From: Poecilobothrus nobilitatus
Lineage: Eukaryota > Arthropoda > Insecta > Diptera > Dolichopodidae
Assembly (NCBI GenBank): GCA_947095535.1
Contig: OX352774.1
Coordinates: 212,152,965-212,216,964, forward strand
Length of the DNA stretch: 64,000 nucleotides
Reading direction: 5' to 3'
The notes under the pieces were generated by a model that did no database searches, was not told the origin of the DNA, and saw only the letters and a list, made by a program, of their open reading frames with translations. Shown one piece after another: positions 1 through 64,000 of the stretch; the first letter of the stretch is position 1; each line of letters begins with the position of its first letter. The position numbers and the translations under genes were made by a program.

Positions 1-1202
1 ATAAAAGAGAAGAAAAAAAAATTAAATAAATATAATTTAGAAAAATGAACAGATTCTTTTTTTCATCATGATTTTAGAGTTATTTTTATTATATATTTTT
101 TTTTTTTTGAAATTTTAATTAATTAAGTTTTTTTTTTTTCACTCACCTACACAAATATTTAGTTGTCAAAAAGGTACTTTTACAAAAATTTAGAATGTTT
201 TTTTTTTTTTGGAAAAAATTTATTTTGTAAAATAGAAATATAAAAAAATAACAACACATAAAAAAAAAATAATAAAAAATAACTGGGTTGCCATATTATC
301 CTTGAAACAATCTAAAGATAATGAATTTAAAAGTGAAAAACAAAAATAAATTTTAAAAGTGGAAATAAAATATAAAAACTTTTATTTGAAAAATTCAAAA
401 TTTTCTTTATTTATTTCTTTTTAATTTTTTTTTTTTTTTTTTTTTTTATATATATTTTTCATACTTGATCACCTTGAAAAACGGTTTTTAATTTGTAAAA
501 CTTTTTTTATATGTTTTTTTTTTGTGTTTTGTTTTTTTTTTTTGTATTTATTTTAAACATTCACCATTTTGTATCTGATAGTATCTGTTTTGATTTAAAC
601 TGAAAACAAAAAGTTTTTAACACTGAACAAGAAAAGTTCAAACTGAATTTTTATTAGTTTGTAAAATAGAAAAATAAAATGAAAATAGAAAATAAAATCT
701 GTGAAAAATTGTAAACTTCACTGATTTAACTGAAACAAGAAAAAACAAAAATAAAGAAACAAATTTTTGAAAAACAAATAACAAAAATAGAAGTGCATAT
801 TGATTTTATTTTTCTTTTTTAAGCTCAGGTGTTTAAAATAATCAAACCCAAACAAAAAAAAAAATACACACAAAAGAAAGGTATCTGAAAGTTTTAAGAA
901 AGAACAAAAAATATTTTTTTTTGGTGTTTGGCATTCTTGATGGAAATTGATGTCAAAAGAACAATTTTAATAGAAAAACTATAGTGCATGGCTTCCAAGA
1001 TGACATTTTAGAAGTTTAATTAGATTTCATTATAGAAAAGAAAACTAATGAAATTTTATGTAAATGTTTTTTTTTTAATGCCATTAATTTTTCAGATTAA
1101 CTTTTAAGATAATCGTACAAAATTAAAGTTTTATATTAAATTGATTTAATTAATGTTTTATTTGTCGGGGGGAGTAAAAAATATATATATATATTTTTTT
1201 TA

Positions 1203-1347
1203 ATGCATTTCTCTGCCACATAAATGTGGACAGGAAATTACACAGCCTTTCCTGTTCAGGCGCTTTCCTATTTCCTGTTCCTGTTTCTGTTCCTGTTTAC
1301 AGCGTATTTTATACGCTCTTACGCACTAGGCCACTGAGGGCCCTAAT
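1203..1347 (-). repeat. tRNA-derived SINE copy, minus strand
   Basis: The reverse complement reads TCAGTGGCCTAGTGCGTAAG, an A-box-like tRNA head, followed by a body ending in a segment that includes CAGAGAAATG. The same head and body segments recur at 43621-43873 and 21955-22060 on the plus strand. The body includes a short CCTGTTC/CCTGTTT tandem (about 1273-1300). The B box has degenerated, so this is an old copy. Confidence 0.65.
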
Positions 1348-2819
1348 AAAAAATAATATTCATTTAATATTCAAATATAATACTAATAATTCTAATAAAA
1401 TTGATTTCAAGCTAATCGACAGCTTAAAAATTAAAATGTTAATAAAAATGTTAAAAAAATTTCATATAGTTCATTTTAATATGATTAGATTAAATTTCGA
1501 AAAATCGAATAATTTTCTTAAATAATACATAATTATTATTTAATTTTTGAAAACTATTGGAATTTGGTATAATTTTATATATTTGTTGAATACATGATAT
1601 TTTTTTTTATTTATTTTGTTTTCGTACTAGCATACGATTATACAGATATGGACTTTTGATTGGTAAATTTGCTTCGTTGTAGGCAAGTTCACTTGTATGC
1701 CAGAGTGTATGCCAGAGTGAACTGGAATTCATAAAAATTTAATTGACTTAATTGAAAATAAAATAGCATGCTCTCTATTTATTTATTATTATATTCATCC
1801 GATACTGGTCATCTGGTGGGACTCTTATAATTTTGTCAGTATTTTCTTTTTCATATTGTGCAATGGATGTATCTATGTCTATTTATGTTTTGTAGATAGA
1901 TAGAAGATATATGTTATCTATAGATCGAAGATATTACGTTATTTAGGTTTGGCAAGGCATTTTCAAACAAGATATTGGGTGCATATAAAAAAACAAATTA
2001 CTACAAATACCTTAATAAAAATATTTTGCATATGTTTAGGCTAATATATCATAATATTTAATCTGTAAATGACAGACATTTAAAACCCTTTTACTAAATG
2101 ATTTACCAAGCAACTTTCATTTTTTTCTTTTTAAATGAGAAATATTCAGTACAGCCATCTTACAAAATTAATATTTTTCCAAAATTTTCTGATTTTCATT
2201 AATAATTTTCCATTTTTATAAAAATCCCATGTAAAGTATATACAAATGTATCATATAGTATGTATAATCTATACCTACATTTTCAAAAAAGACGCTCTTT
2301 GATTCCGTTAAATTTTTGTTTTATTTTTCTTTTGGATTAAAAATTTTAAAATTTTGGTTGTATGGTAGGAGTAGGAATTTCACAATATATAAACATTACA
2401 ATTTTAGTTTAGTGTTTAGTACAGGAGTAGAGTGTGGGGTTATTAATAGTTGCTTTTTGATTTTGCAAGTTCGATTCAGTTCTGTTTTTTTTTTTTTGTT
2501 TTTTTTTTTATATTTTAAACGAAATAAATTCTTACATATCATCATATCATCATAATATTTAATCTGTATTGATAGACACTTAAAACCCTTTTGATTTACC
2601 ATCTTAGGCTTCTTATAATATATACATATATAATAGGTATATATTAAGTTTCCAATACTCAATAAATCAAGGGCAACTTCTAAAAGATAATAATAATCGT
2701 GTTTTTACAAAAAATATTATTTACAAAGAAATTTTAAATTCATAAAGGCTTTAATTATTGAAAATTGTATTTTTACATTTTAAATAAAATCATAAAGAAA
2801 CTATACTGTATATATTGTA

Positions 2820-2871
2820 TTGTAATTGCTAATTAAAACACTTCGAATTTCGAGGGGCGGGCGAATACTAG
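2820..2871 (+). mobile_element. Possible Helitron 3' terminus
   Basis: A GC-rich patch in an AT-rich background reads CGAATTTCGAGGGGCGGGCG and ends CTAG at 2868-2871, followed by T. A short imperfect hairpin (TTCGAATTTCGAG) lies about 15 bases before CTAG. Helitrons end in CTRR preceded by a hairpin and insert before T, and several insect Helitron tails carry a similar GGGCGGGC block. Only the end is visible and the 5' boundary was not found. Confidence 0.4.
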
Positions 2872-4030
2872 TTTTTTTTAAACAAGTCTTTTCCGTTTTT
2901 TAATGTTGAGAAAAAAAAATTTATAAGATACAATATTATTTGACAAACTTTAATTTTGTTTTGATATTACGCTCCTTAAATTATTTTCGGCAATATTAAT
3001 GATATTCAAGCATATATTATGTTCCTACTAAAAGTATCAAAAAAAAAAAAATTGCAAATATATTTTTAGAAATCATTTGTAATTTTTTCATCATCATAGA
3101 ACAATCTATTTTTTTTTTGTTTATTAATTCGTCGCTTCTATGTTCCTTTTTTCATTTCCTTTCCTTCAAAAATATCAACAATTTAACTTTATTACTTACG
3201 AAATTCAATTTCATTAACCTTGAAAAAAATCAAAACTTTTAATTAGATATCCTTTGATTTATTTATAAATAAAACATTTATCTATAAAAAACAACCACTA
3301 AAAAGTTAATATTTCCTTTAATTTGTTTAAGTGCAGTGAATTTAAATTTTTTAAGTTAAGATAAAATTGAAAGAATAATTTTCAGAAAAAATTTCTTCAC
3401 TTAATTTTCCCTTAATTTCATTCGTTATTTTTACTATAAAAAAAAATATTAAAATTTTTCTTAAAACTATACTTAACTTTTTAAAATTACTTTAAATACT
3501 TTTTTTTTAAAAAAGACTTTATGAAAAATTGTTTTTTTTTTAATTTTCTTTAGATAGTTTTTAAAGAGAAATTAAACTCTCATAATTTTCTCTATTAAAA
3601 AACATAACACAAACAAATTTTTTTATAATTCTAATATTTAAAAAAAATTAGGGGAAAAAAAAGCATTTGCAAGCTCCTATACTTAATATTTACTTAGTAC
3701 ATCTTTACATTTTCAATGAAAAATACTTGAATGGAAATTAAAAAAACAACCGAAATTACAATTTTCCATGAAAAACTATTAAAAAAATATTTTACTAAAA
3801 CAAAATAAGTATTCATAATATTTTTGGAAAAATTTCAAGGTTTTTTTTCCGTACATTTAAATTTGAATTAAATTAAAAAAAAAAAAAATAATAATAAAAA
3901 TAATTTTTTTTTTTATATTAAAACTTTTAAATATTTTTCTTTTCTTTTTCAACTTCATTTTCAAAAACCACAACAAAAACAAAACATTGGAACATTAATA
4001 AATGAAAAATATCTACAAAATAAAAACTAG

Positions 4031-5398
4031 GTCGCATGGCTTCGTGTCGATACCCAAACTATATTAACAATACAAAATCATGTAATTACAAAAAATCATC
4101 GTATCAGTATAAGTCAAACAGAGCACAGAATCTGGCAATTGAGAATTCGTGATGTACGTGATACAGATAGAGGATGGTATATGTGCCAAATTAATACAGA
4201 TCCAATGAAGAGTCAAGTTGGTTATTTGGATGTTGTTGGTATGTTCAGTATAAAAAGGAAAAAAAAACAAAAATTTTAATTTCATTAAAAAAATTATATT
4301 TACAATATAAATAAATGTATATATATGTATATATGTATTAAAACTCTATTTTTTGTTTTTTTGTTTTTTTTTTTTTAATTATAAAAAGTTCCTCCTGATA
4401 TAGTTGATAAAGAAACAAGTCATGATATTGTTGTTGAAGAAGGGCATAATGCAACATTAATTTGTACAGCAACAGGTTTACCACCACCAATAATAACATG
4501 GCGACGTGAAAAAGAAAAACCAATTTTATCAAGTGGTAATAAAGAAGTATACAGTATTGAAGGACAATTTTTATTTTTAAGAAATGTTCAACGTCATCAA
4601 ATGGGAGCATATTTATGTATTGCATCAAATGGTATACCACCAACAGTTAGTAAAAGAGTTTTACTAATTGTTAACTGTAAGTTTCAAACATAAATTTAAA
4701 AAAAAAAAAGAAATTTTTTAAATTTACTTTTGATTTGGTTTTAGTTGCACCAACAATTTGGACACCAAATGAAATTATTTATGCACAACCAGGACAAAAA
4801 ATTTTACTTGAATGTGTTAGTGAATCATATCCAACATCAGTTAATTATTGGTTAAAAGAAAAAGAAATAATACAAGGTGGTACATATGAATCGGTAACAT
4901 TAGAAAATATCTTTCGTATTGTTATGAAATTAACAATTCGTCCAATAAAACCAGAAGATTTTGGTGAATATAAATGTGTTGCAAAAAATTCATTGGGTGA
5001 ATCATCAAAAATTATAACGATTTTAGGTGAGTAAAAAAAAAAAAAAAAAATATAAAAAGTAAGTAATTATAAAAAGTTTTTTAAAAATTGTCTTCTTTTT
5101 TTTGTTTTTAATTGGAATTTTAGAAAGAAGAAGAGAAGATGTATTTTTAACAGCACGAGCTAGTGAAGTCATTGATGGTAATAATTTGGCAAATTATCAA
5201 CATGGTAAAAAAAAAATCTTTTTGTTTTTTTTTTTTGAATAATTTTAAGAACTTTTTAAGTGACTTTATAACTAATTGCATTATTTTTTTCTTCCTTTTT
5301 TTTTTTATTTTATAGATATATCTTCAAGTTCTTCCTTAACGTATTCACAAGAACTTTTAAATTTTGTAATATTTTTATTTAGTATTAGTATAGTTTAG
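4031..5398 (+). CDS. DIP-family (Dpr-interacting protein / lachesin-like) Ig cell-adhesion protein, 3' five exons, partial
   Basis: Five exons join in frame: 4031-4238, 4389-4676, 4745-5026, 5124-5204 and 5316-5398, each with AG acceptors and GT donors, giving 313 residues plus TAG. The first exon codes the second half of Ig domain 1, with the core Trp in VAWLRVDTQTIL, the DRGWYMCQI cysteine motif and NTDPMKSQVGYLDVV. This is the characteristic insect DIP sequence. Ig2 (cysteines in LICTATG and GAYLCIASNG) and Ig3 (LLECVSES and GEYKCVAKNSLG) follow. A linker (ERRREDVFLT) and a short Ser-rich stretch lead into a hydrophobic end (LLNFVIFLFSISIV). That end fits a GPI-anchor signal rather than a cytoplasmic tail. 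Signal peptide, start codon and first Cys of Ig1 lie upstream of the window; the phase-0 junction before VAWL fits this. Family members are neuronal surface receptors for Dpr proteins and guide synaptic partner choice. Which DIP paralogue this is cannot be decided here. Confidence 0.92.
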
Positions 5399-5756
5399 CG
5401 TTAAATTTATTTAAATTTAAAATAAAATTAAAAGAAAAAAAACAAGTTTTGTGGCTTCAAAAATATTGTTGTTTCAATTTATTTTGGTTAATTTAATAAA
5501 ATTTCAGGAACAATAATAGACCACTGATTTGTAAAAAGAATACTTACTAAAATATTTTATTTATATTTTATCGGCAATTAAATTGGCTAGGCTAAGAATG
5601 CCCACAACGTAAAGAAAATTGAGATATACTTCATTGTAAACGATGATATGAACTTTTTTATGAAAGCAACAAAAACCTCAAATAATACGAAAAAAATGTA
5701 AACCGGGTACTGAACGAATTAATCTATTAATTCTTTATAAAGGAATAAAAAATTAC

Positions 5757-6050
5757 AAAATGGTATTTTCATATAACGGTAAATTTAAATATTAATTTGC
5801 CAAAAAATGTATGGTTTTGATATTAATTTATATGTCTTGTCGTTTAGCGTTTTTAGATTAATAAAATCTTAAGCATAAACATTTATAAATAGGGCTTTTT
5901 CAAATTTTAAAGCAGCTAGAGTTCGGTAATAAGTTGGGGCTAGATAAAAATGTTATTTAACAACATGATTACAAAATCATTAATCTATGGACGGATAGAC
6001 AGAGTGAAATTAATCAGCAAAATTTTTGAGAAAAAAATGTGCTAAAAAGA
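5757..6050 (+). repeat. Dispersed repeat family A, diverged partial copy
   Basis: Shared blocks in the same order as 32749-33386 and 41730-42548: ATAACGGTAAATTTAAATAT, TTTTGATATTNATTTAT, CTTGTCG, GGGCTTTTTCAAA, then a GGACGGAnAGACAGAGTGAAA block and GTGCTAAAAA. No coding capacity is evident. This looks like a non-autonomous interspersed repeat. Confidence 0.6.
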
Positions 6051-6517
6051 TTTTCAAGAAAATGTTCTTCAAATATTTTTAATTCGTTAAGCTTTCTTAA
6101 AAATTTACTAAATTGTTATTGTGTATAGTATAAACTAAAGGAATAAATTTCTAAGAAAACATTAGACCTTATGACCTCGAATATGACATAAAAAATACTT
6201 TCATGAAAGTCCTAAGAATTTAATATAATGCTGTAACTAATTTTTCTAAAAACTATGGTCTATCCAAAGCATAAAAAAAAGGATACTAATCTATAAAATT
6301 ATAAAGAATTTGTTATATGAAATGTTTTCAAGCGTTTGCTTTTATTTAAGCAACTGGAATAAATTCGTTCAGAATAAGAAAAGAGGTAAGTACATATGAT
6401 TATTTTGACATGAGAAACTCCTACAAAATGAGCGCTAAAATAAAAAAAAACATTTAATAATTAATGCTCACTAAAATTTCGCAGGCGATTATAAGTATTA
6501 ATAAATCCATATCCAAG

Positions 6518-6555
<38 letters not shown>

Positions 6556-7096
6556 CGAGTATACGGTATACGAAAACTTGTCAAAAAATATTATTAGTTT
6601 TTTTTTTTTCAAAATTACATACATACATTACATACACATATTTAAAATATTTATTTATCTTTCATAACACTTTCGACTTTTTTATGCAACTTAAACACAA
6701 TCATTTCATTAGTAAATAAAAATTTTCAATTAAAATATAACAAAAATTATAATTTATTAAAAAAACAACAAGAATTCGTCAATGTCAAAGTCAAAGTTTA
6801 GCCCCACTATAAACCCCCAACAAAAAAAAAAGCGTTGAGTTATTTTTGTCATTTTCTTTAAAAAAGAAATAAATTTTTTTTTTTTTTTGGAAAAGTGCCA
6901 AAGACGTCTAATAAATTTTTTGAAGCTTTTTTGAAAAAATGGGCAAAATTTTGTGATGTAACATAAAAATCATATAACATCAGCATATAACAACAAAATG
7001 AATTTTGAATTTAAAGAGGGGAAACTGTCAAATTTTTATATAAAAAATAAAGTGAAAATTATGTTTATAGATCATTAGACTCCTCATAGCAAAACA

Positions 7097-7250
7097 AAAT
7101 AAACTATTATGAATTAAATAAAATAAATAAGGTAGTGTGGAAAACCAAAGGTTTTTAAAGTAGCACATGACACACAAACAAAATAAATCTTCATAAATTA
7201 AATAAAATAAATATAGCAGTATGTAAAACTAAAAGCGCATATTTTGAAAA
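7097..7250 (+). repeat. 84-bp-period direct duplication
   Basis: AACAAAATAAACTATTATGA followed by ATTAAATAAAATAAAT and GTGGAAAACCAAAGG recurs about 84 bases later as AACAAAATAAATCTTCATAA, ATTAAATAAAATAAAT and ATGTAAAACTAAAAG. Two diverged copies. Confidence 0.6.
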
Positions 7251-7380
7251 GAACGTTCATAGCTTCAAAAGTTTTTAATAAAATTTAAAAATGTAGTGTT
7301 GGAACTTTAACTTTTACATCTTACTTAAAAACAAAAACATGGATATCTAAGTTACAGGTATCTAAAAATATTTATCTTTC
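7230..7380 (-). repeat. Dispersed repeat family B, minus-strand fragment
   Basis: AGTGTTGGAACTTTAACTTT and AAGTTACAGGTATCT are the reverse complements of blocks near 63340-63410 (AAAGCTCCAACATTAT and CACCTGTAACTT). A short decayed fragment. Confidence 0.5.
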
Positions 7381-9594
7381 TATTTTTGACCTCTAATAGA
7401 TCATAAACTGAGAAAAGCAAAATTTTATTCTGGTAAACTAGACTTTTTCCTTCTTTCATAATTTTAAAAGGTTGTGATTTTAAAAAGCTTTATTTTTAAG
7501 AAATATATTGATATGATAAATAAAAAGAATATGGAAATCAACATTTGACCACAATGATCATGATTTATATAGATAACCAATTTTAATTATTATTCTAAAG
7601 ACTTGATAAATGATTAAATTTTACTTAACTGAATGTTAAGATCAAAATTAACTTATGGAGTTAATCCTAATCTGATCGATTTTTCAACAAAGTACCCCCA
7701 ATAACAAACATATTTTCTAATATCAGTTTAATAATCTGTAAACTTCAATTTTTTTATTTGAATATTACATGCCTTTAAAACGCCTAATATGTCTTCGCAT
7801 ATGTTTTTTACGTTACTTAATCCATTTTTAAGGTAAGAAATTTTGTCAGCCCTCTAGCAGACATTTTTCCATAAATATGTCTTTCTCCGTCGTAATGGCA
7901 TCACATGAGTTTAAAGTTGAGAAACATTGAAAATTTAAAAATTACATATTTATGGGATAACTTAATAATATAACAATAATAAAAAGTTCTCAACTAACAA
8001 TTTTAAAGATTTGATCAAAATAAAAGAAAACTCAATTCATATTAGAATGGATATTATTATAAACCTGTTTCGATTTTTACATACACTCTGAACCTTACTA
8101 TTTTCTCAAATCTTATTCACAAATTTTACAAAGAAAATTTGTAAAAAAAAAAAAAAAATAAATAAAATCACTGAAATGCTTTTTTTTTCATATCTAATAT
8201 TAGATATTTTTTTTTTATTTTTTATTATTAAATTTTATATTTCTTTTTTTTATTGTAATTTTAATATATATTATAAATAAAATAGTTTTATCAGCTGCTT
8301 AAAAGTTGTATCTAATTGCTTTTACAAATATTTTAATTTTTTCCATTAGATTTTAAATTTTTTGTTTATTTATATATAATAAAATTCCAAAGCAAAAAAA
8401 AAAAAATTTCACATAATTAAATAAATTATAATTTAATTAAATTTAAAAATAAGGTGTCGATGAATGATTATAAAATAATTTAAAAAAAATATATATAGAT
8501 ATATATATATACATATACATATATATATTTCATTAAATTATAACTAATATTTTAATATCGATTTTAAATTTTAAATATTTTTTTTTTTTTATTTATTTCA
8601 ATAAAAATTTTTAATGAAATTTTATTTAATACAAGCCTCTTTTTTTTTTTACGGGTTGGTTTTTTATTTTAAATTTTATTTACTTAAATAATTTGTCAGA
8701 ATGATTTTATTAAAAATACATACAAAATAATATAAAAAAAAAAGAAAAAAAACAAAAAGTAATTATTATGTTAATATATATAAATATTTCATGTCCATAT
8801 TGTTTTATCAACATTGTATTGCTTTAAGACACTTATTTGTAATATCATTGCATTACACATTTTCTCATTTTAAAAAATTTATAGATAAAGAATTAATAAA
8901 TATCGTATCGTATATTATTATAGTTAAAAAAGTTAAAATGTTATATAGAAAGACACAAAAATGTTGATATTTTAATAATTAAATTTTTAAATTCACATAA
9001 TAATGTAATTTTTGGAAGCACATATTATGAATTTTTTTTTTTTTTTTTTGTTAGATGAAACCTTAAATTTTCTTATTACAAATAAATTGCTGTATCAGAT
9101 TCAAAAAAAAAAAAAATAATAAAAAATTAATAAAAATTATTCAGACAATTCTTTTGAACCAATTTTATTTCCCTTTAAAATTATATTAAACTTAATTTAA
9201 AATAATAAAAAGAAATCAGTTCTTCAAATATAGGAACTCTATCTAAAAATAAAAACCAACCCTTACACAACTCTATGAAAAACAAAAATTAAAAAAAAAA
9301 AAAAAAAAAAAAACAATTAATAAAATAAAATTGTTTTAAAATAAAATTCTACTAAAACTCAAATTTTTTCTTTTGATTATTGTTTTTATTCTTAAAATAA
9401 ATATAATTTTTTTTTTTTTTTTAAATAAAATCTATTTACTTATTAAATAATTTAATTTATTTATAAATATTTTATTTTATTTTTTTTTTTTGTCTCTTTA
9501 AATATTATAATATAATTCATATTTTTATATTTTTATTTTTTTTTATTAATATTATTAATTAAATAATTTATATTTTATTTATTTTATTAATTTA

Positions 9595-10602
9595 TCATCG
9601 TCCATTAGTTGCTTTCTTTTGATCCAAATCAACAGTTGATGGTACAGTTGTCGTTGATGTTGAAACTGGTGATGAAGATGGTGATGATGATGATACCGCA
9701 CTTGAAGATGATTCTACATCACCATTAACTACAATTTTTGAATCATTTTGATTTTCTGTATTATTATTTTCATGACCATTTTGTAAAAAATCTGCTTGTG
9801 GATACATATTTGGTGTACAACCATATTCTTTAGCTAATTGATTACGTTGATCATAAATTTCATTAACTAATTTTTGAACAAAATTATGTTCAAATTTTCC
9901 TTCAGTTGAATCAAAAAATTCTTGATGTTTCATTAGACAATTATCACGTTTTTCATATTCGAACGCTTGTAATACCATATCTAAACGATCTAAGTCTTTA
10001 ACGAATTTTGATTCAGGTGATTCACCATTTTCATATTCCTAAAATAATAAAAATAAATAGAAAAATTAATTAAAATAAAATGAAAAAAAAAAAAAAAACA
10101 AAAATGATTCACTGAATAATTAAATTTTTTTTTTTTTTTTTGAAAATTTAATTTTCGGTATAATTTTAAATCAATTCATTTTACTTTAAATAATTTGTTA
10201 TACTAAAATAAACATATTTGACATATATATGTATGTTAAAACAAATATAAACTAACATATATATATAAAAAAAAAAAAAAAATTAAAACAAGGCAAAAAC
10301 CAACTCACCACAAATAATTCCCACATTCTTTTGCCTCTTGGTTCAATTAATTTACAAATTTTTTCCATTGCATCCATTTCCATACGTTTTTTTTCTTCTT
10401 TAGTAACACCACAAAATGGTGTTAAATCACCAACAATACACTCAGCTAAATCATGTACCAATGCTAATTCCATGCATTTTGTTTGATTTAAACCTTCGGT
10501 ACCATCTAATAGGAATGTCATCATTGCCATACGATACATATGACCGGAAATTGATTCACAATTTTTAACATCACGTAATACGAATCCTGTACGTTTGGTG
10601 TG
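9595..10602 (-). CDS. HDDC2: HDDC2 exons 2 and 3: HD-domain 5'-deoxynucleotidase catalytic core and C-terminus
   Basis: Exon 2 runs 10602 to 10309 (98 codons) and exon 3 runs 10038 to 9595 (147 codons plus TGA), joined in phase 0 across a 270-bp intron with a GTGAGT donor. Exon 2 opens HTKRTGFVLRDV and carries the HD metal-site pieces: His in SGHMYRM (about residue 108, counted from the Met at 49203), His-Asp in ALVHDLAE (137-138) and GDLTPFCGV. Exon 3 supplies the last acidic ligand region (KFVKDLDRLDMVLQAFEYE). This order is that of the HDDC2/YfbR-like family, which dephosphorylates deoxynucleoside 5'-monophosphates in a divalent-metal-dependent way. The residue before the first His is Gly where the family usually has Asp; this is not a metal ligand. 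The tail after the domain is Asn/Ser/Thr-rich and probably disordered. The first exon lies at 48943 and above. Confidence 0.93.
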
Positions 10603-11672
10603 CTATAATGACAAAGAAAAAAAAAAAAAAACAGAAAAATAAAGTATAATAAAAATAAATAGGGTTATACTAAAATAATAAAAAAAAAAGAAAAAATTTA
10701 TTTGTTTTTCAGTAAAAAAAAAAAAAAAAAACACACATAAGAGATAATGTGCACAAATACAAAAAAAACATAAAAACAAAGTTACAAAATAATTGAATCA
10801 AATCGGAAACATCCATATACATTACAAAAATTAATAATTTCAAATAAGTATAAATATTTAATATCAACTATAAGATACATATAGATAATATATAACTTAA
10901 CATTTAATTTTTTTTTCAAAAATTTAATTTCAAAAACTTTCTTTAAAGTTATTTATATATAAGTATATATATTTGACAGTGAGTTGTGATCATTTTTATT
11001 TAATATTTTATTAATTAATATTAATAATTAATATTATATTACAATATTCAGCTGCCAAGACTATTCTGGACTTACTTATAAACTAACTTCGAACTAAACA
11101 AATGTGTTTTTCTATTTAAAAAATATTGCATACTTTTAGGAACATTATAAACGTAAATTAAATCTTTATAACTACATATGAATATGTGTACTTATAACAA
11201 CATAAGTCTACTTTTCAATTATTTAAAAAATAACTGTTTAAGGGAAGAAAAAAAAGAAAAAAAAAAAACTGTAAAACAAAAAGGATTATCATAGATTAAA
11301 TTTTCATTAAAATCTGTTTTTTATTTGTTATTTTTTATTTTATTTTTGTTATTTTGTTTTTTACTTTTATTGAAAACAGCTTCTGGTTGGAGGTTTGAGA
11401 TGATTTTTCACTTTAACTTTTGTTAAAAAAAAAAATAAACCTGCATAAAAAATATACATTTTCAATTCCATTTTGATGTTTGTTTTCATTATAAATTCTG
11501 TGACGGACATGAAATTTATGTTAAAATGTTAAAAACAAAAAAAAAATTAAGCTTTTATAAAAACACTGAAAATTACTATTTTTTACTAATTGACACGAAT
11601 TTTATACCAACAGACAAATGTGAAATGACTATAACTTTAAGTGGCTTTAACCTTTAAAAAAACATATTATAT

Positions 11673-11676
<4 letters not shown>

Positions 11677-11704
<28 letters not shown>
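11677..11704. repeat. (TA)n microsatellite
   Basis: An uninterrupted TA dinucleotide tract of about 28 bases. Similar tracts occur at about 6519-6552, 8490-8530 and 18868-18882. Confidence 0.85.
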
Positions 11705-11707
<3 letters not shown>

Positions 11708-12862
11708 TACTATCAAAGCCTAAAAGTAATGTAGATTGACAGAGTTTAAAAAATATGTTTGTAAAAAAAAAATTTTTTTTTTTTTTTTGAAGTGAAAATG
11801 AGGGTGTTTGTGAGATAGTGAAATAAAGTGTTTAATGATGAAATAAATGAAAATCTGATTTAGGCTTAATATAATAGAAAACTAATGCTTTAAGTTTGAG
11901 TTTTCACAATAACTTGGAATAGTCAGATCTAAATACATTTTTTAAAAAAATGCTAGCAGATAAGTAATCTATAATATATTTAACTTTTAAGGGATTAGAG
12001 AAAAAAATAGGGATTAGAGAAAATTGACAATAAGTAGTTATATTGCAAAAAAAAAAACCAAATCAACTTATAATAAAATCAAATCAATTATATAATAAAA
12101 AATAAAATTTAAATAACAAGTTTTAAAAAATTATAATAAAAGAAATTAAAACATAAAATAACTTTAAACCATCAATAGTTTACTTTGAAGATCATAACTC
12201 TATACTTTGAAGTTTGTTTTCAGTATAAAAACGAAAAGCAGACTAAGAAAACTTTGATATGAAAACCGAATTGATCTATTTCAGTTTGCAACATTTCATT
12301 TAATAGCAAAAATATTTTGTCCACTACACAAAAATTAAATAAATATTTAGAGTAAAATTGTTTCAGAAAATCGCAGTTTTTAAGGTTTAAAAATTTTCTA
12401 AAATTAATTAATTTTATTAGTAAAGTAAGTATGTAAGTAAATAAGTATTATAGGTATGTAAGATCCGTTTTATTTTCCATGATTTTCACATATAAAAAAT
12501 AAAAACCAACAAAATCTTTACTCCCAACTACACTAATCTTTGAAAAATAGTAGATGATAAGAGTAAATACGCAAAAATTTTCCTCTAGATGGCTTTAATT
12601 AAAATTTTTTAATAAAAAATTTGCATTCCATTCACCAGCTATTATAAATTACTCTTAACTACCCTTAGCCGCTCTTTTTGTGTAAAAGGAACGTAAGCGT
12701 AATTTAAAAAGGAAGAAAAAAAGCATGTAATATAATGATTTGAAGTAGATATACATGTGTACTACAACTAAAATTATTATTGAATTTAAAATTAAAAGAA
12801 AGATAAAAATGATTTCAATGGCAAATGAAAAAGTGTTTTAAAAATGACAGCAAATTATAACT

Positions 12863-12988
12863 CTGCTTTCGGTAATGTAAAATGACGATCAGTCATATGA
12901 TTTTTGATTTGATTTTGATTCAACTAAGCAACTGTCAAATAGACTTTTGCAAATTTTTGACGCGACGTCCAGCGACATTACTGAAAAC
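12863..12988. repeat. Short inverted-repeat element (MITE-like)
   Basis: CTGCTTTCGGTAATGT at 12863-12878 faces a diverged inverse, ACATTACTGAAAAC, at 12975-12988. The exact inverse of the left end also occurs at 13505-13520, so this unit may instead be the left part of a larger element reaching 13524. No coding sequence. Confidence 0.45.
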
Positions 12989-13382
12989 TAAAAATTTTTT
13001 TGTTTAGTGTGCATTGGTATAATTTTTGTATTTTTGGTTGTACTCTCAAATTATAAGTAAGGAAAAATTAAAAATTTAAATAGAATATTAATATAGGTAC
13101 ATGTTTTAAAAGCTATAGAATATTATTTTTTGGAAATTATATAATATATATATATATATACATACATATACATAAAGGATAAGAAAGACCAACTAAATTT
13201 CAAAATATAACAATTATTTATATTTTATTTCAATTGTTTTTTTATGTTTCAAATTTTAAAGAATATAATTAAAATTTCACAAGATAATAAAATACTATTT
13301 ATTATATATATTAGAATCCATTTTAACAAAAATATATTTAGATTTTTTGTTTTGTACTGTTAACAACTAATCATAAATTTTT

Positions 13383-13524
13383 ACCCTGCTTTGTATACAC
13401 AAAGTATAATTTGACTGACATTTTCATTTTTTTTGCATAACCAAAAGAATGACGTTTGCAGACATACTACGATGATGATGGTTTTTGATGGTTGCAGAGT
13501 AAACAACATTACCGAAAGCAGGGT
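13383..13524. mobile_element. MITE with CCCTGCTTT terminal inverted repeats and TA target duplication
   Basis: TACCCTGCTTT at the left is mirrored by AAAGCAGGGTA at the right, so the 9-bp inverted ends are flanked by TA on both sides. About 140 bp, non-coding. The TA duplication is typical of Tc1/mariner-type elements. The right arm extends to ACATTACCGAAAGCAGGG, which pairs perfectly with the unit at 12863. Confidence 0.6.
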
Positions 13525-16500
13525 ATGTGTTACTAATATGATTCAAGTAAGATAAGACGGAACTGCGAAATCGTTAAAGAAATTTCTTTTAACTCAGCTT
13601 AAAAATTCATATTTTCATACTAATTAAGTAATTTGTTAACCTAAAAATATAAGTAATTATTTTTTTTTTTTTTTTAGGATAAGTTATTTTATTATGGTAT
13701 TTTAAAAAAAAAAACAATTTTCAAATAAAAACAATTTTTTAATTACACTTAACCCATTAAAAAGTATTTAAGTATACCAAAACTTAATTTTTTTATTGTT
13801 TTTTTATGTTTTTTTTTTAAATACTTATTGTAAATTTTATTTTATTTTAAAATAAATAATATCAAATAAATAAATTAAAATAAATTGAATAAGTATGTTT
13901 AAATAAAATATTGTGTTATATGAATTATAATTGCGCAAAATTAACTAATTAAGAAAAGAATTTTATTTTTATTTTTTGTTTTGTTTTGTTTTGTTTTTTT
14001 TACATATGTAAATGAAATACTAATTTAGTAAGTAATTGAAATTTATTTAAACCAAAAAAATTAAACAATAAAAATGGAAGTTATAATGGGTGAAAATTAA
14101 ATAATTTGTTATTTTATATACCTACGACTTACGAGTATATATAAGTTTCAAATATCAACTGTAATAAGACTGTAATACTTAATTTTATTTATCTTTTTAT
14201 TATTTCCTACATTTATTTCTTTAAATGTAAAATATATAAAAAAAATTAAATTTTTTTTTTTTTTCGTTTTTTCCAATAAATACCAATTAAAATTAATTTT
14301 AAGAAATTTAAGAATATAAAAAAGATGGTTTACATTGCGTTGTTTAAATTATGTAATTATTTTGCACAAAAAGTTACACAAGGGAAATTTAATTTCCTTT
14401 ATAGTAATTGATATGTTTTCATTTTGTGCATACTTATATATACATATACTTATATATATATTTTTACTTATACTTATCTATTAAAAATAAGTATATTTTA
14501 TAAGAAAAGCTAAAAAAAAAGTTTTTATAAAAAATAAATTGTCCATGAAAATAATAAGTTAGGGCTAAGGAAAGAAAATATTATCGACTTAAATTAAAAT
14601 CTAAATTCGTAAGTAAGTAAATCTAAACATTGAGAATATCCTATCTATTCTAACTGTTCAGGTACTTGTACAAAACCTTATAATTCAATATTAAGAAGAA
14701 CTTTCATGAGTTGACCAAGAAAGTGGTGACTTGCAAGTGCAACTTGGAGTACAAGCAAAGTTATGTGGCGAGATTTGAATTTATAAAGATCCAAATCAAT
14801 ATATTCTTTCTTCTTTTAAGAACTGAAATGAAACAACATTGATTGGTGTTATTATGGAAAATTGTTTTCTTTCTCTGCACCTGTTCCAGTCTGTTTGTCA
14901 AGAAAAATGTGAAAATATCTTGGTAGTTTCTTTCCACAAGACTTAGATTCTAACAAGAATCTGAGAAACTTTGAAAGCTTTTTCTGTCAGAGTGTATCAT
15001 CAAGGCATAAATGAAGTGAAACTTAACATTAACTCTTGTCGAATAGATTCTCCTGTGTTTTGAAAGTGCATTACGAATCTAGAGTCTAGTAATTACTGAT
15101 ACGTTAGCTTAGTCTTTATCAAAAAAAAAATATATATGAATTTAATATTAAATAGTATTATAATAAAAAATTAGTGACTAACTAATAAAATAAAAAAAGC
15201 TTAAGAATTTTAAAAACATTAGATTAAGAATATAAACTTTTTATTGTCAAATTAACTATTTATTGCCAAATTATTGAAAGCATCAGAAATTAACAAAATA
15301 ACAGGTGCAAAAGAGGAAAAATTTGAACCAAGTATAAACCAAAATTTAACGTTTTTAGATAAAAACTCAAAAATATGAATATGAATCAATCAAATTGAAA
15401 CTATATGTTTTAAGTTTTACTTAAATATTTTTAAGATTTAAATTTTAAAAAAAAAAAAAAAAAAAAAACTTTTAAACGTTTTGCTAAAGAATTTTCATTT
15501 ATATAAAATCAAACATTTCATAAATAATTTTTTAAAAAGAAAAGTATAACTAACATTTTTTAAAAAGAAAGTGGAATAACATTTTAATATACGAGTATTT
15601 TTTAATTTCTAATGAAATTTTTCAATACAATTAAATACTTTTTTTTATCTTTCATAAGTAAATAAAAAAAAAAAACTTTCGGAATTTTAAATTTTATTTT
15701 ATTGATTACTTATTTATGTTTTCTCTTAAATTTACATTTAAAAAAAAAAATTAATTTTGATTTTCCAAATAAATTTTAATATACTTTCATTTTAAATGTT
15801 ATAATCATGATCATTTTGTAAAATTTTCTTTTTATTAGGTTTTCCTTATTCTATTGTATGATACCAATATAAAAACTCTTACCTTAACCTTTTTGAATAA
15901 TAAATTTAACTAACATTTATTTGTTAAAACGAAATTAAACCTTTTGTATATCAAATTTAAATATTTGTTTCAACTGTGGTTAAATATTTCTATTTAAAAT
16001 CAAAGTTTATGTTCAATGTTTAAATTTCATTTGTTTTATATATATAAGAATAATGGACTAGAATCCCTGAGATCCATATAAATCTCTGAAGTTTTATTTT
16101 TTAATTTTTTATTTTTACCCTTGGTTCTTAAAAAAAAAAGACTCCATTAGCCTTAATTTGTTTTGTTTTATTTTTAATCCTTTAGGAGTTGTTTTTTAGT
16201 TTAAGTTCTTAAAAAATATAATTATTTTTTTTTATATATTTTTAAAATAATCAAAAAATATTGATGCATTTATTATTTATTAACTATGCAAAAAAAAAAA
16301 AAAAAATTATTTCTTTATTATGGGTATAATTTATTTTCATTGAATTAGTCATACTCTTACCATAAGACTACCAACATATATATATACTCATAGGTACCAT
16401 AATAGAAAAATGTTCGTCTCTATAGTTATTAAATAAACAATGAAATGAATATTTTCCAAAATACAAAGAAATTTTTTTTTTTTATAACTACAATTGAAAT

Positions 16501-18878
16501 TTATATTCAACCACAATCTTTATTACACTTTCAGAATAAAAAAATCAAATGTAATAAAATGTAATTAAATTCAAATGTAATAAATGAAAACCATATTGGT
16601 ATTTAAATATATTATAATTTTCAAATAAGTATAGTTATGGTATTATTTTACCACTGTATGAAAAATATTTCATACATAAGTAAATACTTATACTTACTTC
16701 TTATATAGGTAGAAAGAAAAAAAAAACCTAATCCTTTAACTTAAAAATTCTTAATAAATTTAAGTTTAAATTTGTTTTGAACGATTTTATAAAAACTCAT
16801 TTTGTTTTTTTTTTTTATTTTTGCAGAAAAACAAAAAACCGATTCCAAACAAAAAAAAAAAAAAACCTTAAAAACAAAATAAAAGTTTGTTTTTTATATA
16901 TATGTACTACATACATACATATATAATTAAAGTTTCATCAGTTTTTAAAAAAAAAAAATATATTCCACCATATCCAACAATTTTGAATTAATCCCTTTTT
17001 GCTTAGATATTTCCTTTTTAATTCTAATTTTTCAAAAAATAACACAAAAAGATAATAAAAAAAAAAAAAAAAAACTTCTACAAGGAAAATATAAAGTAAT
17101 TTATTATTAAAAATCGATTTATCAGAGAAAATTTTTAAAATTTTATAAAAACAAAAAACAAAAAAAAAAAAACCACAAATAAAATGAAAAAGAAATTTTT
17201 AACTAAAAACGGTTATAATCTATACATATGCTATTAATACAGATCTATATAACGGTTATATTTACATATTGAGATTAGTTATACCACTTTTTAAAAGATT
17301 CCAAAAAAAAAGAGTTTCGATTACTTAAATATAACACCTTCTACTTTAAACTGCTTTTTTTTTTACTTTACTTTATTATACGAAAATAGACAAGTGCACA
17401 CCTAACATATCCCTAGTGTTTTTCCATAATGGCATAGTACGTTGTTTTTTTTTTTTTTTTTTTTTCAAATGTTTTTGTTCTCCATTAGTGTGAAATAACG
17501 GTAAAAGAATAGAAAAAAAAAATTCTATTGCATCATCATTGGTTTATTATTAAGTTCGTTATATATAACGGTACTAAATACGATGTATTTTACAATAAAA
17601 GAAATAAAAAAAAAAAATCTTACAGTTCTCTTACAGTTACAGTTTTTACATAACTATTATTATGTTGTAATAACTTTGTTAGTTACAGCTTTTTTTTTTT
17701 TGCTTTTTTTTTCCTTTTTTTTTTGTGTTTTATACTTTTCTTTTTAGAATTTTGCTCTTTTTATTTTATGGTTTTTTATTTGTACAAAAAGCAATCGATT
17801 ATTTTTTTTTATTATGGATTCGATTCTTTTTTGTTTGTTATATGATTGAGGTTTCTGTGGTCTTATGTAAAAGAAAACAAAAAAGCCAGTAAAAAAAATT
17901 TTTTTTTTATTTTTTGTCACCTTTAGTAGAAATGATTTAATTAATTTTTAATTTTTCCTTTTCTTTTTTTTTTCAATAAATTCAAAAAACAATTTATTTT
18001 ATAATTAAGCGTATACAGCACAGATTATTAACTATGTAATAGCAGCTCTGGAAAAATTAATGTTCTTAGCATTAAATGAACGAAATTACCTTTAGCATAA
18101 ATAAAAGCAAGTAAATAGTTACTTGAAATGATAATAAGTACTTATACTTAAGTATCTATTTAATTTTCAAATACAATTTAAAATTAAAATTCAAAAATTG
18201 ATTTTTTAAATAAATTTAAATTTATTATAACTGAATTTTTACAATATCCATTTGGGAAAAGGGATTGAGTAGATTGATTTTTTTTTTTTGAATTTTGTAA
18301 ATTTAAGTCTTTAGAATAGATAAGTATATATGTATATATATACAATATATAGTATATATGTATGTATATATGTATAAGTATATATGTATACATATATATT
18401 TTATAGTTCGATTCAAATTTTTAAGAAAAATATTTCATTTACTTTGAATATTCATTATTTAAGTACAAAAACAAATTTTCTTAACTCTGAATGTAAACAC
18501 TTAAGCTAGAAAATAATTTTTTAATTCAGAATTAGATATTCAACTGGTTCGGAAAATTTGCTTTAGTGATAATTTTTTAGAAAATCAATCAATTTTTTAG
18601 AGTATGTTACCTAATTAGTTAGATTATCGATGTGGTTAATTTAGTTCATTAAATTCAACTTTTTTTTTAGGTTTTTTCGACTAATTCTTTCAACTTACAG
18701 ACCATTTTATTAATTTTTAATATAAAGATTTGTGAGTTTTGAGAAATAATTTAGAGGATATCTATATACAGTTCAAGTTTAAGAACAGTTCAGTTTATAC
18801 TTTATGCCTACAATGCAGTCCAATAAACTACACTAGAACGAACTACTTCTTTTTCAGTTTTATAATATATATATATAT

Positions 18879-18988
18879 ATATAATTAGATACATATTATA
18901 TTAATTAGATACATATTATATTAATTAGATACATATTATATTAATTAGATACATATTATATTAATTAGATACATATTATATTAATTAG
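18879..18988 (+). repeat. 20-bp tandem repeat, about 5.4 copies
   Basis: The unit TTAATTAGATACATATTATA is repeated with complete identity in successive copies (18901, 18921, 18941, 18961), with a near-identical copy before and a partial one after. Perfect identity in an otherwise decayed intron suggests a young, length-variable minisatellite. Confidence 0.95.
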
Positions 18989-19142
18989 AAAAAAAATTAT
19001 GGTACTCATAACAAATTAAAAATAATATTTAATTTTAAATGTAACATTAATAAAAAGTTAAATGTAACATTAATTGCATTTGTTTTTTTTTTTGTTTGAT
19101 ATGGTCTCGAATATCTTCAAAAATCTTTTATAAGTTGTCGGT

Positions 19143-19270
19143 GAATTCGTAAATGGCAATCATACATGATAATGCCCATCAAATATGGCAATATGACAAT
19201 CGCTCATTGAATCATATGGATAATATGGCAATCGCCATCAAATATGGACAACTGCCAATCAAATATGGGT
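19143..19270 (+). repeat. Imperfect short repeat cluster (ATATGGCAAT / CATCAAATATGG)
   Basis: Variants of ATATGGCAATCGCC and CATCAAATATGG recur five or more times with irregular spacing. Degenerate simple-sequence block. Confidence 0.55.
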
Positions 19271-21198
19271 TTCATTAAAATGGTTTTCGCATTTTGGTTC
19301 TTCTTTTATCAAAAATGACTTTTGTTGTATTTCTTTACTTTTCCAATAGTTAAAAAAAAAAAAAAAATTTCTATTTTATGGCTAATTTATTCAATAGATG
19401 TTTGACATGTTGCAAATGATTGAATCTTAGTATTATTTGAATATCCTTCTAATAAAATCCAACCAAAATGCGTATTAATTGCGGTTAGATTTTAATTGCT
19501 TTCAACATAAAATACATAATCCAACAACATAAAATTTGTTTTATTTTCAATTTGAATAAAATCATATTATGTTTAAAGTTTACTCTGCATTAAATTTTTA
19601 CATTAAGGACTTTAAAAAAATAAAATAAAATTCGTTTTATTAACTGTGTATATAAACGTTATTGAATTTTCTAATACATACACATTTAAAAGAACTATAC
19701 ACAAAAAATAAAAAAGATCAATAAACTGCAGAAATATGCATAATTTCTGCAATTCATTAGGGTACTTACTCGTTTTTTTTTTTTAAACGAACCAAAACAT
19801 AGTTTCTATTCATATAACTATGGATTTTAATTAGCTATGGAATTAAAAAATGTATGAACTTGTAACTACTTGTTAATTTTTATAACTTGTACTTGGAAAT
19901 TTCATCGGAATAATAATAAATTCTAATAAAAACTTTTTTAAAAAATTAAGTAACTATAAATTTTATATAATATAAAAAAAAATATTATACAAGTATATAT
20001 GTAAGTATGTAATATATTATTAAATATTACCTAATTTATTTCTACCAAATAATTAATTATCCTAACCATAATTTTAGATACAATTAAAGTTATTTACCAA
20101 GATAACCAAAATATGTAACCAACGAATAAAACCATATAATAATTAAAATAATAACAAATATTAAATTTTATTTTATTACTTACTTAATATATTTTTAATG
20201 GATATTTAACTACTAAGTAATATTTAAAGAGGTTAGCATAAAAAAAAAAGGATAACATCAAGAGGGATATTAAATAATATGTAATGTAAATAAAATTTTG
20301 TAATAATATTATTAAGTAAAATTATTGAACATTCCAGAATGTTTGAATGTCAGATACTTGATTGTTATATTCAAGAATTAACTTTTAACAAAGCTTCTAA
20401 GTACAAAAAGTAGAAGCAAATCAGAAATAATAATAACAAAAAAAATAAGTAAGAAGGCTAGGGAGGCTAAACTGTGGAAATTCTGGTTACTGGTTATGGA
20501 AACTCATTTATTGTGAGAACTGCTAAAATGTAGAGCATGCTGCCATTCAATGTGTTCCCCTCTGATGGAAATCCGCCATTTTCAATTTACATCTATTTCC
20601 CTTCAAATCCTTTCCTCTTTATCCAGACCTACAATAATGTATAAGGGAATCCGTTCCTAGTGTTTGGATAAAAAAAAAAAAAAGTGCAAAGACTGCATAA
20701 AATTTGATTTGGTTTTCCTATTTGAAAATGATTTAATTTGCTGCAAAACTGTTGTTATTATCATGTAACTCAGAATTGACCATTTCACGTTTATTCATGG
20801 TTATTGTTTTTCTATTTTATACTTCTAATATATTTTAATTTTTGGAAGACCATCTTAATATATTCATTTAATTTAGAATGAAAATGTTCAAATCTACTAT
20901 AAAAAGTCTTAAATAACTAGCGCAAAATTCAGTATACATTTATTCACTTGTAAAAGATAGAAAATTTTTGAAAAACTTTAGTGAAGAAGGATAAAAACCT
21001 ACAAAAGCTACAATACTTTATGGAAAAAAGAAAAAAATAAAGAATACAAATAATAAGAAAAAAAATATGATTCCATAAATGTGCTCAATGTCAAAGCAAT
21101 TACAAAAAAAAAAATCTAATAAAATCTAATTATATTGAATTATGTATATCGAAATCAGTAAAAAGGGTTGCTATCTAAATTCTAAAACCTGTATTACA

Positions 21199-21275
21199 TT
21201 TGACTGTATTTGATTTGCCTGTATTTTCATTTGTCTGTATTTTCATTTAACTGTATTTCATTTGCCTGTATTTCA
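21199..21275 (+). repeat. 15-16-bp tandem repeat, five copies
   Basis: The unit TTTGCCTGTATTTTCA and variants (TTTGACTG, TTTGTCTG, TTTAACTG) stand in tandem. Non-coding. Confidence 0.8.
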
Positions 21276-21954
21276 TATTATACTAAAATATATTAAGTAA
21301 GTAGTTATATAAATATTCTGTAAAAGATTTCCACTAAAGGAAAAATCGTATAGCCCTGCTTTTGAATGCAACTCTAAAATCTCTCATAATTTAGAATGAA
21401 ATACAAGCAAACGATATTACGGAAATACAGAGATATGACATACAAGCATATGACACGCTCCCCAATAAAAATATCATATACTTAAATGCGATAATATAAA
21501 TTCAAAATGAGAACTTGAGAAATTTAAAAAGAAAATAAATTGTTTGCATTAATTTTTGATCTTTTATGAATACAGTTATTCGCAATAACAAAACATAATA
21601 TTATCAAATTTTTTGCAACTGAGATAACGAGAATTTTTTAAGAGGGAATCTGTATAACTAAATCTGGACTTTCATTACAAGCATATAAATATGTTGAAGA
21701 GTAGTTTTATAATAAAAGCAAAAAGAAAGTTTATTTTAATTCTTACAAAGAAAGAAAGAAAGGTTTTGAAAGAAAGGTTTTGAAACATATGAAGGTATAA
21801 GTACCAAATTATTATATGAAAGTTACAGTACTTAGTTTTTAAATATTGATTGGCTAGAGTGATGAATTCTAAACTCTTTCAACTAGGTATACATATATAT
21901 ATATAAACTTAAATTAATACTTTATGCTATTTTGTAATAACAAACTCTTAACTC

Positions 21955-22060
21955 AAATCTCACACACGTCGTAAGAGTTATTCCCCCTTACGACATTTAC
22001 AGCTACCCCTGAACAGGAAAGATGTGGCAGAGAATTGTTTAGGAAATCAATTTAATGCAA
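21955..22060 (+). repeat. SINE 3' body fragment
   Basis: The segment CACACACGTCGTAAGAGTTA followed by TTACGACATTTACAGCTAC, CCTGAACAGGAAAG and GTGGCAGAGAATTG matches the bodies of the SINE copies at 43621-43873 and (inverted) 1203-1347. The tRNA-like head is missing. Confidence 0.6.
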
Positions 22061-22934
22061 GTTTGCAGAATATTCTATATACTTAATTACTACTTATCTC
22101 TAACTTTAGCTTGTATAATGTAAAAGTCTATTCCTTTGGTACAAAAATTCAATAACTAAAACAAAGGCGCGGAATATGGTAAAATATTCATATATTATAA
22201 CTTAACAGTTATACTGTATGTATGTCATTGCTTCCAAAATATATTTTCGATTACATGAATAAAATGATGTTACACTATTTTTTACGACAATAAATAATAT
22301 TTGCTCTTAAATTAAAATTTGAATAGATTGTTCTCATACAACTGTTACATTACTGTTGTTATAAGTATAGATACATATATAGTTATATGAAATTTTCATT
22401 CTGGTCAAATTTTCCCCAATATATATTTAAAAAAAAAAATTTCACTGAAACCACTACAACTAATGGTAAAATTGTCCTTACAAGAAATTTTAAAGAGATT
22501 CTCTGATTTGTTCTTCTTATACTTAAAATAAAATATGTGTTCTATAAATAAACTTTTCCATCTTAAATTACGTAATTATCAAATATTCAGGCAGTCTTTT
22601 AATTAATGAGTAACTAAGTATGTCCAAAAAGTTTATATATATGTATATATTAATCGGAATATAAAATTATTCCGAATAAAATAATACTAGGGCTGAACCT
22701 ATATTAAAATATAAACAAATTTCCAAAAAAAAAACAAAAGAATAAAAATTACTTTTATACAGAATTATCGAATTAAACATATTATTATGGATGTCATTTC
22801 ATTTCAATTTATTAATTAAAATTTATCTAAATGTCAATATTAAGACTATATATAATATATTCAAATATAGAAAACTAAAAACAGAAATAAAGAATGATCA
22901 ACATTATTATTGATTTAATTATATTATAACTTAT

Positions 22935-23400
22935 TTTTATTTTTTAGCACATTTTTCAATCAAAAAAAAATTTATTAGTTCTACTATGTCCATCAGTTCA
23001 TCTGTTCACAAAACTATTATACGGATTACAATGAAAAAATTACATTTTAGCAAGAATAAGGTAAAAAAAAAATTAACGTTGTGGAACAACTTTTTTACAG
23101 TTTCTCCAACCATTACGGAGTTACAACTCTACAACGTTAGAAAAATCTATGTTCTCAATTGTTATATCTCGAGTTGTCAATATTTTTGTAATCTAAAAAC
23201 GTCAGACGGAAATTTTTTAAGTTTTATAAATCAATATAAAAATTATATTGATTTTATACTTTTTTGCAATTTGGTACATATATATTTAAATTTATCGTTA
23301 TGTAAAACTTTAATTTTGCAAAAATTTTATTTCCCCCGTATCTCCAGAACCCATTTATTCAGGCCTTGCATAATTTCAAGAGGAACAACAACTTTGAATT
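22935..23400 (+). repeat. Dispersed repeat family B, copy 1
   Basis: Shares GGAACAACTTTTTT, CATTACGGAGTTACA, a GTTnGAAAAAnCT block and a Cys-less non-coding body with 43425-44350 and 62930-63470. The 138-codon open frame at 22986-23402 falls in this repeat and is not conserved as a frame in the other copies. Confidence 0.6.
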
Positions 23401-24970
23401 AACATAATCTACATATAACTCACGAAGAAAATTTGAATCCCTTTAAGATCTATTATAAATAAAAAATTATAAAAATTTTCTATTTTAGATACCAAGTATT
23501 AAAAATTCCATCGCAAATAATTTAAGAGAATAGAGTTGTAATGCTAAAATCAAGTGGTATTACCTAGTAACATATATATATGAAATTTGCAGTAAATCAA
23601 AACTGCTAATGAAAGTATGTTTTCAAATTGACATTTGATGTTTACTTTGACAGATACATACTCATAAAATTATTCATTCAGATTTAAATATATAGTTTTG
23701 ATTTTTGGATGTTTTTATAATTATTATATTATGTTTAAGATTTTTAAATTATTAATCATAGTTTTGAAGAACAATATAGTACATAATATGTACAGTGAAA
23801 TAGTATAAAATACATTTCATTTTAATATATCGAAGTAAAAAAGAAAAAAAAACTAAAAATATATTATTTAAGTAACTACATATATGCATATTATGTTTAT
23901 TATATTATAAAATATTTAAGTATATTTTTTGCTTACATTATAAAGTATTTACAGTTTCTTCTTTAAAAATTATATACACATGCGTAATCAATCTTTTGTA
24001 AAATGATTATCCAATAATATGTAAATGTCAAAAAATATTCAAAAGTAACATTACGATTTATTTAATTTATGATTTCGCAGGTAATATAGTGAAAAAAAAA
24101 AAAAAATAGAATGCAAAAATCGATTTATGAAACTAGCAAAGCAATGCATGTAGGTTCACCAACACCCTGTAGGTTTGACATTTGTTCAAATTTGCCGTAA
24201 GTATATACATATGTAGATATGATATAAAAATTAAAGTGTAAATCCAACATTATATTTTTTGTATTATAACGGCTTTTCCTAAATTTTTAAAAAATTTTTA
24301 ACTATCGTTTTCTTAAGTATGTGTACCTACATAAAAAATTCTAAAAAAAAAATAAAAAAATAATCTTAAAATTTTTTTTTGTTAACTAATGTGCGTTTTT
24401 AAAAAACTTTTGGTTTTTCATTACTTACTTATATTTTATTGAAGTAAAGATAGTAAATAAATAAATTATTATTTGGTATTAATAGGGATTCAATTGATAA
24501 TAATAATTTTTATGATGTTTTTTTTTTTTTTATTTTCAGTTTATTAAATTTTATGTATTATTAAAGATAAATAGATAAATATTATTTTATTTACAATAAC
24601 ATTAAGAAGCGATTGACGTAACAATTTAATTAAAAAAATCAATAAAATATAGAAAATAATAATAATAATAATTATGTTGTAAACAAAAATTCTAATAATA
24701 ATAAGTGAGTATTCTAATTATTTTTTTTTTTTGAAATGTCAATAAAACTATTTTGAAGTTTTAGAATGTTAATGTTTAATAATTTATAATTATAAAATTA
24801 GTTAAATTTTCTAATTTTGATATTTAAGTACATTTTAGTAAATCTTTTTTTTAATTTAAAATTAATATTGAATTAATTATAGATTACATATTTTGAGGAG
24901 AATATTATAAAATCGTATCGCACTACAAACAAAGGCACGTGACATAATTTTTATGCATATAGAAATAACT

Positions 24971-25050
24971 ACTAGAAAATCCCCTGTGGAATTGCACAAT
25001 TTCTATAGATTCAAAAACATTTACGTTATCATACTGACTCCCTTACTACC
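24971..25050 (-). mobile_element. Dispersed terminus with hairpin and CTAG end (Helitron-like), copy 1
   Basis: About 80 bases beginning ACTAGAAAATCCCCTGTG are nearly identical to 63829-63908. Read on the minus strand the sequence ends with an imperfect palindrome (TGTGCAATTCCACA), then nine bases, then CTAG and T. That is the arrangement of a Helitron 3' end. Confidence 0.5.
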
Positions 25051-26460
25051 TGTATGAAGGGAGGGATTATTACATGTATTTTTTAGCTTAGGTATATTAA
25101 GTACCTATCTAAAATAACTTATGGATTTTTAATTTAATTTGAATTTTTTAGGTGTAGGGTATAAATAAGTTACTTTATCGACTTACTGTTACTTTTACTT
25201 GTTTTTTTTTTTTTGCTTGAAAAAAATTTGCTGAATTTATTTTATTTAAATGTACTTTGGAAGAGGTCTTTGGCATATTTAAAAAAAGATTCATGTCTCT
25301 GATAATGAAATTTCATAAATTTTTGGGGGCTTTTTTTTTGTGACGGTCGTTTTCGACAGCTTTTTAATTTAATGGTCTAATAATAAATTAGTACAAAATT
25401 ATGAATCTATTGTGAGAGAAGGCTTCTAAAATGATATTTTCTATGTTATTTTTTCTTTTTTTTTAAGAAAAATATCCATTTCTATAATATTTAGTAAGTT
25501 TCTGATTTCTGTTATAAAATATAATTAGCTAAGTCTGCCGAATTATATTAATATAAAATAAAAAAATTCGAATATTTTGTTATATCAAAAATGCAGCTTA
25601 AAAAATCAAAATTCCAACCTAAATAAACAAAACTACTTTAAAGCCTGCTGCGAAGCTTTTACCAGCTTTTATAATAGTGAAAACAAAATCAAGAATAAAA
25701 TCGGCCTATTATTTGTTTCTTATAAATATAAGGCTTACTATAAACTTTGCTCCTTTCACTTTCAAGTCTTTTAATTTTATTAAGAGTATTTTTATTTTTT
25801 TCAAAACAAAGAGTCATTTGAAAACTGCCAACAGGAGATTAATAATTTATTTTTAATTTACCGCTGCGACCAGTTCATAATGGATGTGGCAGTCAAATTT
25901 AAAAATTAAAAATTTGCTTTAAATTTTGTGTCGAAAGTACTTTTTAAAAAGTAAAAGTTTGTGTCTCTGATAAGACTTTTAGTCGAAGATTTGTGTCTCT
26001 GATAATAAAATTTTAAATTATTAAATAAATATACATAAATATCATCATTGCCAGTTTAGTTTATATTCAGTGTGAGTGTTTTATTATAGATTTAAAATAT
26101 ATTTTTTTACATGTTGGCAACGTCTCGCCAACATCTTGTGTATTATATTATAGATTATGTATACATATATGTATTTCTTATTAAATTATTAATTCAGAAC
26201 GGAAACAATATCAAAGACGATTTCACATGAATATAACTTAGAAGTATGTAGGTAAAGGTACTAAAAAATATTGTTCTTGTTTGCAGTCCTAACGTCATCA
26301 CGTGGGTCGTCAATCGTCATTGTCATGTTTAAAAATAACGTGAACACAATAAAGCAAATTATTTTTTAACACAAAAAGAAATTTAAAAAAAAAAAAAAAT
26401 AGTTGCAATTTGGAAAAATTACAATATTAAGAAAATATCTTTATTATTTAAACACTTTTA

Positions 26461-26660
26461 AGGCCGTTTTACATGTGTATTTACAATTAAGTTCTCATTT
26501 TTCGACTCAAAATTCTCTTTTGATTTGGCCAAATAGTCTTAAAGGAGCAAACATTATTCATTTCATTTATTTAACATTTTAAGGATTTCTCATTTTAGTT
26601 TTTTAACGTTTTTATTTTTGATTTCTCATTTGAGAAATCCATAGAGTGTAAAATGGCCTT
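26461..26660. mobile_element. 200-bp MITE with AGGCC inverted ends and TA duplication
   Basis: The left end AGGCCGTTTTACA and right end TGTAAAATGGCCT are inverted repeats (one mismatch), flanked by TA on both sides. The interior is AT-rich and non-coding. The right half also carries a small fold-back (GATTTCTCATTTGAGAAATC). Confidence 0.75.
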
Positions 26661-27454
26661 TATAATGAATATCTTTGATTTCGAGAGTCCACATTCGATA
26701 AAAATTTCCTCTTTATTCAAAATAAAATTTTTAACCGATTAAAATAAACCAAAATACGTTAACGTTATGTCACATATCGGCAAAATAACCTTTAAACGCG
26801 TTTTGTTTTCAATCGTAGGTGAATACGATAAAAAAAAAACTATACAAATATGAAAAAAAACAGAAATGTAGATCACAAAAGCCATATACGACTTTAGATT
26901 AACTATACATATGTATATATATATGTAATTGTAGAGTAATTTTGTAAATCGCAAAAGAATATCATAAAAATAATATTTAACTTTAAAATTAAATGTTTTG
27001 ATTACCAATAAAATTTTAATCTACGTTTACGATTACTTTTCACTATCGTAAACATAAAGATCATAAATGTTTAATAAAACAAATATATTGAGAGGCTTTC
27101 AGCTATAATTTTTATTTTAAATTGTTGTACGCGAAAATTTACGCGACTATAAATTTTATAACAAAGAAAATTGTAATTGCTTATGATTAAAATTATTATC
27201 GTAAGCAATAGACCATATCGTTACAGAAATATTATATTACCGAACACTAATCAATAATTGATGGCTATAAGCCGTTAAATTAAGGAAAAACGTGAAAAAC
27301 TTAAATTTTTAATCTACATATCAATATGATATGAGTAATTGAGAGAATTAAATGGCTTTTTTAAAAAAGATGCTCACTTTGAAAAACTCCTTTTTCTCAA
27401 ATATTTAAAATTATTATTTAATTTTTATTTATTTAATATTATAAGAGATAAAGG

Positions 27455-27870
27455 GCCGTTAAAACGTTCAGTTATTTTACTCAATTTAATTGCACAAATT
27501 CGGTTTAATTAAACGGAACTGAATGTGTTAACGACAGAAACTGCGCAAATCAATGTTTAAACAAACTTAAAAAAGAGAATTAATTTTTAAGTACAGTAAT
27601 TTTAAAAAACTAGAATTTTATTGAGTGCAGTAATTTCTTGTATGGACTTATGTATAATCTTAAAACATTTTAAGAAAATGAACCTAACTATACCTATTAA
27701 ACTGCATAATTAACCTAACTATACCTGAAAACTGCATAATTTAAAAAAAAAAAACTGGGCTGTGTGGATGTAAAATTTGCACGAAATTGAAATTGAATTG
27801 AATCTAAGAAATTGTTTCAAAAAAAAAAAAAGAGCAAATAATATTAATAAAAAAGAAACGTTTTAACGGC
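27455..27870. mobile_element. About 416-bp inverted-repeat element (MITE-like)
   Basis: GCCGTTAAAACGTT at 27455-27468 is a perfect inverse of AACGTTTTAACGGC at 27857-27870. The interior is AT-rich. A related right-end sequence (TAACGGCTTTTCCTAAATTT) recurs near 24268, suggesting a dispersed family. Confidence 0.65.
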
Positions 27871-28048
27871 TTTTTCTAAATTTTTAAATTTTTTTCACCT
27901 TTTTTTTTTTAATTAAATTAAAAAATGAACTTATAAAAATATGTAATTATATAAAACAAAAATTTATTTAATTTAATTCATAAAAAATTGATAAAAGAGC
28001 GAAATTTTACAAATTTGCTTTTAAAAACTTATAATTCAAATTTAAACA

Positions 28049-28596
28049 GTACAGCTATTAATAGCTTAAACCCAAGCTAAACCCTAAATAGACGAGACGA
28101 TTAAAAATGCAAAAAATTTCGTACGGTTTCTTTCGCGAAGTGTAAACGTGTAACTAACCAAAATGAAAACGTAATGACTATAAAATGATATGCTTTTGTT
28201 TACAAGTTCTGTGTTAAATTTCTAAATAGTAATTCTATTATTTATCAAATTTAACAATTTTTAAAATGAAAAAGCATGAAAGGCTAATAAAGATGTGCAA
28301 AATACCTTGGATTGCAAAAATTTTTATATAAAATTTGTAAAAAAAAAAAAAATTATTACTTAGTTATTCAAAGCGCCTGTAAACAAAACTTTTTACATAA
28401 ATAGGTATACTTAAAACTTAATGTCATATTTTTACGTAGACTATATGTGACATTTCTCATATTTCGCATTGACATTTCTCATACATATAATTCTTCGTGA
28501 CATCTTTCTTTTTGACATTTATTATTTCTATATATTTACATGATAGAATTTTTACTCGTCTCGTTATGTCTCATTACGTCTACTTTGGGCTGTACT
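28049..28596. mobile_element. About 548-bp element with interrupted terminal inverted repeats
   Basis: The left end (AGTACAGC, then AAATAGACGAGACGATTAAA) mirrors the right end, whose inverse has AGTACAGCCCAAAGTAGACG and ACGAGACGAGTAAAAAT. Small indels separate the matching blocks. Four TGACATTTCTCATA-type repeats lie inside at 28448-28520. Non-coding. Confidence 0.5.
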
Positions 28597-29935
28597 ATAT
28601 TAGCACAATAAATATCAGTCTATTTTTTCTTCGCGTTGCCTGAACTTAAAATAATCAACAAAAATTAATTTAAATGAAAATAAATGAAAAACTAAAATAT
28701 TTAGTTAATCGGCTTATCGGATAAAATATCGAAACTATTAAGTATTAAAATTAAAAGAGACCACTTATAATACCTATAGTTATTCCTGTTGAATTTTCTT
28801 ATCAAAGTTTTTTCAAAATTTTTTTTATGTCTGGTCTTCTTTTACCCTTTACACTTACAATATTTGATCAAAACTATACAGACTGAAAGTTTAATGATAT
28901 GGATTTAGATTTGGTCGTCATTATTTATATTACTTTATATTCTAATAAAAATATATTTTACTTATTTAAGACGCTTATACTAATTAATATATATTAAAAC
29001 AATTATTAATTAATTTAAGTCACGATATTCACCATTTAACATCTTTCAAAAAAAAAAAAGAAAAAAAAAAACTGTAAAACGAAGGATATAAAAATGGAAA
29101 TGAATCATTTGTCTATAGTTATTACCTTATTAAAATACGAAATTAATATTAACAAAATAACAAAACTGTATTAGTTTCCTTCCTTCCTCTGTAGTAAATT
29201 GTAAGGAAATCCTTTTAACAAGAATAAATGTATATAGTTAAATTTTATGTATTCCAAATTTTCAGGATCCTTAAAATTTTTATTAATGATAAAATCAAAA
29301 AATCATAAAAAAAAAACGATTCTTAAACTATTGAAAAAGAAAGTAAAATTTTATGTCTTTTAACAAAAAATATACACTTTAATCCTAAAAAATTATTTTT
29401 TCTAATTTTAAATATCTTAATTGCAATATCATGATAATTAAGTAAGTATAAAATAAATGAGTTAGTAGAGCAAAAAGAGACGACAAAAAAAAAAAAAACA
29501 AGTAATGAAAGGAAATTAAAATCGGAAATCTTTTCAATTAGGAAAAACTAAAAAAAAAAAAAAAAATAAACAAAAAAATCAAAGAAAACTAAAAGTAAAA
29601 TAAAAATCATTAAAAACTAAGTATATGTCCATATACATATAAGTATATAAACATATATAAGAATGTATATAAAGTATATATATATATATATATGTGTACA
29701 TTCTATACGTCAAAGTATAATTGAACGTTTTTGAACTTAAAATAAAAACTGTGCTGTGAAAATCAATAAAATTTTCTAGTGGCAATCGTTAAGGTTAATA
29801 GAGTACCGATGATTTTTTTTTTCTTCCGATTTTTCTTTTCATTTTCAATTCATTTTTATTTTCAATTTTAAATTATAACTATTTCAACTTTATATTAGTT
29901 TTTTCTTTTTTTTTTTTTGTTATATTATACACATG

Positions 29936-29954
29936 TTCGTTCGTTCGTTCGTTT
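29936..29954. repeat. (GTTC)n microsatellite
   Basis: Four and a half GTTC units in a row, next to T-rich and CT-rich (TTTCTCTTTC) low-complexity DNA at 30030-30110. Confidence 0.9.
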
Positions 29955-30438
29955 TATGGATGATGATTTGATAGTAATAATATTCTATATTTAATGATTT
30001 TTAGAATAGAACAGACTTTATGTCGTCTTTCTTTTTTTTTTTTTCAATTTTTTCTCTCTCTTTGGTCTTTCTTCTTTCTCTTTCTTTTTTTTTCTCTTTC
30101 TCTTATTCTATAGTAAAAAATTTTTTAATGTAACAATTCATCATTTATTATATAAATTTTTCTATATAGCTATAAACATATTCAAGACTCAAGTAGTAAA
30201 TTAAAAGTTACAAGGATAATAAACTAAAAACAAAAAAAAAATTGTAAACGGACATTTCAGATTTCTATAGTTTTTGTAAATTTGTATAATTTATACAAAT
30301 GGATTTAATGGAATTTAAAGTTATAATTGTTGTTTTATAACAGTGAATTTTCAACATAAGATAACTTGCGCCTTAATTTATGCAATTATTAAAAATTGTA
30401 TAAAAAATTGAGTAAAAGAAAGTATTATTTCCATATTA

Positions 30439-30582
30439 GGAGCCCTCAGTGACCTAGTCGTTAAGCATGGCTTATTAACCGAAGGCATCCGTATTGAAAT
30501 TATTGCACAAGTAGCAAGTTTCATTTATTGAAAAGAAATTCCCCTTGCTACTTAATATACTTATTGTAAATATGTAATACAT
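30439..30582 (+). repeat. tRNA-derived SINE, older of two adjacent copies
   Basis: It starts AGGAGCCCTCAGTGACCTAG, a degenerate A-box head, then TTATTAACCGAAGGCATCCG, which matches the adjacent copy's TATTAACCGAAGGAGTG. Box B is degraded. Confidence 0.6.
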
Positions 30583-30583
30583 A

Positions 30584-30760
30584 GGGGCTTCGGTAGCCTA
30601 GTGGGTAGCCGTGTGGCGTATTAACCGAAGGAGTGTGGGTTCGATTTTGCACAGGTCGTAAGTGTTTTTTTCTTTACATACCTCCCTTACGACCAAATAT
30701 AATGTAAATATATAGTATATAATATAAACAAAATAAATAATATTTATTAATGTATAAATT
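30584..30760 (+). repeat. tRNA-derived SINE with recognisable pol III boxes
   Basis: The head GGGGCTTCGGTAGCCTAGTG gives an A box (TAGCCTAGTGG) and, 30 or so bases on, a B box (GGTTCGATTTT). The tail is AT-rich with AAACAAAATAAATAAT repeats. It sits directly after another copy of the same family. Confidence 0.75.
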
Positions 30761-32748
30761 AATGCATTATCCTATGTGATTTATAATATTAATATAAACA
30801 AATAAATAAGTAAGTGAATTGTTTAACTATACCCCAAAGATAACACTGTTAAGATATTAGAAAAGATCTAGAATCAATTATTAGGTGGAACTTACGCTAA
30901 ATAAAATCGGAAAATCTTTGTACACATTACTGTACATTTCTTTCAAAAACTAAAAGAATTCACAAATCAGAGCATGAGAAGTTTTTTTTACTATGAGAAG
31001 AGGAACAGAAATCACCTTTTTCTGCGGAGTACAGTACAAACAGGTACAAAAATCTTCTTAACTATTATAAAATGCAATAAGAACTTTTAAAAGAGAAATT
31101 CTTACTTACACCCTATAATTCTACCTATCTATCACGCTTAGTCTTTCTATTTATCCTAAGAGCACAGCCCAACATACAATTGCCCAATTGAATGAGTGCG
31201 TTCCAGTTTAAACTATAAATATCCTGCCACTAAATTTAGCTACTAATTTGTAGGTCTACAGTTGACCGTTTTAGACTTTTTAAGTTTGAAGGTTTAACAG
31301 AAGAACTAACCAAAATCTTAACTACTATAATCTAATTCATATTATAATATGATGTTTATATATGTCGAGATAAAAATGAACAATTGAATTGATAAAACAG
31401 AAGTTAAAAACTATTGAACATTAAAAAAAATACTATAAAAAATCTCTGTTTTTATAATCCCAATACTTAAATAAGGATAGTAAAGAAAATGCAATTGATT
31501 TACTCCAACCTACAATAATTTTACTCAAACGAATAATAATTTTTTATAAAGAAATCTTTTCGTAGAGTTGCGGTAGCAAATAAACAAAAATGCGAGTAAA
31601 AGTTGAAAGTTGAAAGTCGCTCTATTCGTTTTGATGCGGCCGTATTTAAATGTAACGTAACTATGTTATATTTGAATATCAAACCCACGTAAACATGGGA
31701 TTATCACCTTTAAGGTGATGACCTAGTATTTGCGTCGCTTTGATTTTTAAATAGAATACATTAATTTAAAAACTACTTGACCAAATGCAACGCGCCGCGA
31801 GAAACTACGATTGAGTAGATGAACTTTCTACTTTTAGTCGCGTTTGCAATAAATTTCTTCTGTTTTTTTTTTTTATTTTTTGTAATATAATTTTCATAAT
31901 TTTTACATACACTTTAATAAAGTGATGTTAACATTTCGTCATCATTTAATAAAAAGCGCCGCTGGGGATGAGGCTAAAAGCGACACGCAATGGACTGCAA
32001 AGCGAGGACTGGGTATATAACCTTGGATTTATAGACCTTTTAGGGTGTTATATAAAATTTAAATTTGAGTAAAAGTAGATAACCCAATTTTGGATAAGTT
32101 TTTAGGTTTCCTGATTTATTCTTTGTTTTTAAAAACAATATTTTGTTTTACTAAACAAAACTATAATTATTGCGTGTTTAAATGAATTAACTATTGTTTT
32201 TTTTTTAAATTAATTAAATAATAATCGAAACAATAATAAAAATTTAATTAAACGTAAACCGATGGTTATACTTATTTTTCTATTTCTAAAATTAACTTAT
32301 CAATTTGGAGATTATATAGATAAAAACTTATACTTATTATAGTATAGTAAATTATAATGCAAAGTAAAAACTTGTTGAACTTTTTAACTTGTTGCTATCT
32401 GTTTAGTGTTTACGTAATTGTTTTATTGTTATTTAAAATAATTGGTAAAGCAATTTTTTGTTTTGATCAAACCGAGAATTACAAAGTACAGAATAAAAAT
32501 ATAGAATGAAAAAATTGAATTATTTCTTATCAATGTACAATGAAACAAAAGCAAAAAAAAACCTAAAAAATGTATAAACTGAATAAGGTTAAAATATGAT
32601 GACTAATTAAATCTTATCTTACATTGTATACAGTTTATGCTGCTTTCAATTTAAAATTCTTTTTGAAGAAATTCTTTTTGTTTTTTTAATCATTAGTCAG
32701 AACGCAGGGGGTTTATGATTAATTTAATAATAGGAAGTAAGTATATTA

Positions 32749-33386
32749 TTAAATAAGGCAGAATATAAACCAACGGTTTTTAAAAGCGCACATTTCCAAA
32801 CACAATAATACAAAGATATCCGTTTCCAAAAGATAATGCAAAATTTAAAAATTTCATATAAGAAAAAATGTGAAAATAGAACTTTTTTGTCATTTTGAGG
32901 GACCGTAAATCCGGAACCCTATATAACTAAGAAAAACCGTTAATACACATAACAGGGGGTGGTACAAAAAAATTCTGAGCAAACTTATACCAATTCTAAA
33001 AGTTCTTTCTTGTCTCAAAAATGCAACTTCCTATCTCAAAGCGTGCCGGAGTTATGAAGTTAGAAAAATCATTGGTTTACAAAAGTAAAAAAAATTCCAG
33101 TCGAATGGCGTTTTCAAATTGAAAAAATGTTAAGCGGAACATGAAATATACGCATTTAAAAACAGGGCTTTTTCAAAGTTTGAGGGGGTGTAGTTCCCTG
33201 ATGGATTTGGCTATATGAAAAAATTGTTCCACAAAATAAATTTTTTTATGAGACCTACCCATGGTTCAAATTTTTTTCCTCTATCTTTAACGATTTTGTA
33301 ATAAGACGGACGGACGGAGGTACGGACAGAGTGAAACTATTAGGTAGGCACATTTTTTCAAAATTTTTCTTGGAAATGTGCTAAAA
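32749..33386 (+). repeat. Dispersed repeat family A, longest copy
   Basis: It opens with AAGGCAGAATATAAACCAAC and GCGCACATnTCCAAA. GTACAAAAAAATTCTGAGCA, GAGTTATGAAGT, GTCGAATGGCGTTTT and TTTATGAGACCTACCCATGG follow, then a GACGGACGGACGGAGGTACG block and a GTGCTAAAAA end. All blocks recur in order at 41730-42548. Non-coding in all frames. Confidence 0.8.
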
Positions 33387-34744
33387 AAAAGTATTTAAAA
33401 AAACCATACGTTACTTATATTAATTTTGACCTATAAGCTCGATTGTTTTTGTCCATACTTAGTACTTTTAAAAAATTATATCAATTTTAATTTTTCTTAC
33501 TTCCATTTTATTTCTATACCTATAAGTACAATATAAAAAAGGAAAACGTTCAAATTAAACTAAATTTATAAGAAAGAAAAAATAAATGTAAATATTTTTT
33601 GTATTAGTTTTGTACTTTTCTTTATAACCTACATATAATTTAATAAAAAAAAAAAAAAAAAATGCTGAATAAACGTTTTAAAAATTTAAAATATGACTGG
33701 TAAAATATTAATTGAAATTAATATCATACAAAAAAAAAACAGTCACGTGTCTGTTAATTTGACTGAAACGCATGAACATGTAAACGATTAATGGAATTCT
33801 ACATACTACAATATGTATGTATGTAATTGATTCCGCGTGCTTTTAAAAATATTTTTAAAAAAAAACTTGAAAAACTTTTTTAAATATTTTCTTTTAAATA
33901 TACATACATAGATACTTAGGTATATCTTATATTGCATTCTATATTAAGACATCATTATTCAGGGCGCATTATTTGATAATTAATATACTCATATCTTAAA
34001 ATTTTTTTAATACGTTAACGATTAATTACAATCGTAAATTAAAAAACAAAAAAATCTGATTGAGTTCTAAAATAAGTTGACAGCGCAATTACTAAGTTGT
34101 TTAAATTAAATTTCATTTTGTCTACAAAATTTTCTCCATTTTCGAAAAAAAAAAACAAAAATCATATAAATTTAAGAATTTTATAATATATAAATAAACA
34201 AAGGCATGCTACACTAATAAAATAGAATCATAACTTATAACTTATATAATATTAATTTTATTTAGATTTAAAAACAAAAAAAAAAACATTTTTTTTTTAT
34301 GAAGAAAATTCAAGAAATAAAATAAATATTTAAAAGTGTGATTAAATAAACTTTGAACGTTGCATTTGATTTAACGATCAAAAAAAAAAAATTGAATCAC
34401 GTTTTTATTTGTTTTGTTTATTTTTATGGTATGTATAAGTAAGTATTGGATTCGCGCCAACTGTGCGAGTTTGTAAACAATCGTATCAATTACAATAACA
34501 ATAACAGTAACAGATCTTATAATTTCATAAAATAATTTATTATAACTACAAGTATAGTTTAGAACTTTAAGGCTGCGGGAATATTAGGCAGAATTTCTGA
34601 TGGTATAAATTATTGAAACTTATTTTTTGTCATGTTATTCTGTTTACATTGACCAGCATTTTTAAGAATTTATCCCGGTTGAATTATTTGAAAAAATGTA
34701 AATTAAATGAAAACACAATGAGAAAATCAAAAATTCGGTAGCTC

Positions 34745-35062
34745 GTTTTTTTAATTAAAGACATTTTTATTTTAATTGAAGACATTTTTAATTTAAGTGA
34801 AAAGTTTTTACTTTAAGTGAAGACCATTTGTAATAAAATAAAAATGCTTTCAGTTAAAGTAAGAAAATACATATATTTAATACACCGTATACATACATAT
34901 ATATTATGTTATATGTATATGTAAGTAGATACTATTAAAGTATAAAATCTTCACTTAAAATAAAAAATACCCTTTTCACTTTAAGTAAAAATGTATTCAC
35001 TTACTTAAAGTGAAAAATCTTCACTTAGAGCAGAAAACCCTTCAGATAAAGTGAAAAAGGTA
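34745..35062. repeat. Two-sided array of TTTAAGTGAA-type motifs
   Basis: From 34745 to 34860 the motif (TTTAAGTGAA, TTTAATTGAAGAC and variants) runs on the plus strand. From 34948 to 35060 it runs mainly inverted (TCTTCACTTAAA, TTTTCACTTTAAG). A microsatellite-rich spacer separates them, so the whole can fold on itself. Confidence 0.55.
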
Positions 35063-36428
35063 TTTAAAACGGCAAAAAAAACGCTCTAGTGCTTTCTAAC
35101 ACTTTTTAATTTAGAAATAAGAGTGAATCAGTGACTAACTATACAATTTCATAATAACTATATGCATACATATATAGAAAATTACGTACAGAACACAAAA
35201 AGCCATATATATTCAAAATACATAATTAAATTAGATAAAAATTAAAATTTTATAATCATTTAAAATAATTTAAAATCTAACTATACAAAAATTTATGATG
35301 ATTATTATTATTGTGGTTTTATTTTTTTTTTTAATTTAAAATTTAAACTTTCAAGGTTAATTTGCAAATATTTCAAATAATTTTGTAACACGTTAAGTAC
35401 TTTTAGATTAAAAAAAAAAAAAAACACGTTAAATTGTAATACAAAAAAAAAAAAAAATTCACATACCTGTGCTAAAAATAAATAAATATATACTTTCAAT
35501 ATTTAATTAGTTTCATTTTTTATTAAATATTTTTTTTAAATAATTTGGCAAAATCAATTTAATTTTTTTAATAAATCATATGATTCAACATTAAGTATGA
35601 ATCATCATAATAAATTTACAATTATTCAAACAAACAAAATAATAAATAATTTTTTTTTCGTTGTTATTTGTAACTCATTATCATAAATCCTCTTTCCATT
35701 AGATAAAAAATAATTTAAGAACAATTATTTAACAGTAATTGTAAAAAGAAATTTATTTTAATTAAATGATCATGATAATAAATAAAAATCGGAAGTGATT
35801 CATTTTTGATTCAACAGTAAAAACTTAAAAAACTTTTTCAAGTAGGTACCTATACAAAGAAATTTTTTAGGGCTATCACCTTTCGGTGAAATAAGTAAAT
35901 AATTTTTAGTTAACGTAAATCTTCTTATTATAAATAGAAAAGGGGGAAATTAATTTTAACTCGATTCACAATGCTTCATTGAAATTTTTCAAAAATTTAT
36001 TTTAACAACATATCCATAAGTACTTATTCTTAAAAAAAACCCAAAAAAAAAGTTTGAAATACGGAAATTAATAAGATAAAATTACATAAATATGTGTGCA
36101 TGTATTAGATACATATGTATATATAAATATGTAATTTTCAAAAAAAAAAAAAATTAAGGGATTCCCCTTTTTTTACTTTGTAATTATAAATTCAACAATG
36201 TGTTTATTTATTACACTAAAACACATCAGCTAAACAATTAGGTATAATAAATTTATAATTAAAATTCCAAAATAAAGTTACGAAATAGATACCAACAATT
36301 TTAAATATTGAAAATGTTCTGTAAAAACACTTAAAACTGAAATTCAAAATTAAAAAACAACTAATTTCAAGGATAAATTTAATTTTTAAATTACTTTAGT
36401 AATTTACTTGATAATGATCCACCCTACT

Positions 36429-37161
36429 GTGCATTACCGCTTACTGCTACTTTCGCTAAACGAAAATCGCATTCGAAAATTTGGAACTTTGAAAATCGAA
36501 AATCCTAGGAAATGGGAAATTAATATTTTGAAATTAGTGTCTAACTGTTTAAGCATTAGTTATATAGTAAGGGTATTCACAAGTTGGTGCGAAAGTGCAA
36601 TTTTTTTTTTGCACCCTAGCACATATTTGCACCAACTCATGAACAACCCTAGCATGAATTTTTATTGAACTGTCAAATATCGTTGATGTACTTGTTTTGT
36701 TTACATAAAAATTTAATATGCTTACCAAAAATTTCAGATATTTGTATATCTTTATATGCTTGTCTTAATATTTAAATAATCAGAAATAATTTATTTCCAC
36801 TTTTTTAGGCATTTTTAAATTTTTATCTAATATAGCGCTTACAAAAAATATATAAACAAACTTTGCAATGGTCTTGCACAAATATGCAATAGGGTTTAGG
36901 TCTTGCATAGTCTTGCAAAATTTTGCACTTTTTTATACATGAAAACAACAACAAATTGTGCACTTTAACTGTCAAAACATTGAAATATGCTACGGTGCAA
37001 AATTTTGCACTTGTGTAAGACCACTTTGCACCAACTCGTGAATACCCTTAGTATAAAAAATTTAATTTTCCACTCGCAACTCTGCGATTTGCAATTTTCA
37101 AAGTTCCAAATTTTCTAATGCGATTTTCGTTTAAAGAAAGTAGCAGTACGCGGTAAGGCAC
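36429..37161. mobile_element. 733-bp fold-back element with arms of about 75 bp
   Basis: The left arm (36429-36505, GTGCATTACCGCTTACTGCT... then CTAAACGAAAATCGCATT and AAAATTTGGAACTTTGAAAA) is mirrored at 37085-37161 with only a few mismatches. Long inverted arms and no coding sequence are typical of a MITE or foldback transposon. A second inverted repeat pair (36568 and 37050) sits inside. The open frame at 36408-36668 lies in the left arm and is not a gene. Confidence 0.85.
36568..37050. mobile_element. Inner 483-bp inverted-repeat element, nested
   Basis: TAAGGGTATTCACAAGTTGG continues to TGC and is mirrored by GCACCAACTCGTGAATACCC plus TTA at the right with one mismatch. A third partial inverse copy of the same end occurs at 36629-36650. 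The interior repeats TTGCAC/GTGCAA motifs. It is either a separate MITE inserted in the outer element or the element's sub-terminal repeats. Confidence 0.7.
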
Positions 37162-40100
37162 TTTTCAATTTTTCTTTTAGAGTCAATTATTTAATTATCT
37201 CCATCATGTAAGTACTTAAGTACAAATATACTTGAACTTGTTTTAATTAACTATACTTATACATACTAAAAGTTCGAGAATGATGCCACAAAAGTCAAAA
37301 AACTATTTTTTTTTTGCCCCCCGCAAAATTTGCATCATTTTTTAATGGTTACATTATTTAATAATTGTAATTCATTATTTTTCATCGAACTTTTTGCAAT
37401 TGTTTTCAAAAAGTTTTAAAATTTTAACATGACATAAATTTAAAATGTTGCACAATTTTGTTTCTTGTTGAGTTTTGTCAACTTTATCAAACAAAAACAA
37501 AAAAAAAGCTTATGATTTCATTCATACTCATGTATACTCATGCATAAAGAAGTGGAATCATTTATCTTGTTACTTATAGTAAAGTAAAAAAAATCCTTGG
37601 CCCTGATAATCCATTTACCGTTACAAATTAATCATTAAACAATATAAATAAAAAAAAACTTTAAATGTAAATAAATTTTAGGTACTTACTTAGTTAAAAA
37701 AAAAAAAATTTCTTTTTTAAATAAAAATAGTAATTTTTATTTTTCTCCCTTCAGTTGATTTCTTAATGAATTGAAAAAGAAAAAAGAAAGTATAAAAATT
37801 CGAGAAGGTTTTTTATATTTTATTTTTCTGTGTTTATTTTTTGGCATACATTCAAGGTTTTAAGGTTAATTTTCAAAGTTTATGTTCATTAATTTGTAGG
37901 TCATTTTGTGTAGTTTTCAGATTTTTTTTAAGCATTTACTTATCAGAAAATTTTGTATAAAGCTTTTTTTTTTAATTGCTAATAACAAGAAATGACACTT
38001 ACTTAAATCCCTTGGCATTTTCAAAAATAAATATTTTAATTAAGAAAACAAAATAATTTTATAGTTTTGTATTCTAAACACTCCTTTGTCATTCTCCTTG
38101 TCAATTGAATTTCCTCATTCCTTTGTCAATTGAGGTTTAAAGGTTTTTCCTGACATGTTTTTTCACTATACTTCCTCTTTAAAAAAAAGAAAAAAAACAA
38201 GTCATGTAAGTCTATATTTTTCATCTATCTAAGAATTACATTCGCTACCAAAAGCAGGACAGGAATAACTAGCGTAAATAGAGAGTGAAGTTTAACAAAT
38301 AGAGAATGGATTGAAATCCTAAAATAAAGTAATGAAGATAAAAGTGAGTTCGTTGTGTAGTGATTAGGCACTTATTTTTTTTTTTTTTAAAATAAGACGC
38401 AATCTTTTGTATTATTAAATCAGCGTCTTTTTTCTAAATTGTTTTTTTTTTTTTTTGATTGATTTATTTCGAAAGATTACCATTTTAGAGGTGTTTTTAA
38501 AAGTATACATATTTATGACTTATGAGTCGTGAATCGTGAAAAATCTGACAACTACACATGCGAAATCATTTTTGTCTGGTGTTGTGACATTTTCACCACA
38601 ATTAAAAATGTTTGCAGCGGTCAAGAATTATTTTTATATTATAATATTAGATAAATATCATATGTATATGATAAACTAAGAATAGATTAAACCAAATTAA
38701 AGGGGTGGGTCAATGTTTACTTCGCGTGTTTTATATTATTTATGTTATCTATCAATTAAATATTCAAAGAAACGAAAATGATAAAAGTAGTCACACTTTG
38801 AAATTGTATTTGTCAAAATGTCAATTTTTCCATCTGTCAAAATTATTAAAAGGAAGTAAAGAAATGAAAGGAAACATACCGTTGGGTACATTTATTTCTT
38901 TAAAAACTCTGTAAATTAAGTATCATCTAAATGCAAAGATGAATACAAACAAAGTTACAATTTGATAAACCTTTGCACTATTTGTTTTCCTTTTCTTTTC
39001 TTGTTACATATTAGAATAAATTAAAATTCAACTCAAATGTCAAATTTCTTAGAAAATTAAACGACTAGACAAACTTTATATATCGATTGTAAGTATATAC
39101 ATACATAATATCTACGTAGAAAAAATTATAATATCTACATACAAAAAATTATAATATGTATATTCATACATATGTCCATATGTATATACATTACATTACA
39201 AATTATTGTACACGTTTATTTTATATTTTATTTATTTTTTATATTTTTTTTCTTCTCTTTTATTGTTTAGAAATTTTAATCTAAACATATGCAAAAAAAA
39301 AAATAATAAAAAATAAAAATATTATAAAATTCAATTCATTTAATATTCATAGGACACTAACACATTAATATAAATATTTAATACATATGAATATTATGTA
39401 TGCTTATTTAGTTAATCTGCTAAGTATAAATAATATAACAACAAAAAAAAATAAAAAAACAAAAACAATAAAAGAAAAAGAAAATTGTTTCCCAAAAATA
39501 TTTTCACATTTTTCGACGAATTCAAGGCCAATTTAAAAAGCTTTAGAATAGGTTTACATACATACATATGTAAGTATATACATATTGTAAATAAAACAAA
39601 TAGAAATGTCCCTGCCTTTAAAAAAAAAAAGTGAAAAAATAAAAAGTATGACAGTTTATAGTTTTTGTTTCTTTTTTATGTTAAGAATTTTTGCAAAATC
39701 TAAAATATTATTTTTTTTCTATAAATAATTCAAAAAAACTTTTTTTTTTTAATATTTTTATTTTTGCTTTATTATTTAAGTATTAAATATACAATTTTTC
39801 TATTGTTTTTGTTTGTATTAGTGACTTAAGTATGCAGAACAAATATTTATTCTAATCCGTTGATGACGAAATATACTACAGCTTTCATCAAGAATTTATT
39901 TTTCATAATAATGTCGGCAAAGATTGAAAATGCAGATACGAGAATTTAATAAATAACTAATAAAAAAAGATGAAATAAATTTAAAAAAAAAATGTATGTA
40001 TGTATATATGTATAATAAAAAAAAAAATATCAAAGTACATTTATAGAAAAATTGATATTTTGAAACTGATACAAGATTCAGGCTTTTTTTTTTAATAAGT

Positions 40101-41111
40101 TATTAATAACATATGAGTTATACAGATAAGTATATACATACTTATATTATAGACTTTTATTTTTTAAAAAAGTTTTTATGGAGTAGTAAAAAAAAAAGAA
40201 GTTTTTAACACCATTTACATTGAATGGATATTGTATTTAACCCTTTCATTCGCTGTTTCATTTTTCTTAGTTTTTTATGTCATTGTAAAATTTGTCATGT
40301 TAAAAATTAATAATATTAAAAAATCTTAATAGAGAGAATCTAAGGTGGCTTTCAGGGCATTAAAATCTAGTATAAGTATTACCATAAAAATAATTAGAAA
40401 TAGCACATGTGCTTAAACCAGATTATTAAAATGAAGAAGGACATTAACTCTTTCACAGCTGAGGAAATCTTAACCTACTAAAGATTGAATTACTTCCTAA
40501 ATACTACAAAACTTTTTTTATATACGAAAAATTTTACTATTGTATTAGGATTATAATTATTACTTTGTTACGCACAGTATTTAAAAATGAAAATAAAAAT
40601 AAAACTTGATTAAGTAAACAAAACAATTTCCGAAATCAAAAATTTTAACATTATAATCTTTTTCAATTTCAATCAGCGAATTATAAAAGAAAAAAAAGAT
40701 TAATAATATATTAGAATATACTTATAGAAGGAAAAATCTACTTTTCAAGGATCAATTTTTTAAAAATGAAAGAATAAATCTAAAAGTACGTATGTAAAAT
40801 TGAAAATGGACTTGTATAGAATAGATAGATCCTTAAAGAATATAAAGACCATACAAGACTTATTTTAATCCAATGTTATTCAAATTAAGAAAAATTTCCC
40901 AGATCTTAAAGGGTTAAATTAAAAAAATTTTAATTTATTCAAAACAAAAAAGAAAAGGAATGTAAATAAATAAGTAAATAATAATATTTTATTTGAGTAT
41001 TTATTGTACTTATAGTTCGTTATAGTCTCACGCTACAAAGAACAGAAATAATATGTGATGTATGGATTAAATAAAGAATTTAACTAAGTAACTAAATATT
41101 TAAATATAATA

Positions 41112-41602
41112 AATAACCTTGAAAATCTTTCTTTTTTTTAATTCATTCAAACGAAAATGAGAAATTGAAATGTCCTTTTTAAACAACCAAAAATAAAATC
41201 AATATCTATTGAAGGGAAAAAAATTTTAGGAAAGAATACTTAATAACTGACTTTCACTGTTTCGATTGGTTTATTTTAGTTTCTAAATCGACTTGATAAA
41301 AGATACCTTACTACATATTGCCCTAATGGTATTTCAATCTAATTAAATAATCTTGAAAATTTTTCTTTTTTTCCATTTATTGAAATGCAAATGAGAAATG
41401 GAAATGTCCTTTATAACCAACAAAAAATAAAATCTTTTTGTGGAAGGAGTTTTAAAATGCTTTTTCAAAAGTTTTAGGAAATGATACTTAATTACTGACT
41501 TTAATGTTGTCAATTCGATTTTTTTTCAATTGATATTTTTATTTTCTAAATAGATTTTATTAAAAAGATCTAACTATGTCCTTAATGGAATTTCAAACTA
41601 CA
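41112..41602 (+). repeat. Tandem duplication, two units of about 234-257 bp
   Basis: AATAACCTTGAAAATCTTTC at 41112 restarts as AATAATCTTGAAAATTTTTC at 41346. Both units then share ATGAGAAATnGAAATGTCCT, AAATAAAATC, TTTTAGGAAAnnATACTTAA, ACTGACTTT, TTTCTAAAT and a final ATGGnATTTCAAnCTA. Moderately diverged and non-coding. Confidence 0.85.
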
Positions 41603-41729
41603 AGAAAAATAACTGATTGACTTAAACAAAGAACAATATACATATATGTATATACATATACTTACTTAGTTTATTAAAGTTAAATAAATATCATATACTT
41701 ACATACTTATAAGGAAAAGGAAAATAAAA

Positions 41730-42548
41730 CAAGGCAGAATATAAACCAACGATTTTTAAAGGCGCACATATCCAAAAAAAACAATACAAACTGTTTAGAA
41801 CTGTGACTTATACCAAAATTTGAAAATTTTCTAGGAATTTCATATACCTATACTTAATTATACTATAAAAATACTATAAAATACTATAAAAATTTTAAGA
41901 ATAAAAGAAACACTTTCATTAATTTTAAGCAAACTCTACACAACTAATTAAGAAAAACCATTAACACATGTAAAATTATAAAGTTGAAACCATAATTTTT
42001 CCCTTTTATTTTGAAAAAATTTGTACGGGTATCTTAGATTCGTACAGATGTTTAAAAATAGCAAATTTAAAAATTTTGAGCCCCAATAACTGCTAAACAG
42101 AGGGTGCACCAAAAAAAATTCTAAGAAAACTTATACTAATTCTAAGTTCTTTTTTACCTCAAAATTTTCTGAAGTTATGAAGGAAGAAAAATCATGCAAC
42201 ATTTGGTTTTAACATAACGGTAAATTTAAATATCTACTAAATTTAAAAAAAAGGTTGTATAATTTTGATATTGATTTATAAAGATAAAAAAAAAGTCCTG
42301 TCGAATGGTGTTTTTAAATTAAAAAAATCTCTGCTCTGTAAACTGTAATGGATGTGGCTAGAAGAAAAATTTCTCCTACAACATTATTTTTTTATAAGAC
42401 TTACCCATGATTAAAATTTCATTTCTGTATCTTTAACGGTGTAGAAGTTTTATAAACAGACTGTCGGACGAACCGACAGAATGAAACTAATTGGCACATT
42501 TTTTCAAATAGATTTTTTTTTTGGAAATATGCTAAAAATACCACATTT
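41730..42548 (+). repeat. Dispersed repeat family A, second long copy
   Basis: Same ordered blocks as 32749-33386: AAGGCAGAATATAAACCAAC, GGCGCACATATCCAAA, GTGCACCAAAAAAAATTCTA, GAAGTTATGAAGG, GTCGAATGGTGTTTTT, ATAAGACTTACCCATGA, ACAGAATGAAACTA, ATGCTAAAAA. It is more diverged, with small insertions. Confidence 0.8.
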
Positions 42549-43424
42549 TTAGAATGATATTCATTATAACTTAAATAGTTCAAAACATAATTAAACTTAA
42601 CGATAATACTTTCTTCAGTCATATTGAACTGGTAAATTTTTAATACTTTTTAAAGCTTTAAAACCAAAATTGTTTTCTTAAAAAAAAAAAAAAAAATCAA
42701 ATTCTATAAGAAAATCTCTTATAATTTTTAAATATTTTACATATTTTTATTTTTTATTATTAGCCATTAAATTTTAATACAGACATTTTAATTTTTGTCA
42801 AGTTAAAATATAATTTTAACTTTTAAATGATGTGACAAATTACAGAGATTATTTAGCATAAAATTATAATTCTAATTTACAATTTTAAAAATTGGCCCTT
42901 TTATTATTAGCTATAAAATTTTGAATATACTTATAAGAAATTATAAAATAAATTTGTTGTAAAGAAACATTTAAAGCTTTTCTTTAATAAAGTAAATTTT
43001 TTTGTTTTTTTTTTTTTTTTTTTTGAAATTACTAAATAAGTAAATCATTTTTTAAAAATGGTAATAAAATGTCCTTCAACTTGGGTTCAGCTTAATCAAA
43101 TATATAAAATGTTTAGGTCTAGACAAGAGTTTACTTATATTATATTAAAAATAAGATGATATTGAAATTTGTAGTAAAACTTTTTATTTTTTTTGTAAGC
43201 ATTTTATTTATTTATTTTTTTTTATTACCAGGGTAATAAAAAATGAAACAAACACACTACACTAGGAATTTCGAATAATAAAATAAAATAAGTGACTAAA
43301 TTAGAATAATAAAAACAGAATTACTTAAATTATAAAATTTACAAATTACTTATGTACCTATTTTGATTTTTCTAGTATATACTTACATTTTCCAAAAATA
43401 AATTTGAAAATTAACTTCTTAATT

Positions 43425-44350
43425 AGATTTTGTCCGTCTGTGTACAAAACTTATACATCGTTTCAAATGAAAAATTAAAATTTTAAACATGGCCATTTAG
43501 ATCTTATAAAAAAAATTAATGTTTAAACAACTTTTTTATGTAGTCCCACGCATTACGAATCTACAGCTTCTCAAGGTTGGAAAAAGCTCATTTTCAAATG
43601 TTTAACTACATCTCAAGTTTGGTATCTCGGTGGCCTAGTGGGTAAGAGCGTATGAAATGCGTTGTAAACACCGATGGAATGTGGGTTCGAATAATTCGTA
43701 AGAATATTTCCACACACGTCGTAAGAATAATTCAACTTACGAATTCCACACACGTCGTAAGAATAATTCAACTTAAAATATTTACAGCCACGTCTGAAAA
43801 GGAGAGGCTGGGTAATTTCATTGTCTGTTTATAAAAATTTATGCAGTAGGGGAATGAACTAAAAAAAAAAAAAATCTCAAGTTTCTTCTAAACATTTTGC
43901 AACCTAAGAATATCAAACAACAGGATATTTTATAAATCTATAAATATTATTGGATTTAGCAGGTATTTAAATTTACGGTTATTTGACAGTACAATTTTAT
44001 TAGGAGGAAGATTTTACCTAAGTTAAATTAGATGAAAAATGTTTTTACATCCCTCTATTAAAAGAGATATTGGGATATCATATATTATATATCAAAAATG
44101 GAAAAATTACTATTTTTAAATTTCTGTACCTTGGATAATTTGTCATAAGTAAAACAAAAATTGAAGCTCCAATATTTATGTTTTTGCAATTTTTAATGGA
44201 TATTGGTAATCATGTAGGATTTCCTTTATAATTAAGAAAGAAATTTTTTTTGAAGTTTTACAATTTCGTTTTACATAAAAAAATTCTTAAAAACAATTAC
44301 ACAATTTTAATGTCAAAAGTTTTTTATTGTCCTTTTTGATTATGTGCGCC
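43425..44350 (+). repeat. Dispersed repeat family B, copy split by a SINE
   Basis: AAACAACTTTTTTATGTAGT, CGCATTACGAATCTACAGC and GGTTGGAAAAAGCTC align with 22935-23400 and 62930-63470. The 3' part (TTGAAGCTCCAATATTTAT) aligns with 63395-63425. The copy is interrupted at 43620 by a SINE and resumes at 43874. Confidence 0.7.
43621..43873 (+). mobile_element. tRNA-derived SINE, 253 bp, with poly-A tail and 11-bp target-site duplication
   Basis: The insertion is flanked by ATCTCAAGTTT at 43610-43620 and again at 43874-43884, and ends in about 14 A. The head has a perfect pol III A box (TGGCCTAGTGG, 43631-43641) and a near-consensus B box (GGTTCGAATA, 43683). The body contains a 34-bp tandem duplication (ACACACGTCGTAAGAATAAT block) at about 43712-43775. 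The clean duplication marks this as the youngest SINE in the window. The 60-codon open frame at 43652 lies within it and is not a gene. Confidence 0.93.
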
Positions 44351-45977
44351 TTTAAAATCCTTTCATTTTATATAATGCCTTATATAATATAAAAATTATT
44401 CATTAAATTTTAATCAAAATCATAATTAGAAAGTAATATTTTTAAGAAACTCAAAAATGAATAAAAAAAATAATTTCTGAAACATTGTTCTTCATCCAAT
44501 AAAAAATCATCCTTAAAAAATCTTAATGAAGATAAAGAAGAACGTTTTGATAGTTCAGCAGATAGTTTTGATTTTGATTTTTACAACTTTAGAGGAAACT
44601 AGGGAAATTGCTGGAGATGACCCTCTCTAAACTATAGTTATTAAGTATGAACACTTCTTGGATTGAAGATCAAACAAAATGTAAACAAAATAAATAATTT
44701 TCAGTCGTATCGTCAAACAAAGTTCAAAGTTTAGACATGTAAAACTATAATAATCATTTGTTATTGCAGAAATTTTTAATTATTATTCAGACATTGTAAA
44801 TTTAAAATAAAACAAAAAAACAAAACACAATTAGGTGTAATTTTTAAAAAGGTGTTCCATGTGTTAATAATTAATTATAAGTTTTTTTTTTTTTTTTTTT
44901 TGAATAAACCAAAAATAAAAAAAAATATCCCTCAAACAATTTCCGGTAATTTTAAAAGAAATTGCCAAAAGCAAATAACATTGTTGCATTCAATTAAACA
45001 ATGCACGAGTATAATTCGTGATGAAGAAAATAAATGCCAAAAAAATAAAATTTCCACGAGCCGATTTTTTATATAAGAATAAATAAATAACTATTAGACA
45101 TCTGAAATCATAACATCTATATTTATTTATGTTCTGTCCTAAATATCTCCAATCTACTCATTTTCTATTATAAATCTGTACCAATTACTTACTACGTCAT
45201 AGGCTATATAAACATATACAAATACAAATAAAATAGATACCTAATATATACATATTTATATAGTTATGTATACTTATCCTAATTAAGGTAAAAAAAAAAT
45301 TAATTAATTAGAGGAATATATAATTAAAATCTCAAAGGGTTTTCATTTTATATATGTATGTACTAAGTTTTTATATAATATATAAGAATTTATTATATAT
45401 AAATACAAAAAAAAACAAATTATTACTCATTCTTTAATATTAAGTGATTTTTCAAGGTTTATTTACTTTATCAAATATATAGATATGGTATACTTATATA
45501 ACTAAGTATATTGTATTTATTTACTTAATAAATAGTAGAAAATATTTGAGGAAAGGGATTATGCTTAAAGTAAATTAAAAAACAAAACTATTTAAGTACG
45601 TATATAGAACTGGCGTCATTCTGATTAACCATGGATGTTGATGACAACGTTCAGTAATAAAACAGAAAAAAAAAAACTAAATGTATAGTGAACAGTGAGC
45701 ACTAATTGTTTACCTATAGTTTGTATCCAGTAGTTACATTACAAATAAACAGATTCATAAATGATTCACTCAACAAAATATGTATAGAATCGCTTACCTA
45801 ATTTAAATAAATTCTTTCCTATTTATACTAACTATATATTTTTCATACTGTTTTAGTTTGTTTAAGCACTTTTAAGACACTTTTACTAAATAAAAAAGAT
45901 ATTCATTGTTTACATTTATCTGAAAGGTAATTTATATAAACTAAAAGTTAAAAAATTATTTATATTTTAAACGAATC

Positions 45978-46402
45978 AAATTGTTGTTGTTGTTACGAAG
46001 GAGGGCGTGTGGTTGTCCTTACATCTACTTACACCTTCCTTATGCCCTGCGACAAGTTGTGCTCCCCTGCCCATAAGTCCACTTGTCTTCTACAGCGTTT
46101 CATCGAGCCAATCTATACCCTTCATGAAACGTATTTGTCTCCCTGATTCAGCATTTTCACTTCAAAGAAGCTTTCCCTGTGTTCCTCCCCCAAGATTCTT
46201 CGTCTTTGGGATCTTAAGATTGGCACAGATTGGCATTGGATCTTAAGATTGGATCAGAGATTGGCACAGAACGTGAAGTACTGTTACTGCCTCTTACCGT
46301 AACATTTGCATAGATTTATTTCTGGTATACCTATCTTTTCGGCATGAGCGTATAGCATCAGATGGCCTATGTTGATTCCCGTAAAAAGTTTCAGATCCAT
46401 TC
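45978..46402 (-). pseudogene. Decayed LINE 3' end (RNase H / Cys-His tail of a non-LTR retrotransposon)
   Basis: On the minus strand 46402 downward reads KLFTGINIGHLMLYAHAEKI, then GIPEINLCKCYG, and after a frameshift EAVTVLHVLCQ, then VPILRSQRRRILG. The TG..(10).H..(6)..G....C..C......HVLC..C-like spacing and the RRR.LG ending are those of the C-terminal end of I/R1/LOA/Jockey-type ORF2. A (CAA)4 tail on that strand (45978-45995) marks the 3' end. The copy is 5'-truncated, frameshifted and dead. The GC content is higher than the surroundings. Confidence 0.7.
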
Positions 46403-48942
46403 TAATAAGTTTTAGAATTTTCTTTGTATTTTTATTGTTTGGTTTACCCCAGAATTCTTTATAAAGTATTTCAAATTAAAGTATTTTTAAAAATATTATT
46501 AATTTAGAATGCAGTAAATTTTTGCAAAATGTAAATATGTTTGTCGCATTAAAAAAACCCTAAGTTGCTCAGTAATATCATGATTCAACCAATGTTATAC
46601 AAAAAAAAAATTACAATTTAGATAAGACCTACTTATTCCTTTTTTAAATGTTAATCCTCCAATTTTATTTACTTGATATTTAAAAAATAATTCGGAGAAA
46701 TTTTATAGTCAGTTACAAAATCATGGAATAACTATACGTATGTATGTTATGTAAATCATGGAATATACGTATGTAAAATATGATTTTGAATTCGTGTAGG
46801 ATTTTCGAAATTAGTCGATAATCAAAATTCCGCGTCGATTTATTTAAAAAATAAGTACATACTTAATTTTTTATTCAAGATTTTTTTTCAGCAAATTTTT
46901 TTGTCCTGAGCTTTTTTCGGAAAATCGGAATGCTCCCAGTGGTAATAAAATGTGCAACAATAGAATTTTATATACATATAACATACATAAATACTGTTGA
47001 AATTGTGTAATATTTGTGATTTTCGTTGTAAGACGCTATTTCATAAAAAACTTTTATCAACACTTTTATTATGTAAAACTAGCTAAAAATATGTTAAGAC
47101 AATATTAAGTCATTCAAAGCAATTTAATACTATTATAACAGATTTAACCCAAATTTTGGTATCTTCAAATCTTACAAAAATTATATGCCTAAAAAAATTT
47201 CTATTTATTTTATTAATATGTATTTTATAAAAGAATTTATAAATAAATTAATTGCATCTATAAAAATGTTCATTGTTATATTATATGTATTTAAATTTTC
47301 ACTATGAACCTATAAATATTTCGCTGAATGTATTAATGTTGTTAGCTGTTATTTCTTAACAAAAAAATTTTTATTTAAAAATAGAGTTTCGTTATTTTTC
47401 TATACTAAATAAAAAAAAAAAACAATTTGAATGTGTATATAAATATGATGTATGTGTGCATGAAAGTAACAATGTAATAATATAAATATATAGAAAAAGA
47501 AAAGAACTATGATTTTTTTTTTTTTTCATTATTTACTTTTACTTAAATTTATGAAGTTATGAACCATAATTTTATCGATCAAATTTTTCTTTTTAACAAG
47601 AATTTCAATAACGTTTATGGTTTATAGTTTTACTCTATTTCTATAGTGTATTCGTTCAGTGGTTGTTACTGGTTAACAATTAAATATGAATATCAAGGAC
47701 ACAAATTACTTGAAAAAGGATAAAATAAACAAACAGAGCTTTATTTTGATTATTTGTATTTAGTATTCATGTTGTTCTTTATCTATTTTTAGAGGTAATC
47801 ATTTCTAAAAAAAAAAATAATTAAAAACAATAATTTTCTGAATTATGTATAACTAGAAGCATTTTTGTAATTATATAATAATAATAATAACAACAAATTA
47901 AATTATTAAATTTTGTCTTCTTTTTCTGGTTAAACAAAACAAAACAAAATAAGTGGTCGTTTGTCTAACAAAGAGAATTTTTTTTCAATCTTTATTTTTA
48001 GATTTTCCACTTTTTTCTTTTTATTTTTTCGAATTTTTTTTTTTTTTTTTTAGTTTTTTTTAATTCTCTTCGTAAACTCTTTGGAAAAAAATTTTAACAA
48101 TAATAATAGTAAAGAACAAAGAATTCAAGGTTAAAAATTTCATTCAAAAAATTACTTAGTACCTATATTATATTAACGAAAAATCGATAATTACTTACAT
48201 ACTATTTACTTATCTTATTTATTTATTATTCAATAATAACTTTTTTTAAATATTTTCCCCGAATTTTTATTAATTTTATGTAAATTTATTTTTCTACTTA
48301 TACCTATCTTCTATTTTTAAATTGAACAAAAGAAAATAATAATAAAAACTAGAAAATTAAATAAATACTCTTGAAATACTTGAAGTTGAAATGCATATAT
48401 GAACATAGAAGAATGATTTTAAGTGTTTAACCTCAAGTATGTATATTATATTTTTTTTTTTTGTTTTGTTGTTTTTACTTGAGTTGAAAATCGAATTTCA
48501 ATATGAAGATATTTTTATGAAGATTTTATAGTTACTTTCAGGTATAAATTTCTATATATGTATATATATTTTAAAACTTTATGATAAAGTATATACATAT
48601 TTAACTTTTAATTTTTAAAATTAATCAATGACCTTGAAAATGCGGCATCTACATAATATTATATTTAATCATATTTAAATTCTTAATATTCAATCAAGTA
48701 ACAAATTAATTACATTTTCTACTTTCTTTTTATTTTAAACATTTATTTTAGATTTTAAGGTTTTAATTCTGAGAAACTTTTCAAAACCATCTAAAAAATT
48801 TATAATCCAAAATATCCTTATGATATTTTAACAAAAATATCATATTATATAATAAAAATAACATTACAAACATTTAATATTGATTAAATTTCATTAACCT
48901 AGATAATCTAAAAATAAAAGAATTAAAAAGCTCAAAACTTAC

Positions 48943-49203
48943 TTTTAATCCACCAACAAGTTCCAAAAATTGAATAATATCACCTAAACTAGATTTGAAA
49001 CAAGATCCTTTTTCATGTTTTTCTATATTATTGAGTGTATTTTTTTCATTTCCCGGTGGTGATGATGATGATGATGAAATTCCACTACCACCAACAGCTG
49101 AAGGATTACCACAACTTGATAATTCTTTAGTTATTGAATCATTTTTTGATGTATTTCCCTTGGAAATATCGATTGGAGGTTGTTCTGTTGCAACTTTAGA
49201 CAT
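48943..49203 (-). CDS. HDDC2: HDDC2 exon 1, conserved part
   Basis: From the Met at 49203 (a good A at -3: AACAAAATG) the exon codes 87 residues. They run from a low-complexity start (MSKVATEQPPIDIS, then Ser/Gly/Pro runs) to LGDIIQFLELVGGLK. A GTAAGT donor follows at 48942, phase 0. The ending matches the family's N-terminal helix (FL.LVG.LK) and reads directly into HTKRTGFVLRDV of the exon at 10602, phase 0. No other candidate first exon was found between. The short protein is then 332 residues (87+98+147). The human protein is about 204, the excess being the disordered ends. The gene's span is therefore about 40.5 kb. Confidence 0.88.
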
Positions 49204-50073
49204 TTTGTTATTTATATTTAAAATAATATTTGTTGTATTATCACCCTTTAGAAAATTTTTAATTTTTAAACATTTACTAATAAAATTAGCACCAAATTTA
49301 TTTGCACTATAAAATTTACTCTCTATATTTTTATTATTATTTTCAGCTAATATTATTGTAGCTAAATCTTTATTAAATTTTTGAATTGAATTTATATCGT
49401 TCTCGCTGCTGTTCAATACTATATTTAAATTGAAACTAAAATAATTTTCAAATGAATTTATATTATTTATAAATTTTATGATGAAATTGTTAAAAAGATT
49501 TATACAACTTTCAACTTTAAATATAAAAAAATCACTGTCAGAATATTGTAAAAGTTTCCTCGTGTTATTTGGATTTCGTATACAATGAAAATTTATATTT
49601 TTTTGACATATCATCATAAGATTATAATATAGTTGTATAGCATTTTGACTTGTTATCATCAATGAAGCTTTTATATGGTGTGGTCGTTGATATAATTTTT
49701 GAAATTGATTATATTTATTACTAGCTATTGTTATATATTGTGTTGTAGAAGTAGAATTATTATAAATATTAAAAATAGCTTTTATTGTATTGGAAAGAAA
49801 AGAATGTTCTGCATCATTGATAGTAAACAGCTGTTTTAAAATTGATGGTACCTTATGTTGGTGATTTTTCCGATTCAAAACATAGTAATGATTTTCTTTT
49901 TTCTGATATTTTTCCAATTGACTAGAATATTTGAGATTTTTATTTTCATATTCCATCATTTTAAATGCATTAACATTGTTAGTTAGAGGTAAAGTTGTTA
50001 AAATAAATTTTACGCGATCAACTTTTAATTGAAACATTCTTAATGTGATTGAAATCTTTTTGATATTCATCAT
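49204..50073 (-). CDS. Candidate 290-residue N-terminal extension of HDDC2 exon 1, unknown
   Basis: The frame of HDDC2 exon 1 stays open upstream of the conserved Met from 49204 to the first ATG at 50073; an in-frame TAG follows about 20 codons further upstream. At this base composition a stop is expected about every ten codons, so roughly 290 open codons are unlikely by chance. The peptide is Asn/Ile/Lys/Tyr-rich, begins MMNIKKISITLRMFQLKVDR (basic, hydroxylated, possibly mitochondrial presequence-like) and has no domain I recognise. It could be translated as a 622-residue long isoform. It could also be an upstream coding sequence now fused or decaying, or an unusually open 5' UTR. The Met at 49203 remains a plausible start for the conserved protein. 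Confidence 0.5.
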
Positions 50074-51210
50074 GATAAAGTGATTTGAATTCAAAACAAT
50101 AAATAAAGCAATGATTATAAAATTTTTCTAAAAGCAAATCTTGTTAAAGTAATTTAATTTTTGATATCTTTAATTATCCCAAATAATGCTTTTGAAACCC
50201 TTTTTCTGTTCTTCTATATAAGCGTATTACGTTTTCTTGACATTTTTGGAATTAAAAAAATATTGTACTAATCCTTTTCAATTCTTCTACTTTGTATCCA
50301 AATTAGTGTTACAAATAATAGAGCACAACCTTTGTCTTCTCCAAATTAAATATTAAAACTAAATAATAATAACTTACAATACAAGAAATAAATTTGATCA
50401 TTGCTCATATAAATATTTAAAATATTTAATTAATTGTTTCTCCAATTATTCCATTTTCCTAAAAATTTTTTTATTTTAATGTTAACACAACCACTACCCA
50501 TTCTATTCTGGTATGGTAATATTAAAAACAAATTGAATAATTTTCATTTCTTTTTATGTTAACACTTTTATGTTTTTAATTAAATTAATTTAACTAAAGT
50601 ATTTAAAGCAACATTTTAATATATTTATACACATCGCGCACTATCAAATCCAATCAAATCATTCCATTCTTAAAATAATTCTTTGTTTTTACTTTTTGTA
50701 AAGTTAAATTTTCTTTAAAATGTCAATATCACATGTTTACCACAAAAAAAAATGCCCGCTTAAAGAAATCTACTTCAAAAATGATCCGTCAGATAGCGCT
50801 TACAACTATATACAATAAATTAATATAATTTTGAAATGAAATAGAAAAATCCTTCGATTTATTACTTACGTAATAATTAATTAAAATATATATACATTAT
50901 AAAAAAAGCTAATAAAATTTAAAAAATTTTAACATAATTATTTATTACTTCATTCATTATTTAATTAATTCTCTACTTTGTTATCCAATTTTAGTGTTAC
51001 TACTTCTTCTCAATAATGGCGCTTTAATATGTTAAATAAATAAAACTGATAAAAGCTTTTCTTGAGTAATTGACTTGACAGCAATTTGACAATTGACACT
51101 AGAATAAAAAGGTGAAATCATCTCGAATTTTATTTATTTTGTTCAAGTTAACAAAATACAATAGTATTATTTATATAATAAAAAGAAAACTTTTATCAGA
51201 ACAAAGAAAA
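50074..51210. promoter_or_regulatory. Head-to-head intergenic region between HDDC2 and the Ku80-CTD triplet gene
   Basis: HDDC2 reads left and the triplet gene reads right, so both promoters must lie in these 1.1 kb. I see no clear TATA or initiator above background. AT-rich throughout, with no coding sequence. Sharing of control elements is possible but not shown. Confidence 0.5.
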
Positions 51211-52664
51211 ATGGCTTCCAAACAGGTAATTAAAATAAATTATCACTAATTATATTGGGCAGTTCTTGTCGGCATTATAGTTAATGATGTCATTCTATTT
51301 TTTAGGAAAGCGGTGATTCAAAACAACTTATCATTGGTGAAAAAACACCGGCTGAAGATTTTCAAAAATTAATTAAAAAACATGTTGAAGAATGCGATGA
51401 TGATGAAATGAAAGCATCGAATTTTGAAAAATACAGTGAAGAAATACGCAAAATCATAAATTCAATGTTATTCAAAGCAACACCAACAACAGAAACACCA
51501 AAAGAAAAAATCCAAAAAACCTTAAAAGTATATCGTGAGGAAGCATGTTTTTATAATCCGTATGATTATAATGATTGGATCAAAGAAATTAAAAAAAAAT
51601 TAATTGAAAAACAAATGTTGGATGTATGGGAAAATGTAATTGTTAAAAATCAATTAGGCTTATTATGGGCCAGAGATTGTGATTTTTTTGATGATATGGA
51701 AGATAAAGAACCGATCGAATTTTATAAAATTAAAGAACATAAGAAAGAAGCTTCACCTGCAAAGGATGGTGCTAGTAAGAGGATGAAATTAAGTGAAGAA
51801 AAAAAATCAGAGAAGCCTCTAAAAATAACATCAGCAGATCATTATTGTAAATTAGTTAAAGAAAATGTGGAAGAAATTGATCCAGATGAAGATGATAAAA
51901 AAATGGATATATTTGATGACTTAAGTGAACAAGTACGAAATCTTTTAACAGATTCAATACTTAAATCAACTTCTTTTGATTATAATAAAATTTCAAGAGA
52001 CTTAAAATTGTACAGAGATAAAGCATGCTTTTTTAATCCATATGATTACAACGATTGGATTAAAGAGATTAAAATTAAACTTTTACAAAAAGAAATGCAT
52101 GAGTGTTGGGATAAAGTTATTGTTAAAAATGAATTAGGTTTATTATGGGCTAAAGATTGTGATTTGTTTGATGATATGGATGATGATGAACCAGAAAAAT
52201 TTTATAAAATTGTTTCAGCATCGGATAAAAATAATAAAAAACCAAAAGTTTTAGATAAAGTTGGAATTGAAACGCCAGCTAAAGATTATGAATATTTGAT
52301 AAAAGAGCAAGTTGAAGAGATTGATCCAGATCGAGAATATCAAAAAATGGATATATTTGATGAATTAAGTAAACAAATACAAAATATAATTTCACAATTA
52401 CTTTTCAATAAAGAAAAACCAGAAATCGAAAAAGTTACTGAAGCAATTAAAGTTTATAGAGAAAAAGCTTGCTTTTTTAATCCATATGATTATAATGATT
52501 GGATTGTAGATATTAAAGAAGAATTAATAGAAAAAAAAATGATTGACTTTTGGGAAAATGTTATTGTTAAAAATAAATTTGGTTTATTATGGGCAAGAGA
52601 TTGCGATTTCTTTGATGATATGGATGATGAAGAACCAGAAAAATTTTATAAAATTGAAAAATAA
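51211..52664 (+). CDS. Standalone protein of three tandem Ku80 C-terminal (PK-binding) domains
   Basis: Exon 1 (51211-51225, MASKQ) and exon 2 (51306-52664) join in phase 0, giving 457 residues and TAA. Three repeats of about 128 residues fill the protein: 19-147, 180-307 and 328-457. Each starts TPAEDF/TSADHY/TPAKDY, passes a helical region and YREEACF-type motif, then has the invariant NPYDYNDWI, VIVKN, GLLWA(R/K)DCD and FDDM blocks and ends FYKI. The same architecture, with NPYDYNDF and VIVKNHLGLL, forms residues 592-720 of the Ku80 encoded 6.2 kb downstream, and aligns with the helical Ku80 C-terminal domain (Ku_PK_bind). Linker 1 is basic (SKRMKL, a weak nuclear signal). The vWA domain, Ku core and acidic end tail are absent. 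The domain in Ku80 contacts DNA-PKcs; a multivalent binding or competing role is inference. AATAAAG near 52790 is a likely poly-A signal. Confidence 0.9.
51345..51731 (+). repeat. Coding repeat R1 (Ku80-CTD-like domain 1)
   Basis: Residues 19-147. Key motifs are TPAEDFQKLI, VYREEACFYNPYDYNDWI, WENVIVKNQLGLLWARDCD and FDDM. The longest inter-helix insert (ATPTTETPKEK) is in this copy. Confidence 0.85.
51828..52211 (+). repeat. Coding repeat R2 (Ku80-CTD-like domain 2)
   Basis: Residues 180-307. TSADHYCKLV replaces the usual TPA.D start. LYRDKACFFNPYDYNDWI and WDKVIVKNELGLLWAKDCD are intact. Confidence 0.85.
52272..52661 (+). repeat. Coding repeat R3 (Ku80-CTD-like domain 3)
   Basis: Residues 328-457. 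TPAKDYEYLI and KVYREKACFFNPYDYNDWI are present, as is GLLWARDCDFFDDM. It shares the EEIDPD.....KMDIFD segment with R2, so R2 and R3 look like the latest duplication. It ends FYKIEK at the stop, with no acidic DDL tail. Confidence 0.85.
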
Positions 52665-53755
52665 TTTTTTTTTTTTGTTTTCGTTCTGTAGTACTGGTAA
52701 TTTTGTTATCAATGAGCACAAATCGAATATGTTAATATTAAGTATTAATTTTTCAATTTAAATTTGTTAATAAACTTAAAAATTACAAAATAAAGAATTT
52801 TATATCATTATTTCAAACGACAAACGGATAAATTCAAATCTCAGTAGACTGAATCAAACATATCTGAAACTCGAATTATGTTCAAAATATCTATAAAACT
52901 AATTGAAATCTATGATCAAATAAAACAAAAATGAAAATTGAATTTAATTTGTGATTTAGACGATTACACTCAAAAAGTTTGTTCGTTAATGATAAGAATT
53001 TAAAATTTACTTTACAATACATATATAATTTTTTTTAATGTTCCCTTTTTTATTAAAGATAAATTATTAATTATCAACACTAAATAATTAATTCTCTCAT
53101 TTTCGCTCAATGTAGAATATTTACTTGGATTTTATGTAGCTTTTGACAGCATAATTTTAATATTCTTTTATGATTGTTTTGAAATCAAATACTTATCCTA
53201 ATAATTTGTCGTTTTCAAACTTTTTTCTGCTGGAAATTTTTAAATAAACGATATATTAACCATTTTTTTCTAAATAAATTGCTCCGAATCAAGTAATAAA
53301 ATTCATCTTTTCTCCATATAAAGACACATCTAAAACAATATTGGCTGTTGAAGTATAGTTCAAGTCGATTTCTCTTCTAATTTTGAGATGATTCCTTCAA
53401 CCTTCTAAATTTTGATGAATTTTATCTAAAAATTACAACTACATACATTTATAAACTACTCGTCAAATTACAATAATCTTTGGATTTTTTACTATTTGTC
53501 AAAAAATAAATAATAATTTGTAATATTTTGTTGTATGCATGTTAAAATAAAATTAATAAAAATGAAGGTGGTCATATGGGTTGTTTGGCGGATTCAGATT
53601 ACATAAAAGGACTTATACTTACATACATATGTACATATATTAAAATATTTCGAAGTGTTGAAATTGTTTTGATTTCATATAAAAATTCCTTTTTTTTGTG
53701 GCAAACATGAAAAAATCCTTGAATTTTTTCAACCGTAAGTTTGTGGAACATCTTA

Positions 53756-54065
53756 ATTAGATTTATTGAGTAAAAAATTGTTTTTTATTTATACTTTTTG
53801 TCCACAAAATAATTTTATTAATATTTTATTTTTTTATAAGTCTTAAATTTCGGCATCACTGCTATCATCAGGGCGAATACAATTTAGTACTGTAATAAAG
53901 TATTAAATTGTATTCGCCCTGATGGTGGCAGTGATGCCGAAATTTATATAGGCTTTATAATAAATAAATATATTTTAAGACTTATAGAAAAATAAAATAT
54001 TAATAAAATTATTTTGTGGACAAAAAGTATAAATAAAAAACAATTTTTTACTCAATAAATCTAAT
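53756..54065. repeat. 310-bp near-perfect fold-back (long inverted repeat)
   Basis: The left arm (53756-53893) and right arm (about 53910-54065) are nearly perfect inverses: ATTAGATTTATTGAG against CTCAATAAATCTAAT at the outer ends, TTTTTGTCCACAAAATAATT and its inverse in the middle, and TTTCGGCATCACTGC with AGGGCGAATACAATTTA and their inverse at the core. The spacer is only about 10-15 bases. The right arm carries a roughly 20-base insertion (TATAGGCTTTATAATAAATA). It is a foldback element or a potential hairpin-RNA locus. Confidence 0.93.
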
Positions 54066-55134
54066 GAAAAAATCCCTTTATCCCAAAAATTAAATTTTGT
54101 CAAAAATGTGATAAAATGCGCATGTTGGCGCATCACTCAAACCCCAATAGCCAGGTGTATATATATTTACAGTTTATATTTTTAAAAGAAAACTCCATGT
54201 TTTCCTCCATGGAGAAAACTCCACAGCATTTTCTAAACATTTGTATATTTTTGATTCAGCCTGATGCAGCATGGCATTCTTTTTGTTTCTCAAAATTTAT
54301 TTTATCTCACTATACTAAATTCTTTGAATATTTACAAAACAATAAACATGATATTACAACCCTATGTACATTCAAAACAAAAATTTAACGAATTTTTAAA
54401 ATATGCATAAAAATTTAATTTTATACATATTTCGATTTTCGCGCCATTACATTAATTATAATTTATTAAACAGTTAACAGAATATTTCATAAAACAAAAA
54501 AAAAAAAGCGGACACTCCCATTCCCATTCCATTTCATGTTCATCAATGTTTATAATTTATATTTTTAAATTTTTGTTACTTTGAATATGCTTTAAAAATC
54601 TGCTTTGAATCACTTTGAATGACTCAGAAAACGATACGACGCCACTTTTTAAAATGTTTTTATTTTTAAATGCTTCAGCGTCATCTAATTTTAAATATAG
54701 GAAAATGATAAGTCAAAAATTAAACAAAACCAAATTCAATTCAAAATAAATTCTTCCAATATTAACATTATTATTTTAACAATAATTTATTTTAACATTT
54801 TTTTTTTAATTTATAGTGGTATATAATTTATATAACACAATATTATTTTTTAAATAAATATTTAAAGGTAAAGGTAAAGATAAACTAAAAAAACAGGAGA
54901 AAAATGTTTTCATGAACAAATATTTAAAATTCCAATAAGAAATCATTCACCATTCGTTAAAAACAGTTAAAAAGAAACCAATAAAATGTATATATTTTTA
55001 GTGGTAGAAAATATTAAAAAATTAATATTTAATTAAAACGCAAAATAATTTAACTATAAAATAACAGCACCAATTGTATTATAACGTCTGAACGTCAATC
55101 ACGTTTCTCCAAAATAATTTTTCAGCTTCAGTCA

Positions 55135-55267
55135 TGACTCATGACTCATGAAATTCTGTAGTTACAACCAAAGCCTCACAGTCACCCCAGAAATTATATA
55201 TGTACATACTCATGAGTCATGAAAATCTGTAGTCACAACCAAAGCCTCACAGTCAAACCAGAAATTA
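55135..55267 (+). repeat. 71-bp-period duplication with AP-1-like palindromes
   Basis: CATGACTCATGAAATTCTGT plus CAACCAAAGCCTCACAGTCA recurs 71 bases later as CATGAGTCATGAAAATCTGT and the same CAACCAAAGCCTCACAGTCA. TGACTCA occurs at 55135-55141 and 55142-55148, and TGAGTCA at 55213-55219, all AP-1 consensus sites. Regulatory use is unproven. Confidence 0.8.
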
Positions 55268-56719
55268 ATAAATACTTACATATATAGTTTTTGCTCAAAC
55301 ACAAGATTTCAACTTTCAATACTTTTTTTCAGCTTTTTTACTTTTTGTATTTTATAGAGGTATCACTGTTGCCTATTTTTGTCTGTCATTTAAGTTAAAA
55401 GTTTTGGAAGAAAAGATAAAAATTATATTTGATAATGTTTTGTGCACTACACAAATATATATATATGTTTACGCACAGTAAACTTTCTAATCAAATAACG
55501 TTTAATTTAAATCTTATATGAAACGCACTGTTATAAAAGTTTTTAAACAATAAAACGCACTCTTTTTTTTTATTTTAACATAAACGCACTGTTTCTTTTA
55601 TTTTCGATTTTTTGTGAACGAATGTTACAATTTCTTTTAAAATTTGGGTTTTTATAAACTCAAGTTAAACAGTTTAATGATTAACGTTTAACTCCAATCA
55701 TTAACCTTCATATTATAATATTCAGCATATAAGAAAAAAAAACTATATACCTATAGATAGTACTTTATTACATAAAGTTACATGGTAATTGAAATTGATA
55801 TTGAAATTGAAATGTTTGGTTAAAATGAAATGTTGGTAGTACTCACAATCAATAAAAATTAATTTATTATTATTACAAATAGAAATGTACAAAGTAAGTA
55901 TATAATAAATATACATAATTTATTTCAAATTTAATAAATTCTAAAATTGTAATTAATTTGTTTGCAGTTGTTGATGTCCAAAACAGATGCCAGATCCACC
56001 GATGGCAACCCCGTTCAGTTGCTGATGTTGTTGAATAATTTCAGATAAGTATAAATTCTAGTAACCAAAAGATAAATGATTCTTTGTAAGTATTTTAATT
56101 TTTAGGTTGAAGACTGAACAGATGAAGAAGCTCTAAATTCTTTATTTTGTTTTAAAACAAAAAACAATATTTTTCAGACAAAACTAAAATTAAGTCGCTT
56201 TTGAATTTGATTTAATTTTTTTTGTATTTACTTATCTTCAAAATATTACCAAATAGCAAATCGAAACAAAAACAAAAAAAAAATATTTTATTGCCATCCA
56301 AGATTGAATTTTGAAAACCGGGTACTTATATGTACATATGTATATATTCTGGGAAAAGCGTATAACCAAGTGTAACGCCCAATATTGTAACCAAATCTAA
56401 TTTTTTTCTATTTGCCTGCAAATCTGCCAAACCTTTGTTTAAAGGAAAAATTGTTTCCTACAATACAAGTATACCCAGAATGATTTCAATTTTTCGTGGA
56501 GATATTTTTATATGTTATATAAAAATATCTCCACCATTTGATATTTTTCTATGTTATATAAAAATATCAAATAAAAAAAGAATTGCCTATTTGCCAAAAT
56601 TCTAAATGTATTTTCTATAAATACGTACTTTTTGATATATTCATATTAAATCAAATTTCGCTTGCAAAAAAACGTCAAATTACGTTTGCATAAAAACGGC
56701 AAAATAATTTGATGTTATC

Positions 56720-56830
56720 TGACCTATGGTGCAGTGGGTAAGTCAATGGTCTTTCAGGTGAAAGGTCTCGGGTTCAAACCCTGGTCAGGTCAAAAATAAT
56801 ATATAAAATATAATAAAATAATGTAAACAA
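56720..56830 (+). repeat. tRNA-like SINE head with intact A and B boxes
   Basis: 56720-56792 is 73 bases, the size of a tRNA. The ends TGACCT and AGGTCA pair. The A box TGGTGCAGTGG and B box GGTTCAAACCC are consensus. The anticodon arm pairs poorly and the acceptor register is off by one, so a functional tRNA is unlikely. An A-rich, AT-rich tail follows (AAAAATAATATATAAAATAT). Best read as a SINE derived from a tRNA. Confidence 0.65.
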
Positions 56831-57094
56831 AATATCAAATATAATTATAATTGAATACTTGTACAGACATGCTAAAGGCAAAAGGGTCCTAAAATATATC
56901 TATCCGTCCAATAATATAAAAAAAAAAATTTGACGTCGCGATGGACCTTAAAAAAATTTATTTTACAGCTTGGTCAAAAAATTTCATAAATTTATGAGAT
57001 ATTTACCTATTTTGTACAACTTAAACGTAAAAGATGAATCATAAATCCCAATTGAAATTATACTAGGTACATATAATATTTATTTTAGTATTAC

Positions 57095-57500
57095 GGGGCC
57101 ACTATTTCTTGGGCAAACAATTCTAATGTGTTTGCCAACTATCGCTCCAATCAATTTGGCAACACTTGCTTCTTCTGAAAAAAGTCAGAAGCTATGTTTA
57201 ACCACTCATTCAGGATTTGGTAAATAAATTCCATGTAGTTCCGGAAATGTTCCGAATATATTATCTTGCACAATTCAATATTTCATAAACATTTTCTCGA
57301 ACAGTTGAAACTCCTGTTTTGAAATTCCAGGCCAAAATTTGTATAATTCAACATAAAATTTTTTTTTTCTTAGTAAAGAAAAAAGAAAGAAAAATTTTTA
57401 TATTATAAAGCTGATTTTTAAGATAGTCATCATAAGAAACTTTCACCAGAATTATCGTCAAGTCTTCTAAATTTGTTTGCCATAGTATTTGAAAAATTTC
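57095..57500 (-). pseudogene. PIF/Harbinger transposase (HARBI1-like nuclease) fragment, dead
   Basis: On the minus strand the frame YMEFIYQILNEWLNIASDFF leads to KKQVLPN, then after a one-base deletion to IGAIVGKHIRIVCPRNSG. This is the region around the first catalytic motif of the Harbinger DDE nuclease (family pattern LPNC.GAIDGKHI). The catalytic Asp of GAIDGKH is Val here and the frame breaks soon after. Upstream pieces show stops as well. It is a decayed, non-functional copy. Confidence 0.72.
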
Positions 57501-58688
57501 CAATTTTTTAGCAATTAGTCTTACTATTGAGATTTCTCTTCATTTTAACCGCATTTTAAATATTTTAACTAGTTTATATATTATTATTATAATATAGTTT
57601 ATACATATATTAATTCATATATAATATATTTAATTTGTTTTAAATGTTGAATTTTAATTTGAAAAAATAATTGAAAGTTTTAAATGGTATTTAATTTATT
57701 AAAAGCTTTTATTTAATTTAAATTCAAATTCAAAACATTAAAGTACGAATCAGAATCAAAATCAAAGATATGTTTGTGCATACTACAAATATTGTGTATG
57801 AATGTACATTTTGTAAAAATAAAAGCTAAAAAATGTGTGCGTTTTATATAAAAATCTGCTATTATTGGAATGAGTATTCGTAATTATTCTAATAAAAATT
57901 CGTCGCTTCCATTGAGGTATGTAATATAATATGAAAATTTATTTGTAAATTTATTTTAAAAATTGAATTGAATTGTAAACCTATAAAAAAGAGGTACATA
58001 TGTATATATTTTTGAAATTTTTTTAAGAATAAAATTTAAGGGTAGATTTTTAAAATTTATAATAAATGTACAAAATAATTTTCATGCAATTCACTAAATT
58101 ATTTGTTGAAGTTTGCATCAAATTTAATCTAATGATACATACATATGTACTTATATTAATAACCGTTCAATAAGATGTCCATTTATGAAATTAACTATAA
58201 TTGAAGTATGTGACAAAGTTCAAACCATACTAGAAAATATTTCGCCAGTCGTTATTTTATTTTTAATAAAATTTCAAACTTAACTTGTTTTAAGTGTCAC
58301 ATTTTATTTGTTTCTTTTTAACGATACGTAATTAAAGACTATTAATTATTATTTTCATAAGAATAAGTTTTTTAGATTGTTTTTTAATTGTTAGTTTATG
58401 AGTAAATGGGTAAAAATAATTAAATTTTAAAATAAAAAGGAAAATATAAAAATAATATGAATATGTCTATTTTGAATTAGATTTTGAATCCGTCTGTTAC
58501 TTTTTTCTGATATTGAAAATTAGATGTCGCTGAAGGTTTAAAAAAAAAAAAAAGTCAAATGTGTTTCAAAAATATAACAGTGACTTCAAAACTGTTTTCT
58601 AATTCATTTTGATTCGATTTATTCAAAAGGTAAACAAATAGTAGTATTCCTATACATGTGCACACATTGCGATTTGTCAATTGCCGTA

Positions 58689-58723
58689 CCATAAACTACA
58701 TAAACTATTTATGTAGTTTATGG
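58689..58723. other. Perfect 16-bp inverted repeat upstream of Ku80
   Basis: CCATAAACTACATAAA, a 3-base loop CTA, then its exact inverse, about 190 bp before the Ku80 start codon. It could form a hairpin or cruciform, or be a palindromic protein site. Confidence 0.85.
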
Positions 58724-58912
58724 CCATACTCATTAGTCATTATTCATTAACTCATTACTCTCACTGGCCATTATACACTGTTTAGATTATAGAATATTGG
58801 AATACAATATAGATAGCGTATGCTTATGGATAGTGGTGTTGTATATTATGAAGAGGGTATTATTTTGTTTGTTGTGAAATAAAATTTTTATTTTTATTTA
58901 TCTTTTAATATA

Positions 58913-61372
58913 ATGGCGCAAAAGGTAAAACTAAATTTAAATATATATATTTTAATATTTCCATTAATTTTTATTTATTTTAGGAAGGTATGGTTGTAAT
59001 ATTAGATGTTTCTAAAACAACTAGAAATTCTAGTAAAACTAACGATAAAACATTCTTTGAGAAACAAAAAGAATGCTGTATAAAACTATTACAACAGAAA
59101 GTAAATTTTTTTAAACCTTTTCTTTAAATTTAAATGAAAAATACATTTTTTTTTTTAGATTTTTGCTGACAAAAAAGATGAAGTAGCCTTTCTTTTAATG
59201 GGAACAGAAAATACTGATAATGAATTGAATAGAAATCTTGATGGTTACGAGAATATTGTTGAAGGAATTTCTATGCAAATACCTAATTGGAATATTTTAA
59301 CTTCACTTGTTAATTCAATTGATTTAGAGAATGGATCAGATACTGTAGATTGGATGGATAGTGTTGTTATAGCATTGGATATGTTGAGACGAGAAGAGTA
59401 AATTAAATTATTAATTTAAATAAGTAACATTTAAGTTAAATGAATGTAATTTTATAGAGCTAAGCGGTTTAAATATGTAAAAATTGTGTTATTTCATCAG
59501 TTTTTATATTCTGTTGATGATACTACTACAGAAGAAGTCGTCCAACGTTTAAAGGATGTAAATGCAGAACTTGTTATAATGTAAGAATAAAAATAAAAAC
59601 AATAATTTATATTATTATTAATTCATTTTAGAAATCATAACATAAAGTACAAAGATGATGTTGAAACAAAGCTACCAAAACCGTTCTTCGCAAATTCAAG
59701 CAAATTGTGTAAAAGCATATATCAAATAATGTCTGAAAAATTAGCTGTTAAACTGATCGAAGAAACAGATGGTATATTGTGTAATTTTGATATTGCACTA
59801 TCTCGTATAATACAAGGTGTTAAACCTAAAGGTCGTCCATGGTTTTGGTATTCAACACTAGATATTGGTAGTAAAGTTAAAATTTCTATTGGTGTTACAA
59901 TAAGCATTAAACCGGAAGCTGCATTTAAATTTAAAACCCAAAGTGTAAATCCTAATTCAGTTTGTTGGTTGGCTACCGAATATTTTGAAAATGGCGAAAA
60001 AATTATGAGTTCTTCGTCCATTAAAAATGACATGGCAGAAGATAGAGTTTATGAAAATGATAAGGAAAAAGAAGAATTTTCAATCGAAGACTTAATTAAT
60101 GGGTATATGTTAGGATCAACTCCAATACCATATGAAAAATCATTACCATTAACTAAACAATGCATGCAATGTATAAGTTTTACACAAAGATCAAATGTAT
60201 TACCACAATATTTTATTGGTAGTGGAACATATTTAGTTTTCGCTAGACCAACAATGGCAGCATCTGAAAAGATGATGGCTGCTTTAGTTGAAGCACTTGT
60301 TAGAAAAGATTTAGTTATGATAGGTCGTCGTGTATATCGGGATGGATTTCGACCAAAATTTATTGCTCTTTTTCCAAATACAGAACAAAAATATCCATGT
60401 TTAACTTTGTTTGAATTACATTGCGCTGAACAACAAGTTAATTGGTATTTCCCAACTTTGAATTCTAAAAAAACCGAACCAACTGAAGAACAATATAATG
60501 CTGTTGAAGAATTAATCAGTTCTATGAATCTTGATAGTTCTTCATATTTAAATTGCGAAATTGAACGAGAACAATATGAAAAAGATTTATTGCCATTAAA
60601 TTGTTTACCAAATGTTACAAATGAATATGTTTGTCATGTTGCAACTGAACGAATTATTGAAGAATCTAATGATATAACACTTTCTATACAAGGAAGAGAT
60701 AATATTTTGAATGTACCAGATGAATTATATAAAAGATCACAAGGACCATTGGAAAAAATTAAAGAACTTTTCCCATTAGAAGAAATCAAAAAAGAAGTTA
60801 AAAAAGAATTAATACGACATATGGGAAATATTGATAGCCGAGAAGCAGATAATGAAATAATCATTGAAGATAAGCCTTTAGATTATAAAGCATTAATATC
60901 AGTTGGAACTGTAACACCAGCTGAAGATTATAAACAATTAATAAAACAGGAAATAGAAGATTTAAGCGGTGATAGACAAGAAGAAAAAATCATATTATTT
61001 GATAAATTAGCAAAACAAATTCAAGAAGTTTTAACAGATTTAATATTTAAAACTATAACAATACAGTATGAGAAAATTGTAAGAGCAATAAAAGTATATC
61101 GTGATGAAGCAGCTCTTTATAATCCATATGATTATAATGATTTTATTCGAGAAATAAAATATATGATTGGTTGCCGTAAAATGTATGAATTTTGGGAAGA
61201 AGTTATTGTTAAAAATCATTTAGGTTTATTATCATCAAAAGAATCAAATCTATTTAACGAAATGAATGATGTTAATGATGTTGAAGAATTTTATCAAATT
61301 AATGTTGAAAAATTAATAGATATTGCTGATAATAATGATGAAAATATTGATGATTTGTTTGATGACATGTAA
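58913..61372 (+). CDS. XRCC5: Ku80 (XRCC5), DNA end-binding subunit of Ku, complete
   Basis: Five exons: 58913-58924, 58984-59100, 59159-59397, 59458-59580 and 59632-61372, all GT-AG, giving 743 residues (human Ku80 is 732). Residues 1 to about 225 form the vWA-like domain (MVVILDVSK, VDWMDSVVIALDML, VKIVLFHQF). About 229-510 is the Ku core (KPKGRPWFWYSTL, LGSTPIPYEKSLPL, SGTYLVFARPTMAASEKMMA, RRVYRDGFRPKF). A helical linker follows, and then at 592-720 the C-terminal PK-binding domain (TPAEDYKQLI, NPYDYNDF, VIVKNHLGLL). The last residues NIDDLFDDM match the acidic DDL tail that recruits DNA-PKcs. With Ku70, the protein rings broken DNA ends and starts non-homologous end joining in the nucleus. 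The short first exon and phase-0 junction resemble those of the triplet gene upstream. AATAAA motifs near 61485 and 61610 may end the transcript. Confidence 0.96.
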
Positions 61373-62047
61373 AATATTTATTCTTGTTAAGTTTTATATA
61401 CGTTATAATATCTTTTTACATATTCTATTTTTTTCACTTTATTCAATTTTAAAATATTTCTATGTTAAGAAAAGTTTGATTAAAAATAAACTGAAAAGCC
61501 TTAATTATACAAATACATTCTTAAATTCTATTCTAAATTTATATCTTATTTTAATCCCAAATCTTGGTTATGTAACTTATCAAAAAAGTTAAATGATAGC
61601 GAAAAAACTAAATAAAATTACGGAATTTTAGGAAGTCTAAAAAAACAAAATTTTTGCAGGCCATACGAAGAAATTCGCTAGTTTTTTTTAAACAAAACAG
61701 AAATATTTACGAATAGCATTTGCCTTTTACTTTTACATACTATATCATGTTTGGCTTATTTTAAGATTTGAAATTTTATTATTATGTGGAACATGCGCCC
61801 TTTGTGACATGGTACCACAGCCAACACTAATTGTCAAAAATTATTTAATGTCGCAGTTTGTCGATTATGAAAAAAATTTATTTTTTATTTTTATAATTTT
61901 ACTATTTCCACCATATTTCCACCTTTTTCTCTGCCTTTTAAAATTATTATTCAATGAACCTTCGATCCAATTAAAAAAAAACAAGAGTGCTAACCGGATT
62001 ACCCAAAGATACAGTTAGAGATGTTCTTCTATTTCTACTGTACATTA

Positions 62048-62089
62048 ACATAGCTAACAATAATTAATATAATTTATTGTTAGCTATGT
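62048..62089. other. Inverted repeat hairpin
   Basis: ACATAGCTAACAATAATT faces AATTTATTGTTAGCTATGT with a five-base loop; one bulge. Non-coding. Confidence 0.8.
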
Positions 62090-62929
62090 ACATTAATAAT
62101 GATATAGAAAAATGCGTAAACTTTTTCACAATTTTACTTTTTGCTGCGATGATGCATTAATTTTTGTACATACCTATGTACTTATGTATGTACATATATA
62201 TATATACATACACATCTATATGTAATATGATAATATGTATTATGTAGTTGCAAAATAACGCGTTAGAAAATAAACAATGGTCAATGATTAGAAAACAAAA
62301 AACTAAATAACTCAAAACGAATAAATTATAAACTATTGCTGAGAAAACGAAGGCAATAGTAATAAACGGCACTGAAAATAATGGGTCTAACTACAGATTT
62401 AAGAAAAATTGGGATAATTTTGCAAATTGCAATGTTTATGCTTGACTATACATAATCGACGTGAATAACGTGCCTTAATTATTTCAAGCGGTTTTGAAAT
62501 ATCAAAAACCTGAACTGACTGAACATCTTACATCACACCGTGATTCACATGTAAGATGTATCTCATCAATATTTCGTTAATTTTCTCTCTTACAGCAATT
62601 TCAATAACAGAATGGTTTTGAAATGAAGTAACATATTATATTTTACCTACTTTTACTGTTTTTTTTTTGTTTAGGTACATACATATGTAGTTGTAAAAAA
62701 TGTATTAATTGTGCAAAAAAAGAGTAGCCGATCTTATTGTAATGGATAATCTTTGCTTTACATATAGTTTCGAATTTCGATTTATACTACTTATACTATA
62801 TGATGTACAGATATGTACATATGTTTTGTGATATGTATGGATTTCGAATTTTAATCGCGAGATAAACATATTGCATTTATACATACATATGTATGTACAA
62901 TTGGTAGGCTCAACGTTTAATATTTATTT

Positions 62930-63470
62930 TATGGAACAACTTTTTTCTGTAGCCCCACCCGTTACGGAGGTACAGCCCCCCAAAGTTCGAAAAAGCTCTA
63001 TATTTAAATTGTTATAATACAAGTTGTATAACTATAAGGTATATCTTCAATTTGAAAATGCCAAATGATTACTACTTTTATTAGCTTTAGAAGTATATAT
63101 ACAATAAATATGTATATACATACTTGTGCTATACGGTGTCTTAATTTACAGTTATGCGAAACTCAAATTTTGCAAAATTCTTCACTCTTTCTATCTTCCA
63201 AAAAGTTTGAGTTAGAAACTTGAAATTTTGAGAAAAGTTAGGTCTTTCAAAATAAGTATGAGTTATTTCAGAAAATATTTTTGTAACGCCCCCCGTTTCG
63301 GAGCTATATCGGGTAACATAATATGTAACTAAAAATTCCTTATTTTTAAACACCTGTAACTTGAACACCTGTCCAAATTTTTTTGAAGTAATATACAAAA
63401 ATTAAAGCTCCAACATTATATTTTTATTTCTATTAACAACTTTTCTTAATAATATGGGGTTACCTTAAAA
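62930..63470 (+). repeat. Dispersed repeat family B, least decayed copy
   Basis: TGGAACAACTTTTTTCTGTA, CGTTACGGAGGTACAGCC, AAGTTCGAAAAAGCTCTA, GCCCCCCGTTTCGGAGCTAT, CACCTGTAACTTGAACACCT and TTAAAGCTCCAACATTATA define the family. Partial copies are at 22935, 43425 and (inverted) 7230. Non-coding. Confidence 0.7.
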
Positions 63471-63828
63471 TTGACGAAAGTGTGACTTAATTTTCTAAAT
63501 TTTTCTAACAAATCTTTTTAACGATTTTTTTGCATTTTTTTTTTACTCGATAATTTGAATTTGTTGAGGATGATGAGTACTGCGTAGTACAAAAAAAATT
63601 AAATAAATACAAAATTATATTATAAGCAGAGTGACAGACTATGAATATACTAACGGTTCGTAAGCGTATCTAAGAGTTGGCAACGGCAACTGTATTCTTC
63701 CTCGTTTTAATTTTAATTTTAGTTCTGTTTTTTTTTTTTTTTGTATTTTCTATTAAAGCTTATTATTAATTTTAAGCTGAAAATTATCTGGTGTTACGTT
63801 GAAAGTTTTAATACATAATTACATATGT

Positions 63829-63908
63829 ACTAGAAAATCCCCTGTGCAATTGCACAATTTCTATAGATTCAAAAACATTTGCGGTATCATACTGACTCCC
63901 TTAATAAA
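63829..63908 (-). mobile_element. Dispersed terminus with perfect hairpin and CTAG end (Helitron-like), copy 2
   Basis: Nearly identical to 24971-25050 over about 80 bases. On the minus strand it ends TGTGCAATTGCACA (a perfect 14-base palindrome), nine bases, CTAG, then T. The match to the other copy stops soon after 63908. Confidence 0.55.
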
Positions 63909-64000
63909 CTACCTAAAAATTTCATTTTTACATCAGCACCATTAAAAAAACTTTGGTATCACTTACTTACTTGATGTAATAGAAAAAAACATAAAACAAA

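Follow-up and report, generated by a model that had tools for sequence, protein, structure and literature searches.

In the fly Poecilobothrus nobilitatus, we found a gene with three tandem domains of the Ku80 C-terminal family that can best be classed as a three-domain EndoGI, i.e. a variant of a known inhibitor of the nuclease EndoG. Judging from its sequence, we put the probability at about 85% that it is an EndoGI orthologue, predicted to keep EndoG from acting by occluding its active sites. What could pass for a puzzling "triple DNA-PKcs-binding" protein thereby becomes a testable inhibitor of a nuclease, three-headed against a target with two sites. The gene is located in a window of 64,000 nucleotides, which is the whole stretch of DNA that was analyzed and has a G+C content of 22.6%.

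Gene structure and domain content

The gene consists of two exons on the plus strand, separated by an intron with GT..AG borders, and the spliced product is 457 amino acids long (Table 1). When analyzed with Pfam, the protein matched PF08785 (Ku_PK_bind) over three stretches (9.7e-32), and no other family was found above the cut-off, as Dynamin_M (0.013), PTHB1_hp, GAT and DUF1233 all were sub-threshold. A sequence-only reading of the same DNA had described a two-exon gene of this length and position with three Ku_PK_bind copies and with neither Ku core nor vWA domain. Gene model, coordinates and family identification were all upheld, and Ku_N, Ku core and vWA domains were absent from the protein in the profile search. 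Also absent is the acidic DDLL-type C-terminal tail, the protein instead ending in FYKIEK. The three domains (hereafter D1, D2 and D3) have family and fold in common with the Ku80 C-terminal domain (XRCC5; 1q2z, 1rw2), which, unlike here, occurs as a single copy after Ku_N and the Ku core. In the three Ku80s inspected from flies and a midge, this copy has an acidic tail behind it.

Table 1. Positions in the window of the three-domain gene, the neighboring Ku80 gene and their parts.
Feature	Position	Strand	Remark
Exon 1 (MASKQ)	51211..51225	+	followed by a phase-0 GT..AG intron
Exon 2	51306..52664	+	452 residues and stop codon; holds all three domains
D1, residues ~16-146	51336..51728	+	PF08785 stretch; limits by alignment
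EndoGI signature loop of D1 (WARDCDFFDDMED)	51666..51704	+	conserved columns
KRMKL	51777..51791	+	basic NLS-like motif in the D1-D2 linker
D2, residues ~177-306	51819..52208	+	PF08785 stretch; limits by alignment
EndoGI signature loop of D2 (WAKDCDLFDDMDD)	52146..52184	+	conserved columns
D3, residues ~325-454	52263..52652	+	best Pfam stretch is residues 352-454; limits by alignment
EndoGI signature loop of D3 (WARDCDFFDDMDD)	52590..52628	+	conserved columns
Ku80 gene	58913..61372	+	predicted, five exons: 58913-58924, 58984-59100, 59159-59397, 59458-59580, 59632-61372
Ku80 C-terminal domain and linker	60896..61345	+	without EndoGI signature
Ku80 acidic tail (IDDLFDDM)	61346..61369	+	absent from the three-domain protein

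Relationship to EndoGI

The best PDB match of the three-domain protein was 3ISM chain C, i.e. Drosophila CG4930 or EndoGI (E 1.1e-51, as compared to 3e-6 for human Ku80), in which two stretches matched. The same chain was the sole Foldseek match at E<=0.001, making EndoGI the nearest protein in PDB by sequence as well as by fold. EndoGI of D. melanogaster is likewise a free-standing tandem of Ku80-C-terminal-like domains, with the signature loop largely kept in both of them, and the statement in the sequence-only reading that no such tandem form had been described was consequently mistaken. A difference is that EndoGI has two domains while the protein found here has three, with a D2-D3 gap of 15-18 residues when Condylostylus (see below) is included.

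The match to 3ISM chain C cannot by itself separate EndoGI from Ku80, since the C-terminal domain of the Ku80 of the same fly also finds this chain first (1.3e-22), and the discriminating evidence is therefore found at the residue level. Columns were compared over 24 EndoGI domains including the three from the window gene, four rows having been dropped beforehand (two near-identical Eurosta copies and two degenerate Musca autumnalis domains) and three out of 12 homologues (P0010-P0012) having been left out of the domain alignment. Out of 22 conserved EndoGI columns, seven (F395, W404, W434, A435, D439, D442 and P449) differ from the Ku80s of both the window fly and Condylostylus, and all seven are kept in each of the three domains of the window gene. 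None of the four Ku80s compared has W434, A435, D439, D442 or P449; of the other two, W404 is found in the Clunio protein and F395 in the human one. In the alignment, the stretch starting at W434 corresponds to human Ku80 from residue 687 onwards, and a recent report singles out residues 687-693 of human Ku80 as facing EndoG, by prediction and docking (PMC13086865).

Domain trees, calculated from 32 and 28 domain sequences over 139 columns, left the branching order unsettled, with none of five constrained hypotheses being rejected by the AU test on the smaller set (p 0.135 to 0.575). Among these were a grouping of the window domains with the Ku80 of flies to the exclusion of schizophoran EndoGI (p 0.362), as well as an origin of EndoGI before the midge split (p 0.305). 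A single clade of three-domain proteins was excluded by bp-RELL and c-ELW, but not by KH, SH or AU (p 0.135). In both trees, the D1 domains of the two three-domain species fell together with every schizophoran EndoGI domain included, with a support of 99. The Ku80s of the two related flies were paraphyletic in the free trees, which cannot be literally right and reflects the limits of 139 columns.

Conservation and age of the triplication

Another three-domain protein is annotated as uncharacterized in Condylostylus longicornis (LOC129615929, P0001). It has 462 amino acids and is 61% identical to the window protein over the full length, with a D1-D2 linker of 42 residues as opposed to 30. D1, D2 and D3 are 70, 66 and 68% identical to their positional partners, respectively, compared to 46-63% for the non-positional pairings between the two species and 49-57% for domains within each protein. 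With the domains matching position by position, the triplication most likely predates the separation of the two lineages.

An assembly artefact at the repeats, which the sequence-only reading had named as a possible pitfall, was rejected on the basis of the same match, and so was a recent tandem copy, since DNA identity among the three domains is 67-73% and the architecture is repeated in another genus. Furthermore, dN was lower than dS in all six pairs formed by the three domains and the Ku80 domain, e.g. 0.30 and 0.87 for D1-D3, and 0.31 and 0.48 for D2-D3, although for such old paralogues in AT-rich DNA purifying selection is visible in broad terms only. Together with the DNA identities, this rules out recent copying of the domains as well as a repeat that was collapsed in the assembly. 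The expectation from the sequence-only reading that the gene is under selection was thereby borne out. That the gene would instead be a decaying or non-functional duplicate is highly improbable, given a frame that is open over 452 codons, the low dN in every pair and the full-length relative in another genus.

Domain number varies within the EndoGI family. The Musca autumnalis protein P0003 (646 aa) has four domains, two of which are degenerate. In Eurosta solidaginis, the protein P0002 (712 aa) holds a two-domain EndoGI that is repeated almost exactly, start included, and its annotation therefore probably represents two fused gene copies.

The neighboring Ku80 gene and a probable origin of EndoGI

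The start of a Ku80 gene is situated 6.2 kb downstream of the three-domain gene on the same strand, and no further gene was seen between the two upon reading the list of open frames, which there reach at most 106 aa. The predicted Ku80 has 743 amino acids with Ku_N, Ku and Ku_PK_bind domains (Pfam), and the Condylostylus Ku80 is 67% identical to it over 100%. Its C-terminal domain shares 43-47% identity with each of the three EndoGI domains in the window gene. While Ku80 ends in IDDLFDDM in the window fly, the corresponding ends are IDDLFNDM in Condylostylus and IDDLL in Clunio. A PF08785 search of the whole genome (943.8 Mb, 84 contigs), in which eight candidates were scored and which a diverged copy could escape, returned two places, namely the three-domain gene and Ku80.

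In Condylostylus the two genes are almost surely on the same contig, as both proteins are listed on a contig with a length of 7,587,712. For Drosophila, one study assigns EndoGI and ku80 to the same cluster within a network of genes that are co-located in space, which is tied to longevity (PMC6932890); this hints at linkage without giving gene order.

Since the sole other PF08785 match is Ku80, 6.2 kb away and in the same orientation, the data suggest that EndoGI was derived from the 3' end of Ku80, a direction that we infer. The first exon is tiny in both genes, with four codons in Ku80 (MAQK) and five in the three-domain gene (MASKQ), and in both it is followed by a phase-0 intron, which weakly hints that the two starts have a common source. 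Read most simply, a local duplication would have brought the start and the 3' end of Ku80 together, and the domain would then have been amplified. Flanking DNA common to the two loci was not found with blastn, where strong matches occurred only in the coding domain and the rest were short and AT-rich, nor did tblastn reveal remnants of a Ku core in other parts of the window. A more elaborate scenario, possible yet doubtful, is that EndoGI is a spin-off of Ku80. In an ancestral fly, the 3' end of Ku80 would have been copied beside the gene, and EndoG binding that was latent in the tail domain would have been sharpened to give a dedicated inhibitor of the nuclease; in the three-headed form of this lineage, the spare head would then bridge EndoG dimers into larger inactive assemblies.

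EndoGI adjoining Ku80, in a fly where Ku80, DNA-PKcs, EndoG and EndoGI are found together, suggests a source for this apoptotic nuclease inhibitor. It also puts the reported binding between the human Ku80 C-terminus and EndoG (PMC13086865) in context, in that control of EndoG may be an old property of the domain. In the open-licence literature, as covered by titles and the beginnings of abstracts, we found no report of a three-domain EndoGI, of descent of EndoGI from Ku80 or of a genomic link between the two.

Candidate partners and alternative functions

The genome contains an EndoG gene, whose best PF01223 exon (locus L003) is identical to Drosophila EndoG (3ism_A) in 153 out of 197 aligned columns. 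The PF01223 search of the genome gave 10 matches from 14 candidates. Besides EndoG there were thus nine other matches to the DNA/RNA non-specific endonuclease family (L004-L010 and two without locus), which are exons and not nine genes; three of these, on contig C8, have open frames of 387-398 codons.

The genome also has a DNA-PKcs gene, as identified by a single PF08163 match (1.7e-83; L011, G000:C2:235053776-235054972). The matching stretch has three internal stop codons, which may be introns, and a 300-aa open frame matches the PF08163 family alone (3.3e-49). An argument built on absence of DNA-PKcs from this fly was consequently dropped, and with both candidates present, partner presence decides for neither EndoG nor DNA-PKcs. 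DNA-PKcs and an acidic-tailed Ku80 coexist in the window fly, unlike in D. melanogaster, which is reported to be without DNA-PKcs (PMC6849265).

According to the sequence-only reading, the protein would be a multivalent adaptor or competitor that acts on DNA-PKcs, or another PIKK, apart from DNA-bound Ku. The idea of a multivalent blocker fits, and the domain family is indeed that of the Ku80 C-terminus, with a DNA-PKcs gene to go with it; as for the target, EndoG is the better supported one. The acidic tail is kept in the Ku80 of the same fly and has no counterpart in the three-domain protein. This weighs against DNA-PKcs without being proof, since the tail is reported to be dispensable in human Ku80: with the extreme C-terminus removed, DNA-PK could still be activated on several DNA substrates, for which the helical bundle matters (PMC4433226). 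Also against DNA-PKcs are the EndoGI columns that all three copies carry and the Ku80 of this fly lacks. In addition, the closest characterized relative, EndoGI, binds EndoG (3ISM; PMC13086865) and occurs in D. melanogaster, i.e. in the species reported to lack DNA-PKcs. A role as DNA-PKcs adaptor was therefore set aside as the main reading, and we consider it unlikely.

The partners of Ku80 and EndoGI may overlap, as a fragment of human Ku80 (residues 384-732) is stated to bind EndoG with a KD of 72.7 nM in a 2026 report (PMC13086865). A protein that has kept EndoG inhibition and also competes with the Ku80 C-terminal domain at shared partners would be in line with this, as well as with the 43-47% identity between the domains of the two genes. 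Such dual specificity is at best equally unlikely, the conserved differences at the signature loop arguing for interface divergence.

Proposed mode of action

In Drosophila, two EndoGI domains reportedly bind one EndoG dimer, with one domain over each active site, and the active sites are said to be far apart on the dimer. EndoGI is also reported to be nuclear. By analogy, small quantities of EndoG would exit the mitochondria, or EndoG would do so when the cell dies. The inhibitor, which is itself likely to be nuclear, would then cover the active sites of the dimer with one domain each, in the manner of Drosophila EndoGI. For the three-domain protein, EndoG binding and inhibition as well as stoichiometry and localization are predicted.

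The linkers would set limits to how the three heads can be used. Between D2 and D3 there are 18 residues in the window fly and 15 in Condylostylus, compared to 44-78 residues between the domains of six two-domain relatives and 42-48 in Eurosta. If the active sites are far apart, it is unlikely that D2 and D3, with such a short linker, could fill the two sites of a single dimer. D1 together with either D2 or D3 would then clamp one EndoG dimer, leaving the spare third head available for another dimer. Linker length should not be relied on too firmly, since the linkers measure 29, 2 and 34 residues in the four-domain Musca autumnalis protein.

In both three-domain species, the D1-D2 linker contains the motif KR[MI]KL, as KRMKL in the window fly and KRIKL in Condylostylus, which as a motif only would fit a nuclear protein. 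KRMKL resembles the c-Myc nuclear localization signal.

Other genes in the window

Apart from the two genes described, an HD-domain gene (HD_3, PF13023) is found on the minus strand at 9595-10602 and, tentatively, about 49000-49300. A frame on the same strand at 48874-50127, with no Pfam match in it, could hold the first exon of this gene, which would imply an intron of ~38 kb. Lastly, an immunoglobulin-domain exon (Ig_3, I-set) is located at 4681-5034.
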